Of a stretch of DNA of 64,000 nt, positions 1-64,000 are shown piece by piece. Position 1 is the first letter of the stretch. Each line of letters begins with the position of its first letter. The notes below the pieces were generated by a model, which worked only from the letters and a program-made list of their open reading frames with translations, did not search any database and was not told the DNA's origin. The translations under genes and the position numbers were made by a program. The stretch is from positions 1-64,000 of the forward strand of contig JAAVFQ010000030.1 in assembly GCA_014800685.1 (NCBI GenBank), in the 5' to 3' direction. The DNA comes from Bacteroidales bacterium. GTDB taxonomy: Bacteria; Bacteroidota; Bacteroidia; Bacteroidales; Muribaculaceae.

Positions 1-26
1 ATTTACTAAAAATCTATGACATAGCA

Positions 27-70
27 AAGGCTTTCGCGCTGAATTTCAGCATGAAAGCCTTATTTTTTTT
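27..70 (+). terminator. Rho-independent terminator of a gene upstream of the window
   Basis: The arms AAGGCTTTC and GAAAGCCTT flank a further GCTGAATTTCAGC hairpin, and a run of eight T follows on the plus strand at 63-70. It probably ends a plus-strand gene that lies to the left of the window. Confidence 0.75.
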
Positions 71-90
71 AGCCTGACTGAACGAAAAAA

Positions 91-130
91 GAGACTGCCT
101 AAACTTGTTAGACAGCCTCGTCTTTTATTT
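91..130 (+). terminator. Second terminator-like hairpin
   Basis: GAGACTGCCTAA pairs with TTAGACAGCCTC with two G-U type mismatches, and TCTTTTATTTT follows. It may back up the terminator at 27-70. Confidence 0.5.
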
Positions 131-459
131 TGGTGGCAGCTTGACAATTCTTCAGTAAACCATTTTCACTTGAAAATCTTTACCTCCAATCCACGACAAA
201 GGATAACACTTCATCATAAGAAAACAAAGACATTTCTTGCGGATTGGGGTCTTACAGCCAAATATTTTAAGACTACCATCCAACATTTCTATATAGCAGA
301 GTGTTTTTAGAATAACAAGAGGGGTCGTCCCTCTAAGATCAACACTAATAAACTATAGATACTATGAACACATTTTATACGCACGAGCACTCTGGATATG
401 ACTCTTGCTTAATCGGCAATCTTTATAGTGGTAACACAGACACTACTACGGAAACAAAG
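131..459. other. Leader or intergenic stretch without a recognised gene
   Basis: No credible reading frame, RNA gene or canonical TTTG/TAnnTTTG promoter was found here. A small hairpin, AGAGGG-GTCGT-CCCTCT, lies at 318-334. An in-frame ATG at 364 would extend the following gene by 32 residues. That extension has no hydrophobic or domain character, so it is treated as leader. Confidence 0.5.
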
Positions 460-1410
460 ATGACCAGAAATCTCATAATTACCACATCAAAGGAGAAATC
501 TTCACAATTATCCCCACTCCATTTCAAGACTATCACATTTGAGGATATGCACCTTATCACACCCTACCTCAATCGACAGGAGAGCCGCACTACCGACTTT
601 TCTTACGGAGGAATTCTCATGTGGGTAGATGTCTTCAATTATGAATATTGCATTTATAAGAATACGCTTTTCATTAAGGGAGCGGTAGAGGACGATTTGA
701 CAAAGCCGGCATTCTCAATGCCATTGGGAGAGTTGCCTCTGGCTGAATCCGTAAAGCTCTTGAAAGAATATTGCGATGAGCAGGGAATAAAACTTGAATT
801 TTCTGCTGTTCCTCTCTCCTATCTTGAAGACTTCAGGAATCTAGAGCCTACCAAAATAGAAGAGCTTGAAGACTGGGCGGATTATCTCTATGACGCTGAA
901 GGACTTGCAACTCTTAAAGGGAAAAAATTGTCAAAGAAGCGTAATCATGTCAATAGATTTATGGCAGACTATCATGATCACACCCTTCTGACCATGACAC
1001 CGGAGAATGCTATCCTTGCACTTAAATTCATGGATCTTTTCGACCTTGAAGGAGATGACACTGAGATGGCGATTATAGAAAGAGAGCAGACCCGAAAGAT
1101 GATAAAGGAGTTTATGAAGGGAGATAACGAAATGCATGGAGCTCTTCTTCTCGTAGATGGTAAAGTAGTTGCCTTCACTATAGGAGACATAGTAGGAGAC
1201 ACGCTCTTCATTCATATAGAAAAGGCTTTACGAGCTTACAATGGAAGCTATGAGACCATAAATACTCTTTTCGCGCGCAAGATGCTGGCTGAGCATCCGG
1301 ACATCCGATACATTAACCGCGAGGATGACTCCGGAGATCCCGGCCTTCGCAAGGCCAAGGAGTCTTACCATCCTATTACTCTATTAAGAAAATATAACGT
1401 TATCTTTTGA
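460..1410 (+). CDS. DUF2156 (LPG synthetase C-terminal-like) acyltransferase-fold protein
   Basis: A soluble protein of about 316 residues with the bipartite GNAT-like fold of DUF2156, the family related to the catalytic end of phosphatidylglycerol lysyltransferase. It opens with a FKTITFEDMHLITPYL strand-helix that is typical for the family. A central KKRNHVNRF segment follows, and the C-terminal half carries LLLVDGKVVAFTIGD and YINREDDSGDPGLRKAKESY. The last motif is highly characteristic of Bacteroidota homologues. There are no membrane segments, unlike true MprF, so the protein is probably cytoplasmic and may transfer an aminoacyl or acyl group to an unknown acceptor. The ATG at 460 was chosen because family members begin close to the FKTITFED segment; the upstream ATG at 364 is the alternative. 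The gene stands alone and converges on fumarase across a bidirectional terminator. The family call is firm and the substrate is unknown. Confidence 0.85.
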   Translation: MTRNLIITTSKEKSSQLSPLHFKTITFEDMHLITPYLNRQESRTTDFSYGGILMWVDVFNYEYCIYKNTLFIKGAVEDDLTKPAFSMPLGELPLAESVKLLKEYCDEQGIKLEFSAVPLSYLEDFRNLEPTKIEELEDWADYLYDAEGLATLKGKKLSKKRNHVNRFMADYHDHTLLTMTPENAILALKFMDLFDLEGDDTEMAIIEREQTRKMIKEFMKGDNEMHGALLLVDGKVVAFTIGDIVGDTLFIHIEKALRAYNGSYETINTLFARKMLAEHPDIRYINREDDSGDPGLRKAKESYHPITLLRKYNVIF

Positions 1411-1452
1411 CTTTCAGAACCTCCGAAATGAGGTTGCATTATAGTTGACATC

Positions 1453-1497
1453 AAAAAATCCGGATATTCACTGAAATGGAATGTCCGGATTTTTTAT
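1453..1497. terminator. Bidirectional terminator between DUF2156 gene and fumarase
   Basis: AATCCGGATATTC pairs with GAATGTCCGGATT with one mismatch. A run of A lies on the left side and a run of T on the right, so it can end transcripts from both convergent genes. Confidence 0.85.
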
Positions 1498-1524
1498 ATT
1501 CCTAAATTCTGAATAGTCAGCAAT

Positions 1525-3174
1525 TTACTGCTTGGAGCAGTCCATCGGACAGCGAGGTTTGATTTGCTTGAAGAAATCGTTACCCTTATTGTCTACGAGA
1601 ATGAATGCAGGGAAGTCTTCTACCTCAATTTTCCAGATAGCCTCCATGCCGAGTTCGGGATACTCAAGGAGCTCTACATTCTTGATGCTGTTTTTAGCAA
1701 GAATGGCAGCAGGGCCACCGATAGAACCGAGGTAGAAACCGCCGTGCTTCTTGCAGGCATCAGTCACTTGCTGAGAACGGTTACCCTTGGCAATCATTAC
1801 CATAGAGCCTCCGGCAGCCTGGAACTGATCAACGTATGGGTCCATGCGGCCGGCAGTGGTCGGACCGAATGAGCCTGAAGGCATTCCCTCCGGCTTCTTG
1901 GCAGGGCCGGCATAATAGATAGGATGATCCTTGAGATATTGAGGCATTTCTTCGCCAGCATCAAGACGCTCTTTAATTTTTGCGTGAGCTATGTCGCGGC
2001 CTACTATTATAGTGCCATTAAGTGAGAGGCGTGTGCTGACGGGATACTTGTCAAGCGTGGCGAGAATTTCCTCCATCGGGCGATTAAGATCTATCTTAAC
2101 TACTTCACCTTCGCCCGCTTCGCGAAGTTCTGCGGGGATAAGTTCGCCGGGGAACTCATCAAGCTTCTCTATCCAGAGACCGTCACGATTTATTTTAGCC
2201 TTTACATTGCGGTCAGCTGAACAGCTTACACCCATGCCGACGGGGCAGGAAGCACCGTGACGGGGAAGGCGGATCACTCTTACGTCATGTGCAAAATATT
2301 TACCACCGAACTGAGCGCCAAGACCGAGGCAATGTGCGGCTTCGAGAAGCTCTTTTTCAAGCTCTACATCACGGAACGCACGACCATATTCGTTACCGGT
2401 GGTAGGCAGATTGTCGTAATATTTTACTGATGCTTTCTTGACGGCGGCCAGATTGGCTTCAGCCGAGGTGCCTCCGATAACGAATGCGATATGGTAAGGG
2501 GGGCAGGCTGCTGTGCCAAGAGTCTTCATCTTCTCGATGAGGAAGGGCACGAGAGTCTTTTTGTTAAGGATGGCTTTAGTCTCCTGATAGAGATAGGTCT
2601 TATTAGCTGAGCCACCACCCTTAGCAACAAAGAGGAACTTATATTCATCACCCTCAGTGGCATGAATGTCAATCTGAGCCGGAAGATTGCAGCCTGTGTT
2701 GACCTCTTCATACATTGTAAGGGGAGCATTCTGAGAGTAACGGAGGTTGTTTTCCGTATATGTCTTATAGACTCCGAGAGAAATCTTCTCTTCATCATCG
2801 CAGCCTGTCCAGACCTGCTGACCTTTATAAGCAGCACAGATAGACGTACCGGTGTCCTGACAGAACGGGAGCACGCCCTTAGCTGCCACTTCGGCATTGC
2901 GAAGCATTGTTAAGGCTACGAACTTGTCATTTTCTGACGCTTCCGGATCGTTGAGGATTTTAGCCACCATCTCGTTATGCTCTCTGCGAAGCATAAATGA
3001 GCAGTTATGAGAAGCTTCATTGGCGATGATAGTAAGCGCTTCGGGGTCAACCACGAGCATTTCATGGCCGTTCCAGTCTTCTACCTTCACATAGTCTTTT
3101 GTAATAAGACGATATTCTGTGGTATCGGGGCCAAGAGGAAACGGCTCCTGATAATGAAAGGGTTTAGTTGCCAT
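1525..3174 (-). CDS. Fumarate hydratase, class I (iron-sulfur, oxygen-sensitive)
   Basis: Interconverts fumarate and malate. In Bacteroidales this step belongs to the reductive branch that makes succinate. The 549 residues match the fused alpha/beta architecture of enterobacterial FumA (548). The N-terminal catalytic part has [10 protein letters not shown], whose Cys is a 4Fe-4S ligand, and further Cys in [16 protein letters not shown]. The C-terminal swivelling domain has [19 protein letters not shown] and [15 protein letters not shown]. The ATG at 3174 was chosen because [17 protein letters not shown] is the usual start; the open frame to 3297 runs through the promoter. A good promoter lies 55-86 bases upstream. 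This complements the malic enzyme encoded at 43-45 kb. Confidence 0.96.
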
Positions 3175-3228
3175 AGTTATTAGATATGTATTAGTCTTTT
3201 TAAGGGAGCAGGCTAAAAGCCTACGCTG

Positions 3229-3260
3229 CAAAGTTAATAAAATCCGCCGACATACACAAA
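3229..3260 (-). promoter_or_regulatory. Bacteroidota-type promoter of fumarase
   Basis: On the minus strand, TTTG (3257-3260), exactly 20 bases, then TAACTTTG (3229-3236). This matches the -33/-7 consensus of the Bacteroidota primary sigma factor. Confidence 0.85.
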
Positions 3261-3300
3261 TAGATGATGGAATGCATGAGCTATCTGAAAAAAACACCTA

Positions 3301-3479
3301 AGTAAGTGATAAAATCTATCTGCTTAAAATGACGTATTTTTGGAGATTATTTATCGGCAGAGTGAATGAAGATATAGGCATATCTGTCTGAGTGACAATA
3401 CAAAATCAGTCCAAAGGGAGGAGTCTTATAGTAGAAGAGTTTTAATCTTACCTATATCATTATTTTTTTAGAACTTACT
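3301..3479 (-). mobile_element. TA-flanked miniature inverted-repeat element, full copy A
   Basis: A non-coding element of 179 bp. Its left end is AGTAAGTGATAAAATC and its right end is TTTTTTAGAACTTACT, and both are flanked by TA (3299-3300 and 3480-3481). Read on the minus strand it aligns along its whole length with the copies at 24902-25082 and 54373-54554, including the inner hairpin GATAT-AGGC-ATATC at 3371-3384 and the TTTTTGGAGATTATTT block. It lies between the divergent promoters of fumarase and the amidase. The TA duplication suggests mobilisation by an IS630/Tc1-mariner type transposase, which is inference because none is encoded here. Confidence 0.8.
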
Positions 3480-3509
3480 TATTAAAAAAGGTTAAGAAGA
3501 AGACGCGAT

Positions 3510-3541
3510 TTTGGCGGAATGAAGAGAATTGGCTAATTTTG
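3510..3541 (+). promoter_or_regulatory. Bacteroidota-type promoter of the amidase gene (and perhaps the trio behind it)
   Basis: TTTG (3510-3513), 20 bases, TAATTTTG (3534-3541). The ATG follows 23 bases after the -7 box. The promoter starts 29 bases from the end of the inserted element. Confidence 0.85.
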
Positions 3542-3564
3542 TAGTCTAAAAAAATCGTGACAAA

Positions 3565-6500
3565 ATGAATTTAAGAAATATAATCGGAATCAGTCTCTCC
3601 CTTATACTTTCCTGTTCAGCGCTTACTCCGGTAGAGCTGCAAGCAAGGAAATCTGCTAAAAAAAGTGGGACGACCCAGACATCCGGGTCAAAATCCTCTA
3701 AGTCCAAATCTAAAAAAAGTTCCTCAAAAAGCAATAATAAAAATTCAAGCGCTTCAAAATCCGAGAGCAAGAAATCAAGACGCGACCGAAAGCAAACGGC
3801 TGCGCCCGCACCCAAACGTTCCACCACTACCACAAAGCGCTTTTCAAATCCCTCTGCTCCGGCTCCGGAGAAGGCCTCCAACGATTCTCTGACACTCGCT
3901 GTCAATAGAGAAATCCTTAAGGCTGTCCCTGACAATGTAAATCCCGGCGGACTCAGAGTGAATTCTGTTAATCCTAATGACATAAATCGGACTACTGACG
4001 TAAGGCTGAATGATAATTTCACTTACATTCCCATATCGCAATCTCTCATTTCAGACTTCACAAAGGCAGTGAAGCGAGCTCTGCCGGACTCTATCAGGGA
4101 TTATAATGTCACTCTTAGCGTTGGCTCGCATCCACTCTCCTACTATTCCCGGAAGATAGACCGGCTCCCCGAAAAATATAGAACTAACGAGCCATTTGTA
4201 GTTGCTACAGATCCTTACGCCACCCCCTCAAAAGGGATGGAGAAGGATATTGTGGCCATGTGGCATTCTCACGGCCGATATTTCAAGAATGGAGGATGGG
4301 CATGGCAGCGTCCATTGCTTTTTGAGACTCTGGAAGACACGTATACTATGAGCTATGTGCTTCCCTATATAGTTCCTATGCTTGAAAATGCCGGTGCCTA
4401 TGTGATGCTCCCTCGAGAACGAGACGTCAATAAGCATGAGGTAATTGTAGATAATGATACCAATATTGACGGAGAGCTCTATTCTCAGCCTTACTATAAA
4501 GAACATTCCGGAAGCCGGAAATGGGAAACGGGGGATGGAGACGGATTTATATACGATTTACGCACGTTCCGCGACACGGAAAACCCCTTTGAGGCCGGTA
4601 CTTACCGTCAGGCCAAAACCGTGAAAAGCGGCAAACCCAGTGTGGCAGCTTGGTATGCAGATATCCCGCAGGATGGAGAATATGCTGTTTACGTAAGTTA
4701 TAAGACTCTTCCCAACAGCACAAAAGATGCAAAATATACCGTCAACTATTCCGGAGGCTCAAGAGAGTTTTCGGTCAATCAGACCATGGGAGGGAGCACA
4801 TGGATTTATCTCGGCACATTCCCCTTTGAAGAGGGATATAGCGATACTGAGCCCATAGTCACCCTGACAAATCTTTCATCTCAGGCCGATAAGATTGTCA
4901 CTGCCGATGCTATCAAGATCGGAGGAGGCATGGGCAATATCGAACGCAGCACGAGCCGTCGCGACGTTACCGCCAACTCTTCGGCCCCTCTCGAAAACGG
5001 AGACGAAGACCTCTTTGAGGAAGATGTGGATGCAGAGGATTATGCTGCCGACCGCACACCTGTTGCACCCAAAGGCTCCAGTGGCAAATTCTCTACGTCA
5101 GGACTCCCCCGCTTCCTTGAAGGAGCGAGATATTGGATGCATTGGGCCGGAATCCCGGAGAGCGTTTATTCACCTTTCCACGGCAATGACGACTATAAGG
5201 ACGACTACACAGGTCGTGGACATTGGGTAAACTATCTTGCCGGCGGCTCACGCGTGCTACCGAACAGAAAGGGACTCAACATTCCTGTCGACGTCACCAT
5301 GGCTCTACACTCAGATGCCGGAAAGAGAAGTGACGACAGCATTGTCGGCACTCTGGGCATCTATTATACGAACGGAGGACAGTCTTATGCCGATGGCACT
5401 CCGAGAATGAACTCCCGCCAGCTCACCGACCTGCTCATGCGCCAGATCACTACAGATATCCGTCAGACTTTTGAGCCTCGCTGGACCAGACGCTCCATGT
5501 GGGACAAGTCATATCTTGAGGCACGCGTGCCTGAGGTGCCCACCGCACTTATTGAGCTGATGAGCCATCAGAATTTCGGAGATATGCAGTATGGCCTTGA
5601 CCCATCGTTCCGTTTTCTTGTGGGGCGTTCTATCTATAAGGCGCTCGGAAGATTTCTTGCCGAAAGAAAGGGGCGCGAATTTGTAGTGCAGCCTCTTCCG
5701 GTAAAAGATTTTGCCATCGAGCGGAAGAATAAGCACCACTACCGACTCTCATGGCAGCCTAACAAGGACTCTCTTGAGCCCACTGCGACACCAAAAAAAT
5801 ACCTGATATTTGAAAGATCTCAAGACGTCATGGGATTTAGAAAAATCGCAGAGACAAGCTCTACCCATTATGAAGTCAAAATCAACGATAATGACATTCA
5901 CTCTTTCAAGATCGTAGCTGTGAATGACGGCGGACTCTCCTTCCCCTCCGAAATCTTATCTATGCGTGAGGGCACCGGCGACTCAAGCCCTATCCTTATC
6001 GTCAACGGATTCTCTCGCGTGGCGGGTCCCGGCAAAATCAATGAGAATGGCAGAGCCGGGTTTGATTCTGAAAATGACTTCGGAGTGCCTTATATTCGTG
6101 ACATATCTTTCTCAGGCCATCAGACAGAATTTCGCCGTTCCGCCGGAGAAAGCTTTGGACGCTCCAATGGCAACTATCTCCAGACAGTGATTGCAGGAAA
6201 TAATTTTGATTATCCTATGATTCACGGCATGTCTATAGCAAATGCCGGTTATGGCTTCGTCAGCTGCTCAGCATCAGCGGTCATTAGCGGAGACGTCAAA
6301 CTCACTTCATATAAGACTGTAGACCTGATACTCGGTAAGCAGAAGACCACTGTGGTGGGTAATGGTAAAAGCGGCGTCAACTTCCGCACGTTCCCGCCTC
6401 AACTCCAGAATGCTATCAGGAATTACCTCTCTAAGGGTGGCAACCTATTGGTGAGCGGACAGTATATCGCCAGCGACCTTTTTGACAGTCGCTCTACTGA

Positions 6501-6861
6501 GTCCGACCATGACTTCGCAAGAAATGTTCTCGGCGTGGAACCACTTAACGAGGCTCCTAAGACACGCTCCGGAAAACTTCGCACTACTTTCGGAAATTCT
6601 CAGGGCGTGCGTGAACGCACATTCTCTTATTCCAATACCCTTAACGACAAGCAATACATAGTGGAGAATCCCGACATGCTTTATTCTACTGACTCTAATG
6701 CCCGTCAGATTCTCGAATTTACCGATACCGATACCCCCGCCGGATTTATCGGGAAGAAAGGAAGCGGACGACGCGCTGTGCTAAGCGTGCCCTTTGAAGC
6801 CATTACAGAGCAGTGCGCACGCGATGCGCTGATGAAAGATATTCTCAATTCTTTCAAGTAA
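3565..6861 (+). CDS. Exported N-acetylmuramoyl-L-alanine amidase-like protein with golvesin-like and fibronectin III domains
   Basis: A large cell-envelope protein of 1098 residues, of the kind often labelled xanthan lyase or golvesin-domain protein in Bacteroidales. A signal peptide (about 1-27) is followed by a Lys/Ser-rich linker (about 28-85). The Amidase_3 fold seems to be split: HSHG near residue 233 and a PRERD segment precede an inserted golvesin-like beta domain (about 330-455), while ALHSDAG near 581 and LIELMSHQN near 662 supply the second zinc His and the catalytic Glu. A fibronectin III domain (about 715-800) and a C-terminal alpha/beta domain (about 805-1098) follow. Likely role: hydrolysis of peptidoglycan amide bonds in the periplasm or at the surface. 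Zinc-site residues appear intact. The next gene starts 71 bases downstream. Confidence 0.85.
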   Translation: MNLRNIIGISLSLILSCSALTPVELQARKSAKKSGTTQTSGSKSSKSKSKKSSSKSNNKNSSASKSESKKSRRDRKQTAAPAPKRSTTTTKRFSNPSAPAPEKASNDSLTLAVNREILKAVPDNVNPGGLRVNSVNPNDINRTTDVRLNDNFTYIPISQSLISDFTKAVKRALPDSIRDYNVTLSVGSHPLSYYSRKIDRLPEKYRTNEPFVVATDPYATPSKGMEKDIVAMWHSHGRYFKNGGWAWQRPLLFETLEDTYTMSYVLPYIVPMLENAGAYVMLPRERDVNKHEVIVDNDTNIDGELYSQPYYKEHSGSRKWETGDGDGFIYDLRTFRDTENPFEAGTYRQAKTVKSGKPSVAAWYADIPQDGEYAVYVSYKTLPNSTKDAKYTVNYSGGSREFSVNQTMGGSTWIYLGTFPFEEGYSDTEPIVTLTNLSSQADKIVTADAIKIGGGMGNIERSTSRRDVTANSSAPLENGDEDLFEEDVDAEDYAADRTPVAPKGSSGKFSTSGLPRFLEGARYWMHWAGIPESVYSPFHGNDDYKDDYTGRGHWVNYLAGGSRVLPNRKGLNIPVDVTMALHSDAGKRSDDSIVGTLGIYYTNGGQSYADGTPRMNSRQLTDLLMRQITTDIRQTFEPRWTRRSMWDKSYLEARVPEVPTALIELMSHQNFGDMQYGLDPSFRFLVGRSIYKALGRFLAERKGREFVVQPLPVKDFAIERKNKHHYRLSWQPNKDSLEPTATPKKYLIFERSQDVMGFRKIAETSSTHYEVKINDNDIHSFKIVAVNDGGLSFPSEILSMREGTGDSSPILIVNGFSRVAGPGKINENGRAGFDSENDFGVPYIRDISFSGHQTEFRRSAGESFGRSNGNYLQTVIAGNNFDYPMIHGMSIANAGYGFVSCSASAVISGDVKLTSYKTVDLILGKQKTTVVGNGKSGVNFRTFPPQLQNAIRNYLSKGGNLLVSGQYIASDLFDSRSTESDHDFARNVLGVEPLNEAPKTRSGKLRTTFGNSQGVRERTFSYSNTLNDKQYIVENPDMLYSTDSNARQILEFTDTDTPAGFIGKKGSGRRAVLSVPFEAITEQCARDALMKDILNSFK

Positions 6862-6932
6862 GCTTTCCATCAATAATCCACGACTTGAGAAAATTTAATG
6901 TGCATATTCTCACCATATAATTTCTGACACCA

Positions 6933-8255
6933 ATGCTACTCACCCGTTTCACCGGCCTCAAGGCTCTTGCAGATTTTCTGAACCAACATCCCGAAGAGCG
7001 CCACGTTGCACTCCTGCTTTCAGACAAAGAGATTGACATCACGTCTGATTCCCTAAGAAGAATGTCTGATTTAGCGGCCGCCTCCGGAGCCTATCTTCTT
7101 TTCAGCAACTATGATGAAATTCTTGAAGATGGAAGTTTGGAACATCATCCGGTAATCACTTATCAGCTTGGCTCTGTAAGAGACGATTTTGACTTCGGGC
7201 CTCTGGTAGTGATTGATACAGAAATAGCAGCAAAGGGTTGCTCCATGCTCATAGAGCGAGATTCCAATATGGACGGAGGATGGTATGCCCTTCGCCTATA
7301 TATCGCTCTTCAGGGGATAGACAGGATTGTCAACGTACCGGAATTTCTATATCGGATCAGACGCATTGATCACCGTAAATCGGGAGAAAAGCAGCATGAC
7401 TACGTCAATCCCGCCAGAAGAGACTATCAGATAGAGAGAGAAAAGGATTTCCTGCATTATCTCAAGCAGCTTAATGCTAAAGTAGGAGAACGAAAATCCA
7501 TCTCTCCTGATGAGTGTATTACCGCCGGAGTCATGGCCTCTATCGTCATTCCGGTTAGAAACAGAGTGAGAACCATACTTGATGCGGTGAACTCAGCATT
7601 GTCTCAGAAAGCGGACTTTGATTATAACGTCATCGTGGTAGATAATCAATCCACCGATGGGACGTCTGAAGCATTGAGCACTATAAATGATTCCCGATTG
7701 ATAGTGATAGCAGTACCCGAAAACGAAAACCTTGGCATAGGAGGGTGCTGGAACAAGGCTATTGAGAGCGAGCATTGCGGACGCTTTGCTGTTCAGCTTG
7801 ATTCCGATGACCTTTATTCATCGCCTGACACACTCTCTACTATCATAAATAAGTTTTATGAAGAGGGGTGTGCAATGGTTGTCGGCTCATACACTCTCAC
7901 AGATTTTTCACTCAACCCAATAGGCCCGGGGCTTATAGATCATCGTGAATGGACAGACGAAAATGGCCCTGACAATGCTCTTCGCATTAATGGTTTTGGT
8001 GCTCCAAGAGCTTTCTTCACACCGGTGGCACGCAAATTTCTATTCCCTGACGTCTCTTACGGAGAGGACTATGCTATGTGCCTTGCGGTGAGTGGTGAGT
8101 ATAAAGTCGGACGCATTTACGATTCTTTGTATTGCTGCCGTCGTTGGGAAGGAAATAGCGACGCTGACCTTAGTGTCGGTCAGGTTAATGCCCATAATTT
8201 TTATAAAGATTTTGTAAGAAGCATGGAGATGCGTCGCCGCATTTCCCAACCATAA
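6933..8255 (+). CDS. Tandem GT-A (family 2) glycosyltransferase
   Basis: A soluble protein of 440 residues. The C-terminal half (about 196-430) is a clear GT2 domain: ASIVIPVRNRVRTILDAVNS at its start, VVDNQSTDGTSE as the nucleotide loop, a DxD-type AVQLDSDDLYSS near residue 288, and GEDYAMCLAVSG near the acceptor site. The first 190 residues also look like a GT-A fold (LLFSNYDEILEDGS, then MDGGWYALRLYIAL and a DYxxER-type end), which suggests a tandem or degenerate second domain. No signal peptide or membrane segment is visible, so it acts in the cytosol, perhaps on a lipid-linked or soluble acceptor. The DUF4922 gene starts 32 bases downstream. Donor and acceptor are unknown. Confidence 0.85.
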   Translation: MLLTRFTGLKALADFLNQHPEERHVALLLSDKEIDITSDSLRRMSDLAAASGAYLLFSNYDEILEDGSLEHHPVITYQLGSVRDDFDFGPLVVIDTEIAAKGCSMLIERDSNMDGGWYALRLYIALQGIDRIVNVPEFLYRIRRIDHRKSGEKQHDYVNPARRDYQIEREKDFLHYLKQLNAKVGERKSISPDECITAGVMASIVIPVRNRVRTILDAVNSALSQKADFDYNVIVVDNQSTDGTSEALSTINDSRLIVIAVPENENLGIGGCWNKAIESEHCGRFAVQLDSDDLYSSPDTLSTIINKFYEEGCAMVVGSYTLTDFSLNPIGPGLIDHREWTDENGPDNALRINGFGAPRAFFTPVARKFLFPDVSYGEDYAMCLAVSGEYKVGRIYDSLYCCRRWEGNSDADLSVGQVNAHNFYKDFVRSMEMRRRISQP

Positions 8256-8287
8256 ATAAATAAGATCGGTTTTAACACCTCTTTACT

Positions 8288-9277
8288 ATGGCTCATAGAA
8301 TTCCGGGGCACGTTTCCCACCCTCTTCAGAATTTTTATATAGCTCAACTTTCCGTCTGGTCTACTGCGCGGGAAAACTATGCCGCGCTCTCCAGTGTAAA
8401 GAAACGAGATATTGCAGTGGCCGACTTTAAATCTGCCGTGCAGTTCAATCCAGGTAGGGTTCGTTCTACGAAAGCCGCGACCGATGCTGCTTCGGTTGAA
8501 AAACGCCCCTGCTTTCTCTGCGACTGCAACCGCCCCAAAGAGCAGATAGCAGAGTCATTAAACTCCGAATTCGACATTTTAGTAAACCCCTACCCCATTT
8601 TCCCTCTGCATCTTACTATCTCCTCCACCACCCATCGTCCACAGTCTCAGTGGCCTCTTGATATGGTGACCTTTATCGAGTCTATGAGGGGACTATGCGC
8701 TTTTTATAATGGAGCCTCAGCAGGAGCTTCTGCTCCAGATCATCTGCATTTCCAAGCATGCGCAGACTGCGAGCTACCTCTCATTCAGCTTGTGGAGCAA
8801 GAACATTCTTCAGACAATCCAGGTCTTATGCTTTCCACCGATTTCTCCGGTAACATTCCCTTCGGATTCTGGAGTTTTGTTATTGAACCGACTCCCGTTG
8901 GTATGCAGATGTTAAATCTCGCACAAAAGGCAAAGGGGTATCGCAAATCCGGCTACAATCAAAGACTTACGAGAGAATCCTTTGATGAGTCGCTCGCTAC
9001 TGCGGATCTTCTGAACTCTCTGGTCTGGATAGATGCTATGGGCAAACTGCGCATTGTGATTATACCACGCACAGCGCACAGACCCTCACACTATTCTCGT
9101 GAAGATGACTTACATCGCACTGTAAGTCCCGGAGCTGTGGATATGGCAGGATTGATTATAGTGCCCGATGAAAAGTCTTTCGACAGTCTTTCGGCCCGGG
9201 AAGTGGAAGAAATCTACAATGAGGTGGCCCTCTCCCCCGATGAATTCTCTTCTGTTCAGTCCCTTTTACTCAAATGA
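8288..9277 (+). CDS. DUF4922 protein, HIT/GalT-like nucleotidyltransferase or nucleotide-sugar phosphorylase
   Basis: A Bacteroidota-specific family (329 residues) of the HIT superfamily. Two motifs are visible. One is CFLCDCNRP near residue 76, a CxxC that probably binds zinc. The other is DHLHFQA near residue 150, the HxHxQ active site found in GalT, Ap4A phosphorylase and GDP-hexose phosphorylases. NPYPIFPLHLTI before it matches the conserved strand of that superfamily. The expected chemistry is transfer or phosphorolysis of a nucleotidyl group through the second His. The substrate is unknown, but the position between a glycosyltransferase and a SpoIID protein suggests a nucleotide sugar. 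The end overlaps the next start by four bases (ATGA), so the two are translationally coupled. Confidence 0.85.
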   Translation: MAHRIPGHVSHPLQNFYIAQLSVWSTARENYAALSSVKKRDIAVADFKSAVQFNPGRVRSTKAATDAASVEKRPCFLCDCNRPKEQIAESLNSEFDILVNPYPIFPLHLTISSTTHRPQSQWPLDMVTFIESMRGLCAFYNGASAGASAPDHLHFQACADCELPLIQLVEQEHSSDNPGLMLSTDFSGNIPFGFWSFVIEPTPVGMQMLNLAQKAKGYRKSGYNQRLTRESFDESLATADLLNSLVWIDAMGKLRIVIIPRTAHRPSHYSREDDLHRTVSPGAVDMAGLIIVPDEKSFDSLSAREVEEIYNEVALSPDEFSSVQSLLLK

Positions 9278-10383
9278 TAAGTCCGATACCACTTCGCATA
9301 CATATTCTTACTTCCGGGTATCCTGAGGTGGAGAAATGCCCTGACGGCTTCATACTCCATAATGGACTGATAGGCAAAGACTTTCATTGGCATAGCAAGA
9401 AGACATTACATTTCAGGGGTGATTATGAGATCATTAACGGTCGCCTAATCTCCTCTATTGACGTAGAGCAATATCTTTGCTCCGTCATTGCCTCAGAGAT
9501 GAATCCCGAAGCTCCTGCGGAATTTTTAAAAGCACACGCAGTAATTTCACGTTCATGGGCTATGGGAAAAATTCTTGGAACACATGCCGCTCTCTCCCCC
9601 AATGAATCCATACATTCCTCTGACACAATTATAGGCTTCAATGACACCGGCGACCATAGAGACTTTCATGTATGCAACGATGATCATTGCCAGAGATATC
9701 AAGGCATTCCCGATGACAGTAATAGAAAAAGAGTAGCAGAAGAGGCTGTAGAAGCCACTCGGGGACTTGTGCTCACGGACTCCGACGGCAACATTGCAGA
9801 TGCTCGCTTCTCAAAGCATTGCGGCGGTCACACCGAGCTCTTCTCTACCTGCTGGCAAGAGAATGACCCTCATTATCTGAAGAGTTTTGAAGATCCATTC
9901 TGCGACTTGTCTGACATGAAGGAGACTGATAGAAACGCCTTCTTATCCACCATTCTTAATGATTATGACTTAGGAACTCCCTTCAAAGTCTGGAGCGTAG
10001 AATTGACTCGGGAGGAAATAAGAAAATACATTCATGACAAGTTCGGACACGACACTGGTCAAATCCAAGCATTAGCACCCCTGCAGCGCGGCCCGTCAGG
10101 CCGAATCAAAATGCTGAGAATAGTAGCCGACCATCCCCTTACTCTCGGCAAAGAGCTATTCATCAGGAGAGCCCTGAGCCCAAGCCACCTTCTATCCTCC
10201 GATTTCCAAATCACTGAAACTCAGCAAGGCTTCCGCCTCGACGGAAAAGGATGGGGACACGGAGTAGGCCTTTGCCAGATTGGCGCTGCTCGTATGGCGA
10301 AGGAGGGTGCTGATTTCCGCCAGATTCTGAATTTTTATTATCCCACTGCGACACTCACAGATTGGAATAACCATCCGTATTAA
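9274..10383 (+). CDS. SpoIID/LytB domain protein, apparently without export signal
   Basis: The 369 residues carry a SpoIID domain: [26 protein letters not shown] near residue 70 (the Glu matches the catalytic Glu of SpoIID), Cys/His clusters HVCNDDHC and [14 protein letters not shown], and [19 protein letters not shown] near residue 325. SpoIID enzymes are lytic transglycosylases for peptidoglycan lacking stem peptides. The N-terminus ([16 protein letters not shown]) shows no signal peptide, although the substrate of known homologues lies outside the membrane; this is odd. The start is fixed by the ATGA overlap with the DUF4922 gene. lepA follows with its own promoter. Family certain, cellular location and substrate uncertain. 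Confidence 0.9.
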
Positions 10384-10441
10384 GCCTGAAGTTTCTAAGA
10401 GCTTTATATTGCCTAAATTTCCATTATCCCAAACTTTTTTG

Positions 10442-10449
10442 TATCTTTG
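10442..10449 (+). promoter_or_regulatory. -7 box of the lepA promoter
   Basis: TATCTTTG lies 20 bases before the lepA ATG. TTTC at 10418-10421 sits at the usual 20-base distance and is a one-mismatch -33 box. Confidence 0.65.
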
Positions 10450-10469
10450 CAGGTCAATTCTCAGCACGC

Positions 10470-12257
10470 ATGAAGAATATTCGAAATTTTTGCATAATAG
10501 CACATATCGACCACGGCAAGTCAACCTTGGCTGACCGTCTGCTCGAACGAACCAATACCGTATCGGCAAAGGACATGGAAAATCAAGTCCTTGACGATAT
10601 GGACCTTGAACGTGAACGAGGCATAACCATCAAGAGCCATGCGATACAGATGGACTGGGAACAGGATGGCGAACGCTATACCCTTAATCTGATAGACACT
10701 CCGGGACACGTGGATTTCTCATACGAAGTGTCGCGCTCTATCGCCGCTTGCGAAGGAGCCCTCCTGATAGTCGATGCCTCGCAGGGCATTCAGGCTCAGA
10801 CCATTTCTAATCTCTACATGGCCATTGATAATGATCTGGAGATAATTCCTGTAATCAACAAATGCGATCTCGACTCAGCAAACCCCGATGAGGTGGAAGA
10901 CCAGATTGTCGACCTTTTGGGATGTGACCCTTCTGAAGTGATAAGGGCCAGCGGAAAGACCGGTCAAGGCATTGATGAGATCTTAAATGCAATCGTTACT
11001 CGTGTGCCCGCTCCGAAAGGCGATCCTGACGCTCCTCTCCAGGCTCTGATTTTCGACTCGGTATTCAACCCCTTCAGAGGCATCATCGCTTACTATAAGA
11101 TAGTCAACGGCACTATCAAAACCGGAGACTTCGTAAAGTTTGTCTCCACCGGGAAAGAGTATGATGCAGATGAAATAGGCGTTCTGAAGCTTGAAATGTC
11201 ACCTCGAAAGGAGCTTTCTGCAGGAAATGTAGGCTACATCATTTCAGGCATCAAAACCTCCCGCGAAGTTCGGGTCGGCGATACCATCACTCACGTCAAA
11301 AATCCTTGTGAGAACGCCATCGAGGGGTTTGAGGAGGTAAAGCCTATGGTCTTTGCCGGCGTTTATCCCATAGAGACCGAAGATTTTGAAAACCTTAGAG
11401 CCTCTCTGGAAAAACTTCAGCTCAACGATGCCTCTCTCACATTTCAGCCGGAATCATCGGCTGCCCTCGGATTTGGATTCCGTTGCGGATTTCTCGGGCT
11501 CCTTCACATGGAGATTATTCAGGAACGACTCGGACGCGAATTTGACATGGATGTCATCACGACTGTGCCCAACGTGTCATATAGAGTCTTTGATAAGAAA
11601 GGGAATATGACTGAGGTGCATAACCCCTCAGGACTCCCGGAGCCAACCCTCATCGACCATATTGAGGAGCCCTACATCAGATCCTCTATCATTACACAGG
11701 CAGATTATATCGGCCCTATCATGACCCTATGCCTGGGTAAGCGTGCAGAGCTCGTAAAGCAGGAATATATCAGCGGTAACCGTCTGGAACTGACTTTTGA
11801 TATGCCTCTGGGTGAAATTGTCATTGACTTCTATGACAAGCTGAAAAGTATCTCAAAAGGCTACGCATCGTTTGACTATCACATTCATGATTTCCGCCCC
11901 TCTAATCTGGTGAAGCTTGACATTCTTCTTAATGGAGAATCTGTTGATGCTCTGTCCACCCTCACTCATGCCGACAATGCTGTGCGCTTCGGTAGAAGAA
12001 TGTGTGAGAAACTGAAGGAGCTAATCCCGCGTCAGCAATTTGACATTGCCATTCAGGCAGCCATTGGAGCGAAAATCATTGCGAGAGAAACGATTAAGGC
12101 AGTTAGAAAAGACGTAACCGCCAAGTGTTACGGTGGCGACATCTCTCGTAAACGCAAACTGCTGGAGAAGCAGAAAGCAGGTAAGAAACGTATGAAGCAG
12201 ATAGGAAGCGTGGAAGTACCCCAAAAGGCTTTCCTCGCAGTCCTTAAACTTGACTGA
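10470..12257 (+). CDS. lepA: Elongation factor 4 (LepA), ribosome back-translocase GTPase
   Basis: The 595 residues have the LepA architecture: a G domain with the P-loop AHIDHGKST (about 11-19), RGITIKSHA switch I, DTPGHVDF (G3) and NKCDLD (G4). EF-G-like domains II, III and V follow, then the LepA-specific C-terminal domain ending in [34 protein letters not shown]. That ending is diagnostic and separates it from EF-G and BipA. It binds ribosomes under ionic or elongation stress. Its own -7 box lies between it and the SpoIID gene, and a bidirectional terminator ends it. Confidence 0.98.
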
Positions 12258-12294
12258 TCGGCTGAAAGACAGTAAGTACAGGTATAATACTCTT

Positions 12295-12335
12295 AGAGGG
12301 CGCATCAAAAATTTGCATTTTTTGACGTGCCCTCT
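12295..12335. terminator. Bidirectional terminator between lepA and the HAD phosphatase gene
   Basis: AGAGGGC-GCATCAAAAA pairs with TTTTTTGACGTGCCCTCT. The A and T runs inside and beside the stem allow it to work on both strands of this convergent junction. Confidence 0.8.
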
Positions 12336-12410
12336 CTTGTATGTTTACTTTTAAATGATTTTAGCAAAAAGAGAGATTCTGGGACGGATAGTTCTCAGCG
12401 GGATATTTTC

Positions 12411-13064
12411 TCAGAATCTATCGTGTATGAACTGCAAAATCTCTGCCGGCTGACTGACCACGTGATCCGCATAGGCTTTACGAAGTTCACTCACCGGACG
12501 GAATCCCCAGGTCACTCCGACGCTTTCCACACAGGCTCTGCGCGCTGTCTCCATATCCACCGCCGAGTCGCCGATGTAGAGCACGTCACGCTTTGGAGTA
12601 GGGAATTCTGAAAGCACTGAAAACACAATAGAAGGATCAGGTTTTGCCGGACGCTCAGGCACGTTACCCTTTATTGAGACAAAGTCAATATCCGGAAAAA
12701 AATGACGGACTATCTTTTCAGTCGCCTCCTGATACTTATTAGATGCGACTGCGATAGCTATATTATTGGCTCTTAATTCTTTAAGAAGCTCAGGAATCCC
12801 CGGATACGGTATTGTGGTGTCGGTGCAATGCACATCATAATACTCACGGAAGATGGCGAATAGCTCCTCAATCTCGGCAGGTTCCGCATCAGGATGTGCC
12901 CGCTCTATCAGCTTTCTAACTCCATTTCCCACCATGTAGTTATAGGCCTTTATCGGGTGCTCGGGATAGCCCTTCTTCGAGAGAGCATAATTAGTGGCAG
13001 CGCCAAGATCACTTATCGTATTCAGAAGCGTACCATCCAAATCGAAAATTGCTAATTTCTTCAT
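12411..13064 (-). CDS. gph: HAD-family hydrolase, phosphoglycolate phosphatase-like
   Basis: The 217 residues have all four HAD motifs. Motif I is FDLDGTLLNT with the two catalytic Asp. The cap helices contain NYMVGNGVRKLIERA. Motif II/III is VASNKYQEATEKIV, and motif IV is YIGDSAVDMETARRA. Length and cap type match phosphoglycolate phosphatases, which remove 2-phosphoglycolate formed after repair of oxidised DNA ends, though related enzymes act on other sugar phosphates. The ATG at 13064 was chosen because LAIFDLDGT must lie at the N-terminus; the longer frame only extends into the intergenic gap. It starts 22 bases after the outer membrane protein gene ends, so they probably share a transcript. 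Confidence 0.85.
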   Translation of the reverse strand: MKKLAIFDLDGTLLNTISDLGAATNYALSKKGYPEHPIKAYNYMVGNGVRKLIERAHPDAEPAEIEELFAIFREYYDVHCTDTTIPYPGIPELLKELRANNIAIAVASNKYQEATEKIVRHFFPDIDFVSIKGNVPERPAKPDPSIVFSVLSEFPTPKRDVLYIGDSAVDMETARRACVESVGVTWGFRPVSELRKAYADHVVSQPAEILQFIHDRF

Positions 13065-13086
13065 AGTCAGAATATTTGTAATAATG

Positions 13087-15492
13087 TCAGAATGGATAGC
13101 CAATAGAGAAATGAAAGCTGCTGTCTCTGCCCCATTTGGGATGAACAAGAGGCCATGCTACGGCTCCCTCAGCGGGATTATGCGCCTTCATTCCTAAGTC
13201 AAAGCGGAGGAGAAAATAGTTGAAATCCAATCTGATTCCCACTCCGTAAGCGGCTGCAATCTCTTTATAAAATTCATTGAAATAGAAGCAACCGCCCGGT
13301 TGCTCAGGATAGTTCCTGATAGTCCATATATTTCCGGCATCAATAAAGAGTGCACCCTCTATGACCCAGAAGAGTTTGGCGCGATATTCAGCATTGAGAA
13401 GCAGGCGTATATCTCCACATTGGAAGATAAAGTCGCTTACGGAATTGCTCCCTCTATATTTTCCCGGTCCGAGAGTGCGCACATCCCATCCTCTCACTCC
13501 ATTCGCACCGCCTCCATAAAAGCGTTTTTCAAAGGGAAGAACGTATGAATTGCCGTAGGGCACCCCCACACCTATGCCGGCATGAAATGCTATCGAATTT
13601 CTGTTGTCGAAATAATGAATATAGCCAAAGTCGCCATCCACTTTGAAATATTGGGAATAGCGAATTCCGAACACCTTATAGGGATTGGTGTGAAAATTGC
13701 GTCTCGGCGTAAATATGGAATTTATTAGGAAAAGAAGATTGCCGGCTATCTCTCCATTCACTCTTATGGTGTAGACATCGCGTTGCATTCCACGCGTCCA
13801 AAGATGCTCTCTCCTCTTATTTGTATGATAAAACTGATAACCCATACGCTCTATGAAGTGGTCTTCATAGCTGTATCTGAGCAAAGGGTTGTCCGGGGCA
13901 ATTTCATTTATAAATCCATTCGTACTCTCAGGCAAATATACGTAATTGATATCCAAGGGTGTGAAAACGTGTCTGTTGGACGTCGCACTCTCCGACCAGC
14001 GATATGACCATCCGGCCGTGCCAATTATTCTTGTATATTCCGGTCGTTCCTGATAGTTCAGCGAAACGTTAAATTCCGTCTTAGCCTGTATCTTTCTTTT
14101 GAAGCTCTCCTTGAGCAGCGGTGCTTTGAATTTCGGGAAAGACACTCCGGCCTCTACCGAATATTCCATATATCTGTTATGGATAAAGCCCTCAAGATTA
14201 CCACTGACCGACTCGTAAGCACCCCGAAATTTTGCAGTCAACGTCTCGCTTCCCTTGCCTACATTCCTATGAGTATAAGTCACGGAAGCCGCTATGCCGA
14301 GGTCCCCTTCAGAGTGAGTGCCCTCAAGTTCGAGCGCTACCGACTGAGACTTTGCGGGGGTGAGTAGAATATACGCATCAAGAAATTCCGTATCTCCTAA
14401 GCTCCCCGAAGGCACGAATCTAATATTTGCAAATTTAAGGATACCGAGTCGGGAAAGGGCCCGGTGCGTACGCGTCACGTTTATCTCCTTATACTCTTCA
14501 CCCGGATGCAGATAGCAATTATCATAAAGCACAGACGGCCGCAGATATCTATCTTTGCCATATATTATCTCAATTCCTTTGTAATGGACGCTATCGATAC
14601 CTGTAGCCGTGGCAAGTTCTTCCATTCTGGCCGGGTCATAGTCGGTGATATACTCCACACGCCTGATTATGTGTCTGAGGTGATGATTCCTGCTTTGCAC
14701 GGCACCTCCTCCTTGCATATTGGAGAAATCGCTGATTTTCACCAGGAGTTCTACATCACTGCTCCCTGCAGTGGTGTCTGCTACGAAAGTTACATTCTCC
14801 TTTACGAAAGTGTAATAACCCTTATTCCTTAAATGGTTCGTTATAACTGCCTGCTCTTTCTCGAGAATGTCTTTATCAAGAGGGTCTCCCTCACGAATAA
14901 CGAAGTGGAGGCTATCAGATATTACGATATTGCGGAGCGTATCGTCCGGGAACTCATATTTTATAGAAGATATGCGATGCGGACTCCCCGGCATGAGGCG
15001 GTAAGTCACTTTAGCCTTACGTTTCGCCGCGTCCATAAGAGTGTCGGAGGTTACTTTTGCATCCAGATACCCCTTATTGACGAGAGCTTTGCGCAGTTGG
15101 CTCTCGCTTGACAATCTTAGAGTGCTGTCATATATCACCGGGGGCTCACCGAGTTTGCGTATCCACCGATTCCACCATTTGGTAGTGTCCTTGCCCGACA
15201 TATTGTAAATATCGAGACGAAACTTTGTGCTCCATAGCATTTTATGGTTGGGCTGCTGACGCACGTAAAGCATCATTTCCTGCTCTGTCACCGACTTCGT
15301 AGAGTCTTCTATCTCCAGCGACACCTTGTCAAGAAGATAGCTTCCGGCAGGCACATGGCGCGCGCTGCTGCATCCTTGAAAAAGCAGCACACTGAGTATT
15401 ATGCAAATTATTCCATACCGGTATTTCAAAACTTTCAGGCAATAATATTCTGCAAATTTAACACTTTTTTTCGGCATCTCAAGCGCAGTCAT
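13087..15492 (-). CDS. BamA/TamA-family outer membrane protein (surface antigen D15) with lipobox
   Basis: The 801 residues begin with a hydrophobic segment ending in LLFQGCSSA, a lipobox, so the N-terminus is probably lipidated in the periplasm. POTRA-like repeats fill about 50-330 (for example LRKALVNKGYLDAKVTSD and VITNHLRNKGYYTFV). The C-terminal Omp85 barrel (about 400-801) has FYGGGANGVRGWDVRTLGPG, the conserved VRGW/VRGF loop motif, and ends in SFHFSIGYPF with a terminal aromatic. Likely role: TamA-like assembly or translocation of outer membrane proteins. ATGs at 15492 and 15477 are both possible starts. It diverges from umuC across about 50 bases and precedes the phosphatase. Confidence 0.88.
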   Translation of the reverse strand: MTALEMPKKSVKFAEYYCLKVLKYRYGIICIILSVLLFQGCSSARHVPAGSYLLDKVSLEIEDSTKSVTEQEMMLYVRQQPNHKMLWSTKFRLDIYNMSGKDTTKWWNRWIRKLGEPPVIYDSTLRLSSESQLRKALVNKGYLDAKVTSDTLMDAAKRKAKVTYRLMPGSPHRISSIKYEFPDDTLRNIVISDSLHFVIREGDPLDKDILEKEQAVITNHLRNKGYYTFVKENVTFVADTTAGSSDVELLVKISDFSNMQGGGAVQSRNHHLRHIIRRVEYITDYDPARMEELATATGIDSVHYKGIEIIYGKDRYLRPSVLYDNCYLHPGEEYKEINVTRTHRALSRLGILKFANIRFVPSGSLGDTEFLDAYILLTPAKSQSVALELEGTHSEGDLGIAASVTYTHRNVGKGSETLTAKFRGAYESVSGNLEGFIHNRYMEYSVEAGVSFPKFKAPLLKESFKRKIQAKTEFNVSLNYQERPEYTRIIGTAGWSYRWSESATSNRHVFTPLDINYVYLPESTNGFINEIAPDNPLLRYSYEDHFIERMGYQFYHTNKRREHLWTRGMQRDVYTIRVNGEIAGNLLFLINSIFTPRRNFHTNPYKVFGIRYSQYFKVDGDFGYIHYFDNRNSIAFHAGIGVGVPYGNSYVLPFEKRFYGGGANGVRGWDVRTLGPGKYRGSNSVSDFIFQCGDIRLLLNAEYRAKLFWVIEGALFIDAGNIWTIRNYPEQPGGCFYFNEFYKEIAAAYGVGIRLDFNYFLLRFDLGMKAHNPAEGAVAWPLVHPKWGRDSSFHFSIGYPF

Positions 15493-15507
15493 CTCGAAAA
15501 CTTTTGC

Positions 15508-15515
15508 TATCTTTG
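15508..15515 (+). promoter_or_regulatory. -7 box upstream of umuC
   Basis: TATCTTTG lies 27 bases before the chosen ATG. No good TTTG is found 20 bases further upstream. No clear LexA-type palindrome was recognised in the 50-base divergent gap. Confidence 0.5.
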
Positions 15516-15542
15516 CATATCTTCTTGTAGACTCTTTTGCTT

Positions 15543-16802
15543 ATGTGGGGACTTGCCGACTGCAATAATTTCTTCGTTTCTTGCGAACGCACCCGCGACA
15601 AATCGCTTGTCGGGCGACCGGTCGTTGTGCTGAGTAATAATGACGGATGCGCGATTGCGAGAAGCAACGAAGCAAAGAAATTGGGCGTCAGAATGGGGCA
15701 ACCGGCTTTTGAATTAAGAGATCTCATTCATGATGGCAAACTGATTGCTCTCAGTGGCGATCACCTTCTTTATCGCAATATCTCCCTCAAGGTGCACGCT
15801 ATTATAGCAAGATTCGTGCCGAGGGCGCTCGATTATTCTGTAGATGAGTCTTTTCTTGATATCAACGGCATCCCTACCACTGCCCTCCCTATTATAGGTC
15901 ATGACATAGTCTCTTCCTGCCTCTCAGAGGCTGACATTCCGGTCACTGTAGGCTTCTCTCACACTAAGACGCTCGCAAAAATTGCCACTGAGTCCGGGAA
16001 GAAGGCCGGTATTAGTGTCCGCATCCTTGATGACCCTTCTGAGATAGAAAAACTCCTGGGAGATATGCCCATCAAAGATGTATGGGGCATAGGAAGAAGA
16101 TTGGCTTCAAAGCTGGCTGCGGAAGGGGTCTATTCCGCTCTCCAGTTTTCAAGGCGTCCGGTGCAGTGGATAAGGAAACTTATGGGCGTCAATGGTGAGA
16201 AGACTTGGAGAGAACTAAATGGCGAGCCATGCATAGATCTTTCTCACATCGGCCGCCAACTGCAAGACTCTATCAGCGAAACCCGCACTTTCCCTCAGGA
16301 TGAGAGTGATTACGACTATATCCGATCCAGAATAATTATTTATGCCTCTGACTGCGCACGGCGTCTGCGTGCCATGCGGGGAAGATGCCTATCCGTAACT
16401 GTTCTCCTGCGCACAAATAGATTTCACACTCAGAATGGATATTTTGCTCCGCAGGCTCATTTCTCTTTTCCTGTACCCGTCAATGACACCAACCTGATTA
16501 TCGAGGGAGCCATCTCTGCGCTTGACTCCATATATGATTTCAGACACAGATATAAAAGAGGAGGTGTGATTCTCTCTGACATCACTGCTGCCGAATGCTT
16601 TACTCCCTCTCTCTTTGCCGACATTGATGGTGAGAAAGAGATTGAGAAACGGCATCGGCCGGATCTGATGAAGGCTATTGACAATATCAACCGGGAAATA
16701 GGCCATCCTGCCATACGGTTAGCCTCTCAGCTTGTGGCCGGACAGCCCGGACACAACGACGGCTATTCATCATCATTCGGAGCCCCCTCCGACATCAGAT
16801 AA
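15543..16802 (+). CDS. umuC: Y-family DNA polymerase, UmuC (Pol V catalytic subunit)-like
   Basis: A translesion polymerase of 419 residues. The N-terminus MWGLADCNNFFVSCER holds the first metal-binding Asp. VVVLSNNDGCAIARSNEAKKLGV is the UmuC nucleotide-binding signature, and DYSVDESFLDI carries the catalytic DE pair. IKDVWGIGRRLASKLAAEGV is the thumb helix-hairpin-helix. The C-terminal little finger and UmuC extension (FAPQAHFSFPVPVNDTN) separate it from DinB. The ATG at 15543 was preferred over the TTG at 15537 because homologues start at M-x-GLADCNNF. Pol V normally needs UmuD, but no umuD is adjacent: the divergent neighbour is an outer membrane protein gene. Confidence 0.93.
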   Translation: MWGLADCNNFFVSCERTRDKSLVGRPVVVLSNNDGCAIARSNEAKKLGVRMGQPAFELRDLIHDGKLIALSGDHLLYRNISLKVHAIIARFVPRALDYSVDESFLDINGIPTTALPIIGHDIVSSCLSEADIPVTVGFSHTKTLAKIATESGKKAGISVRILDDPSEIEKLLGDMPIKDVWGIGRRLASKLAAEGVYSALQFSRRPVQWIRKLMGVNGEKTWRELNGEPCIDLSHIGRQLQDSISETRTFPQDESDYDYIRSRIIIYASDCARRLRAMRGRCLSVTVLLRTNRFHTQNGYFAPQAHFSFPVPVNDTNLIIEGAISALDSIYDFRHRYKRGGVILSDITAAECFTPSLFADIDGEKEIEKRHRPDLMKAIDNINREIGHPAIRLASQLVAGQPGHNDGYSSSFGAPSDIR

Positions 16803-16844
16803 ATAGCCGCTACGCCTCGACTTACCTATACGTAGATATTCTTT

Positions 16845-17732
16845 CTACTTAAGAAATCTTTTGGTAATTTCTCCGTATGCTTCGATTCGACGGTCTCTGA
16901 AGAATGGCCACCAACATCTGACGTTTTCTGTGCGTTCGGCATCTATCTCTACCACAGCCTGACAATTCTTGGCTTCAGGAGCCATAAAGAGTATTTCCCC
17001 CTGAGGGCCGGCAATGAAGCTCTGACCCCAGAAATCTATGCCGGAGGTGGCGCCGGAAGGATCAGCCTCAAAGCCACAACGATTCACGGAAATTACCGGC
17101 ACACCATTTGCCACCGCATGAGAACGCTGGATAATGGTCCATGCATCTATCTGCCGGCGCTTCTCCTCCTTCGTATCATCGGGATTCCAGCCTATGGCGG
17201 TAGGATAAATAAGCACCTCCGCCCCCTTCATGGCCATAATGCGGGCGGCTTCAGGATACCACTGATCCCAGCATACCAATACACCAAGCCGTCCTACGGA
17301 AGTGTCAATAGGTTCAAATCCCATATCGCCGGGAGTAAAGTAAAATTTCTCATAAAATCCGGGATCATCGGGTATGTGCATTTTTCTATACATCCCGGCT
17401 ATCTCTCCATCTTTTTCAAACACTACTGAGGTATTATGATAAAGACCGGGAGCGCGACGCTCGAAGGCGCTTGTCACAAGCACTACGCCATTCTCCTGCG
17501 CCAACCGTCCATAGAAGTCTGTAAATTCTCCGGGCAGTTCCACTCCGAGTGAGAAGTTGTCCACATCTTCAGTCTGGCAGAAATAGAGTGAGTCATGGAG
17601 TTCGGAAAGAACTATGATTTCAGCCCCTTCTGATGCAAGGTCTTCTATTGCCCTCTGGTTTCTGACTCTATTGAGATCTACATCCACATTATAGGCGCAT
17701 TGCAGTATCCCTATTTTAATATTATTATGCAT
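16845..17732 (-). CDS. aguB: N-carbamoylputrescine amidohydrolase
   Basis: A nitrilase-superfamily enzyme of 295 residues that converts N-carbamoylputrescine to putrescine, CO2 and ammonia. The Glu-Lys-Cys triad is visible: Glu in IIVLSELHDSLYF, Lys in YRKMHIPDDPGFYEK and Cys in VLVCWDQWYPEAARI. The Cys segment, together with YPTAIGWNPDD and VISVNRCGFE, matches AguB specifically. It starts 40 bases after aguA, which supplies its substrate, and the two should share the promoter at 18908-18939. The gene converges with umuC, and no strong terminator is visible in the 42-base gap. Confidence 0.95.
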   Translation of the reverse strand: MHNNIKIGILQCAYNVDVDLNRVRNQRAIEDLASEGAEIIVLSELHDSLYFCQTEDVDNFSLGVELPGEFTDFYGRLAQENGVVLVTSAFERRAPGLYHNTSVVFEKDGEIAGMYRKMHIPDDPGFYEKFYFTPGDMGFEPIDTSVGRLGVLVCWDQWYPEAARIMAMKGAEVLIYPTAIGWNPDDTKEEKRRQIDAWTIIQRSHAVANGVPVISVNRCGFEADPSGATSGIDFWGQSFIAGPQGEILFMAPEAKNCQAVVEIDAERTENVRCWWPFFRDRRIEAYGEITKRFLK

Positions 17733-17772
17733 ATCTTTTTTGATTCTTTGTCAAGTGAATAAGATTAAATCT

Positions 17773-18813
17773 TCATCTCCACACATCACTCAGTATTCCT
17801 CCGGGTAGCTGCATTGTGGCGCAATGAAGCGAACCGTGCTGTCTTAGTAAAGTCTTGCAGTCTACCGGGATTACATTATGATTTGGATAAGCGATTCTTA
17901 CACTCTGGCAGGCAAGCGTGTCAAGAGTAGGATTTCCATAGACGGGCATAAAAATGTTACGCGGAGTCACAAGATAGTTCGCGTAGGTGGCCGGAAGCCT
18001 GTTGCCCTCTTCATCGAAAACGGGAGATGGCAGTGGGAGCTCCACAAGATTATATGGCTCTCCCTCCTTCGTCCTGAACAATGTGAGCTGAGCGCGCATT
18101 TTCAGCAATTCTTCAAAATGCGAATCACGCTCATCACGGCAACCTGTGAAAATGATAGTATTTCCCGGACACAGTCTTGCGAGAGTGTCTATGTGCGAGT
18201 CTGTATCATCCCCTGCAAGCGCTCCATAATCGAGCCATAACACATGCTCAGCGCCGAGATACTCATGCAATCGCTCTGTCACTTCTGCCTTTGTGAGACC
18301 ACCATTGCGATTAGGTGAGCAGAGGCATCGCGTTGTGGTCATAACAGTTCCATGCCCGTCACTCTCCACCGAGCCTCCCTCAAGCACGTAGCCGCGCATA
18401 TTTCTATAGGCTCCATCGTCCAGTATGTGCTTTTCCTTAAGATGAAGATTCACGAGATTATCCTTATCAGAGGCAAACTTAAGCCCCCAACCGTTAAACC
18501 CGAAGTCAAGAGCACGCCGACGGTCACCACGCTCCACTGTAAGCGGTCCATAGTCTCTCGTCCAGGTATCATTATATTCCATCTTAATAAGGGTCAACCT
18601 CTCGGCCGGGATGCCGGACATAAGTTTCTCGGCGGCGTCCACATCATCTACCAGAAGCATTACATTCTCTCCGGCCGTGGTGAAAGCCTCAACGAGACGG
18701 CGGTATTGCCGCTGAGCTTCTTCGAGCACATATTCCCAATCTGTCCCTTTATGCGGAAGAGCCATGAGAATTGCATCGCATTGCTCCCATTCTGCGAAAA
18801 ATACTGTTTTCAT
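17773..18813 (-). CDS. aguA: Agmatine deiminase
   Basis: Converts agmatine to N-carbamoylputrescine and ammonia (346 residues, normal length). It has the guanidino-modifying enzyme fold. WTRDYGPL (84-91) and GGSVESDGHGTVMTT bind the substrate guanidine. DDTDSHIDTLARL contains the catalytic His, and HGSLHCATMQLPGG near the C-terminus contains the nucleophilic Cys. It is the first gene of the aguA-aguB pair, and together they form the two-step agmatine to putrescine route. No arginine decarboxylase is present in the window. Confidence 0.96.
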   Translation of the reverse strand: MKTVFFAEWEQCDAILMALPHKGTDWEYVLEEAQRQYRRLVEAFTTAGENVMLLVDDVDAAEKLMSGIPAERLTLIKMEYNDTWTRDYGPLTVERGDRRRALDFGFNGWGLKFASDKDNLVNLHLKEKHILDDGAYRNMRGYVLEGGSVESDGHGTVMTTTRCLCSPNRNGGLTKAEVTERLHEYLGAEHVLWLDYGALAGDDTDSHIDTLARLCPGNTIIFTGCRDERDSHFEELLKMRAQLTLFRTKEGEPYNLVELPLPSPVFDEEGNRLPATYANYLVTPRNIFMPVYGNPTLDTLACQSVRIAYPNHNVIPVDCKTLLRQHGSLHCATMQLPGGILSDVWR

Positions 18814-18907
18814 TATGCAATAGTTAAGCTGGTGATTAGCACAGGCTTCTGTTATTTAAGATGCCTGACGCCCTGGCAAGTAACCTAACAGGGACGTCTG
18901 CCGTCTA

Positions 18908-18939
18908 CAAAATTAATATTTTAATCTCATACCTCCAAA
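18908..18939 (-). promoter_or_regulatory. Bacteroidota-type promoter of aguAB
   Basis: On the minus strand, TTTG (18936-18939), 20 bases, TAATTTTG (18908-18915). The predicted leader to aguA is about 85-90 bases. Confidence 0.8.
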
Positions 18940-18964
18940 AATATCGTCCCCGGAAAATAGCAAA

Positions 18965-18993
18965 GGAGGTGACGGAACTATTCCGCCACCTCC
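18965..18993 (-). terminator. Terminator-like hairpin behind the M3 peptidase gene
   Basis: GGAGGTGaCGGAA pairs with TTCCGcCACCTCC around a three-base loop (ACT), with a single mismatch in 13 positions. On the minus strand it is followed by TTTGCTATTTT, so it is a moderate terminator. Confidence 0.6.
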
Positions 18994-19018
18994 AGAACTT
19001 TAGGATTATATGCCCAAC

Positions 19019-21166
19019 TTATTTGATGATACCATCGCGGCGCATAAGAGCGTCTGCAGAGGGCTTCTTGCCACGGAACTCTACGTAGAGTGTCATCGGG
19101 TCAACCGTGCCGCCGCTTTCAAGCATCTTGTGGAATTTGCCTGCGGTGACGGGATCGAAAATACCATTCTCCTTAAAGGCTTCGAAAGCATCTGCCTCAA
19201 GTTCTTCCGACCATTTGTAGCCATAATAGCCGGCTGCATATCCTCCGGAGAATACGTGAGAAAAGCTGGTGGAGAAATTAGTGCCGGGAAGATGACGGAA
19301 AATGTTGACAGGCTGAATAGACATTACCTCAAACGCCTCTACGGATGCATTGTCAGGCAGAGGTTCGGTAATAGTATGGTAAGCCATATCGACAACGCCG
19401 AATCCCAACTGACGCATGCAAGCGTATGCGGCGCCAAACTGTGAGGATTTGATGAATTTGTCTATAAGCTCCTGAGGCATTGTCTCTCCGGTCTTATAGT
19501 GGCGCGCAAAGCTGTCAAGGAATTCTTTCTGTGTGAGGTAATTCTCATTAAACTGAGAGAAAAGCTCTACGAAGTCATGATAGACATTTGTTCCGGAAAG
19601 TGCAGCGTATGTCGCCTGTGAGGATAGCCCGTGCAGTGAATGTCCAAACTCATGAAGGAATGTCTCCACTTCGTAGGGTGTGAGAAGAACAGCTTCATCA
19701 CCTACCGGCTTTGCAAAGTTACATACGATTGAGATCAGAGGCACTTCGCGCACTCCCTTGTCATCTTTGGTCTCCGTACGATATTCAGTCATCCATGCGC
19801 CGGGTGCTTTGCCAGGACGGTTGAAGAAGTCGGCATAGAGCACTCCTAGCACTTTGCCGTCTTTATCAAATACTTCGTAAGCGCGGACATCAGGATGATA
19901 TACCGGAATGTCTTTATTCTCTTTGAAGGTATATCCATAGAGCTTGGTTGCAAGCCCGAAGACTCCGTCAATCGTATTGTTCAGCTCAAAATAGGGCTTC
20001 ATGTCCTCGTCATTGAAGGAGTATTTCTCATTTTTGAGCTTATCGGCCCAGAAGGAGTAGTCCCATGCTTCAAGATTGAAGTTAGGATCATTAAGCTGAG
20101 TTCTTGCATAGTCTTGCACCTCGGCAAGCTCTTTCTCCATTGCAGGACGATAATTGTCTGCGAGGTTGTTGAGGAGCTGATATACGTTTTCAGGATTGGC
20201 AGCCATAGTGCCCTGAAGTGCATATTCGGCATAGTTTTTCTTTCCGAAAAGCTTTGCCAGTTCCAGACGGGCATTAGAGATTTCTTTCACGAGCCCTTCG
20301 TTGTCAAATTCACCCCCCTGGGCACGGGTGTTGTATTTGATATAAAGGTCTTTTCTGAGGTTGCTGTCTTTCTGATATTTGGCCCAGGGAGTATAGCTCG
20401 GCAGATTTATAGAGAACATATAGAGCGTGCCGTCATCCTCCTTGCCCTGCGCTTTGAGGGCTTCAGCTGCGTCGGCTCTTGCCGCTGCAATAGCACTCTC
20501 GGGCATTCCTTCGAGCTTGTCAATGGTAACCCAAACAGTACGCTCGGGATTCTTCATCTCGTTCGTTACGTTCTGAGCGAACTTCAGATTAAGATCAGAG
20601 AGCTTAAGGGTCAGTTCCTCATATTTTTTTCTATCCTCACCCTTAAGGTTTGCACCATTCTGAGCAAAATTGCGGTAGGTTTCTTCTATGAGTCTCAACT
20701 GCTCAGGGGTAAGATTTTTCTCCTTATCACGATTTTCGTAAACCTTACGGATACGGTCGAAGAGCTTCTCGTTGAGAATAATCTTAGTGCCCTGCTGAGA
20801 CATCACAGGAGTCAATTTTGCCATCAGATTCATCAATACGGTGTCTCCTGTGGCATGCTCTACGTTGCCCAGAGCAAGCGTTGCGTAATTTAGAAGCTTG
20901 CCGGAACGATCCAGAGCAGCAATAGTGTTCTGGAAGTTAGGTGCCTTCTTATTATTTACTATTGCTTCGATTTCTTTATCTTGCTGGCGTATACCCTCCA
21001 TTATTGCCTCTTCATAATCCGCCGGGACTATTTTATCGAAGGGCACGGCGGCATGAGGTGCCTTTGAGGGCATCATCAGAGGGTTGGTGCGTGCTCCTTC
21101 TGCCGGCTGTGCCAATGTGGTCATAAGCGTAATAGCAGTTAGTGAGCTGATAATTACTTTTTTCAT
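19019..21166 (-). CDS. dcp: M3-family metallopeptidase, peptidyl-dipeptidase Dcp-like
   Basis: Secreted zinc peptidase of 715 residues. A signal peptide (about 1-25, ending near QPAEGA) precedes an all-helical thimet-oligopeptidase fold. The zinc site is FLHEFGHSLHGL (HExxH), with the third ligand Glu downstream in the GTNVYHDFVELFSQFNENYL region. The C-terminal part has VFSGGYAAGYYGYKWSEELEADAFEAF, typical of Dcp/OpdA. Expected role: release of C-terminal dipeptides from oligopeptides in the periplasm. The M16 peptidase gene lies directly upstream in the same orientation, with a terminator-like hairpin in the 137-base gap, so the two may be transcribed separately. Confidence 0.93.
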   Translation of the reverse strand: MKKVIISSLTAITLMTTLAQPAEGARTNPLMMPSKAPHAAVPFDKIVPADYEEAIMEGIRQQDKEIEAIVNNKKAPNFQNTIAALDRSGKLLNYATLALGNVEHATGDTVLMNLMAKLTPVMSQQGTKIILNEKLFDRIRKVYENRDKEKNLTPEQLRLIEETYRNFAQNGANLKGEDRKKYEELTLKLSDLNLKFAQNVTNEMKNPERTVWVTIDKLEGMPESAIAAARADAAEALKAQGKEDDGTLYMFSINLPSYTPWAKYQKDSNLRKDLYIKYNTRAQGGEFDNEGLVKEISNARLELAKLFGKKNYAEYALQGTMAANPENVYQLLNNLADNYRPAMEKELAEVQDYARTQLNDPNFNLEAWDYSFWADKLKNEKYSFNDEDMKPYFELNNTIDGVFGLATKLYGYTFKENKDIPVYHPDVRAYEVFDKDGKVLGVLYADFFNRPGKAPGAWMTEYRTETKDDKGVREVPLISIVCNFAKPVGDEAVLLTPYEVETFLHEFGHSLHGLSSQATYAALSGTNVYHDFVELFSQFNENYLTQKEFLDSFARHYKTGETMPQELIDKFIKSSQFGAAYACMRQLGFGVVDMAYHTITEPLPDNASVEAFEVMSIQPVNIFRHLPGTNFSTSFSHVFSGGYAAGYYGYKWSEELEADAFEAFKENGIFDPVTAGKFHKMLESGGTVDPMTLYVEFRGKKPSADALMRRDGIIK

Positions 21167-21256
21167 GATATATTATTAAGTAAGTTCGTTATTATTAATC
21201 ATCGACATACGAATTCATAAAATATTCCGTATGCATGATCCCGATATTATTGCGAA

Positions 21257-21283
21257 AGGGGGCAACGCCTGAGCGTACCCCCT
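21257..21283 (-). terminator. Terminator-like hairpin between the M16 and M3 peptidase genes
   Basis: AGGGGG and CCCCCT arms enclose a 15-base loop that itself contains GCCTGAGC. On the minus strand TTTCGCAATAAT follows, so the tail is weak. Confidence 0.5.
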
Positions 21284-21303
21284 CTGCTATAATAATTGTA
21301 AGA

Positions 21304-24114
21304 TTATTTATCTACACCTACCATGACAACCTGAATACGGTTCTGACCGTTATAAAGGTTCTTCATGAAGTTGTTAAACTCTGTGAGAGTAAGATTCTCG
21401 ATAGCCTGGCGATGACCGGTGAGAACGTTCCAGCCACGGCAGATGCTAAGAATATTATTATCCCAGTAGATATTAGTGCGAGACTGGATTTCATACTGCT
21501 TGAGGGCAGCCTCACGCACTTTATTGAAGTCTTCTGCATTAGCGCCATTCTGAAGGAGCTCAAGAAGCTCTTTATAAGCACGAGCCTGAAGAGATTCCTG
21601 CTGTTCACGGTTGGTCTGGAATGCATAAATAAGATTCCAGGTACCGTAATTAGGATTCATCTGGCCTACTACATCAGCTCCATACGTGCCACCCTCCTCT
21701 TCGCGGAGTGTTGTGGTGTAAATGTTGCTGAGCACGTCGCCTACGAGTTCGAGTTTCACGATGTTGTCAATGTTATACTCCAGATTGTTGCCGCTGAAAA
21801 TATTGAATACGGTGGTTCCGGGAGTCTCCATCGGCTGTTCCCATTCAGTTTTAACCTGTCCATCTACCTGGTTAAGGTTTGTAATGGTATTGACTTTATC
21901 TGCTTTCTTGCCGGGAAGTGAAGCCACATACTGCTCAAGCAGCGGTTTGAGGGTATTGATGTCAACGTTACCGGTGAATATGAAAGTGAAGTTAGCTGCA
22001 TTGGCAGTAGCCTTCTTGATCATGTTAATCATTTCAGGATAAGAAATCTCATCAAGAGTGGCAAGAGTGATGTTGTTCATCATAGGATTGTTGCCATACT
22101 GAGTCTGGACTCTCTTGTCCTGGAAAATCTTTGCGGGATTCTTGTCCTGATTTGCGATCATGGGACGAGCAGCATCGATGCGTGCTTTGAAAGTCTCTTC
22201 TGCGGGACGCACATCAGTGAAAGAGAGATAAAGAAGCTCCATCAGAGTGGGAAGATCCTTGATGGTAGATGCTCCATTGAAAGAGTTGGTGAAGTTATTT
22301 ATCTGGAATGTGAGTCCTACCTTCTTACCGGAAAGATAGCGCTGAAGCTTCACTGCGTCGAAATTGCCGAGTGTAGCATAGTTATAAGCGTCTTCGATAA
22401 GCTGGATATTGGCAGCCTGACTAACGGGGTAAGAACGCTTACCACCCTCTTCGAAGGCTGTGAGAATAATCTGGTCAGAAGCAAAATCAGTGGGTTTAAC
22501 AATCACTTTTGCACCATTTGAAAGCACGAATTCGGTAGTGCCTAAGTCATTATTTACTGAAGTTGATTTGATTTTACCTTTCTTGGGGAGTTTTGCTACG
22601 AGAGGCTCGTTGTTAGACTCCTCTTCCATTGCGGTGTATGGAGCGTTGATGGTCTCTTCCACAGAGGTGACCATAACCTCCTGTGCAGGAAGCACTGAAG
22701 TGTCAGTTTTTGGCTGGCTCACTACGATCACCTGATTCTCGGGAGTGAGAAGCTGTGAAGCAAGTTCATTATATGCTTGAACGGGGATCATGGGAAGAAC
22801 GTTCTTCAGCATGTCATATTCAGCCTCGATGCCGGGAGCGGGCTCATTGTCGATAAAGTGGTCAATGAGTTCGTTTGCGCGCGCTTCGTTGCTTGTTTTG
22901 TCGCGTTCGTTATAAAGTCTTTCGACAGCAGAAAGATACTGGTCGCGAGCACGAGAAAGTTCACCTTCGGTAAATCCTGTCTTGCAAGCGCGAGCCACGA
23001 TTGCGAGACCTTCCTTAGTAGCCTCTTTGATATCATCCTTAGCTACGACAACGACATTGAAGGAGCCTTTGGTCTTAGCTACATAGAAGTCGCTGAAATA
23101 AGCTGCGGCCTGAGCATACTTGCATGAAGGATCCATGCCGTACTCTGACAGACGGGTAGAAATCATCTGTGCCACGAGTCTTTGAAGCACTATTTCCTGA
23201 AGGTAGGCCTCTACTGTATTTCTAAGCTCGAAGGGAATCTTATCATACTTAAAGGAAATCATGCACTGAGCCATCTGAAGCTCAGGATCCTCAAAAGTGG
23301 CATAGATGGGCTCCTTATTGTCGCTGACGGACTGATAAGTACGGGGAGCAGCATCAGCTGGCATCGGGATGTCAGAGAAAAGTGCTATTACTTTTTTCTC
23401 CATCTCATCGGCATCGAAGTCGCCTACGATGACGATACCCTGCTGATCCGGACGATACCATTTTTTATAGTATGCACGAAGCACTTCGGGCTTGAAGTTC
23501 ATAACTACTTCCATCTTACCTATAGGCATCTGCTGATACTGATACTCGCTATAGATCTGAGGGAGAATAGCAGTAAACATACGGTTCTGAGCGTCGCTGC
23601 GTGTGCGCCATTCCTCTTGGATCACACCGCGTTCGGCATCAATCTCAGATTCTTCCAGGAGGATAGAACCGCTCCAGTCATGAAGCGCGAGAAGCACAGA
23701 GTCCATAAGGGCCTTGTCGGTAGTGGGGACATTGTCGATGTTATACACAGTCTGGTCAAAGGCCGTGTAGGCATTGATGTCCTGACCGAAACGAATACCC
23801 TTGTTCTGAAGGTAGTTAAGAAGATTCTTTCCGGGGAAATTTGTTGTGCCATTGAAGGCCATGTGCTCAAGGAAATGAGCCAGACCGAGCTGTTCGGGCG
23901 TTTCAAGCGTCGAACCTACTTTTTGGGCGATGTAGAAATTTGCGCGCTCCTTGGGCTCTGAATTGTGCAGGATATAGTAGGTAAGTCCGTTCGGAAGTTT
24001 ACCATACTTCACCTGACTGTTGAGCGGAAGAGGCGTACCCTGTGGTGCTTGCTGAGCACTCATGCCGACCAACGCAAAAAGCATACAGGCCAGCGTAAGG
24101 ATTCTCTTTACCAT
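21304..24114 (-). CDS. M16-family zinc metallopeptidase (pitrilysin type)
   Basis: Secreted protease of 936 residues with a signal peptide (about 1-20, ending AMSAQ-like). The active N-terminal half has the inverted zinc motif HFLEHMAFNG (HxxEH) near residue 80. The downstream zinc Glu lies in the ESEIDAERGVIQEEWR segment. The substrate-positioning Arg/Tyr segment of the inactive C-terminal M16 domain appears as REEEGGTYGADVVGQMNP near residue 800. Such two-domain pitrilysins degrade peptides in the periplasm. A promoter lies about 140 bases upstream of the start, leaving a long leader. Confidence 0.94.
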   Translation of the reverse strand: MVKRILTLACMLFALVGMSAQQAPQGTPLPLNSQVKYGKLPNGLTYYILHNSEPKERANFYIAQKVGSTLETPEQLGLAHFLEHMAFNGTTNFPGKNLLNYLQNKGIRFGQDINAYTAFDQTVYNIDNVPTTDKALMDSVLLALHDWSGSILLEESEIDAERGVIQEEWRTRSDAQNRMFTAILPQIYSEYQYQQMPIGKMEVVMNFKPEVLRAYYKKWYRPDQQGIVIVGDFDADEMEKKVIALFSDIPMPADAAPRTYQSVSDNKEPIYATFEDPELQMAQCMISFKYDKIPFELRNTVEAYLQEIVLQRLVAQMISTRLSEYGMDPSCKYAQAAAYFSDFYVAKTKGSFNVVVVAKDDIKEATKEGLAIVARACKTGFTEGELSRARDQYLSAVERLYNERDKTSNEARANELIDHFIDNEPAPGIEAEYDMLKNVLPMIPVQAYNELASQLLTPENQVIVVSQPKTDTSVLPAQEVMVTSVEETINAPYTAMEEESNNEPLVAKLPKKGKIKSTSVNNDLGTTEFVLSNGAKVIVKPTDFASDQIILTAFEEGGKRSYPVSQAANIQLIEDAYNYATLGNFDAVKLQRYLSGKKVGLTFQINNFTNSFNGASTIKDLPTLMELLYLSFTDVRPAEETFKARIDAARPMIANQDKNPAKIFQDKRVQTQYGNNPMMNNITLATLDEISYPEMINMIKKATANAANFTFIFTGNVDINTLKPLLEQYVASLPGKKADKVNTITNLNQVDGQVKTEWEQPMETPGTTVFNIFSGNNLEYNIDNIVKLELVGDVLSNIYTTTLREEEGGTYGADVVGQMNPNYGTWNLIYAFQTNREQQESLQARAYKELLELLQNGANAEDFNKVREAALKQYEIQSRTNIYWDNNILSICRGWNVLTGHRQAIENLTLTEFNNFMKNLYNGQNRIQVVMVGVDK

Positions 24115-24250
24115 ATCAGTAACTTTATAATTGTTAATGTTTTTTCATTTTGCACAGCCCATTTTGAAATGAACTGATGTGGGTATTAGATTTTGTGTGG
24201 CTTTGTCCGGGTTATTAATTAGAACTTCTCCACCTCTTACTAACATGGTG

Positions 24251-24282
24251 CAAAGTTACTAAAAAGAATCCAACAATGCAAG
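24251..24282 (-). promoter_or_regulatory. Bacteroidota-type promoter of the M16 peptidase gene
   Basis: On the minus strand, CTTG (24279-24282, one mismatch to TTTG), 20 bases, TAACTTTG (24251-24258). A leader of about 130 bases follows before the ATG at 24114. Confidence 0.7.
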
Positions 24283-24375
24283 CATTTATTGTTATTCAAT
24301 AAATATTTATGATTTTTTAACTTATCTTTCCCGATTCTCACCATTGAAGATGAGAGATTTTCGTGTGCAGTCTGA

Positions 24376-24900
24376 CTATACTATACCATTCATCATGGCA
24401 TAAACCGTGAGTCCGGATACTGAGCGAATGCCAAGCTTTGTGGAGATATTCTTTCTGTGAGTGGTCACCGTATTAACAGAAATAAATAGAGCGTCAGCTA
24501 TCTCCTTGAATGTTTTTCCTCGAGCTATTTCCCTTAGCACTTCTATCTCCCTTGCTGACAAGACATCACACTCTCCTACCCCCTCTTCTTCATTGCTGAA
24601 GAATCCTTCAAGCACCCTACGTATATTATCTGCATTCATGGTTAATGAGAGCGTGAGGGGCAGTTCCTCTGTCTGCGGATAGTCGGACTGTTCGGTAACG
24701 ATTAGCACACGGGATTTTCTGGGGAGAAAAAAAGAAATATTACTGCTATAATGCATTGAGCTGACCACATAAAAGTCATATTCATCCTTTTGGGGATGTG
24801 CTTTCTCATCTGAAATGGTGACTTCCGAATACTCTGATAGAAAAGTTTCAAGTCCTCTGGCCACTATTAACGATGGATAAAGGATTAGCAGTTTTGACAT
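24376..24900 (-). CDS. LuxR/NarL-type regulator with degenerate receiver domain
   Basis: The 174 residues end in a clear GerE/LuxR helix-turn-helix (about 113-174): LSAREIEVLREIARGKTFKEIADALFISVNTVTTHRKNISTKLGI. The first 105 residues have receiver-like secondary structure (KLLILYPSLIVARGLETFLSEY), but the strand that should carry the phosphorylated Asp reads DFYVVSSMHYSS and has no Asp at its end, so classical phosphorylation seems impossible. No histidine kinase gene is nearby. The gene follows the hemerythrin-like gene in the same orientation, separated exactly by a TA-flanked inverted-repeat element that ends one base before its ATG. An oxygen- or NO-related role is suggested only by that neighbour. 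Confidence 0.85.
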   Translation of the reverse strand: MSKLLILYPSLIVARGLETFLSEYSEVTISDEKAHPQKDEYDFYVVSSMHYSSNISFFLPRKSRVLIVTEQSDYPQTEELPLTLSLTMNADNIRRVLEGFFSNEEEGVGECDVLSAREIEVLREIARGKTFKEIADALFISVNTVTTHRKNISTKLGIRSVSGLTVYAMMNGIV

Positions 24901-24901
24901 A

Positions 24902-25082
24902 AGTAAGTTCTAAAAATTAAAGGATAGCTGTGAGATGAATACTCTTGATTATTAAGCTTGTCGTACGGGGCGAATTTCACGTTGTCATTGAGTCAGATAT
25001 AATGATATCATCTTTCCATTCGCCATGAAATTATCTCCAAAATAACTTCCTTTTATATCTACATTAATTTTTCTCACTCACT
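24902..25082 (+). mobile_element. TA-flanked miniature inverted-repeat element, full copy B, between hemerythrin and LuxR genes
   Basis: 181 bp, left end AGTAAGTTCTAAAAATTAA, right end TTAATTTTTCTCACTCACT, flanked by TA at 24900-24901 and 25083-25084. The inner hairpin GATAT-AATG-ATATC lies at 24996-25009. It aligns along its length with copies A and D. On the minus strand the TA plus the first base of the element form the TAA stop of the hemerythrin gene, and the other TA gives the A of the LuxR start codon. There is no open reading frame inside. Confidence 0.85.
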
Positions 25083-25720
25083 TATGAGAAAAGGAGTCTT
25101 AGCTCGTTATTGCGGGCTATATCTTTTGACAATGTCACTATCGCTGTCACGACTCCTCGGCAAAGATTATGGTCATACTTACCTTTAAGATGTACGATAA
25201 AGAAATTTGCCAGATCTGCAAATTTATCGGCTATCTGCATGTCCATCTCCTGACGGTCGCAGGGATACCTCTCTTCATTTTCGCCGGCTTCAAGCAGGGC
25301 GGGAAAAAAGACATCCTCATCATGTCGGATTCTGCGCTGTAATTGCTCCTGCGCTTCATGAAAAAACTGCTTTAGCAGGTCGAGGTTATCTCGCTTCTCT
25401 GAATGATTGACCAGCGACTTGAGGTGTCTCTCTATGTTTGGAAGCATGGCAGTCGCATAATAGGAATTCGTCTTGCGAAGATAGTCCACTATCAGCGACG
25501 GCGCAAATTCTTTAAGATTGGATGTGGTGCTGTCCGAGTGGCCGAGGCTGACATTAATTATAGCTACTACAAACTCCGGGTCAGCCCCATTCCTGCGGCA
25601 TAAGGTCTCTATACTTTTATCTCCTACACCAAGCGTTATCCCGAACCGATTAACGACTGTAATCAGTTCGGGATTTTCAAAAAGTAGTGTGCTGAGTCTT
25701 GAATGAATATTTACACTCAT
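25082..25720 (-). CDS. Hemerythrin HHE-domain protein, RIC/ScdA-like with atypical N-domain
   Basis: The 212 residues resemble the iron-sulfur repair (RIC, YtfE/ScdA) family. The N-terminal segment TLLFENPELITVVNRFGITLGVGDKSIETLC (about 11-41) aligns with the ScdA_N/DUF542 domain, but the usual Cys-Cys-Gly motif after the FGI segment is replaced by LGVGDK and only one later Cys remains. The rest (about 80-205) is a four-helix HHE domain with candidate di-iron ligands H99, H106, H121, H133, E135, H177 and H184. Such domains bind iron and react with oxygen or nitric oxide. The start overlaps the stop of the formyl-THF ligase gene by four bases. Its TAA stop is formed at the junction with the inserted element. 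Confidence 0.8.
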   Translation of the reverse strand: MSVNIHSRLSTLLFENPELITVVNRFGITLGVGDKSIETLCRRNGADPEFVVAIINVSLGHSDSTTSNLKEFAPSLIVDYLRKTNSYYATAMLPNIERHLKSLVNHSEKRDNLDLLKQFFHEAQEQLQRRIRHDEDVFFPALLEAGENEERYPCDRQEMDMQIADKFADLANFFIVHLKGKYDHNLCRGVVTAIVTLSKDIARNNELRLLFS

Positions 25721-26280
25721 CTTTTCACTTTTATCACAGTGCGCTGCGTGATGACGTAGTCTACGGGCACATCATGCTCTTCAGCCGGCAGTCCATCTAC
25801 GAGCTGAAAGTCATAACCCACGCCTATCTTTGTAGCTTTAGTAGTGGCAAGAAGTCTGTCATAAAAGCCTTTGCCACGCCCCAGACGATTGCCGTTTCTA
25901 TCGTAAGCCACAGCCGGCACCACTATAAGTTCTATCTCTTCGGGATTTATAAGATCGTCACCCTGAGGCTCCTCTATGTGAAAAGCTCCAAGTTCAAGGC
26001 GAGAACGATCGTATGGCAGTATGTCAAGGTTTACTCCGTTCACCCTCGGAAGAAAAAACTTCTTCATCTTACTCCACTTTTCGAGGAATGCGATGGTAGA
26101 GAGTTCATCAGGAAGAGAATGATACATAAGTATTTTATCCGCAAGCATAAATGCTGCGTTTTTTTCAAGCTGATTGAACACCTCTTCCGCTGCGGAGAGT
26201 TTCTCTGCCTCTGAGAGCATTAGGCGAAGCTGCTTTATCTTGCGACGCAACTCTCGCTTTTCCATTATCTTTTCTTGCAT
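25717..26280 (-). CDS. 5-formyltetrahydrofolate cyclo-ligase
   Basis: ATP-dependent conversion of 5-formyl-THF to 5,10-methenyl-THF in folate one-carbon metabolism (187 residues). The N-terminus has basic RRKIKQLRLMLS helices. The substrate and ATP site is formed by FLPRVNG and LELGAFHIEEPQGD, followed by ELIVVPAVAYDRNGNRLGRGKGFYDRLL, whose GRGKGFYDR is the family signature. An internal ATG at 26265 (MEKRELRRK) could be the true start. It lies between the S41 protease gene (about 90 bases upstream) and the hemerythrin gene (4-base overlap). Confidence 0.93.
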   Translation of the reverse strand: MQEKIMEKRELRRKIKQLRLMLSEAEKLSAAEEVFNQLEKNAAFMLADKILMYHSLPDELSTIAFLEKWSKMKKFFLPRVNGVNLDILPYDRSRLELGAFHIEEPQGDDLINPEEIELIVVPAVAYDRNGNRLGRGKGFYDRLLATTKATKIGVGYDFQLVDGLPAEEHDVPVDYVITQRTVIKVKR

Positions 26281-26370
26281 AAGTAGTTTCTTATTTCGGT
26301 CTACATTTTTTGAAACTCCGCTCTTTTGAGGCGAAAGTTTCTTCAGCCTAAGCGGCCTACTATAAAACGC

Positions 26371-27993
26371 TTACTTTGTGATATTAGTTGGCGAATTACC
26401 CTTCTTTAACTCTTCCAAAGCTCTTTTCACTACCGGGTCGGCCCGGTTGAGATACTCATAGCAGGCATCATATCCCAGAGCATCTCTTACTATCATGGCT
26501 TTTATCTGACGAAGAAGCTGATCGTATGCGAGATTGATATAATACCATCTTGCCTTCTCGCCATTCTTTACAGCATAGTTCATAAATGTCTCGATCAGCA
26601 CATCATCTGACGGCATGATACGTTCAAGCTGTTCAAGCGTCTTGGCCACCTTGAAGAGATCACGATATCTGTCTGTGATTTCAAAGGCGAATTTCTGCAC
26701 CAGACCGGAATTTACCAAATTTATATAGTAAGAGGAGAATCCGGTGGTATCTTCCGGCACGAAAATATCAGGCATGATTCCGCCTCCACCATAGACCTTT
26801 CTGCCATTACCGGTAAAGAAGAGTTTCGATTTATCAAGGCGAATGCTGTCGGCATTATAAAACTCTCCATGATTGTATCTGTCTATAATGTCAAGCTGAT
26901 ACTTACCATCCAGTCCCCGCTTATATTCTTTCTGAATAGAGCGTCCGGAGGGAGTAAAATACCTCGCCACAGTAAGACGGACTGCCGAGCCGTCTCTCAA
27001 ATCCATCTGATTCTGCACGAGACCCTTACCGAATGAGCGGCGACCTATGACAAGACCGCGGTCATTATCTTGGATAGCGCCAGCAAAAATTTCAGATGCC
27101 GATGCGGAATATTCATTGGTAAGCACCACTATCTCTGAATCCTGGAATGATCCGCGGCCATCGCTTATGCCCATGGTCTCATTGTCAGGAGTCCGGGATT
27201 TGGTATATACTATCATTTTACCTGCCGGCAGAAACTCGTTGGCCATATACATGGCCTGATCCATGTATCCGCCCGAATTATCTCTAAGATCAATTACAAA
27301 TTTACGGGCACCCTGAGCGCGAAGTTTGCCCAGTGCGTTAAGAAACTCTTCATAAGTGGTACGAGCAAACTTAGAAACCTTAATGAAACCTACTCCATCG
27401 GCAATCATATAGACACAGTCTACGCTATTGACGGGAATATCGCCACGTATCACGTCAAATGTCAGGAGTTTGTCGCCGGAACCTCTTTTAATGGTCAACA
27501 CCACTTTCGTGTCTTTCTCACCTCGAAGGTTCTTGAAGACGTCTTCATTGCTGATTTTTGAGCCGGTCAACTTCTTGTGACCGGCCTTCAGGATTCTGTC
27601 TCCTGCCTGTATCCCGACCTTCTCTGCCGGGCCGCCGGGGACTACCTCTATTACCGTTACCGTGTCTTTAATTATCTGAAACGTAACCCCGACGCCGCTG
27701 AAACTACCTGCCAGATCCTCATTGGCAGCTGTCAGTTCTGAAGCCGGTATGTAGGCTGAATGAGGGTCAAGCGATGCCAGAAGGTCAGGAAGCGCCGCTT
27801 CTAACAGACTATCCACATCTACTTCATCCACATACGTCGCGTCAATAAGACCAAGCAGCTCGCGGAGCTTTTGTTCTCCGGGGCTCAATCTCTCGCGCGA
27901 AAGAAAACTGCCTATGCAGACTCCGGCTATGATGCTCACTGCGATCACCACCGGAAGGAGTATCAGGCTTATATTTCTATCTTTGTTCATCAT
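26371..27993 (-). CDS. S41-family C-terminal processing protease (CtpA-like)
   Basis: A membrane-anchored periplasmic serine protease of 540 residues. An N-terminal hydrophobic anchor (about 8-30) is followed by a PDZ domain (about 95-175, GVGVTFQIIKDTVTVIEVVPGGPAEKVGIQAGDRIL). The S41 catalytic domain holds the nucleophile Ser in TNEYSASASEIFAGAIQDNDRG and the general-base Lys in RRSFGKGLVQNQ. LRDNSGGYMDQAMYMANEF precedes them. A helical C-terminal extension (about 430-540) has no recognised motif. Role: cleavage of envelope proteins at their C-termini. It starts 55 bases after the dCMP deaminase gene. Confidence 0.93.
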   Translation of the reverse strand: MMNKDRNISLILLPVVIAVSIIAGVCIGSFLSRERLSPGEQKLRELLGLIDATYVDEVDVDSLLEAALPDLLASLDPHSAYIPASELTAANEDLAGSFSGVGVTFQIIKDTVTVIEVVPGGPAEKVGIQAGDRILKAGHKKLTGSKISNEDVFKNLRGEKDTKVVLTIKRGSGDKLLTFDVIRGDIPVNSVDCVYMIADGVGFIKVSKFARTTYEEFLNALGKLRAQGARKFVIDLRDNSGGYMDQAMYMANEFLPAGKMIVYTKSRTPDNETMGISDGRGSFQDSEIVVLTNEYSASASEIFAGAIQDNDRGLVIGRRSFGKGLVQNQMDLRDGSAVRLTVARYFTPSGRSIQKEYKRGLDGKYQLDIIDRYNHGEFYNADSIRLDKSKLFFTGNGRKVYGGGGIMPDIFVPEDTTGFSSYYINLVNSGLVQKFAFEITDRYRDLFKVAKTLEQLERIMPSDDVLIETFMNYAVKNGEKARWYYINLAYDQLLRQIKAMIVRDALGYDACYEYLNRADPVVKRALEELKKGNSPTNITK

Positions 27994-28048
27994 TAGCTTG
28001 CCACTTCATCTGCAGCATGTTTCCGGGAATGCTGTAAATGGAACTTGC

Positions 28049-28579
28049 TTATAACTTCTCCTCATCAAACGGAAGACTGCCTTCGGAGATAAAAGGCAGC
28101 TCGGGATGGCCGTCCAGCGGAAGGTGAAGGGTCTCCACTCCGGCCGCGTGTAGAAGATCTAAGCCATCCGTGATTCTATAGAGCTCTGAGAATACCACTC
28201 TGCGGATTCCGGCTTGAATTATAAGTTTAGAGCACTCCATGCAGGGACTGGTAGTCACATAGAGCGTGCTTCCTTCACTTGAATTGTTGCTCCTTGCCAC
28301 CTTAGTGATTGCGTTTGCTTCCGCATGAAGCACATACGGATGCGTCGATCCGGAATTATCCTCGCAGATGTTTGGAAATCCTGAGGGCGTACCATTGAAG
28401 CCATCAGAGATAATCGCTTTGTCTTTCACGAGGAGAGCACCGACCTTTCTCCGGTGGCAATATGAATTTTCCGCCCAGATAGCGGCCATTCGCAGGTAGC
28501 GGCGATCAAGGAGTAGCTGCTTGTCTTTCATCTTCTGAACATTATATTTGAGCTGCTGCGAGCTGAGAAGATAGCTCAT
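28049..28579 (-). CDS. Deoxycytidylate (dCMP) deaminase
   Basis: Zinc enzyme converting dCMP to dUMP for thymidylate synthesis (ComEB family). VLHAEANAI gives the zinc His and the catalytic Glu, and SPCMECSKLIIQAGI gives the two zinc Cys. The dCMP signature FNGTPSGFPNICED is also present. Two starts are possible. The ATG at 28579 (176 residues) has a GGAGG four bases upstream. The ATG at 28531 (160 residues, MKDKQLLLDRRYLRMA) matches the usual N-terminus better. It leads the run dCMP deaminase, S41 protease, formyl-THF ligase. Confidence 0.92.
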   Translation of the reverse strand: MSYLLSSQQLKYNVQKMKDKQLLLDRRYLRMAAIWAENSYCHRRKVGALLVKDKAIISDGFNGTPSGFPNICEDNSGSTHPYVLHAEANAITKVARSNNSSEGSTLYVTTSPCMECSKLIIQAGIRRVVFSELYRITDGLDLLHAAGVETLHLPLDGHPELPFISEGSLPFDEEKL

Positions 28580-28726
28580 CGAGCCTCCAGCCTCACAAAG
28601 GAGCAGGCACCACAGCTCTCAATATTTATTTCTATCCCCCATGGATATGCCTTAGAGTCTGTTTCCTTTTAAATTATTTATCCGTTATATCGTTTGTTAA
28701 TTCGGATTAAACGTAAACACACTCTT

Positions 28727-28783
28727 AATCCGCGTGGGAGAAACTATGACCCCTAAGGATTCATACTTTCTCCCTTGCGGATT
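28727..28783. terminator. Long hairpin between trxB and the dCMP deaminase gene
   Basis: Two 23-base arms (28727-28749 and 28761-28783) pair with three mismatches around an 11-base loop. The outer part is AATCCGC/GCGGATT and the middle part GGGAGAAA/TTTCTCCC. No T-run follows on the minus strand, so termination of trxB is only one possibility; RNA stability or a repeat of unknown type are others. Confidence 0.55.
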
Positions 28784-28824
28784 TATGCATTAGTGCCGGC
28801 AGCCCGGACTCTCTTCTATCTTTA

Positions 28825-29772
28825 TCAGAGTTCGGAATGCTCCATGAGGAAATGCTCGGCATCAAGGGCCGCGCGACATCCGGTTCCGGCAGCGGTGATA
28901 GCCTGACGATAACGGGGATCGGCCACGTCTCCGGCAGCAAACACGCCCTCTACGCTCGTGTGTGTCGTAGCACCCTGCACCTTGATATAACCCTCTGAGT
29001 CAAGTTCAAGCTGACCATCCAGGAATCCGGTGTTGGGATGATGACCGATCGCGAGGAAGAATCCATCAATATCGATAGAGAAAGACTCGGCCTCCGGGGT
29101 ATCTTTATGGCGCACGAGTGTGGCACCCTCAAGACCATCTGTGCCGAAAAGCGACACTGTATTGCAGTTAAACAGAATCTCGATATTCTCGCAATTCTCC
29201 ACACGCTTCTTCATCACGTCTGAAGCACGAAGATAGTCTTTTCTTACGATAAGATATACTTTCTTTGCGAGCGAAGCCAAATAAAGAGCCTCCTCGCAAG
29301 CGGTGTCGCCACCACCTACTACGGCCACATTTTTCTTACGGTAGAAAAATCCGTCGCAAGTGGCACAAGCACTCACTCCTAATCCACGGAACTTCTCTTC
29401 GTCGGGAAGTCCGAGATATTTTGCGGATGCTCCGGTAGAAACGATTACTGTCTCAGCCATGATTACGTTCCCGTCTTCATCCTCACATCTGAAAGGACGC
29501 TTGCTAAAGTCTACTTTAGATATCTCCTTAGAACGTATTTCAGCACCGAAACGGAGCGCCTGCTGGCGGATATGATCCATCATTTCGGGGCCCTGAACGC
29601 CGGTGGGATATCCGGGGAAGTTCTCTATTTCCGTGGTCTGAGTCAACTGTCCGCCAGGCTGCATGCCTTCATATATCACGGGTTGAAGATTTGCACGAGA
29701 TGCGTAAATGCCGGCTGTGTATCCGGCAGGTCCTGAACCTATGATAAGGACTCTGGTATTTTCTTCTGCCAT
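28825..29772 (-). CDS. trxB: Thioredoxin-disulfide reductase
   Basis: FAD- and NADPH-dependent reductase of thioredoxin (315 residues). The FAD P-loop is VLIIGSGPAGYTAGIYASRA, the redox pair is CATCDGFFYRKKNVAVVGGGD (CxxC followed by the NADPH-binding loop), and the C-terminal FAD motif is GVFAAGDVADPRYRQAITAAGTGCRAAL. All catalytic residues are present. It is the last gene of the run L,D-transpeptidase, ftsK, lolA-like, trxB and starts 72 bases after the lolA-like gene, so it is probably co-transcribed. Confidence 0.97.
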   Translation of the reverse strand: MAEENTRVLIIGSGPAGYTAGIYASRANLQPVIYEGMQPGGQLTQTTEIENFPGYPTGVQGPEMMDHIRQQALRFGAEIRSKEISKVDFSKRPFRCEDEDGNVIMAETVIVSTGASAKYLGLPDEEKFRGLGVSACATCDGFFYRKKNVAVVGGGDTACEEALYLASLAKKVYLIVRKDYLRASDVMKKRVENCENIEILFNCNTVSLFGTDGLEGATLVRHKDTPEAESFSIDIDGFFLAIGHHPNTGFLDGQLELDSEGYIKVQGATTHTSVEGVFAAGDVADPRYRQAITAAGTGCRAALDAEHFLMEHSEL

Positions 29773-29844
29773 ATATTTTTGAGTTAAATTGAATATTAAA
29801 GTTTACTATTTTTTGCATCAAGACCCGAAATATGCCGGGTGCGA

Positions 29845-30474
29845 TCACCTCAAATCCACTACTTTAACCTTGGGATATTTCCCGGAGGGATAAATGAAAG
29901 TGGCGGCCGAATGTTTTTGGCCGGTCGCTATGCTTTTTATGGTGAGCACATTGCGACTTCCGTCTGCTGATGTAACGTCTATCTTAAGAGGTTTAAGCGT
30001 AGATGCCTGAAGCACTACCACTACCCTTTTCAGACCACTTTTATTGGACTTGGGTGTCATGATTATTGTAGAAGTCCCTGCAGTCTGTTTTTTCGCGAAG
30101 GAGGCTGAAAAGCCGGCCGCTGAGCCGGAAAGGACTGCTACCGGATTTGACTCTGACACTTCTGAAGCGGAAGGCTTTACAAGTGTCGTCTCCTTTGTAG
30201 AGGGGGAATATGTCCACATATTACTGCCGTTATACCACACAGAGGTCACACTGCTTTGCAATGCAAATTTCGTACCACTGCTTTTCAAAGTGCCTGTCCC
30301 TTTCCCTGCGGAGCCTGAATAGACAAACGTAGCCGTAATATCACCACGGAGCCATTTGGCAACCGCCGAGTTAAGTTGCTGAGCAGCGGTCACGGCCCCC
30401 TGTGACGATACACTTATGGTTAAAGCTATCATCACAGTCAAGAATCGAAGCAGTCTTCTCAAACCTTTTTTCAT
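29845..30474 (-). CDS. LolA-like outer-membrane lipoprotein carrier family protein
   Basis: Exported protein of 209 residues. A signal peptide (about 1-27, basic MKKGLRRLLRF then a hydrophobic stretch) precedes a beta-rich LolA-like fold: ITATFVYSGSAGKGTGTLKSSGTKFALQ, then VWYNGSNMWTYSPSTKETTLV and the late TLKPLKIDVTSADGSRNVLTIKSI. In Bacteroidota this family sits between ftsK and trxB, as here. The likely role is to shuttle lipoproteins or other lipid-modified molecules across the periplasm. Sequence identity to proteobacterial LolA is low, so the function rests on fold and synteny. Confidence 0.8.
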   Translation of the reverse strand: MKKGLRRLLRFLTVMIALTISVSSQGAVTAAQQLNSAVAKWLRGDITATFVYSGSAGKGTGTLKSSGTKFALQSSVTSVWYNGSNMWTYSPSTKETTLVKPSASEVSESNPVAVLSGSAAGFSASFAKKQTAGTSTIIMTPKSNKSGLKRVVVVLQASTLKPLKIDVTSADGSRNVLTIKSIATGQKHSAATFIYPSGKYPKVKVVDLR

Positions 30475-30555
30475 ATCTGAACGCAGGAAACTCCTTGCTT
30501 CACTTTAAATAACGCGGCAAACGCCTAATAGTTGTATAAGCGGATGTCACAATTA

Positions 30556-33417
30556 CTATAAATTATTGATAATTTCCTCAAACATATTGGCATCCACAAG
30601 CACGGCTCTTGGTTTGCCACCCTGAGAGGGCCCCACCACTCCGAGCGCTTCGAGCTGGTCCATAATCCTTCCGGCTCTGTTATATCCTATATTGTATCTG
30701 CGCTGCAAAGAGGATGTAGATGCCTGATTTGACATCACGACTGACCGGCCGGCCTCTACAAGGAGTGAATCTCTCTCCACCGGGGCCCCGAATCCGTGAT
30801 CATCATCCCCTGAAGCCGACTGAATTATGGGTTCGGGAAGTATATATGGGCCGGGGGCATGAGGCTGATGCTCTATATGCTCCACGATGTCTTCCACTTC
30901 AGGAGTATCAATAAAAGCACACTGCACACGCACCAGTTCCGAAAGATTGCTTATGAGCATATCTCCTCTACCGATAAGCTGCTGTGCTCCTGACTGGTCA
31001 AGAATAGTTTTACTATCCACTCCGGAAGTAACCTTGAAAGAGATACGGGCCGGGAAGTTGGCCTTTATGTTACCTGTAATAACTTTTGTGGATGGACGTT
31101 GAGTGGCTATTATCACGTGCATACCCACCGCACGAGCCTTCTGTGCCAAACGGGCTATGGGCATTTCCACCTCCTTGCCGGCGGTCATGATCAAATCACT
31201 AAACTCATCCACAATTACTACGATATAGGGTAGGAAACGATGTCCGTCCATTGAGTTAAGCTGCCCCTTCAGTACTTTATCGTTATACTCCTCCACATTG
31301 CGGGCATGCCCTTTAAGGAGACGGTAGCGGTCATCCATCTCCACACAGAGCGAACTCAAGGTGGCCACTACTTTATCCATATCCGTGATAATGGGTTCTG
31401 CCTCATCCGGAAGCTTTGCGAGATAGTGATTCTCTATCTTTGCATAGAGCGAAAACTCTACCATCTTCGGGTCTATCATCACAAACTTTACCTCTTCCGG
31501 TGTCTTACTATAGAGCAGCGAGGCAATAATGGCATTGAGACCCACCGATTTACCCTGACCTGTAGCTCCGGCCACAAGCAGATGCGGCATCTTCGTCAAA
31601 TCGGCTATATAGACATCATTCTCAATGGTGGCTCCAAGCGCAATGGGCAGTCTGTATTTCGTGTTTTTGAATTTCTCAGAGTTGATAATGGAGCGCATTG
31701 ACACCACTTGGGGATCCTTATTCGCCACCTCAATGCCGATGGTGCCTCTTCCGGGTATAGGTGCTATAATACGCACACCGGTAGCCGACAGTCTCAGAGC
31801 GATATCATCTACAAGACTGCTGATGGTGGAAACCTTAACACCTACGGCAGGCACAATTTCATAAAGGGTAACCGTGGGGCCTACGGTTGCATCTATACTG
31901 TCAATAGGAATTTTAAAGTCAAGCAGAGTCTTGCGGATCAATTCCTGCTTCTCTATCTGCTCATCCCTATCTACATTGATTTTCTCAGGGCCGGGTCTAA
32001 GTATTTCCGTAGAGGGAAACTGATATGAAAATCCGTAATGCCCTTTCGCCACTGCGGGTTTCGCACTTGCGCTTTGAGCAATAGTGTTACTCCTGATTTC
32101 CATTACTTCCACCTCTTCCGGCTCGACAGCTCTGTCAGTTTCACCCTCTACCTCAGCAGTCGCCTTGGCATCTTGAACCGCTGCAGCGGTCATTTCAGTC
32201 TCTGAAGTTGTGTTGTCTTTATAACCATCGTCAGCAGCCTGAGTCTCCATTTCTGTCACCGGTTCAGCGACTTTCTCTTCCGGATGGCTACCCTTCAGCT
32301 CCTCTAAGGAATACTCGTTAGAAGCTGAAGGAGCAACCTCCTTTTCATTCTTCATTTGCGAGATTACATCCTCGTCAGTGAGGATATAAGACTCATAGTC
32401 CTCATCATCTATAAGGGGTGAGGAAGCGGCGGATGGATCAAACTCCACAAGCGTCTCCTGCTGTCTGGAATCCTCCGGCTCTTCAGCCACGGCCTCCCCG
32501 GCAGCAGCTGCTTCCTGATGCTCTATCCGCTCATCTTCAAGCATAGCCTGTCTTTTTGCCTCCTCTTCAGCGCGACGCGCTGCCACTTCCGCTCTGTGGG
32601 CGTCACGAATTTTCTTCAACCGTAATATCCAATTGGTAAGGTCACGCAGACATATCACTATGAAGACAGCAATCACAAAGAGACACATCATCACAGCTCC
32701 GGTCCAGCCAAAGAAGCTGATGATAAACTCATTGACGTATCGTCCATGCAGACCACCCCAATTCACAGGAGTATTGAAGCCAAGAGTAAGCAATCCCACT
32801 ATCATGGATATGGCTATAAGAGCCACAATACATTTGATAGTGAAATTCACGGTCTTGAAACGTGGTTTGCCGGCAAGATGCTTAAAGGCCATTGCCAGCA
32901 GCCACAACACTATTACTATGGAGCCAAGACCGAACGTATTATTAATCAGAAGTTCGGACAGACGTGCTCCCCCCTCGCCTCCGGCATTGTTTATTCCGGA
33001 CGCGAATCCTACAGGGTCGTTGATTACAGCGCTTTGATCACTGATGCAAGCGGTGAGGTATGAGACAAAAGAGACGCAGAGATAAGCCCCGAAAAGTCCG
33101 AAAAAAATACCGAGTATGAGTTTGAGTGTCTTTTGATTAGCCCACTCCATCACAGACTCCTTGACAGCAACGGGATTAATCTCCTTTGCGGGCTTGGCCG
33201 CTTTTTTTCTTTTCTCCTTAGTGGCTTGAGCCTTTTTTCTACCGGCTGCCGGCCTGCGCGAATCGGCACCCTTGCGCTCAGACAATCCCTTAGACTGTGA
33301 TTTCTCTGAGCTGACATTTCCGGAAACTGCATCCGCGATGACATCACCATCCTGAGGAGTCGTCGTTTTCGACTCCTCCGTGTCTATTTCCGGGCTGAAA
33401 TTTCCGTATCTATTCAT
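30556..33417 (-). CDS. ftsK: DNA translocase FtsK/SpoIIIE
   Basis: Septal DNA pump of 953 residues that clears chromosome termini at division. The order is: an Ala/Lys-rich N-terminus; four membrane segments (about 95-260); a long acidic Glu-rich linker (about 270-475); the RecA-like motor with Walker A GATGQGKSVGLN near residue 615 and Walker B YIVVIVDEFSDLI; and the gamma winged helix RRYNIGYNRAGRIMDQLEALGVVG for KOPS recognition. The linker is shorter than in Escherichia coli, as usual in Bacteroidota. The lolA-like gene follows after 81 bases, and an L,D-transpeptidase gene precedes it by 99 bases. Confidence 0.97.
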   Translation of the reverse strand: MNRYGNFSPEIDTEESKTTTPQDGDVIADAVSGNVSSEKSQSKGLSERKGADSRRPAAGRKKAQATKEKRKKAAKPAKEINPVAVKESVMEWANQKTLKLILGIFFGLFGAYLCVSFVSYLTACISDQSAVINDPVGFASGINNAGGEGGARLSELLINNTFGLGSIVIVLWLLAMAFKHLAGKPRFKTVNFTIKCIVALIAISMIVGLLTLGFNTPVNWGGLHGRYVNEFIISFFGWTGAVMMCLFVIAVFIVICLRDLTNWILRLKKIRDAHRAEVAARRAEEEAKRQAMLEDERIEHQEAAAAGEAVAEEPEDSRQQETLVEFDPSAASSPLIDDEDYESYILTDEDVISQMKNEKEVAPSASNEYSLEELKGSHPEEKVAEPVTEMETQAADDGYKDNTTSETEMTAAAVQDAKATAEVEGETDRAVEPEEVEVMEIRSNTIAQSASAKPAVAKGHYGFSYQFPSTEILRPGPEKINVDRDEQIEKQELIRKTLLDFKIPIDSIDATVGPTVTLYEIVPAVGVKVSTISSLVDDIALRLSATGVRIIAPIPGRGTIGIEVANKDPQVVSMRSIINSEKFKNTKYRLPIALGATIENDVYIADLTKMPHLLVAGATGQGKSVGLNAIIASLLYSKTPEEVKFVMIDPKMVEFSLYAKIENHYLAKLPDEAEPIITDMDKVVATLSSLCVEMDDRYRLLKGHARNVEEYNDKVLKGQLNSMDGHRFLPYIVVIVDEFSDLIMTAGKEVEMPIARLAQKARAVGMHVIIATQRPSTKVITGNIKANFPARISFKVTSGVDSKTILDQSGAQQLIGRGDMLISNLSELVRVQCAFIDTPEVEDIVEHIEHQPHAPGPYILPEPIIQSASGDDDHGFGAPVERDSLLVEAGRSVVMSNQASTSSLQRRYNIGYNRAGRIMDQLEALGVVGPSQGGKPRAVLVDANMFEEIINNL

Positions 33418-33516
33418 TTGTCTTTCTATGCTATTACGTAATGCACTAACTCAATAGGGCTCAGATTTCAGTATGTTGAATTAAGCCGAATGAGCACAGT
33501 GCGTTTAAATTAATCA

Positions 33517-34575
33517 TTATTCATAAGCCCCTTCTCCGGTAGCGCTTGAGGGGACAGGAACAGGCTGTGCGGGAGAAGCCGGAGTCTTCTCATCAGGAGC
33601 CGTTTGGGCAGGAGCTACCTCTTGATTCTGACCATCAGGATTTTCATTACCTTCCGTCTCTTCCGTCGCCTTTCCCTGCTCTTGAGCGTTGCCGGCAACT
33701 GCAGGCCCACGTTCTACAACTATTCTCTCATCGGGAATACCCTTAAACATATTAGGCTCATAGCCCGTATTAACGGAATAGATGCTATATCCCTCCCGAA
33801 CGTTCACAGCCTTATCACGCGGACCGGGACTGACGATAACAGGCATCCCCTTCTCCACGAGCTTAACGAGTTGCAGGATATTCTCGTTGGTAAGTCTTAT
33901 GCATCCGTGAGAGGATCGTCTCCCAATGGAGCCGGGAGCAGCCGTTCCATGCAGGCCTATCTGCGATGTATTAGGGATTTTAAGGCGGATGAAGCGAGGT
34001 CCGAACTGACCCTTTGCCGGGCTGGTATAGCCGTTATCATTAGTAAAAAGCCAGTCCGTGCTGTCATACACCCCCTCTACCGAGAAAAAACCTTCAGGAG
34101 TGCGGGCATCCCCCTTCTTGTGCTTGGTGCCGAAGTTGCGAGCGCAACAGATGCCATAGTTGAGTTCCTCTACTCCATACTTGTCATAGACTATCACGCG
34201 CATGGAGCCTTTATCCACTATAAGGAATCTGTCGTGAGTGTTGTTAAGCAGTTTTTCAGCATATTCAAGATTATCATTAAGAATTTTCCAGATTATGCCG
34301 CTCTGGTATCGGGAAGCCTGGGGCGAAGACTCCATATATTTTCTTGCAGCGTCGGCAGTATCGAAATGCATATAGGGAGTACCATCATCTCTTTTTGCGG
34401 TGTCGGTCGCTACTGTGTCTACAATTTCCGGCATCTCAGAGGGAGGAACGCTATCAGCATCTGCGGTTTTGCCTTTACCACAAGCAGTGAGCAATAAAAC
34501 AAACATCAAACCGAAGGCTGGAAGCCCCTTCTTGCAAAAGGAATAGATAGGATTTTGACTATTTAAATTACGCAT
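33517..34575 (-). CDS. L,D-transpeptidase (YkuD) lipoprotein
   Basis: A cell-wall enzyme of 352 residues. The N-terminus ends in VLLLTACGKG, a lipobox, so it is probably an inner- or outer-membrane lipoprotein facing the periplasm. The YkuD domain (about 110-245) contains the full active site IGLHGTAAPGSIGRRSSHGCIRLTNENI with the catalytic Cys in SHGCIR. The C-terminal 70 residues are Pro/Glu/Ala-rich and disordered. Role: 3-3 cross-links in peptidoglycan or attachment of proteins to it. Its promoter lies 167 bases upstream, leaving a long leader. ftsK follows in the same direction. Confidence 0.93.
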   Translation of the reverse strand: MRNLNSQNPIYSFCKKGLPAFGLMFVLLLTACGKGKTADADSVPPSEMPEIVDTVATDTAKRDDGTPYMHFDTADAARKYMESSPQASRYQSGIIWKILNDNLEYAEKLLNNTHDRFLIVDKGSMRVIVYDKYGVEELNYGICCARNFGTKHKKGDARTPEGFFSVEGVYDSTDWLFTNDNGYTSPAKGQFGPRFIRLKIPNTSQIGLHGTAAPGSIGRRSSHGCIRLTNENILQLVKLVEKGMPVIVSPGPRDKAVNVREGYSIYSVNTGYEPNMFKGIPDERIVVERGPAVAGNAQEQGKATEETEGNENPDGQNQEVAPAQTAPDEKTPASPAQPVPVPSSATGEGAYE

Positions 34576-34741
34576 AATGATATATTTTGCAATTCATTAA
34601 GAATAAACCGAGACACAGTGAAGTCTCTCATTTTGCCAGCCAATCTAAATTAGCCTTTAACTATACAAATTATAAAGTAATTAGCGCTAATGCTCAAGCC
34701 TGATCCTCTTTCTCAAGGAGCAGACCTGCGCAAATGAGTTA
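34576..34741 (-). other. Long 5' leader of the L,D-transpeptidase mRNA
   Basis: About 160 bases separate the predicted start site from the ATG. The stretch is AT-rich with only short inverted repeats (for example TTAGCGCTAA at about 34680-34690). No known riboswitch was recognised and no upstream reading frame is convincing. Confidence 0.4.
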
Positions 34742-34773
34742 CAAAATTACAAACTTTTACCCCGATTTGCAAA
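34742..34773 (-). promoter_or_regulatory. Bacteroidota-type promoter of the L,D-transpeptidase gene
   Basis: On the minus strand, TTTG (34770-34773), 20 bases, TAATTTTG (34742-34749). It is divergent from the promoter at 34887-34918. Confidence 0.8.
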
Positions 34774-34886
34774 TAAGTAGACTAAATTTTTAGACCGTAC
34801 CCTTAGTAACGCACTCAATATGCTGAAATCATACACGCTATCTACATCGGCCTCTTCACGACTCTGAATAATCTTCGGTGGATTAA

Positions 34887-34918
34887 TTTGCACGTCTCGC
34901 CAAAATTTCGTAATTTTG
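34887..34918 (+). promoter_or_regulatory. Bacteroidota-type promoter of the small membrane protein-dxs-trkA-trkH operon
   Basis: TTTG (34887-34890), 20 bases, TAATTTTG (34911-34918). About 105 bases of leader follow before the ATG at 35027. Confidence 0.85.
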
Positions 34919-35026
34919 CTCTTATAAGCGTTCTTTAAGAATGGATGAGCTGACCAATAAAATGACCTGCCCACCCATCACTCACTGAATAGACCTTATA
35001 ATTCAATTACTTATAACGAAACAGAA

Positions 35027-35206
35027 ATGAAACCATCCCTGATAGTCGGTGCCGTAATTTTAGTTTTAGTCTACTTATGGCTTTGCCAGGCTCTCATAAG
35101 GGGTGGCGGAGGATGGACGCTGAAAAATATTTTCATTATGGCAGCCTCCGGAATTATAATTTTTGTGCCGTTATATAAGAAGTATTTCAAACAGAACAGA
35201 CAATGA
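35027..35206 (+). CDS. Small two-helix membrane protein (59 residues), unknown function
   Basis: MKPSLIVGAVILVLVYLWLC starts the first hydrophobic segment (about 4-21). A polar QALIRGGGGWTLKN loop follows, then a second hydrophobic segment IFIMAASGIIIFVPLYKKYF (about 35-54) and a basic tail KQNRQ. A purine-rich ACAGAA precedes the ATG. Its TGA overlaps the ATG of dxs (ATGA), a coupling common for real genes, and a good promoter lies upstream. The pattern suggests a genuine short membrane protein at the head of the dxs-trkAH operon. I do not recognise the family. Confidence 0.75.
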   Translation: MKPSLIVGAVILVLVYLWLCQALIRGGGGWTLKNIFIMAASGIIIFVPLYKKYFKQNRQ

Positions 35207-37182
35207 GCAGGCAAACCACATCTTCTGAACACCCCACTCCTCCGAAAGTCATTTCAGCTCCGGAGGAAAAGAAAACTTTGCCTTCCTCTCTCCTTACAAA
35301 TATAAACTCACCGAAAGATCTGCGCTCGCTTCCTCAGGATGCTCTTCCTCAGGTCTGCGAGGATCTAAGAAACTACATAATTCATAATCTTTGCAACAAC
35401 CCGGGGCATTTCGCTTCATCGATGGGGGCAATTGAGATTACCGTAGCCTTACACTATGTCTTCAACACTCCGGAGGATCACCTCGTCTGGGACGTAGGCC
35501 ATCAGGCATACGCCCACAAGATCCTTACCGGACGCCGTGAGCAGTTTGCCACTCAAAGAACCTTAGGGGGCATCTCCGGATTTCCCAATCCGCTCGAAAG
35601 CGAGTATGACACCTTCATGGCCGGTCATGCTTCAAATTCCATCTCGGCTGCCTTAGGAATGGCGATTGCTGACCAAAACACTCCCGGGAAAGAGGATCGT
35701 AAGACCATTGCAATTATCGGAGATGCTTCCATCTCGGGAGGGCTTGCCTTTGAAGGTCTCAATAATGCCTCCAACAATCCCAACAATCTGCTTATAATCC
35801 TTAACGACAACGATATGAGCATCGATGACAATGTCGGTGCTTTACACAGATACCTCTCCGGACTTATCACCTCCGCCGGTTATAACAGAGTCAGAAACAA
35901 CGTCTACAACTTCTTCAAAGACCGTGGACTGATTAACGACAATCTGCGCGGAAGACTCGTCAGACTTAACAATTCGCTGAAAGCATTCATCTCTCGACAT
36001 CAGAATATCTTCGAAGGGCTTAACATTAGATATTTCGGGCCCTTCGACGGTCATGATGTCAATAAGATAGTGCAAGTGCTTCAGGAGATTAAAGACATGA
36101 AGGGGCCCCGCATCCTTCATCTCCGCACGGTGAAAGGCAAAGGCTTCTCAGAGGCGGAGAAAAATCCCTCAAAGTGGCACGCTCCCGGCAAATTCGACCC
36201 CTCCACCGGAACACGTCTTAAAAAGTCTTCCGACGGCCAGCCTCCGTTATGGCAGGAAGTGTTTGGCCAGACTCTCGTAGAGTTGGCCGGGGAAGATGAC
36301 CGAATCATGGGTATTACCGCCGGTATGCTCTCCGGCACCTCAATGAGCGAGATGATGTCCGTCTATCCCCTGCGCACATTCGACGTAGGCATCTCCGAGG
36401 GTCATGCCGTCACTTTTGCCGGAGGTTTGGCCTCTAATGGCAAGCGACCTTTTGTAGCCATTTATTCCTCATTTCTGCAGAGGGCATACGATAATATTAT
36501 TCATGACGTAGCGCTCGCAAGGCTTCCTGTGACTTTCTGTATAGACCGGGCCGGAATTGTGGGAGAAGACGGCGTCACTCATCACGGCCTTTTTGACCTC
36601 GCTTATCTAAGTTGCATTCCCGGAATGAAAATAGCCTCACCATCTTCTGAAGAGATGCTTAGAAATCTAATGTATTCTTCTCTCAAATGGGATGGTCCGC
36701 TTGCCATACGCTATCCCAGAGGACAGGCATTTACTCCGGAATGGAAAACACCTTTCCGTGAAATCCCTATCGGCAAAGGGTCGAAGGTGACGCAGCGCGC
36801 GGAGGCAAAAATTGCCGTGCTTACCATCGGGCCGGCTTTACACGACGCTCTGAAGGGGGCTGAAATGGCGGCCGTATGCGGAGCGAATGCCGATGTCTTC
36901 GATATGATATGGCTTAAACCGATTGACGATCAGTTGCTGAAGGATGTCGCCACCAATTATTCCGCCATTATCACTGTTGAAGACGGCACCGTAAGAGGCG
37001 GCCTTGCTTCTGCCGTGCGCCAATGGCTCGGCGAGAATGACTTGCAGGTACCTGTAAAGCCCCTCGGAGTGCCCGATAATTGGGTTCAACATGGCACGGT
37101 GGCTCAGCTTAAAGAGATATGCGGATATGATGCCGAAGCCATCAAAAAAGAAATTATCTCAACTTACGCTTCTCTGAAATGA
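35203..37182 (+). CDS. dxs: 1-deoxy-D-xylulose-5-phosphate synthase
   Basis: Thiamine diphosphate enzyme of 659 residues that joins pyruvate and glyceraldehyde 3-phosphate in the first step of the MEP isoprenoid pathway. An N-terminal extension of about 40 residues precedes the core. It carries HFASSMGAIEITVALHYVF, VWDVGHQAYAHKILTGR, the ThDP-binding IAIIGDASISGGLAFEGLNNA with NDNDMSID, the transketolase Pyr domain FDVGISEGHAVTFAGGLA (catalytic Glu), and RAGIVGEDGVTHHGLFDLAYL. The start is coupled to the small membrane protein gene, and the end overlaps trkA by four bases. Confidence 0.97.
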   Translation: MSRQTTSSEHPTPPKVISAPEEKKTLPSSLLTNINSPKDLRSLPQDALPQVCEDLRNYIIHNLCNNPGHFASSMGAIEITVALHYVFNTPEDHLVWDVGHQAYAHKILTGRREQFATQRTLGGISGFPNPLESEYDTFMAGHASNSISAALGMAIADQNTPGKEDRKTIAIIGDASISGGLAFEGLNNASNNPNNLLIILNDNDMSIDDNVGALHRYLSGLITSAGYNRVRNNVYNFFKDRGLINDNLRGRLVRLNNSLKAFISRHQNIFEGLNIRYFGPFDGHDVNKIVQVLQEIKDMKGPRILHLRTVKGKGFSEAEKNPSKWHAPGKFDPSTGTRLKKSSDGQPPLWQEVFGQTLVELAGEDDRIMGITAGMLSGTSMSEMMSVYPLRTFDVGISEGHAVTFAGGLASNGKRPFVAIYSSFLQRAYDNIIHDVALARLPVTFCIDRAGIVGEDGVTHHGLFDLAYLSCIPGMKIASPSSEEMLRNLMYSSLKWDGPLAIRYPRGQAFTPEWKTPFREIPIGKGSKVTQRAEAKIAVLTIGPALHDALKGAEMAAVCGANADVFDMIWLKPIDDQLLKDVATNYSAIITVEDGTVRGGLASAVRQWLGENDLQVPVKPLGVPDNWVQHGTVAQLKEICGYDAEAIKKEIISTYASLK

Positions 37183-38513
37183 AGATAATTATTGCCGGTG
37201 CCGGCGAGGTGGGCACCCACCTTGCAAAGATGCTATCTAACGAAGATCAAGACATCATACTTCTTGATTCCGATCAGGCTCGTCTGGACGTAATCGATGC
37301 CAACTATAATCTTATGACCTGGAATGGGTCCACCTCCTCTTTTGATGCAATGAAGAGCGTAGACGTGGAGCACGCAGACCTCTATATTGCCGTCACTCCT
37401 TTCGAAACCAGAAACATCACCTCCTGCGCCATAGCAAAGCAGCTTGGTGCCAAAAGAACCGTGGCGCGTATAGACAACTTTGAGTTTCTGAAAGAGGAAA
37501 ACAAAAAAGTACTCACAAATCTCGGCGTCGATGTCCTCATCTACCCCGAAAACGTGGGTGCCACCGAAATTGACACCGCACTCGATCATAACTGGGCAAG
37601 ATACTGGGGAGCGCTGGCCGATGACAATCTTCTGCTCATCGGCATAAAGCTGCATGACAATTCTCCTCTTATTAATGTCAAACTGAAAGACCTCCCCGTC
37701 ACCACCCACGATTTCCATGTCTGTGCCATAAAGCGTAAAAGCGAGACTATCATCCCGAATGGTAATGATGAGATTCGTGCTGACGACATTGTCTACTTCA
37801 TCACCACTCCCGAATATGTGGAAGAGGTGAGAGACCTCTGTGGCAAACGCAAGCGATCCATAAGAAAAGTACTCATTATGGGAGGCTCCAGGATAGCCGT
37901 AAGATTTGCCCTGCAATATCACGACAAATATCACATCAAAATCATAGAGATGAACCGCGAACGATGCGAGGAACTCGCCACCCGGCTTCCTGACTGCGAA
38001 ATCGTGCACGGCGACGGCAGAGACATTGAGGTGCTTCGAGAAAATATCATATATCAGTATGATGCTTTTCTGGCATTGACCGATTCCTCGGAAACCAATA
38101 TCCTCTCCTGCCTTACTGCCAAAGAATTCGGAGTGCCAAAGACAATAGCCGACGTGGAGAATCTTCAGTTTATCTCTCAGGCCGAGAATCTGAATATCGG
38201 CACTACCATCAATAAGAAACTTCTCGCTTCAAGCCACATTTTCCAGATTCTTCTGGATAGCGACCGGAGCAATACCAAGTGTATGGTGCTTGCTGATGCC
38301 GAAGTAGCTGAGATAGAGGTAAAGCCTAAAGCAAAAATCACCAAATCTCCGGTAAAAAACCTAAAGCTACCTTACGGCATGACACTTGCCGGTCTCATCC
38401 GCGGCGGTGAGGCTTCCCTTGTCGATGGTAACACCCATCTGCTACCGGGCGACTACGTAGTAGTCTTCTGCCTGGCGGGCAACATCCATAAAATAGAGAA
38501 ATGGTTTTCCTGA
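37179..38513 (+). CDS. trkA: Trk potassium uptake regulatory subunit TrkA
   Basis: Cytoplasmic gating subunit of the Trk K+ transporter (444 residues). It has two RCK repeats. The first Rossmann domain starts IIIAGAGEVGTHLAKMLS with the acidic DSDQARLDVI. The second starts VLIMGGSRIAVRFALQYHDKYHIKIIEMNRERCEELA, with HGDGRDIEVL. Each is followed by a TrkA-C domain (NSPLINVKLKDLPV and SPVKNLKLPYGMTLAGLIRGG). It overlaps dxs by four bases and precedes trkH by 32 bases, so channel and regulator are co-expressed. Confidence 0.96.
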   Translation: MKIIIAGAGEVGTHLAKMLSNEDQDIILLDSDQARLDVIDANYNLMTWNGSTSSFDAMKSVDVEHADLYIAVTPFETRNITSCAIAKQLGAKRTVARIDNFEFLKEENKKVLTNLGVDVLIYPENVGATEIDTALDHNWARYWGALADDNLLLIGIKLHDNSPLINVKLKDLPVTTHDFHVCAIKRKSETIIPNGNDEIRADDIVYFITTPEYVEEVRDLCGKRKRSIRKVLIMGGSRIAVRFALQYHDKYHIKIIEMNRERCEELATRLPDCEIVHGDGRDIEVLRENIIYQYDAFLALTDSSETNILSCLTAKEFGVPKTIADVENLQFISQAENLNIGTTINKKLLASSHIFQILLDSDRSNTKCMVLADAEVAEIEVKPKAKITKSPVKNLKLPYGMTLAGLIRGGEASLVDGNTHLLPGDYVVVFCLAGNIHKIEKWFS

Positions 38514-38545
38514 CAATTTCGTGTCTTGCTACTTGCTTCTGACTT

Positions 38546-40021
38546 ATGGCTATCTTTTCCAAGCGTTCGTATATTAACTTCCCGATGCTGATGCGCGTCA
38601 TCGGCTGGCTTCTTATGATAGAGGCGGCTTTTATGTTGATTCCTCTTGGAGTAGCACTGCTGTATAAAGAAAGCGATGCGATAAACTTCCTGATTTCCAT
38701 TGGCGTGACTCTCGTAGCCGGAGGATTGCTGATGTCGCTCAGACCCAAGACCCGAGAAATGGGCAAAAGAGAGGCAATTCTTCTCACGGCTCTTATCTGG
38801 TGTATTCTCTCACTCTTCGGGATGCTTCCTTTCCTGCTGAGTCGCACGCATCTCTCTATTACTGATGCCTTCTTTGAGACTATGTCGGGATTCACTACTA
38901 CCGGAGCGAGTGTACTCAACACACTGCACAACGTCCCTCATGGGATTCTTATGTGGCGATGCGTGATACAATGGATAGGAGGCATGGGTATCATACTCTT
39001 CACCCTTGCTGTGGTGCCTATGCTGAATTATCAGGGCGGAATGCAACTTTTCAATGCGGAAGTCACAGGCATTACTCACGATAAACTGCGTCCTCGTGTC
39101 AGCTATACGGCTAAAGGGCTGTGGCTGGTCTACATTATCCTCACCATCTCGCTCATCATCCTTCTCTCCTTCTCCGACATGAATTTCTTCGATGCCGCCT
39201 GCCACGGACTCTCTACTATGAGCACAGGAGGATTCTCTACTCATGACCTCTCGATAGCTGCCTGGGACTCTATTTATGTAAAGTCAGTGGTCGTAATATT
39301 CATGTTTCTCGGAGGCATTAATTTTGCTTTGATTTTCAAGCTGGCTACGGGAGACGGCAGAGGGATTTTTAAAAATGTAGCCTTCAAATGGTATTGCCTG
39401 ATCACTTTGGGCTGCTATGTGCTCCTCACCTGCAATGTCATATTTGAAGGGCTGGTACATTCCTGGGATGACGTCACGCTTGACCCACTCTTTCAGGCCG
39501 TCTCCATCATATCATCCACGGGGCTCGTAGAGCCGGATTTCGGCGATTGGGGCCCGCTTTCCGAACTCGTTCTCATCGCAATGATGTTTGTGGGAGCCTG
39601 CGCCGGAAGCACTTCGGGAGGTGCCAAAATCGACCGGCTCATTGTGCTCGTTAAGTTCATTAAGAATGAGTTTTACCGCACTATGAATCCTAACGCGGTG
39701 CTCACTGTGAGTATCAATGGAAAGGGCACATCCTACATCCTTGTGCAAAAGGTGCTGGCCTTTCTCTTCCTCTATATTTTTGTGATTTTAGGCGGTGCAG
39801 TGATCCTCGTGCTTCTCGGCCTTAATCTTCGGGATGCCCTCTTCTGCTCGCTTTCAGCTATCTCCAACACCGGACTCGGAACAGACGCCACCGGAGTCGC
39901 CGGCAATTATTCCCTTGTGCCCGATGCCGCTAAATGGACGCTTGCCTTCATCATGCTGGTAGGCCGTCTTGAGCTATATACTATCCTGCTGCTCTTCACC
40001 AGAGCTTTCTGGAAAAAGTGA
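38546..40021 (+). CDS. trkH: Trk potassium uptake channel subunit TrkH
   Basis: Integral membrane K+ transporter subunit of 491 residues with about ten to twelve membrane segments and four P-loop repeats. Selectivity-filter regions are visible as MSGFTTTGASVL, LSTMSTGGFSTHD, SIISSTGLVEPDF and SAISNTGLGTDATG. CAGSTSGGAKIDRLIVLVKFIKNEF is the conserved intramembrane loop, and MLVGRLELYTILLLFTRAFWKK the usual C-terminus. It works with TrkA encoded directly upstream. Its last 48 bases overlap the end of nrdG on the opposite strand. Confidence 0.96.
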   Translation: MAIFSKRSYINFPMLMRVIGWLLMIEAAFMLIPLGVALLYKESDAINFLISIGVTLVAGGLLMSLRPKTREMGKREAILLTALIWCILSLFGMLPFLLSRTHLSITDAFFETMSGFTTTGASVLNTLHNVPHGILMWRCVIQWIGGMGIILFTLAVVPMLNYQGGMQLFNAEVTGITHDKLRPRVSYTAKGLWLVYIILTISLIILLSFSDMNFFDAACHGLSTMSTGGFSTHDLSIAAWDSIYVKSVVVIFMFLGGINFALIFKLATGDGRGIFKNVAFKWYCLITLGCYVLLTCNVIFEGLVHSWDDVTLDPLFQAVSIISSTGLVEPDFGDWGPLSELVLIAMMFVGACAGSTSGGAKIDRLIVLVKFIKNEFYRTMNPNAVLTVSINGKGTSYILVQKVLAFLFLYIFVILGGAVILVLLGLNLRDALFCSLSAISNTGLGTDATGVAGNYSLVPDAAKWTLAFIMLVGRLELYTILLLFTRAFWKK

Positions 40022-40471
40022 TGCTTTATCAAGATATAGGATACGCTGATTTTCAGACCCACGGAAACGCAGGTCTGTATTTCTCAATGCTTCTACATAG
40101 GGTCCATCCACAATTACGTCTACATATCTCAGCGCCTCTCTTAGACGTTTATCAGCCATAATCTCTTCAAGTGTGTAGCCGGTATAAAGCCATACCGTGT
40201 GCCCGCATTCATGAATCCTACGGGCGAGAAGTGCTGTCTCTTCCGGATGCATCAGCGGGTCTCCTCCGGTGAGAGTGACATCGAAATCCTCCTCTTCCAC
40301 CACTCTCATTATCTCATCTATTGTCATGGGGACGCCCCCCTGAGGGTCATGAGACTCAGTGTTATGACATCCGGGACACCTGTGTGAGCACCCGGCCATA
40401 TATATGGATGTGCGAAATCCGGGGCCGTCTACTGTCGTACCCCGGATTATGTCGAGAATGTTAAGTGTCAT
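39974..40471 (-). CDS. nrdG: Anaerobic ribonucleoside-triphosphate reductase activating protein
   Basis: Radical SAM activase (165 residues) that installs the glycyl radical on NrdD. YMAGCSHRCPGCHNTESH holds the CxxxCxxC iron-sulfur motif, DVTLTGGDPLMHPEE the SAM-binding GGxP-type loop, and YVDVIVDGPYVEAL with FRGSENQRIL the family end. The start overlaps the nrdD stop by four bases (translational coupling). The C-terminal tail SSGEEQQDSI is encoded within trkH on the opposite strand. Confidence 0.96.
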   Translation of the reverse strand: MTLNILDIIRGTTVDGPGFRTSIYMAGCSHRCPGCHNTESHDPQGGVPMTIDEIMRVVEEEDFDVTLTGGDPLMHPEETALLARRIHECGHTVWLYTGYTLEEIMADKRLREALRYVDVIVDGPYVEALRNTDLRFRGSENQRILYLDKASLFPESSGEEQQDSI

Positions 40472-42672
40472 TTATGCACTACTCTGTCTTTAAGTTCTGC
40501 CAGTTTACCGCTATTCCAGCGGTCTGTGGTGCCCACCAGATAGCCGGTGATTCTCTGTATCGTCTCAAACTTTGCTCCGCAGCGAGGACAATGAGTCTGC
40601 GCCGTGTCTGCATTTTCATAGCCACACTTAGGGCAATGGTTCCTATTGTGATTCACTGAGCCATAACCTATATTGTATTTATCCATCATGTCGACGATCT
40701 GCATGATGGCCTCTTCGTTATGGGTGGCATCACCGTCGAGTTCCACATAAAAGATGTGGCCTCCTCGGGTTAGCTCATGATAGGGTGCTTCGATTTTAGC
40801 CTTATGGCGGGGCGAACATCTGTAATAGACGGGAACATGATTAGAATTAGTATAATAATCCTTGTCTGTCACCCCCTCTATTTCGCCGAAAGTCTTTCGG
40901 TCTCTTCTCGTAAATCTTCCGGCAAGACCTTCAGCCGGAGTGGCAAGCACAGAGTAGTTATGCTCGTACGTGCCACAGTATTCATTAGCTCGGCTGCGTA
41001 TATGACTCACGATTCTAAGACCAAGTTTCTGAGCCTCTTCCGACTCACCGTGATGCTTGCCTATCAGAGCTACCAGACACTCGGCAAGACCGATGAAGCC
41101 AATGCCGAGAGTACCCTGATTGATAACCTTTTCTATTGTATCATCAGCGTCCAGAGTGTCCGCTCCGTTCCAAAGCTTGTTCATCACGAGAGGAAATTGC
41201 TTTGCTCTTGCCGTCTTCTGAAACTCAAAGCGGTCGTGCAGCTGGCGGGCGGTTATGTCAAGCACTTCATCAAGTTTATGGAAGAATGCCTTTATTCTTT
41301 CCTCCTCATCACGAATGCTTATTACTTCGAGTGCCAGACGCACTATATTGACTGTGGTAAAGGAGAGATTGCCTCTTCCGACAGACGTTTTCTGTCCATA
41401 TCGGTTTTCAAAGACGCGGGTTCTGCATCCCATAGTGGCCACTTCGTGCAGATAACGTTCAGGGTCAGAGGCATCCCAGTCTTCGCTCTGATTGAAAGTG
41501 GCATCGAGATTAAGGAAGTTGGGGAAGAAACGTCTCGCCGTCACTTTGCAAGCCAATTTATAAAGATCATAGTTTCTATCCTCCGGAAGGTAGCTCACTC
41601 CGCGCTTCTTTTTCCATATCTGAATTGGAAAAATCGCTGTGGCACCATTCCCCACCCCTTCGTAGGTGGAGAGGAGAAGCTCCCGGATCACACATCTACC
41701 CTCGGCAGAGGTGTCGGTGCCATAGTTAATAGAAGAGAATACTACCTGATTCCCCCCTCTTGAGTGGATAGTATTCATGTTGTGGATGAAGGCCTCCATA
41801 GCTTGATGCACTCTGCTCACCGTGCGATTGACGGCATGGCGCATAAGACGTTCATCTCCTTCCGTGCCTTCAAGCGACTGGTATATATAGTCGTCGATTT
41901 TCGTATTTCTAAGGGAGTCAAGATTTCTGCCCGTGAGATTCTCAAGAGTGGCCACCTCCTCAAGAAAAGAGGCGCGAACGTATGGCGCGAGATAAAAATC
42001 GAAGGCCGGAATAGCCTGACCACCATGCATTTCATTCTGAGCTGTTTCAAGAGAAATGCAGGCTATGACGCTGGCGGTCTCTATTCTCTTGGCAGGGCGC
42101 GACTCTCCATGTCCGGCAATAAACCCATTCTTCAGAATCCTATCGAGCGGATGCTGCACACAGGTCAGCGACTTCGTAGGATAATAGTCCTTATCATGTA
42201 TGTGGATATAATTGCTTCTTACGGCCTGAATGGCATATTCCTCCAGGAGATAGTCATCCACAAAGGGCTTTGTGGTCTCGCTGGCGAATTTCATCATCAT
42301 ACCCGCCGGCGAGTCTGTGTTCATATTGGCGTTCTCCCTCGTGACATCATTATTTTTTGCCTCTATGATTTCAAGAAACATGTCGCGGGTCTTTGCCCGG
42401 CGAGCTATAGAACGCTTATCTCTATATGCAATATATTTTTTTGCAACATCCTTGCGCGCCGATTTCATGAGCTCAATCTCCACGCGATCCTGGATGTCTT
42501 CCACGGTCATCCTCTCATCACCCTGCATACCGATTCGGTCAGCTATCTTCTGGAGCAGGGTCTCGTCTTCTCCTGAATCGGTAGTGAGCATGGCCTTACG
42601 TATGGCGGCCTTGATTTTCTCTTCATTATAGCCGACTATACGGCCATCTCGTTTGACTACTGTCTGTATCAT
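40468..42672 (-). CDS. nrdD: Anaerobic ribonucleoside-triphosphate reductase
   Basis: Class III ribonucleotide reductase of 734 residues. An ATP-cone (about 1-95, VVKRDGRIVGYNEEKIKAAIRKAML) is followed by the ten-stranded barrel. The C-terminal zinc site is CPKCGYENADTAQTHCPRCGAKF, and the glycyl-radical loop is RITGYLVGTTDRWNSGKLAEL. The enzyme makes dNTPs without oxygen, which fits a strict anaerobe. The ATG at 42672 (MIQTVVKRDGRIVGYN) is chosen because the frame extension up to 42810 runs through the promoter. nrdG overlaps its end. Confidence 0.97.
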   Translation of the reverse strand: MIQTVVKRDGRIVGYNEEKIKAAIRKAMLTTDSGEDETLLQKIADRIGMQGDERMTVEDIQDRVEIELMKSARKDVAKKYIAYRDKRSIARRAKTRDMFLEIIEAKNNDVTRENANMNTDSPAGMMMKFASETTKPFVDDYLLEEYAIQAVRSNYIHIHDKDYYPTKSLTCVQHPLDRILKNGFIAGHGESRPAKRIETASVIACISLETAQNEMHGGQAIPAFDFYLAPYVRASFLEEVATLENLTGRNLDSLRNTKIDDYIYQSLEGTEGDERLMRHAVNRTVSRVHQAMEAFIHNMNTIHSRGGNQVVFSSINYGTDTSAEGRCVIRELLLSTYEGVGNGATAIFPIQIWKKKRGVSYLPEDRNYDLYKLACKVTARRFFPNFLNLDATFNQSEDWDASDPERYLHEVATMGCRTRVFENRYGQKTSVGRGNLSFTTVNIVRLALEVISIRDEEERIKAFFHKLDEVLDITARQLHDRFEFQKTARAKQFPLVMNKLWNGADTLDADDTIEKVINQGTLGIGFIGLAECLVALIGKHHGESEEAQKLGLRIVSHIRSRANEYCGTYEHNYSVLATPAEGLAGRFTRRDRKTFGEIEGVTDKDYYTNSNHVPVYYRCSPRHKAKIEAPYHELTRGGHIFYVELDGDATHNEEAIMQIVDMMDKYNIGYGSVNHNRNHCPKCGYENADTAQTHCPRCGAKFETIQRITGYLVGTTDRWNSGKLAELKDRVVHK

Positions 42673-42729
42673 TTTGAGGATGATTTGTTTAGGTATTACT
42701 ATGCGTCCAAGCGATAAATTTTCTGCTTG

Positions 42730-42761
42730 CAAAGTTACAAAAAAGGCAACAACCAAGCAAC
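42730..42761 (-). promoter_or_regulatory. Bacteroidota-type promoter of nrdDG
   Basis: On the minus strand, a GTTG -33 box (42758-42761, one mismatch), 20 bases, TAACTTTG (42730-42737). The leader is about 50 bases. No obvious NrdR-box pair was recognised. Confidence 0.7.
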
Positions 42762-43025
42762 TTCTAAGTGTTAAAATTCTCGTTTTGGAAAACTTTTTAA
42801 GACCGCACAATTTTTAACACCCTATTTACCAGCCTATTGTAAAAACTTTCAGACAACTCTGTCTTACACATAAAATAACAAAACACAAACAATCAATTCT
42901 CTATAAAGATTTTTATTTCACCGATAAATCATTTCTTCATTTCATTTGTTATAATGTAGAAGTCAGTAATAAACTTCCAAAACACATTACCATAACAAAA
43001 AATAAAATATAAAAAACACACTATC
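42762..43025. other. AT-rich intergenic region between nrdD and maeB
   Basis: Very AT-rich, with no reading frame or RNA gene recognised. It should contain the maeB promoter, but no TTTG-N20-TAnnTTTG match stands out; TATAATG at about 42951 is only a weak candidate. Confidence 0.4.
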
Positions 43026-45284
43026 ATGGCCACACCCAAAATTACCGAAGAAATGGCACTTCGCTACCATGAAGACCCCAGACCCGGAAAAATAGAAGTT
43101 GTTCCCACCAAACCTTATCAAAGTCAACGCGATCTTTCACTCGCCTACTCTCCGGGAGTAGCCTATCCCTGCCTTGAGATAGACAAGAATCCTGAAGACG
43201 TGTATCGATATACAAATAAAGGCAATCTCGTTGCTGTCATTTCCAATGGCACGGCAGTGCTCGGTTTGGGCGACATCGGCCCGCTGGCAGCAAAGCCGGT
43301 CATGGAGGGGAAAGCTCTATTGTTCAAAATATTTGCCGGAATTGATGCTTTCGATATTGAAATAAATGAGACCGACCCCGACAAATTCATACAGATAGTC
43401 AAAGCTCTTGAGACGACTTTCGGAGGAGTCAACCTTGAAGACATCAAATCTCCTCAATGCTTTAAAATCGAACAGGGGCTTAAGGAGATTTCCAACATTC
43501 CTGTGATGCACGATGACCAGCACGGCACAGCAATCATCTCATCGGCCGGTCTCGTGAATGCCCTTGAGATTCAGGGTAAGAAAATCGAAGACATCCGTCT
43601 GGTAGTCAATGGTGCCGGAGCAGCCGCAATCTCATGCACCAGACTTTATATGCGTCTTGGCGTCAGAAAAGAGAACATAGTGATGTGCGACTCTAAAGGA
43701 GTAATACGCGCAGATAATCCCAACCTCTCTGAAGTCAAAAAGGAGTTTGCTACCACACGAGACATCCGCACACTTGCCGAAGCTGTGAAGGATGCTGACG
43801 TCTTCCTCGGACTCTCAGTAGCCGATGTGCTCACTCCGGAAATGCTTCGCTCCATGGCTCCCAAGCCCATTGTCTTTGCTCTTGCAAATCCTAACCCGGA
43901 AATAAAATATGAGGAGGCTATGGCTTCGCGTGATGACATTATCGTTGCCACGGGTCGTTCCGACTATCCGAATCAGATAAATAACGTCATTGGATTCCCC
44001 TATATTTTCCGTGGAGCACTCGACGTTAACGCCACTGCCATCAATGAAGAGATGAAAGTAGCAGCCGTCTACGCAATAGCAAAACTGGCAAAGGAGCCTG
44101 TTCCCTCTGTAGTGGACGAGGCATACGGCACAGACGACCTGCATTTCGGACGTGACTATATTCTGCCTAAAGCTCTTGACCCACGCCTGCTCACCACTGT
44201 CGCTCCCGCTGTGGCACGCGCTGCAATGGAGTCAGGAGTGGCACGCAAAAACATTACCGACTGGAACGAATATGACCTGCGTCTGCGCGCAATAATGGGT
44301 GATGACGGAATGCTTATCAGACGAGTTTATGACATAGCCCGCCGCAATCAGCGCACAATCCTCTTCTCAGAAGCCGACAATGATAATGTGATCACAGCTG
44401 CTCACACACTTTTCCATGACGGCATACTCCATCCCGTTCTCCTCGGCAATGAAGAGTGCATTAATCGTCGCGCTGAAAATCTTGGCATTTCCCTCGAAGG
44501 TATTCGCATTATTAATCCCCGAAGCAGTGAGGAGGCTGAACGCCGTGAACGTTTCGCTCACCTCTTCGCCGACAAGAAAGCACGTCAGGGAGTCACCTTC
44601 CAGAGTGCGCTGGAGAAGATGTTCTCACGCACATATTTCGGCATGATGATGCTAGAAACCGGGGAGGTGGATGCAATGATCGACTCCGTATTCTCCGCAG
44701 CCAATAAGTCGGCACGCATTGCGCGCGACGTTATAGGCCTCAAGGAGGGATATAATCATTTTGCCACACTGCATATTCTGAACACTCGCCGTGGCACATA
44801 TTATCTCGCTGATACGGCCATCAATCCGATAAGCACCTCAGAATCCATCGTTGACATAGTTCGTCTTGCCAATGAAGCTGTTTCCCGCCTCGAAGAGAAA
44901 CCGGTAAGTGCCCTGCTAAGCTACTCTAATTTTGGCTCTAACAAGGGAGAGACTGAGCCTGACAGAGCAGCCGAAGCCATTAAAATCCTCCACAGAGATT
45001 ATCCCGAAATTGCAGTGGATGGAGAAATGCAGCCCAACTACGCGCTTGACACTGCTCTCCGCGACCGGCTCTACCCCTTCAATACTATCAAGGGCCAGGA
45101 GGTAAACACCCTTATATTCCCCACTCTCAGTGCTGCTAACATCTCATATCGCATGATGCTCGGAATGGGCGTTGGAAGCGTGATTGGCCCGATTCAGATT
45201 GGTCTTAACAAACCCGTACATTTCATCAGTGCCACAGCATCTCCGCGTGAGATTATGAATCTCGCAGCTATTGCCTGCCTCTGA
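43026..45284 (+). CDS. maeB: NADP-dependent malic enzyme, MaeB type (malic enzyme fused to phosphotransacetylase-like domain)
   Basis: The 752 residues comprise a malic enzyme part (about 1-425) and a phosphotransacetylase-like part (about 430-752). The first part has [12 protein letters not shown] with the catalytic Tyr region, [29 protein letters not shown] and the NADP loop [13 protein letters not shown]. In the second, [37 protein letters not shown] and [15 protein letters not shown] match PTA-like domains, which in MaeB act in acetyl-CoA-dependent control rather than catalysis. It decarboxylates malate to pyruvate with NADPH formation. A strong bidirectional terminator follows. Confidence 0.96.
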
Positions 45285-45322
45285 TGTAAGAGTTAAAAAA
45301 CATATTTACTTATAATCTCGAC

Positions 45323-45370
45323 AAAATAAATTAGGGAGGACTGAAATTTCAGTCCTCCCTAATTTATTTT
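45323..45370. terminator. Perfect palindromic bidirectional terminator
   Basis: A 48-base perfect palindrome whose arms read AAAATAAATTAGGGAGGACT and onward to a GAAATTTC centre. A-rich and T-rich flanks make it a terminator for both maeB and the convergent gene at 45388-47580. Confidence 0.9.
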
Positions 45371-45387
45371 ATGGGTTCTTTCGACTA

Positions 45388-47580
45388 TTATCTCAGAAGT
45401 ACCTTGAAGGTAGCCGACTCTCCCTTTTGCGACATCCTGATAAGGTTAAGTCCTGCAGAGTAGGAGGAAAGGTCAATCGAAGCAGTCGTGCCGGAACCGA
45501 TAAAGGCAGCCTGACGTATGCCATCCACGCTAAAGAGTTCTACAAGATAATCCGCATCAGAAGCAAATGCCACTTTAAGCTCTCTGCCGTGAAGAATGAC
45601 GCGAAGATTCTCGCCTTCAGTTGCTACTTCACTGACACTTCCGGTAGCATCGGGAGCAAGGACAAGCATTACCGGCTCATTATCATAGACGGTAATGCTA
45701 TGATTTGTTTCGCCCTCCGGGGTAACAGCAGTAAGAGTGACCTTACCGGCCGAAAGAGCTTTTACCACTCCATTCTCAACAGTGGCAACAGAGGGATCGG
45801 AAGTCTTCCATTCTATGCCGGAGGGAGTATCTACGTATCTCACTTCCAAGGGCATCTCCTCGCCTGCCTCAAGGCGGTCGGCAGAATGAATAACGACGTT
45901 GGTCTGGCTGTCTGCTACTGAATGAGTCTGAGCGGCATTGAGAATCTCAAAGGTGCCATCGGTCTTAATGAGATAAGAAACGAATTTAAGCTCATCAAAA
46001 TCAATTTCTTCCGGGAACTCAAGCAGGTAAGTGCTTGAATAGGTCTTTCCGGCCTCCATTTCTGCCGGGAGAGACTTGGCGATACCCTCAGGCTCATTAA
46101 CACCCACGGGTACATTGAAATGCACTATAGCATCTCCGGGTATTGTGCCGGGAAGAATGTGATATTCAGAAAAATCAAATCCAAGAAGCGCGGCGCCATT
46201 CTGCTGCACATTGTCAATCATGTTTTCTTCACGAACGGCTGCGAACGCTACGCGATAGTTGTCAGCTGAATTGTCAATGTTTTCAGAGGGAGTCACGTAT
46301 GAGACAAGACGCACGATGCCTGGCTGATGGATATTCACTGCCTGAAGATACATACCGGCCACCACAGGCTCCTCAAGAGCAGAGGTTAGGGGGGTGAGCA
46401 CCTTGGGCTTGAGAGCATTCATCTTCTGGCGACGGTTTCTATTAAAAATCATCGTAGGATAATCGGAGAATGTCAAGGCGCCACCATATTCTCCACCATA
46501 CGAGGGGTTGGCAAGGTCATCAGTCACTCCGGGATAGAAGAAGTGGGGCTCTACGAGAACAAGCTCGTTGCCAAAGTGAGCCTCCAGTTTCTGACACAGC
46601 GGCGTCAGACGAGGACAAGCCGTGCACCAGGCTCCGGTAAACTTCTCTGCCACAAGCATGCGACGATTCTTATCAAGCCATACAGCATCTTCGGAAAGGG
46701 TCACGATGGCATCATTGTCTAACAGCGCCTTTACTGTATAGGAACAATGATTTTTCTCACCAAGATCCAGAGGGAGGGTCATGTCTAAATAAGAGGCACG
46801 AGGGATGGTAAAATCCTTAAGCGGAGCCACGGCAACCTCTACCTCATCAACCTCGGCGTATACCTTTTTAATATTGAGTTCGCGACCGTTATTGAAGAGC
46901 CTCAAGTCTATAGAAAGCACCCTGTCGGGATTAGTCTCCTCGGTAATGAAGTGGCGTGAGTGGTTAGTGGCGGAAAGTTTTCTGTCGGTCAGCTCGCCGA
47001 CACGAATATTGTCGATGGCGAGCATGTATGTGTTGGTAGCATTGTGGACAAACGCGATTCTGACCTTCTTGCCGGCAAATTTGGATAGGTCCACGATATG
47101 AGTGCTCCAGGGATATGTCTCACCTTCAGAAGTGAAGATAGTTTCAAAAGAAGCGGGGTCAATGTCGCTTGACTCAGAGACTTTCACTTCATATCTTTCG
47201 GGGAATCCTTTATGGACTGAACGCGCATCCCATCTGAGGAGCATGCCGTTTTTTATCTCAATCACAGGAGTGTAGAGCCAGTTGTCGGTAGCCTTGTCGG
47301 GATTATCTCTATGCGACGCACTAAGGGCAGCCAGAGATGTAACACCGTTGCCATCATCCACTGTGGATACGAACCAAGTTTTTTCAGGCACGATACCACT
47401 GTAATACATCAGCTTGTCGCTACCTATCGCTCTCTTCTGAAACCCCATACCATCGTAATTTTTGGTATAGAAAGAGGCAGGAAGAGTCTCGTCATTGAAC
47501 TGCTCGTTCAGCACATCGGACTGAGCGTAAGCTGAGAAAGCTACAGCACAACATGCTATCAATGATGTTGTCTTTATCAT
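45388..47580 (-). CDS. Exported Omp28-like protein with thioredoxin fold, Ig-like domain and probable C-terminal sorting domain
   Basis: The 730 residues begin with a signal peptide (about 1-19, ending AYAQ). A jelly-roll domain (about 20-195) follows, with WLYTPVIEIKNGMLLRWDARS and IDNIRVGEL, of the choice-of-anchor J/MAM-like type. A thioredoxin-like Omp28 domain (about 310-440) contains FTGAWCTACPRLTPLCQKL with a CxxC pair. A BIG2-like Ig domain (about 565-640) has IEWKTSDPSVATVENGVV. The last 80 residues (YLVELFSVDGIRQAAFIG to SATFKVLLR) look like a type A sorting domain for type IX secretion. Likely a surface protein with a redox or carrier role. It has a strong own promoter. Confidence 0.82.
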   Translation of the reverse strand: MIKTTSLIACCAVAFSAYAQSDVLNEQFNDETLPASFYTKNYDGMGFQKRAIGSDKLMYYSGIVPEKTWFVSTVDDGNGVTSLAALSASHRDNPDKATDNWLYTPVIEIKNGMLLRWDARSVHKGFPERYEVKVSESSDIDPASFETIFTSEGETYPWSTHIVDLSKFAGKKVRIAFVHNATNTYMLAIDNIRVGELTDRKLSATNHSRHFITEETNPDRVLSIDLRLFNNGRELNIKKVYAEVDEVEVAVAPLKDFTIPRASYLDMTLPLDLGEKNHCSYTVKALLDNDAIVTLSEDAVWLDKNRRMLVAEKFTGAWCTACPRLTPLCQKLEAHFGNELVLVEPHFFYPGVTDDLANPSYGGEYGGALTFSDYPTMIFNRNRRQKMNALKPKVLTPLTSALEEPVVAGMYLQAVNIHQPGIVRLVSYVTPSENIDNSADNYRVAFAAVREENMIDNVQQNGAALLGFDFSEYHILPGTIPGDAIVHFNVPVGVNEPEGIAKSLPAEMEAGKTYSSTYLLEFPEEIDFDELKFVSYLIKTDGTFEILNAAQTHSVADSQTNVVIHSADRLEAGEEMPLEVRYVDTPSGIEWKTSDPSVATVENGVVKALSAGKVTLTAVTPEGETNHSITVYDNEPVMLVLAPDATGSVSEVATEGENLRVILHGRELKVAFASDADYLVELFSVDGIRQAAFIGSGTTASIDLSSYSAGLNLIRMSQKGESATFKVLLR

Positions 47581-47645
47581 AAATTAAATGAGTTAGGCTT
47601 TAGCCGGAAGTAATTCCGGCGAGCATGATTATGGAAAATCGGCTA

Positions 47646-47677
47646 CAAAGATAATAAGATATTAGAGAAAATGCAAA
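47646..47677 (-). promoter_or_regulatory. Bacteroidota-type promoter of the Omp28-like gene
   Basis: On the minus strand, TTTG (47674-47677), 20 bases, TATCTTTG (47646-47653), 66 bases before the start codon. Confidence 0.85.
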
Positions 47678-47823
47678 TAAAGTGGAGAGATTTTGAAAAT
47701 AAAATTTAAAAGCAGCGCAACTTGATGTTTTTAAAGTAGATAAGCACAGGCCTCACCCCTTTCCCGGACATAATCATGAGACATTCCATAAAGCAATTCC
47801 ACAAAGACGTGTGCAAAAAATCA
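47678..47823. other. Divergent intergenic region
   Basis: Between the promoters of the Omp28-like and patatin genes. AT-rich; no gene, RNA or repeat was recognised. Confidence 0.4.
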
Positions 47824-47855
47824 TTTGCTGCAATGAGGAAAATTTGCTAACTTTG
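47824..47855 (+). promoter_or_regulatory. Bacteroidota-type promoter of the patatin-amylase-prs operon
   Basis: TTTG (47824-47827), 20 bases, TAACTTTG (47848-47855). About 85 bases of leader precede the ATG at 47947. Confidence 0.85.
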
Positions 47856-47946
47856 CAGTGACAAAGAAGTGCTGTAGGATGACAGCAAGGACATTCTTAT
47901 AGGAAAACGAGTGTAACATCCTCACAGATAAAGCATAATTTAAGAA

Positions 47947-48750
47947 ATGGCGTGGAGAATTGATGGAGTATTGGAAAGCATCGGACTTAAAGCGTCGGTG
48001 CGCACCGGTATGGCTCTCAGTGGAGGAGGAGCCCGGGGCTTCGTTCACGTTGGCGTTCTGATGGCTTTCGAACGCTTCGGCATCCGTCCCGACATTATTT
48101 CCGGGGTCTCGGCAGGCTCGATTGCTGCCGTCCTTTACGCCGCCGGCATCTCTCCGCTCCAGATCATCGAGTGTTTTGCCTCTAACCCCAAATTCGGCGA
48201 CTTCACAGACTGGGCTCTTCCAAAATCAAGCTTTCTCAAAATGACTAAGTTTGAGAAACTTCTTGACAGCTGGCTTCCCGTGTCCCGTCTGGAGGAATTA
48301 CAGATTCCCACCGTCATCTGCGCCACGGATTTCGACCACGGAAAATCAGTAGGATGGTCTAAAGGAGAGATTGTGCCCAGAGTGGTGGCTTCCTGCAGTA
48401 TTCCCATCATTTTTCCTCCGGTGAGAATCAATGGCACTCATTATGTGGATGGAGGAGTGCTGAGAAATCTTCCCGCTTGGGCTATCAGAAAAAACTGTAC
48501 GGTCCTCTATGGTAGCAACTGTTCACCACTGAGTCGTAATTACTCCTATAAAAACAGTATGCTTGACATAGCCTTGCGTTCTTATTCGCTCATGGCGAAA
48601 TCAAACATCATTCAGGATCTCGCCCTCTGTGATTATGTGATTCAGGCTCCCGAAGTGGCTCATTATAAAACTTTCGACCTTTCATCTATACGCAAGCTTG
48701 TCACGTTAGGATATGACACGGCTTGCAAAATGCTCGAAACCGTTCTCTAA
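47947..48750 (+). CDS. Patatin-like phospholipase (RssA/YchK type)
   Basis: Soluble lipid acyl hydrolase of 267 residues with the catalytic Ser-Asp dyad. GMALSGGGARGFVHVGVL forms the oxyanion loop, IISGVSAGSIAAVLYAAGI holds the GxSxG nucleophile, and GTHYVDGGVLRNLP holds the DGG Asp. There is no signal peptide or barrel, so it is the short cytoplasmic type rather than the outer-membrane patatin-barrel fusion. It probably cleaves membrane phospholipids or lysolipids. The GH13 gene begins 12 bases downstream, so they share a transcript. Confidence 0.92.
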   Translation: MAWRIDGVLESIGLKASVRTGMALSGGGARGFVHVGVLMAFERFGIRPDIISGVSAGSIAAVLYAAGISPLQIIECFASNPKFGDFTDWALPKSSFLKMTKFEKLLDSWLPVSRLEELQIPTVICATDFDHGKSVGWSKGEIVPRVVASCSIPIIFPPVRINGTHYVDGGVLRNLPAWAIRKNCTVLYGSNCSPLSRNYSYKNSMLDIALRSYSLMAKSNIIQDLALCDYVIQAPEVAHYKTFDLSSIRKLVTLGYDTACKMLETVL

Positions 48751-48762
48751 CTATCAGAAATT

Positions 48763-50511
48763 ATGGCAATCTCAAGAAAAGATAGACTCGTTATTTATCA
48801 GGCATTTCCGAGAATCCTGACTAACGAGTGCCCCCGCTGCATACCTGATGGCACACTGGAACAAAATGGAAGCGGAAAGCTCAACCACCTGACACCCACG
48901 CTTCTCAAAAGCCTGCGTAAGATGGGCATCAACACATTGTGGCTTACCGGCGTGATAGAGTGCGCTACCAAGACCGCTTTCCCAGAGAATCAAATTCCGG
49001 CCGATAATCCCAACGTAGTGAAAGGTCAGGCCGGAAGCCCATACGCCATTAAGGATTACTATGATGTCTGCCCTGCTATAGCAGAGAATATCGATGACCG
49101 AATGGGTGAGTTTGAGGCTGCAGTGGCTCGTTCTCACAAAGAGGGGCTGAAAGTTATAATTGACTTCGTGCCTAACCACACGGCAAGAAATTATCACTCC
49201 GATGTGTCGCCTGAGGGCACGGATGATTTCGGAGCTAATGATGACTCAACTCTCTTTTTCTCCCCGGATAACAATTATTACTATATCCCCAATCAACAGT
49301 TTTGCCCCTCTTTCCCACTTGATTCCGAGGGTTCTGAGCCCTATCGTGAATTTCCGGCAAAAGCTACCGGCAACGACTGCTTCTCGGCCTTTTGCGGATG
49401 CAATGACTGGTATGAGACAGTGAAGCTCAACTATGGTCATGACTACGGTGATGCTTCCGAACATTTCAATCCTATTCCCGACACTTGGAAAAAGATGCTT
49501 GACATTCTTCTTTTCTGGGCATCGAAAGGGGTGGATGGATTCAGATGCGACATGGTATTCATGGTGCCTCTGCCTTTCTGGCACTGGGTGATACCGCAAG
49601 TAAAAAAACAGTATCCGGAGACTATCTTTATCGGTGAGATATATGATGTAGGTCTCTACAGGAGTTTTCTTGACTATGGATGTTTCGACTACCTATATGA
49701 CAAAGTGAATCTATATGACACACTTGTCGGAATAGAACGTCACGGATACTCGGCTGCAAGACTCACTGACGTATGGCAGACAGTTGACGGAATCGGCCAC
49801 CGGATGCTTAATTTTCTGGAGAATCATGACGAAGTAAGGTTCGGCTCGGAGGAATTTGCAGGCGACCCTTCTAAAGTCACTCCCTATCTTGTAGTTAGTG
49901 CCATGATGTCTTGCGCTCCATACATGATATATTACGGGCAGGAACTCGGGGAGTCGGCCAGAGAGAATGAAGGCTTTGCCGGCTATAATAATAGATCGAC
50001 GATATTCGATTATTGGAGCTACTCCACTCTGCGCCGCTGGCACAATGGCGGTAAATGTGACGGAGCTCACCTCTCGCCTCAGGAAAAATGGCTGAGGGCG
50101 TTATATAGCCGTGTGCTGAACATTCTAAACGGAGCACCGGCTTTGCGTGAGGGTGGATTCTATGACCTGATGTATGCCAATCTCTTCAATCCGGAGTTTA
50201 ATCCTCACTCCCTTTTTGCATTTCTGCGTCACAGCGCCCATCAGAAACTGCTGATAGTGGCAAACTTCTCAGACACAGATGTTGCCGCAGGAATTAACAT
50301 ACCCGCCGAGGCCATTTCGTTCTGCGGACTTCCTGAGGGGAAATGCCCGGCATCTGACCTAATAGCCGATGTCACCGCTGCCAGGAAGACTTATGAGGCA
50401 CTTAACATAGGAGGCGGCCAACTCACCCGTGTGCATATCGCCGCCAGAAGCGCCGTAGTCCTGGAGCTGAAATCGGCATCAGAAAGCTCACGAAAATCAA
50501 AAAAACACTAA
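48763..50511 (+). CDS. GH13 alpha-amylase-family enzyme, apparently cytoplasmic
   Basis: The 582 residues form a GH13 (beta/alpha)8 barrel. Conserved regions are visible: VIIDFVPNHTARN (region I), GVDGFRCDMVFM with the nucleophile Asp (region II), IFIGEIYDVGLY with the acid/base Glu (region III) and LNFLENHDEVRFGSEE (region IV). A C-terminal beta-sandwich with LLIVANFSDTDVAAGINIP follows. No signal peptide or lipobox is present (MAISRKDRLVIYQAFPRIL), unlike starch-utilisation amylases, so it probably acts on intracellular alpha-glucans. The exact specificity cannot be read from the motifs. It lies between patatin (12 bases) and prs (34 bases). Confidence 0.9.
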   Translation: MAISRKDRLVIYQAFPRILTNECPRCIPDGTLEQNGSGKLNHLTPTLLKSLRKMGINTLWLTGVIECATKTAFPENQIPADNPNVVKGQAGSPYAIKDYYDVCPAIAENIDDRMGEFEAAVARSHKEGLKVIIDFVPNHTARNYHSDVSPEGTDDFGANDDSTLFFSPDNNYYYIPNQQFCPSFPLDSEGSEPYREFPAKATGNDCFSAFCGCNDWYETVKLNYGHDYGDASEHFNPIPDTWKKMLDILLFWASKGVDGFRCDMVFMVPLPFWHWVIPQVKKQYPETIFIGEIYDVGLYRSFLDYGCFDYLYDKVNLYDTLVGIERHGYSAARLTDVWQTVDGIGHRMLNFLENHDEVRFGSEEFAGDPSKVTPYLVVSAMMSCAPYMIYYGQELGESARENEGFAGYNNRSTIFDYWSYSTLRRWHNGGKCDGAHLSPQEKWLRALYSRVLNILNGAPALREGGFYDLMYANLFNPEFNPHSLFAFLRHSAHQKLLIVANFSDTDVAAGINIPAEAISFCGLPEGKCPASDLIADVTAARKTYEALNIGGGQLTRVHIAARSAVVLELKSASESSRKSKKH

Positions 50512-50545
50512 CCAACACAATATAATTTTTCATCTCAACAAAACT

Positions 50546-51490
50546 ATGAGCAATTCGCTTCCACCCATCAAAGTATTTGCGGGCACCAACAGCCGTTATC
50601 TCGGTGTGGCCATTTGCAAGGAATTAGGCATCGAACTGGGCAGCATGCACGTAGACCGCTTTGCTGACGGAGAGTTTGAAGTCTGCTTCGATGAGAGCAT
50701 CCGCGGCGCAGAAGTCTATCTCGTGCAGTCTACCTTCCCTACTTCGGACAATCTCATGGAACTCCTTCTGATGATTGATGCCGCCAAGAGAGCATCTGCC
50801 GGGACAATAGTAGCTGTGCTCCCCTACTTCGGATGGGCACGTCAGGACCGCAAGGACAAACCACGCGTATCCATAGCGGCAAAACTCGTCGCTGACCTTC
50901 TCAGCACTGCCGGTATAGATCGCGTCATCACCATGGATCTTCATGCCGATCAGATTCAGGGATTCTTCGATGTTCCCGTAGACCACCTCTACGCCTCTTC
51001 TATTTTTATCCCCTTCATCGAGAGTCTGCATCTTGAAGACATGGTAATCGCCTCTCCCGACGTAGGCGGCGCAAAACGTGCCAATTCTTACGCCAAATAT
51101 TTCGACGTGCCCCTGGTGCTCTGCCACAAGCAGCGCGCAAAGGCTAACGTTGTGGCTAAGATGACAGTCATCGGCGATGTAGAGGGAAAGAATGTTATTC
51201 TCGTAGATGACATCGTGGACACCGCAGGAACCATAACTAAGGCTGCCGATCTCCTCTTGTCATTTGGAGCAAAATCAGTCAGAGCGCTCTGTTCGCATCC
51301 CGTGATGAGCGACCCTGCCACTGAAAGAGTCGTGAATTCCGGTCTTACTGAAATAATCTTCACAGACTCCATACCTTACGGAAAAGAGAACGACAAGGCT
51401 ACAATTCTGCCCGTGGCTAAACTATTTGCCGACACTATCCGCAGAATCCATAACCACCAGTCTATATCATCTCAGTATCTATTTAAATAA
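50546..51490 (+). CDS. prs: Ribose-phosphate pyrophosphokinase (PRPP synthetase)
   Basis: Makes PRPP from ribose 5-phosphate and ATP for nucleotide, His and Trp synthesis (314 residues). It begins IKVFAGTNSRYLGVAICKELGI. Other motifs are MELLLMIDAAKRASAGTIVAVLPYFGWARQDRKDKPR (flexible loop and ATP site), TMDLHADQIQGFFDVPVDHL (metal-binding His) and NVILVDDIVDTAGTITKAADLL, the 13-residue PRPP-binding signature. A hairpin terminator follows, marking the end of the patatin-GH13-prs transcript. Confidence 0.97.
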   Translation: MSNSLPPIKVFAGTNSRYLGVAICKELGIELGSMHVDRFADGEFEVCFDESIRGAEVYLVQSTFPTSDNLMELLLMIDAAKRASAGTIVAVLPYFGWARQDRKDKPRVSIAAKLVADLLSTAGIDRVITMDLHADQIQGFFDVPVDHLYASSIFIPFIESLHLEDMVIASPDVGGAKRANSYAKYFDVPLVLCHKQRAKANVVAKMTVIGDVEGKNVILVDDIVDTAGTITKAADLLLSFGAKSVRALCSHPVMSDPATERVVNSGLTEIIFTDSIPYGKENDKATILPVAKLFADTIRRIHNHQSISSQYLFK

Positions 51491-51503
51491 TAACGATTTA
51501 CGC

Positions 51504-51543
51504 AGAGGGGTGCGCCGGATAGATTTATTCTGCCCACCCCTCT
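51504..51543 (+). terminator. Terminator behind prs
   Basis: AGAGGGGTG pairs perfectly with CACCCCTCT around a 22-base loop, followed by CTCTTTC. The nitroreductase gene starts 20 bases later, so partial read-through is possible. Confidence 0.65.
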
Positions 51544-51562
51544 CTCTTTCAACACCCCGGAT

Positions 51563-52144
51563 ATGACACCCTTTGAAACGCTTAGAGACCTGCTGCTCAG
51601 AGACAGGTCTATACGCAGATTTGACGGAGGCATACCCGTCAGCGACAGTATGCTCCGCTCGCTTATAGAACTTACACGATTTTGCCATTCGGGGCGCAAT
51701 CTGCAGCCATTGCGCTATAAGATAGTAAACGACCCGGAGAAATGCGCCGAGATATTCCCCGCATTGAAGTGGGCAGGCTATTATGAAGACTGGGATGGTC
51801 CGGCGGAAAAAGAGCGCCCCACGGCCTACATCATCCAGTGCCTTGACACAACGCTCACCACTAATCCTCTGTGTGACGAAGGTCTGCAGCTGGAAGCTAT
51901 TTCTCTTGGCGCCACATCAGCGGGTCTTGGCGGTTGTATCATCAAAGCCTTCGACAAGCAGCTTATAGCAGAGTCTCTTCAGATACCGCATAATCTTGAC
52001 ATCCGGTATGTGTATGCACTGGGAGTGCCGGCTGAGAAAACCCGTATTACTGTCCTTGAGCCGGGCGGCGATTACCGGTATTTTCGTGATGAAAACGACG
52101 TGCAATGCGTCCCTAAACTTGATGTCAAGAATCTTATTATCTGA
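51563..52144 (+). CDS. Nitroreductase-family flavoprotein
   Basis: FMN-dependent oxidoreductase fold, 193 residues. The N-terminal LLLRDRSIRRFDGG corresponds to the RRS-x-R FMN phosphate site, FCHSGRNLQPLRYKIV to the substrate lid, and the C-terminal SLGATSAGLGGCIIKAFDK to the second FMN motif, followed by LDIRYVYALGVPAE. The usual dimeric nitroreductase layout is complete. The physiological substrate is unknown. The gene begins directly after the prs terminator and is followed by a shortened inverted-repeat element. Confidence 0.85.
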   Translation: MTPFETLRDLLLRDRSIRRFDGGIPVSDSMLRSLIELTRFCHSGRNLQPLRYKIVNDPEKCAEIFPALKWAGYYEDWDGPAEKERPTAYIIQCLDTTLTTNPLCDEGLQLEAISLGATSAGLGGCIIKAFDKQLIAESLQIPHNLDIRYVYALGVPAEKTRITVLEPGGDYRYFRDENDVQCVPKLDVKNLII

Positions 52145-52190
52145 TTTCTGCAACCATTAGTGAAGGATATGCGTTAATATTAAGAACGTA

Positions 52191-52255
52191 AGTTTAAAAA
52201 ATTAAAAGATAAATGAGAGGATAAGCATCCTGTGCTATAATTTTTCTCACTTACT
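52191..52255 (+). mobile_element. Deletion derivative (copy C) of the TA-flanked inverted-repeat element
   Basis: 65 bp flanked by TA at 52189-52190 and 52256-52257. The first 50 bases match the left part of copy D (AAAAATTAAAAGATAAATGAG and onward to ATCCTGTGCTA). The last 17 bases, TAATTTTTCTCACTTACT, match its right end. About 115 central bases are missing. It lies between the nitroreductase and EamA genes. Confidence 0.75.
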
Positions 52256-52290
52256 TAGTTTTTCTAATATACGCAATATTCTATATCTAT

Positions 52291-53268
52291 ATGGACGAGA
52301 AAACACACTCAACGATAAAAAAAGCCGACGGATCGGCGGGAAAATTCCTTATAGGCAATCTGTGTATGCTGATTGCCGCTATATTCTGGGGCGCAAATGT
52401 ATCGGTAATCAAAGCATTGATACCCGACTGGATGAGCGCCAATGGCGTGACAGCCACACGCCTTATAGGTGGCTGCATTCTATTCTGGATCATTTCGCTT
52501 TTCGTTAAGAACGAAAAAATAGAAAAGGGAGATTGGCTTAAAATAATACTCGGAGGATTCATAGGCCTTTTTGGATTTATATATCTTTTCGTGACATCGC
52601 TGAGATTTGCAAATGCCATAGACATCTCAATTATAATGACACTTCCGCCGGTATTTGTTATTCTCATCGGCGTTCTCTTCCTGCACCGAAGGCCCTCTCT
52701 ACTTGAATATGCCGGAGTCGCAGTCTCTTTTGTGGGAGCTTTTATAGTGATATGGGGAGGCAGCCGTGGGGAAGCCGGCCCGAATAATCTCTTAGGCGAC
52801 TTAATTGCAGTCGCTTCTACGATATGCTATGCCTTTTATCTTATAATTCTTCAGGGCCCTACCAAGAAATATCATCCCGTCAATCTGCTTCGCTGGGTAT
52901 TTCTTTTCGGCGCCCTTCCGGCCCTTTTCCTGGTGCCGGGCATGGAGGCCGAGGGAATCCTTAAAAGCGCCACGGCAGTTCCCTGGATAGAGATAGGCTT
53001 CGTACTGATAGGCCCAACCTTTCTCGCCTACTTCCTCGTGCAGCCGGCCGACAAATTTATTGGCCCGGAATTGGTATCCATCTATCAATATCTGATACCT
53101 GTCTTTGCCACAATCACGGCAGTTATCCTGAAGATAGACACCCTTAAATGGATACAGGTCATAGCCATGGCAGTCATCGTAGTCGGAATGATAATGACTG
53201 ACTCAGGGAAGCGCAAGCGTGTGAAAAAGCTGGTAGCGGATCCCTCACACAATAATTCTAAGCAATAA
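52291..53268 (+). CDS. DMT-superfamily (EamA) transporter
   Basis: Inner-membrane transporter of 325 residues with ten predicted membrane helices arranged as two EamA repeats (about 17-150 and 165-300). Typical features are NLCMLIAAIFWGANVSVIKALIPDW at the start of repeat 1, ISIIMTLPPVFVILIGVLFLHRRPS, and GPELVSIYQYLIPVFATITAVIL in repeat 2. The N- and C-termini are charged and cytoplasmic. These carriers export metabolites or amino acids; the substrate is not predictable here. Confidence 0.92.
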   Translation: MDEKTHSTIKKADGSAGKFLIGNLCMLIAAIFWGANVSVIKALIPDWMSANGVTATRLIGGCILFWIISLFVKNEKIEKGDWLKIILGGFIGLFGFIYLFVTSLRFANAIDISIIMTLPPVFVILIGVLFLHRRPSLLEYAGVAVSFVGAFIVIWGGSRGEAGPNNLLGDLIAVASTICYAFYLIILQGPTKKYHPVNLLRWVFLFGALPALFLVPGMEAEGILKSATAVPWIEIGFVLIGPTFLAYFLVQPADKFIGPELVSIYQYLIPVFATITAVILKIDTLKWIQVIAMAVIVVGMIMTDSGKRKRVKKLVADPSHNNSKQ

Positions 53269-53334
53269 TACTTATTATCCAATCACAATAGTCCGACGAT
53301 GAATTGTCGTCAGGCACCTAAAACCACTTAAAAG

Positions 53335-54357
53335 ATGACGAAACCTTACGTACTTGGAATCGATATCGGGGGAACGAATACCGTCTTCGGCATAGTAGAT
53401 GCCAGAGGTCAGGTAGTAGCTTCCGGATCCATAAAGACTCTACAGCATCTCGACTTCGACGACTATGTAAAGGAATTGCACTCCGCAGTGCAAAGACTTC
53501 TCTTGGCCAATGATGCAGAGGGCAAAATTCAGGGTATCGGTATCGGCGCGCCGAATGCAAATTACTATACCGGCGAAATCATCAATCCGCCCAATCTCCC
53601 CTGGGGAGACCGTATCCCCATAGCAGAAAAGGTGAGCAAGGCATTTCATGGAATCCCCGTGGCAATCACAAATGATGCCAACGCGGCAGCCCTTGGCGAA
53701 ATGACCTACGGAGCGGCCAGAGGTATGAAAGACTTTATCATGATTACCCTCGGCACAGGTGTTGGCTCAGGCATAGTGGTCAACGGCCAACTCGTATACG
53801 GCCACGACGGCTTTGCCGGAGAGCTTGGCCATGTGGTCATGAAGAGAAACAACGGACGCGTGTGTGGCTGCGGACGTACGGGTTGCCTTGAGGCCTACTG
53901 CTCAGCCACCGGAGTAGCGCGCACCGCCCGCGAGTTTCTTGACGCCCGCTCTGACTCTTCACTGCTCAGAAATTTGGATCCCGAAGACATTACGTCGAAA
54001 GATGTATATGAGGCAGCCGTTCAGGGAGACCAGCTGGCGCTTGACATCTTCAAGTTTACCGGCGAGATGATGGGTGAAGCCTTTGCCGATATGGTAGCTT
54101 TCTCCAGCCCTCAGGCCATCATTCTTTTCGGCGGACTGACTAAGAGCGGGGAACTTCTTCTCAAACCCGTCAGGGAATCACTTGAAGCTCACCTCTTCCC
54201 TATCTACCGAGGCAAGACCAAAATCATCCTTTCAGAATTGAAGGAGAGTGATGCTGCAGTGCTCGGCGCCTCAGCCCTCGGATGGGAAGCTAAATACCGT
54301 GCAGAGCTCCCTGCTCCATTACCAAGCCAGCCGGCTGAGGAGACTCCTTTGCAGTAG
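53335..54357 (+). CDS. ROK-family glucokinase
   Basis: Sugar kinase of 340 residues. The ATP-binding N-terminus is VLGIDIGGTNTVFGIVDARG. IAITNDANAAALGEMTYGAARG contains the catalytic Asp, MITLGTGVGSGIVVNGQLVYGHDGFAGELGHV the sugar-binding EGH-type loop, and RVCGCGRTGCLEAYCSATG the CxCxxxxC zinc motif of ROK proteins. It most likely phosphorylates glucose. The 22 C-terminal residues are Pro/Ala-rich. An inverted-repeat element starts 15 bases after the stop codon. Confidence 0.92.
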   Translation: MTKPYVLGIDIGGTNTVFGIVDARGQVVASGSIKTLQHLDFDDYVKELHSAVQRLLLANDAEGKIQGIGIGAPNANYYTGEIINPPNLPWGDRIPIAEKVSKAFHGIPVAITNDANAAALGEMTYGAARGMKDFIMITLGTGVGSGIVVNGQLVYGHDGFAGELGHVVMKRNNGRVCGCGRTGCLEAYCSATGVARTAREFLDARSDSSLLRNLDPEDITSKDVYEAAVQGDQLALDIFKFTGEMMGEAFADMVAFSSPQAIILFGGLTKSGELLLKPVRESLEAHLFPIYRGKTKIILSELKESDAAVLGASALGWEAKYRAELPAPLPSQPAEETPLQ

Positions 54358-54372
54358 AATATCTAATATATA

Positions 54373-54554
54373 AGTAAGTTCGAAAAATTAAACGATATAT
54401 GTGAGATGAAAACTCCTGTACAATAAAACTTGCCCTTTTGGGCTAATTTCACGTTGGCACTCAGTCAGATATGCTTATATCTTCCTTTGTTTCGCCGCGA
54501 AATTATCTCCAAAATTACTTCGTTTTATATGTACATTAATTTTTCTCACTTACT
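54373..54554 (+). mobile_element. TA-flanked miniature inverted-repeat element, full copy D
   Basis: 182 bp flanked by TA at 54371-54372 and 54555-54556. Left end AGTAAGTTCGAAAAATTAA, right end TTAATTTTTCTCACTTACT: these form inverted repeats of about 19 bases with a few mismatches. Inside are the hairpins GCCC-TTTT-GGGC (54432-54443) and GATAT-GCTT-ATATC (54468-54481). No reading frame. Homologous throughout to copies A and B. Confidence 0.85.
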
Positions 54555-54572
54555 TACTCCACTGAATTTTTA

Positions 54573-54611
54573 TGAGGGTGTGTCAAGATGAAAAATTTTG
54601 ACACACCCTCA
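54573..54611 (+). terminator. Terminator-like hairpin behind copy D
   Basis: TGAGGGTGTGTCAA pairs with TTGACACACCCTCA around a short AT-rich loop. AAAGC rather than T follows on the plus strand, so efficiency is uncertain. It may end read-through from the ROK gene across the element. Confidence 0.6.
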
Positions 54612-54730
54612 AAGCATTAATCATGTATTAAAAATAATCAATTCATCCTGGTTGTCAGCCTTTTAACTACCCTTCCCAATATAAAGCGAATCAGTATTGA
54701 GAACTATTTTATGCTAAGTGATGTTATTTT

Positions 54731-54759
54731 TTCAGTACTAAGTATTGCGAAGTACTGAA
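54731..54759. promoter_or_regulatory. Perfect inverted repeat, probable PadR operator
   Basis: TTCAGTACT (54731-54739) and AGTACTGAA (54751-54759) are exact reverse complements separated by 11 bases. The -33 box of the next promoter lies in the spacer, so a bound dimer would block RNA polymerase. The operon encodes a PadR repressor, the likely ligand. Confidence 0.7.
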
Positions 54760-54775
54760 TTTTATATTAACTTTG
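54744..54775 (+). promoter_or_regulatory. Bacteroidota-type promoter of the receptor-padR-pspC operon
   Basis: ATTG (54744-54747, one mismatch), 20 bases, TAACTTTG (54768-54775), overlapping the inverted repeat. Confidence 0.8.
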
Positions 54776-54796
54776 CAGTGTAATTGATAAACAGAT

Positions 54797-57091
54797 ATGA
54801 AAAGAAGCAAATCTACTCACAGCACCTACCGCAATATCCGCTTTGAAAGGGGTATGGAGAATCAGTCTTATAATATTATAGGGCGAGCATCTTTAAAGGG
54901 TGGCCTCGCGCTTACCCTCACTTTACTTCCGGCCATCATGAAGGCACAAGAGCCTGCCGATTCACTCTATAATAACCTTGAAGAGATTGTAGTCACCGCT
55001 GATATTCCCGTGATTACGAATCATGATGGGAAGGTAAACTACAACGTTTCGGAAGACCCCTCTTCTACCGGCTCAACCCTCCTGGACATGCTGCGCAAAG
55101 TGCCTCTCATCACGATTGATGCCGATGAGAATATTAAAGTCAACGGTAACAGTGACTTCAAGTTTCTGATAAATGGTAAGGAGGAACCTGCTTTTAATCA
55201 GAACGCGAAACTGATTCTTAAGTCAATGCCCGCCACTTCAGTTGAGCGCATTGAGGTCATTACAGAGCCCGGATCCAAATATGATGCTGAGGGCTGTTCC
55301 GCCCTCGTCAATCTCATCACCGAGACCTCTCAGAGACGTGACGGCTACACCGCCAATCTTAGTCTGGATCTGAGCAAACAGATTGAGTCACTTTCCGGAC
55401 TTGCAAGAATGAAATATGGAAAGATCATAGCCGGAGTAAATGCATCCGTAGGGACTAATATCCCCTTCAAGAATCACTCATGGGCCGACAACAGCATTCT
55501 TCTGAACAATCCTGACGGAACGGAAGCATCAATTATGAAGTCTCATGCAAAGCAGATACAAGACTTTAATTTCGCCATGGCCGGACTAAATCTCTCTTAC
55601 GAACCGAACGATAGGAATCTCTTCACAATTAACGTGAACTACACCGGAATGGGAGCAGACATTGACTATAAGGAGGACTATTTGCTCAAGGACTTCAATA
55701 TGGGCACACAAACTTCCTACGATAGAATTCTCACAGGAGATGTGTCTGTTCTAAATCTTTCGGCCGGCATCAATTACCAGCACACTTTCGCTGATCATCA
55801 TATTCTTTCCGGAGCTTACCTCTATTCATTCGGCAATCAGAAAATGAATCTTGAGAACGACTTCTCCTATAAGCTTCCTCTCCCTTCGGCTCTCTACTCA
55901 ACACAGAATTCCAATAATATAACCCGCGAACAAACCATTCAGGCAGACTACTCTCTTCCTTTGTCTTCAGACAAGCATCTGTTTGAGGCCGGAGCGAAAG
56001 GAATTTTCAGGAATAACACCGGTTTCGGAAACGCGTCTGAAGGGAAAACACCAGAGGCTCAGAGCGAAGTCATGGCAAGCAGAGTCAGCCTTCTGCAGCA
56101 TCAGGAAATTGCATCCGCCTATGCTTCCTACACCGGACATTTCGGCAACCTGACTGCCAAAGGTGGATTACGCTTCGAGCATACGGAGACCAGACTACGC
56201 GACAGAGTAAAAGAGAATGGCTATTCATCTTCGCTAAACGATTTAGTACCCTCCGCGTCTCTCTCTTATTCCATTTCTCCATTGTCGCAACTAAGGATGT
56301 CATATCAGTGGAGTATTAACCGTCCTTCTATTTCCGAGCTGAATCCGTTTGAGGCGGTATCATTTGGTGGCATCACTCAAAAAGGTAATCCCGACCTCAA
56401 TTCGGTGGATAACCACAAGGTAGCGGTCTCATACTCAAATTTCGGCAACGTAGTGGGAGGGTCTCTCACCTTGCAATACACACGCACCAATGGCATGATA
56501 TCAGCCACCTATATCTCTACCCCCAATGGAATTATTCAGATGCCGATGAATATAGGACATTCTGACACTCCTGAGCTTTCCGCTATCTTCACATGGCAGA
56601 TAATAAACAGAATGAGCATAAACTTCAACGGCGCAGTGAGATATAAAGACATTAGAAGCAACCTCAACTCTAATCACGGCTGGGAGGGTAATTATGGCAT
56701 AAACTGGTCATACTCGCTTCCTTCCGGTTATAATTTCAATGCTTACGGAGGACAGGGAACGAAAAGCATCGGTCTTCAGACCACCTCATCAGAATGGCAT
56801 TATTACGGAATATCCGTATCTAAGAGCCTACTTGCCGACCGTTCACTGACGCTTTCGCTCAACGCAATGAATTTCTTTGAAGGCCGACAATCTTACCTGA
56901 ACATAATAGAGCTTAATCAAGGTGAGTCAAGACGCAACTGGAGCGCAAGCAACTGGAATGTGGGTGTCGGCATAAGCTGGAATTTCGGCTCAATCAAGAG
57001 TCTTGAAGAGAAACACACTCACCACGAAATTCTCAACGACGACGTGCAGAAAAATTCAAACTCCCAAGGATCATCGTCAATAGGCATTTGA
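54797..57091 (+). CDS. TonB-dependent-receptor-like outer membrane beta-barrel protein
   Basis: The 764 residues show a signal peptide (GGLALTLTLLPAIMKAQ), a short LEEIVVTADIPVITNHDG start, a plug domain (about 65-175: LLDMLRKVPLITIDADENIKV, INGKEEPAF, VERIEVITEPGSKYDAEG) and a long barrel with many aromatic-ended strands (about 180-745). The plug resembles the outer-membrane beta-barrel family related to TonB receptors rather than SusC; no carboxypeptidase-like repeat precedes it. The ATG at 54854 gives a more compact signal peptide and is an alternative start. The first gene of an operon with padR and pspC. Ligand unknown. Confidence 0.85.
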   Translation: MKRSKSTHSTYRNIRFERGMENQSYNIIGRASLKGGLALTLTLLPAIMKAQEPADSLYNNLEEIVVTADIPVITNHDGKVNYNVSEDPSSTGSTLLDMLRKVPLITIDADENIKVNGNSDFKFLINGKEEPAFNQNAKLILKSMPATSVERIEVITEPGSKYDAEGCSALVNLITETSQRRDGYTANLSLDLSKQIESLSGLARMKYGKIIAGVNASVGTNIPFKNHSWADNSILLNNPDGTEASIMKSHAKQIQDFNFAMAGLNLSYEPNDRNLFTINVNYTGMGADIDYKEDYLLKDFNMGTQTSYDRILTGDVSVLNLSAGINYQHTFADHHILSGAYLYSFGNQKMNLENDFSYKLPLPSALYSTQNSNNITREQTIQADYSLPLSSDKHLFEAGAKGIFRNNTGFGNASEGKTPEAQSEVMASRVSLLQHQEIASAYASYTGHFGNLTAKGGLRFEHTETRLRDRVKENGYSSSLNDLVPSASLSYSISPLSQLRMSYQWSINRPSISELNPFEAVSFGGITQKGNPDLNSVDNHKVAVSYSNFGNVVGGSLTLQYTRTNGMISATYISTPNGIIQMPMNIGHSDTPELSAIFTWQIINRMSINFNGAVRYKDIRSNLNSNHGWEGNYGINWSYSLPSGYNFNAYGGQGTKSIGLQTTSSEWHYYGISVSKSLLADRSLTLSLNAMNFFEGRQSYLNIIELNQGESRRNWSASNWNVGVGISWNFGSIKSLEEKHTHHEILNDDVQKNSNSQGSSSIGI

Positions 57092-57115
57092 TTTAAATAA
57101 ATTCAATAATCATCT

Positions 57116-57442
57116 ATGCAATCCGAGACAACTAACTCTAAATCTCAGATGCGGAAAGGCATTCTTGAGTATATCGTTCTTTTAATTCTTAAAAAGAAAA
57201 AAGCGTATCCGTCAGAAATCATTCAGATACTTAAAGAGAGTGATTTTATCGTAGTGGAGGGTACTATCTACACTCTTCTCAACCGACTCAGGAAAGAGGG
57301 GAAACTTGATTATGAATGGGTGGAATCCACTGAAGGACCTCCGCGAAAATATTTCGTACTGACAGAGAGCGGAAGTTCAGCCCTGTCGGCGCTTGAAAAG
57401 GAATGGACCACCATCATTAAAGTCATAGACTCACTTACTTAA
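57116..57442 (+). CDS. PadR-family transcriptional regulator
   Basis: Winged-helix repressor of 108 residues: MRKGILEYIVLLILKKKKAYPSEIIQIL forms helices 1-2, then the recognition segment VVEGTIYTLLNRLRKEGKLDYEW and the wing ESTEGPPRKYFVLTESG, all typical for short PadR (PadR-s1) proteins. It is encoded between an outer membrane protein and a PspC protein and probably represses the operon through the inverted repeat at 54731-54759. The last codons overlap a 12-base match to the inverted-repeat element end (57430-57441). Confidence 0.93.
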   Translation: MQSETTNSKSQMRKGILEYIVLLILKKKKAYPSEIIQILKESDFIVVEGTIYTLLNRLRKEGKLDYEWVESTEGPPRKYFVLTESGSSALSALEKEWTTIIKVIDSLT

Positions 57443-57457
57443 CAATTAACTTATAAC

Positions 57458-58519
57458 ATGAAAAAGACCTTCACTATAAATATTGGCGGATGCCCGTTCA
57501 CCATCGACGATGATGCATACGCCCTTCTCCGGAATTATCTCGATACTCTCCAGCACGCCTTCGAGCTTTCGGAAGAAGACAATGAGCTTCTCACAGACAT
57601 AGAGATGAGAATGGCGGAGCACTTTACTCAAGAGACCGACTCAGGCAGGAAAATAATCACTTTTACCATGGCTGAGGATGTGATATCACGTCTTGGGCGC
57701 CCGGAGGAGTTTATTGACGCGGAAATACTTGAGGAGGCCAGAGGGGAAGAGACTGACGCTTCCCGGCAGAATTCAGCCACACCTCCAAATTTCTCTACCG
57801 AAAAGGATAGATCTCAAATCAAACATCGTCTCTATCGCGACCCGAGAGGAAAAATTCTTGGAGGCGTCTGCTCAGGTATAGCAGCTTACTTCGACATAGA
57901 CGTTATTTGGGTAAGGATAGCGGTCGTAGCCTCCTTCTTCCTTTCGGCCTCCGTAAGCATACTATGCTATTTTATACTCTGGGCTATAGTGCCGGTGGCC
58001 AAGACACCCTACCAGTTTATGGAGCTGGAGGGGAATAAGCCTACGCTCACCAACATAGGGAAAACCGTTACGGACGCCTTCCGCACTCCGGCTCCCGGCG
58101 AGACTCCTACGACCGGCTATTCTTTCATCAACGGCTGCATGAAATTCGTAGGATTTCTCGTCAAATTCCTTATGGTGCTTTTAGCCCTTATAGCAGCGCC
58201 GGTGCTGATAGCTCTGGGAGCCGCTCTTGTAGCCTGTCTGGCTGCCCTGTTAGCATACGCAGTAGCAGGAACCGCATTGCTTCCGCTTGATATTTTTTCG
58301 GGCTACCTTCCCCTCTCAGCAAGTCCGTTTGTCATTATATTGGTAGCAATAGCTGCAATCCTTGCCATAGGTATTCCATTTGCAGTTCTCGTAGCAATAA
58401 TGATAAATACCTACCGCCAGCGCACTATACTCTCTCCGGCTTGGGGAATGGTGCTCGGCATTCTCTGGATAGTGTCACTGGCAGCCTGCTGGATCTTTAA
58501 TATGGTCTATCTTTCATAG
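57458..58519 (+). CDS. PspC-domain membrane protein
   Basis: Inner-membrane protein of 353 residues. A cytoplasmic N-terminal domain (about 1-95, with IGGCPFTIDDDAYALLRNYLDTLQ and EMRMAEHFTQE) seen in many Bacteroidota PspC proteins is followed by the PspC domain (KHRLYRDPRGKILGGVCSGIAAYFDIDVIWVRI, about 125-190). Four or more membrane segments follow (about 225-350). PspC proteins sense or respond to envelope stress. The gene starts 15 bases after padR. Its stop abuts the stop of the convergent TIGR02757 gene with no base between. Confidence 0.9.
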   Translation: MKKTFTINIGGCPFTIDDDAYALLRNYLDTLQHAFELSEEDNELLTDIEMRMAEHFTQETDSGRKIITFTMAEDVISRLGRPEEFIDAEILEEARGEETDASRQNSATPPNFSTEKDRSQIKHRLYRDPRGKILGGVCSGIAAYFDIDVIWVRIAVVASFFLSASVSILCYFILWAIVPVAKTPYQFMELEGNKPTLTNIGKTVTDAFRTPAPGETPTTGYSFINGCMKFVGFLVKFLMVLLALIAAPVLIALGAALVACLAALLAYAVAGTALLPLDIFSGYLPLSASPFVIILVAIAAILAIGIPFAVLVAIMINTYRQRTILSPAWGMVLGILWIVSLAACWIFNMVYLS

Positions 58520-59296
58520 TTAGAGTCGGTTAGACTCTATTCCGATACCGAAAAGGGCGTAATCGAACAGACACGGATCTTCGGGATTAATAGTCCGCAA
58601 CGTGTCGGTCAGTTCGATGACGCTCTTTTTGTCATTGGCTTTCCTCTCTAAAAGCCCAAGTTCACGCGACACATTTCCCACATGAACATCAAGAGGAATA
58701 TAGAGCTTACTCTTAGGAATAGAATTCCATACTCCCATGTCTACTATTCCATCGTCTCTTACGAGCCATCGCAGGGCCATATTGAATCGTTTCAGAGAGG
58801 TAGTGGAGAAATTCAATGGCAGACATCTGGAACATTCCTCTCCCCCGTTTGCCTCCGTAATGACTTTTTGCATCTCCTCGGCGAGAAACCACGAAGGGAG
58901 TGGCTTAGAGGCGCTTTCAATGTTTTTGCTGAAGGCATCAAGAGAGCCATGTTTGAGATATATTTCCCTTAATCCCTTGAGAAAATGCTTAAGATGTCTG
59001 CCGAAAAGAGTGCGGTGAATATTCATATCATCAGGCAACTCCCGGAAAGCTCCTTCAGCCATGAAAGCGTATGGCTGGCCATCCATGAGCTGTAAAAGTC
59101 GCTCTATGTCGCGGCAAATCATCTTACGATTGCCCCACGCCATAATTGCCGACAAAAGAGCGGCTATTTCAATATCTCTGACATCTGAAAACCGTCTGGG
59201 AAACTGGACAGGGTCTTCGCCGATAAATGCCGGTGAATTTATGCGTTCAGCCTCGCTCCACAGAAGGACGGCTGTCTCTTTATCTATTTTATTCAT
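58520..59296 (-). CDS. TIGR02757 family protein
   Basis: Bacteroidota protein of 258 residues of unknown function. Recognisable family segments are SPAFIGEDPVQFPRRFSDVRDIEIAALLSAIMAWGNRKMI near the N-terminus, LPLNFSTTSLKRFNMALRWLVRDDGIVDMGVW, and DVHVGNVSRELGLLERKANDKKSV with the final DPCLFDYALFGIG. The second half resembles helix-hairpin-helix DNA glycosylase folds, a link made for this family; catalytic residues cannot be assigned. The ATG at 59296 is chosen because the frame extension to 59419 runs through the promoter and a repeat fragment. Confidence 0.88.
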   Translation of the reverse strand: MNKIDKETAVLLWSEAERINSPAFIGEDPVQFPRRFSDVRDIEIAALLSAIMAWGNRKMICRDIERLLQLMDGQPYAFMAEGAFRELPDDMNIHRTLFGRHLKHFLKGLREIYLKHGSLDAFSKNIESASKPLPSWFLAEEMQKVITEANGGEECSRCLPLNFSTTSLKRFNMALRWLVRDDGIVDMGVWNSIPKSKLYIPLDVHVGNVSRELGLLERKANDKKSVIELTDTLRTINPEDPCLFDYALFGIGIESNRL

Positions 59297-59300
59297 CGCA

Positions 59301-59308
59301 CAAAGATA
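59301..59308 (-). promoter_or_regulatory. -7 box directly before the TIGR02757 gene
   Basis: TATCTTTG on the minus strand lies only four bases before the ATG, so the transcript could be nearly leaderless if this box is used. No TTTG is found 20 bases upstream. Confidence 0.45.
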
Positions 59309-59324
59309 ATAAATTTTACGCAAA

Positions 59325-59385
59325 GAAGTGAGAAAAATTAATGTACACATATATAACGAAGTAAGTGGGGAGATTTTTCCGGAAC
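59325..59385 (-). mobile_element. Decayed fragment (copy E) of the inverted-repeat element
   Basis: AAGTGAGAAAAATTAATGTA, then AACGAAGTAA and a GGGGAGATTTTT block, correspond in order to the first 60 or so bases of the reverse complement of copy D (AAGTGAGAAAAATTAATGTA, AACGAAGTAA, TTTTGGAGATAATTT). The other end is not recognisable. Confidence 0.6.
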
Positions 59386-59464
59386 AATTCTCTTGAAAAC
59401 TGGCACCCTGCGTTGACATTTTTTGGGGGATAGGGTCTTAATCGGGTCTTAATATTCCCTGAGG

Positions 59465-59496
59465 TTTGCTCCATAAAAAAAAAATAGCTAACTTCG
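59465..59496 (+). promoter_or_regulatory. Bacteroidota-type promoter of the lipoprotein-ruvA-sprA genes
   Basis: TTTG (59465-59468), 20 bases, TAACTTCG (59489-59496, one mismatch in the -7 box). The ATG at 59558 follows after about 55 bases of leader. Confidence 0.75.
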
Positions 59497-59557
59497 CAGT
59501 TCTAAAACATAGAGAGAAGGAGACTCTTCTCCCGGACCGAACTTCTTAAAGATATAA

Positions 59558-59872
59558 ATGAAAAGACTTATATACCTTATCCCGCTCCTTGCCATGCTGG
59601 CTGCCTGCAGCGGCATAGAACGCTCGGAAGAAGCCACCGCTGACGTGACAGCGGCTCAGATAGAAGGACGCGAAGAGGCCCGAAAATTTCTCAACAGGCC
59701 GTGGAAGGATACTCTTGAGCTTCAACGTCAGCTTATGGAGTCACGCGCGAAAAAAAGCGTCTACGAGATGAAAAACCAGCCCGCTCACGCAGCTGCCTAC
59801 GACAGTGCTTTTGTCAGCACTCTCCGCACCGTAAGGCCTGAACTGGCTAAAGAACTGGAGGGCTCCAAATGA
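59558..59872 (+). CDS. Small lipoprotein of unknown function
   Basis: The 104 residues begin MKRLIYLIPLLAMLAACSGI, a signal peptide with the lipobox LAAC. The mature part is about 87 residues, charged and mostly helical (AQIEGREEARKFLNRPWKDTLELQRQLMES), with no Cys besides the lipidated one. I do not recognise a family. It overlaps ruvA by four bases, so it is translated together with ruvA and lies just upstream of sprA. Confidence 0.8.
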   Translation: MKRLIYLIPLLAMLAACSGIERSEEATADVTAAQIEGREEARKFLNRPWKDTLELQRQLMESRAKKSVYEMKNQPAHAAAYDSAFVSTLRTVRPELAKELEGSK

Positions 59873-60450
59873 TAGATTATCTCTCAGGCAACATTGCCGA
59901 GGCCTCACCGGCTGTGGCAGTGATAGAATGTGCCGGAGTGGGATATGAGGTAAACATCACTCTTCTTGATTTCCCACAGCTACAGTCTGCACAGACAGCC
60001 CGCCTATATATTCATGAATCCATTCGTGAGGATGCCCACGTGCTCTTCGGCTTTCTAACGAAAAGAGCACGCGAACTCTTCCGTCTGTTGATAGGAGTCA
60101 GCGGAGTAGGGCCTAACACCGCACGCCTTATTCTCTCTGCCATGACTGCCGACCAGGTGGAGAGCAGCATAGCGGGAGGCAACGATGCTGCCCTCAAAGC
60201 AGTAAAGGGCATCGGAGCAAAAACAGCCCAAAGAATAATTGTAGACCTCAAGGATAAAATAAAAGTGGCTGACTCTACGTTAATAAGCAGTCAGCCTGTG
60301 GTCTCCGAGGCCTACGAAGAGGCGCTTGCCGCTCTCACTACGCTCGGATTTAATCCTGTGCAGTGCCGCAAGGCTCTCAATAAGATTTTCTCTGAAGGGA
60401 AAGCATCCTCGACGGAAGAGGCTGTAAGACTGGCCATTAAGATGCTATAA
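59869..60450 (+). CDS. ruvA: Holliday junction branch migration protein RuvA
   Basis: Junction-binding subunit of RuvAB (193 residues, usual length). The order is an OB-fold domain (about 1-64, DYLSGNIAEASPAVAVIECAGVGYEVNI), tandem helix-hairpin-helix motifs (LLIGVSGVGPNTARLILSAM and LKAVKGIGAKTAQRIIVDLKDKI), then the C-terminal RuvB-binding three-helix domain (EEALAALTTLGFNPVQCRKALNKI). Its neighbour sprA is a frequent companion in Bacteroidota. Confidence 0.97.
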   Translation: MIDYLSGNIAEASPAVAVIECAGVGYEVNITLLDFPQLQSAQTARLYIHESIREDAHVLFGFLTKRARELFRLLIGVSGVGPNTARLILSAMTADQVESSIAGGNDAALKAVKGIGAKTAQRIIVDLKDKIKVADSTLISSQPVVSEAYEEALAALTTLGFNPVQCRKALNKIFSEGKASSTEEAVRLAIKML

Positions 60451-60493
60451 GGCTATTTCACCTCCTAACCAACTCTTGCACTGCTGAATAGTG

Positions 60494-63400
60494 ATGGTGC
60501 TTAAGACAAAGAAACGATTTTCCCCATTAGCCTGCGGAGTGCTTATAGTGGCTCTGCTGGCTACTCTATTGTCTTATGCCCAATACTCCAAGACATCGAT
60601 TACGGCTCCTCCTCCCTCTAGGCCTTACATTGCACCGACCGATACGACAGGAAGACATCTGTCTGCTACAATGCCCTCACCGGTAAAAAAGACTCTTCCC
60701 GAGCAGTATGATGATTACAAGCCCGGCGAGTATCCGGCAGACCTCCGCACTCCCTCAAATATTTCCACTAATGTGGTCTATGACCCCGAAGCCGGCATGT
60801 ATGTCATACATACGAAGCTGGGCGAGCGTGACATCGTGACTCCATATATGATGAGCAGCGATGAATATAACGCCGTGGCCAATCGCTCTGAAATGTGGAA
60901 TTATTTCCGCCAAAGAAATTCCGAGAATTACGAAAACAAGGAGAAACAGCCCTTTAACATTCTTGACATGAACTTCGCTCTCGGGCCGCTCGAAAAGATT
61001 TTCGGCCCCGGCGGAGTGAGACTCACCACCTCCGGCTCCATTCAGCTATCGCTGGGAATAAAAAGCAATAAGACTGACAACCCGGCACTCTCTTTGCGTT
61101 CGCGCCGCAAGACCTATTTCGACCTCAACAATAAGATTCAGGCCACTATACAGGCGTCCGTAGGCGACAAGATGAAGTTTAACATGAGCTACAATACTGA
61201 CGCTACCTTTGATTTCGACTCAAAGAATCTTAAGCTCGCTTATGAGGGTAAGGAGGATGAAATAATCAAGAATATCGAGGCCGGAAATGTCAGTATGTCC
61301 ACCGGGTCGAGCCTAATCCGAGGAGGTACTGCCCTTTTCGGTGTCAAGGCTAAAATGCAATTCGGCAAGCTGACTCTTACGGGCCTTGTGTCTCAGCAGA
61401 ATTCGGAATCTAAGACCATCAGCACATCAGGAGGCGTCCAGACCACGAAATATTCTATTAAGGCTGACGACTACGATGCGAACAGGCACTTTTTCCTTGC
61501 GCAATATTTCTATGACAATTATGATGATTTCGCTTCCAGACTCCCATACGTATCCTCTGGCGTGAATATCACCAGAATAGAAGTCTGGGTGACCAATAAA
61601 AGTGGGAATTACAACGAGACAAGAAACTTCGTAGGATTTCAAGACCTTGGAGAAAGCAGCAGGCTCGGAAACTCTTATTGGCAGCCGGATGCCTCGGTCC
61701 CCGTTCCCTCCAACCTTTCCAATAATCTTCTTGACATAGTTAAGACTGATTACCCTGATGCGCGAAATATTAATCAGGTGACTCAGGCCTTACAGCCCCT
61801 CTCTGCCTATGGCATATCGGGAGGCCGTGATTATGAAAAAGTAGAATCAGGACGACTTCTGAAATCCACAGAATATACCCTTAACCCCACTCTGGGCTAC
61901 ATATCTCTGAAGTCGGCACTATCAAGCGATGAGGTGCTCGCCGTGGCCTATGAATATACCTATCAGGGAAGGGTATATCAGGTGGGCGAGTTTTCCGGCG
62001 ACATAACTAACACGTCTCAGTCTCTCTATCTCAAAATGCTTCGCGGAACGACCATTTCGCCTCAGCTGCCGATGTGGAAACTGATGATGAAGAATGTCTA
62101 TTCTCTTGGCGCTTATCAGCTTTCAAGCAATAAGTTCAAGATGAATATCAAGTATCTGAGCGACACTACCGGTACGGAAATCGTATATCTTCCCGTAGGC
62201 CCTATCGCCAACAAGCCTTTGCTTCAGGTTATGAATCTTGACCGCATTGACTCCAATCAGGAGTCAAATCCGGACGGATTTTTCGACTATATCGAGGGCT
62301 ACACTGTGCTTTCTCAGCAAGGCAAGATCATTTTCCCCGTAGCCGAGCCTTTTGGTCGCAACTTGGAAAAGAAGATTGGGGATGCCCGACTTGCGGAGCC
62401 TTACGTCTATAAAGAACTTTATGACTCTACACTCGTAGTGGCCCGCCAGTTTGCCGACAAAAATAAGTTCTCTATTGAGGGAGAATATCAAGCTTCAAAC
62501 GGCGCTACAATCCGCCTTAACGCCATGAACGTACCCAGAGGTTCCGTCGTGGTAATGGCCGGTGGCACCGTGCTCACGGAGAATAGTGATTACACCGTGG
62601 ACTATGCGATGGGTATCGTGACAATCACCAATCAGTCGATTATAGACTCCGGAACAAACGTCAGCGTTCGCCTTGAAAATCAGTCCATGTTCTCCATGCA
62701 GAGAAAGACTCTTGTAGGACTGGATGCTCAGTATAAGTTCAATAAGAACTTCACGCTGGGAGGTACCCTTATGCACTTTTCCGAAAAAGCTCTTACCGAA
62801 AAAGTAAATATCGGAGACGAGATTATCAATAACACAATGTGGGGACTCAACCTTAACTATTCCACACAGTTCAACTGGCTGACAAATCTTCTGAATCATA
62901 TCCCCACCATTAATGCCTCGGCTCCTTCATCACTCACTATCAACGCAGAGTTTGCACAGCTTGTGCCCCACAAGCAGCAATCGGGCACCAACAAGGGTTC
63001 AAGCTATATAGATGACTTCGAGTCCACTCAGACGGGTATTGATATGCGCTCGCCCTATTCTTGGTTTCTTGCCTCTACACCCTGGGATGGTGGTAGCAAT
63101 CCTCTTTTCCCGGAAGCCTCTCTCTCCAACAATGTAGACTACGGAAAGAACCGTGCCCTTTTGTCATGGTACTACATAGACAGGATTTTTACTCAACGAA
63201 ATTCCTCTATGCTCCCCGGATATCTCAAAAATGACCTTCATCAACTCTCTAATCCTTACGTGCGCGAGGTGAGGGTCAGCGAAATTTTCCCTTACAGAGA
63301 ACTGGTCTATGGCGAGTCAAACACCATTCAGACGCTGAATCTCTCTTTCTACCCCTCCGAGAGAGGTCCCTATAACCTTGATGCCGAAAATATTGATTCC

Positions 63401-64000
63401 GATGGAAATCTCCTTAATCCGGAAAAGCGCTGGGGTGGCATAATGCGAAAGATAGACAATACTAACTTCGAGACATCCAATGTGGAGTATCTGCAATTCT
63501 GGATGATGGACCCTTTCCTTGACCCGGAAAATCCCAACACCGAAGGGGGTGACCTCTACTTCAATTTCGGCGAAATCTCCGAAGATATTCTGAAGGATGG
63601 TATGAAGAACTATGAGAACGGAAATCCCATTGACGGCAATAATCAGTTTATGGCTGAAACTGCTTGGGGCCGCGTCTCCACCCAAAACTCCCTCACCTAT
63701 GCCTTCGAAAGCGGGGATGACTCACGTCCTCGTCAGGATATCGGTCTCGACGGCTTGAGCAACGATGAGGAGTTCAACTTCTCATCATACTCCGATTATC
63801 TTGACCGACTTCGCGCAAAATTACCCGCCAATACCATTTCTGCAATGCAGGAGAATCCATTCTCTCCAATGAATGACCCTGCCGGCGATAATTACCATTT
63901 CTACCGGTCTGCCTATTACGATAATACCCAGACCGGCATCCTTGACCGTTACAAAAGATATAATGGCGTGGAAGGGAACTCTCTCTCTCCCGACCAAAGC
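60494..64000 (+). CDS. sprA: Type IX secretion outer membrane translocon SprA (5' part, runs off the window)
   Basis: The frame is open from the ATG at 60494 to the window end (1169 codons), roughly the first half of SprA, which is about 2400 residues in known members. A signal peptide (VLIVALLATLLSYAQ) precedes typical SprA blocks: MNFALGPLEKIFGPGGVRLTTSGSIQLSLGI, RSRRKTYFDLNNKIQATIQASVGDKMKFNMSYNT, a conserved SSYIDDFESTQ, YPSERGPYNLD and RWGGIMR. SprA forms the giant barrel through which type IX cargo crosses the outer membrane. It starts 43 bases after ruvA and no separate promoter is obvious. Confidence 0.96.
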   Translation, partial: MVLKTKKRFSPLACGVLIVALLATLLSYAQYSKTSITAPPPSRPYIAPTDTTGRHLSATMPSPVKKTLPEQYDDYKPGEYPADLRTPSNISTNVVYDPEAGMYVIHTKLGERDIVTPYMMSSDEYNAVANRSEMWNYFRQRNSENYENKEKQPFNILDMNFALGPLEKIFGPGGVRLTTSGSIQLSLGIKSNKTDNPALSLRSRRKTYFDLNNKIQATIQASVGDKMKFNMSYNTDATFDFDSKNLKLAYEGKEDEIIKNIEAGNVSMSTGSSLIRGGTALFGVKAKMQFGKLTLTGLVSQQNSESKTISTSGGVQTTKYSIKADDYDANRHFFLAQYFYDNYDDFASRLPYVSSGVNITRIEVWVTNKSGNYNETRNFVGFQDLGESSRLGNSYWQPDASVPVPSNLSNNLLDIVKTDYPDARNINQVTQALQPLSAYGISGGRDYEKVESGRLLKSTEYTLNPTLGYISLKSALSSDEVLAVAYEYTYQGRVYQVGEFSGDITNTSQSLYLKMLRGTTISPQLPMWKLMMKNVYSLGAYQLSSNKFKMNIKYLSDTTGTEIVYLPVGPIANKPLLQVMNLDRIDSNQESNPDGFFDYIEGYTVLSQQGKIIFPVAEPFGRNLEKKIGDARLAEPYVYKELYDSTLVVARQFADKNKFSIEGEYQASNGATIRLNAMNVPRGSVVVMAGGTVLTENSDYTVDYAMGIVTITNQSIIDSGTNVSVRLENQSMFSMQRKTLVGLDAQYKFNKNFTLGGTLMHFSEKALTEKVNIGDEIINNTMWGLNLNYSTQFNWLTNLLNHIPTINASAPSSLTINAEFAQLVPHKQQSGTNKGSSYIDDFESTQTGIDMRSPYSWFLASTPWDGGSNPLFPEASLSNNVDYGKNRALLSWYYIDRIFTQRNSSMLPGYLKNDLHQLSNPYVREVRVSEIFPYRELVYGESNTIQTLNLSFYPSERGPYNLDAENIDSDGNLLNPEKRWGGIMRKIDNTNFETSNVEYLQFWMMDPFLDPENPNTEGGDLYFNFGEISEDILKDGMKNYENGNPIDGNNQFMAETAWGRVSTQNSLTYAFESGDDSRPRQDIGLDGLSNDEEFNFSSYSDYLDRLRAKLPANTISAMQENPFSPMNDPAGDNYHFYRSAYYDNTQTGILDRYKRYNGVEGNSLSPDQS

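Follow-up and report, generated by a model that had tools for sequence, protein, structure and literature searches.

Elements in the window

The window analysed here is the whole stretch of DNA from position 1 to 64,000 of contig JAAVFQ010000030.1 (C30:1-64000). It belongs to a Muribaculaceae genome that we call G000 (2,128,568 bases in 33 contigs, 93% complete). Five traces of a miniature inverted-repeat element (MITE) lie in the window, comprising three full copies, a deletion form and a fragment, each where the original prediction had placed it. The cores listed here were scored with a covariance model, R1, that is described below.

54373..54554, plus strand: MITE copy D, full, 182 bp, ends AGTAAGTTCGAAAAATTAA / TTAATTTTTCTCACTTACT
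54371..54372, no strand: target duplication of copy D, left TA
54555..54556, no strand: target duplication of copy D, right TA
54423..54524, minus strand: structured core of copy D (R1, 97.0 bits, E 3e-21; this core is one of the 25 rows from which R1 was built)
54461..54488, minus strand: apex of the copy D core (AAAGGA, hairpin AGATAT-AAGC-ATATCT, GACTGA)
24902..25082, plus strand: full MITE copy, TA on both sides
24951..25052, minus strand: core of the 24902 copy (R1, 55.3 bits, E 2e-10)
3301..3479, minus strand: full, diverged MITE copy, TA on both sides
3328..3429, plus strand: core of the 3301 copy (R1, 57.3 bits, E 5e-11)
52187..52255, plus strand: internal deletion form, both ends kept, core absent
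59326..59381, minus strand: decayed right-end fragment (profile positions 126-179), within a crude 299-aa ORF call

The core of the 3301 copy is read on the plus strand because that element is inverted. At the apex, copy D has AAAGGA, versus GAAGGA in most of the aligned copies. When a profile of 30 copies was searched with nhmmer against 464 kb of G000, the full copies were recovered with E-values of 2e-29 (3301-3479), 7e-39 (24902-25082) and 7e-62 (54373-54554), the deletion form (from 52188) with 0.0015 and the 59326-59381 fragment with 9e-6. The window holds no further nhmmer match at E<=1, save one on the opposite strand of the 54373 copy, which is expected from a palindrome.

TA flanks each of the three full copies at both ends, as had been predicted. 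For the deletion form, predicted at 52191-52255, the TA on the left is conditional: it requires that one AGTA unit of the end be counted as lost, and a full-length end leaves AA as the flank. The claim that the elements encode nothing stood, with no open frame around the core past the shuffled expectation. Some of 33 elements (a further one, lacking an anchor, was excluded) do have an open frame of 33-54 codons across the core, as a small peptide encoded there would need. Against this, the mean open stretch in the three frames is 25.6, 22.2 and 24.1 codons, compared with 21.8 in shuffled sequences and with highest shuffle means of 28.9, 28.6 and 30.3. Since these stretches fall within the shuffled range, we rejected a coding core, and we regard a peptide as very improbable.

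Copies across the genome

The family extends well beyond these loci. With up to two mismatches (<=2), the end motif AGTAAGTNNNAAAAATTAA has 125 + 143 = 268 matches in the 2.13-Mb genome, compared with 2 + 1 for a reversed-pattern control. A genome search returned at least 46 matches, at least 40 of them near full length, with 84-100% identity; the 40 are a floor, because only 40 of 167 first-look candidates were scored. At E<=1e-3 there are 32 separate traces in the 464-kb sample (22% of G000), the form at 52188 missing this threshold, and simple proportion gives about 150 traces per genome. The high copy number that had been proposed is thus upheld, though at this estimate and not at many hundreds. 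Two of the 32 traces lie within crude ORF calls.

TA occurs on both sides of 31 of 42 full copies (left, 36/42; right, 35/42), the frequency of TA in the window being 5.6%. Among the 11 copies without TA on both sides, the right flank is TG in four, where another end adjoins head to tail, and the rest include truncated or mutated copies. The analysis of flanks and of 41 copies dropped 13 of 30 newly fetched copies from other species that the end pattern missed, including all ten new copies from genome G007, and the 41-copy test did not include the copy at locus L020. These elements are short (182 bp) and dispersed in many copies, carry no transposase gene, and have terminal inverted repeats and a target duplication, as MITEs do.

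Several arrangements of copies were seen in G000. Five full copies each have a partial or short one behind them in head-to-tail order (C29:15907-16131, C8:67834-68054, C31:21656-21880, C9:23299-23540 and C23:40493-40714). The junction is ACTTACTTGTAAGTTC in four of these and ACTTACTCGTAAGTTC in one, with two bases missing relative to a simple insertion next to an end. Forms reduced to about 56-85 bp have lost the core and kept both ends (C16:42517, C16:27816, C8:67655, C8:159976 and 52187-52255 in the window), so that internal deletions are recurrent. At C8:159582-162683, five traces from both subfamilies cluster around small lipoprotein-like genes (genes judged by eye).

Relatives and insertion sites

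The original prediction proposed searching related Muribaculaceae, and relatives were found there within the genus and beyond it. MITE matches are present in 29 of 111 same-genus genomes (11 of the 46 of good quality), where full-length matches have 66-77% identity. A sample of 397 genomes from the family gave matches in 29, nine of which belong to other genera, some of these nine having short, weak matches. Identity does not track taxonomy: a copy in G026 is 0.89 identical to one in G382, from another genus, and 0.88 to one in G035, compared with 0.74 to G000, from its own genus. This suggests horizontal spread. An exact right-end pattern, searched in 84,980 species genomes with own-genome records possibly excluded, found 64 stretches from 13 assemblies, all of them MAGs, whose titles name Muribaculaceae, Muribaculum, Porphyromonadaceae, Bacteroides, Bacteroidales or just bacterium. 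The bases after TAAGTA vary among species yet largely remain inverted between the two ends of a MITE.

Two nested copies suggest insertion at TA inside older relatives. At L023, the right flank resumes within a subfamily-2 element, at the TA of that element's end, and the left side lacks one AGTA compared with a simple insertion. At L020, the left flank breaks a subfamily-2 element at TA, and the right side has lost sequence. The region that bears an element in G082 has counterparts without it in G021, G063 and G124, all too diverged to give the exact site. G080 and G082 (66-69% complete) have one insertion in common, within 3.2 kb of 98.9% identity; in the five other locus pairs that were compared, only the element is common.

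Phage or plasmid origin was considered and rejected. No viral contig carries the MITE right end, and the window core has no match in phage records. A core pattern gave two matches in the viral search, both inside other sequence without such ends. A copy of the type found in G101 is present on two near-identical viral contigs (L387:12880-13180 and L388:11370-11670), and the plasmid search gave one weak match, to a G101 element.

An IS630-type partner

The TA duplication had been taken to point to a transposase of the IS630/Tc1-mariner type acting in trans, and IS630-type elements with similar terminal repeats were found in genomes of the same genus. They measure 1107-1125 bp, have TAAGTA-like ends, and could be delimited in nine loci. 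The right end of the MITE matches the two ends of the IS630 element at L065 (G101) at 25/30 and 26/30 positions, an inner 24-bp match that arose in 0 of 20000 shuffles, and the left end matches them at 22/30 and 22/30 (2 and 7 of 20000 shuffles). For a subfamily-2 MITE of the same genome, the right end agrees with the L061 IS630 group at 27/30 positions, and for a MITE in G140 the right and left ends agree with IS630 at 28/30 and 21. The IS630 element at L088, also of this genus, matches the MITE ends at only 16-17/30, which we count against the explanation favoured below. These end matches tie the MITE to this IS630 group and do not speak to present-day dependence on it. In G222, an IS630 element is present at two different sites, its ends identical in both copies as far as they were read.

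The partner transposase has a DDE_3 domain in one frame (92 bits, cut-off 28.6) and helix-turn-helix domains in an overlapping first frame. The two frames taken apart score 94.3 and 63.3 bits with an IS630 model whose cut-off of 100 applies to the whole protein. In L065, we read the overlap of orfA and orfB at the slippery heptamer T TTT TTA as a -1 frameshift site. Relatives of this transposase occur in 23 of the 111 same-genus genomes.

No IS630 transposase was found in G000, an absence that is not proven because the genome is 93% complete. Its only PF13358 match is part of a 466-aa frame that looks like a membrane glycosyltransferase and has no such ends near it; this candidate was rejected. 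In the 464-kb sample, four spans with paired ends around a gene were translated and no transposase was recognised by eye. The IS630 transposase is also absent from G007 and G140, which have 91 and 98 first-look MITE candidates; G103 and G123, with 144 and 78, do have it. MITE and IS630 occur together in 8 of the 111 genomes, compared with 6.0 expected from 29 and 23, and two of the eight (G103 and G099) rest on one weak MITE match each. These absences and the near-chance co-occurrence also weigh against the explanation favoured below. We count a partner transposase in the same genome as a frequent companion of IS630-type MITEs and not as a strict requirement.

As far as sequence can decide the matter, these repeats are MITEs with IS630 ends. 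None of the outcomes named beforehand as refuting the original prediction occurred. The flanks, the similar ends and the partner in the genus all agree with the predicted action in trans; the transposase itself was not found in G000, where action in trans would mean an element that was lost, left unassembled or only visiting. The similarity of the ends and the flanks suggest that an IS630-family transposase would recognise the ~30-bp MITE ends in trans. Insertion into TA would then duplicate it, and the element would presumably move in this way.

A conserved hairpin

The original prediction did not include the structured core, which we regard as the main finding. We aligned one copy from each of 22 genomes representing 22 species (A1, 197 columns). 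These are 22 of the 29 matching same-genus genomes; the others (G065, G083, G091, G099, G103, G117 and G119) were excluded for fragmentary, weak or unclear ends, or, for the copy L160 of G119, which had ends, for an irregular arm. RNAalifold folds the element as one hairpin of 61 pairs, 34 of them with changes on both sides. Cells with double changes number 164, compared with 46.7 +- 5.8 in shuffled alignments (0 of 500 reached this, though shuffles do not keep relatedness) and 17-30 in slid versions. With the commonest Watson-Crick pair as reference, Watson-Crick pairing is maintained in 163 double changes and lost in 25; with A1 pruned to 14 sequences, the counts are 106 and 21. In a set of 25 cores, all with IS630-type ends and some with quite different outer arms (A2), double changes occur at 22 of 24 pairs, in 129 cells versus 33.2 +- 5.1 shuffled.

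The core has an apical hairpin, then three tandem G.A modules split by short Watson-Crick stretches (two pairs in the aligned IS630-ended copies), and then a longer stem. The modules are GA/GA in 24, 23 and 21 of the 25 sequences, one of them being CC/GG in G107. On the minus strand the order is 5'-GA-NN-GA-AG-GA-(hairpin)-GA-CU-GA-NN-GA; on the plus strand these conserved bases look unpaired. The element would have two parts, IS630-like ends and outer arms that vary by species and an inner core that is conserved and probably folded.

A palindrome could also arise without function. The elements might be ordinary IS630 MITEs like RUP or ERIC, with a functionless core and a palindrome that is a by-product of MITE origin or of template switching between the arms (quasi-palindrome correction). 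Known bacterial MITEs are long stem-loops, several of them ending in TA, according to the parts of the literature cited here (PMC2229807). Mini-transposons of ISY100 with 30 bp per end move like the whole element (PMC2170065), which fits such an origin; where 30 bp of each end are enough, a conserved inside also needs another reason. Correction from arm to arm would likewise yield paired changes, and among 41 copies in G000 there are 27 double changes where independence predicts 8.5, 11 of the 27 restoring the pair.

Among the 30 closest G000 copies, by contrast, there are only two double changes where 1.3 are expected, and one of the two restores the pair. The failure of most double changes within G000 to restore a pair counts against the favoured explanation. 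Variants found in several G000 copies avoid the stem, with 27 at 66 unpaired versus 15 at 116 paired positions, and single-copy variants avoid it less (34 unpaired and 50 paired). On the cross-species structure the single-copy variants are stem-depleted too (50 at 76, 34 at 106), and the difference is weak in the 41-copy set (Fisher 0.07 and 0.10). We read the pattern within G000 as dead copies drifting while the fold would be maintained in source lineages. Correction between arms would also tend to erase non-Watson-Crick pairs, and the G.A modules are conserved. Arm-to-arm correction as the sole cause is disfavoured, and we think a functionless by-product unlikely.

The same core between other ends

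R1 was built from 25 cores with IS630-type ends only. In 464 kb of G000 it has 17 matches at E<=0.01, of 18 at E<=1. One match (E 5e-4) lies in an element at L048:4506-4696 (C8) with ends GAGAGTGTTTGAATTTAA / GAGTGTGTTTGGATTTAA and TTA on both sides. In 400-kb samples of other genomes, matches at E<=0.01 number 12 of 13 at E<=1 in G101 (same genus), 14 of 20 in G222 (another genus) and 0 of 2 in G044 (another family of the order), where the best E is 0.02 and the motif is present. A DNA search with the window element gave no match in G101.

R1 also matches elements without IS630 ends, which have other, paired ends and a TTA/TAA duplication; there the E-value is 2e-11 in G035, 9e-8 to 0.016 in G101 and 1e-5 to 0.13 in G222. 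In G101, 8 of the 13 matches are in elements that combine GARNNTGTTTAAA-like ends with a 3-bp duplication, and 3 are in IS630-ended ones. In G222, elements of the former kind account for 4 of the 20. Another 12 form six facing pairs on opposite strands, about 200 bp apart, with GAGCTTGTTTAATAATAA on the outside in the printed sequences, the end pairs not being confirmed by script. Several strong G222 matches have no confirmed end pair, and this too counts against the favoured explanation. The facing pairs (L331:14974-15251, L331:17988-18267, L335:8623-8902, L335:18455-18733, L343:1240-1516 and L328:13061-13350) look like two cores opposed inside one compound element. Across 220 loci (2.37 Mb), such ends with equal 3-bp duplications delimit 13 short elements, and 13/13 contain an R1 match (E 9e-8 to 0.13); this is not an unbiased rate, because the end pattern was set after the elements had been seen and many of the loci were fetched for their matches.

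The IS5 family makes a short TNA target duplication. In G222, an 868-bp element with TTA on both sides scores 178.7 bits with an IS5 model (cut-off 110), and its ends, GAGATTGTCTAAA, are common to a neighbouring core-bearing MITE. It differs from the core MITEs in having a transposase and in containing no R1 match. A second TTA-flanked element of this genome (L338:17017-17914, 898 bp, ends GAGGGTGTTTCATAACRA) has a 254-aa frame resembling the same transposase type.

An alignment of 21 cores with mixed end types (A3) retains the fold, with double changes at 22 of 23 pairs and in 125 cells (34.6 +- 4.9 shuffled). Here, the AG/CU beside the hairpin is swapped for GG/CC. Since a model from IS630-ended copies matches IS5-ended MITEs, one structured core appears between the ends of two unrelated transposase families. 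A shared, one-strand-biased fold at the centre of MITEs with both kinds of end is well supported, and the presence of the same core between unrelated ends argues against the by-product account given above. A further R1 match (E 1e-4), at L175:3250-3354, belongs to an element whose ends, AGTTRTCTAAACTTATTT, are of a third kind and which shows no clear duplication.

RNA or single-stranded DNA

The minus strand of A1 folds at -57.3 kcal/mol and the plus strand at -39.1. With each strand judged on its own structure, G-U pairs compare with A.C as 39 to 8 on the minus strand and as 44 to 27 on the plus, where 36 of the 44 fall at two fixed pairs. The binomial p of 5.5e-6 is nominal, as related sequences are not independent. 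In A2 the contrast is weak (28 to 11 on the minus strand, 30 to 28 on the plus), and in the mixed set A3 the counts are 35 to 9 and 16 to 19. The notion of a palindrome kept at the DNA level, with G-T pairs rare, was revised once the minus strand had been folded. Because the G.A and G-U pairs of one strand would be C.T and A.C on the other, this pattern of conservation favours the folding of one single strand, which for copy D is the minus strand.

Such a fold could form in RNA or in single-stranded DNA. RNA transcribed from or through the element might raise its chance of being kept or copied, and this seems the most likely option; as a close alternative, a DNA hairpin could act at replication or transposition. 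G.A and G.T mismatches are among the more stable ones in DNA, and a strand-biased fold that tolerates both would suit a hairpin that is bound by a host replication protein, for example, or formed on the lagging strand, and that aids copying or survival. There is also little wobble in A1, at 39 of 1333 Watson-Crick, G-T or A-C cells on the minus strand and 8 of 1247 on the plus (two fixed pairs excluded). Orientation relative to genes shows no bias (8 same and 9 opposite for 17 traces between co-directional genes), which also fits DNA and counts against the favoured explanation. Against a DNA hairpin stands the double-strand cut-and-paste transposition of IS5 elements. The same mode is described for IS630 in the portion of the literature cited (PMC2170065). 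In the mixed set, moreover, G-U makes up 35 of 453 such cells, and one pair is G-U in 8 of 21 sequences. According to the cited part of one report, G-U is strongly supported in RNA and G-T weakly in DNA (PMC6993869); the weak support in A1 resembles the DNA pattern. We find the DNA hairpin a possible but rather doubtful reading, and since G-U pairs are tolerated on the folded strand, above all in the mixed set, folded RNA is favoured by a small margin.

A known Rfam RNA was rejected, with no matches at the gathering score in the window and in four 20-kb loci and none at E<=1 in eleven MITE loci. Two sub-threshold Rfam matches belong to another repeat, not the MITE. The motif TANNTTTG, which we take to be the Bacteroidetes -7 box, is present on the minus strand of just 10 of the 25 cores, a further point against our preferred explanation.

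We are fairly confident of that explanation overall, namely that these are IS630-type MITEs whose conserved single-strand core, most likely RNA, is shared with IS5-ended MITEs. A broader proposal has perhaps an even chance of being right: one folded module would be the shared centre of a MITE superfamily in this bacterial family, combined with IS630 and IS5 ends and perhaps more. The core would then outlast the ends, as a mobile element of RNA or single-stranded DNA that exchanges one transposase for another.

Comparison with known systems

Bacterial MITEs are usually regarded as deleted insertion sequences whose inside is irrelevant. Here the inner part is strongly conserved, with a fold kept by paired changes across many species and between unrelated ends. 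If this is true, the question becomes why a non-coding hairpin survives changes of transposase. A likely IS630 partner is also now available for this high-copy repeat, whose hosts belong to a major gut bacterial group. A literature search found nothing on this core or on MITEs of the Muribaculaceae.

HEARO and similar RNAs are structured RNAs carried by transposons; the case here differs in that the carrier is a MITE, there are two end types, and Rfam gives no match. ERIC elements are small stem-loop MITEs. The ends of RUP, an element of Streptococcus pneumoniae, are presumably unrelated in sequence to those described here. Like our elements, RUP is short (107 bp), targets TA, has ends similar to IS630, occurs in 108-110 copies, and has a predicted stem-loop; it is thought to be mobilised by IS630-Spn1 (PMC3049150, PMC2229807). 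Our elements are longer (182-196 bp), and the cited descriptions of RUP do not mention a covarying core with G.A modules common to IS5-ended elements. Correia/NEMIS elements are likewise small stem-loop MITEs, with TA at the Correia termini (PMC2229807). They and ERIC have other hosts and other sequences, and the cited account names no core common to several element types. MITEs are described in the same phylum from Porphyromonas gingivalis (PMC4596501, PMC5771137) and Cardinium (PMC9769881), in reports cited in part, and the likeness is drawn without sequence comparison.

ISY100 (IS630/Tc1-mariner) resembles the partner, which has DDE_3, in its TA target and, in the section cited, in ends of ~24-30 bp that suffice (PMC2170065); the partner differs in having two overlapping frames (orfA/orfB). 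REP and REPIN sequences are also palindromic, intergenic and high in copy number. REPs are 20-40 bp with a GTAG or CGTC tag in the part of the report cited (PMC3733652), whereas our elements are 160-196 bp with terminal inverted repeats and TA or TTA/TAA duplications, and the A2 consensus has no such tag.

A separate stretch of about 110 bp with a GC-rich hairpin (GGCTGCGGCCGCC...GTGGCCGCAGTC) lies just 5' of an ATG at L130:1746-1870 (G082) and also in G021, G063, G124 and others. It is about 80-92% identical across several same-genus genomes, in one or more places per genome, and looks like a conserved leader or regulatory element.
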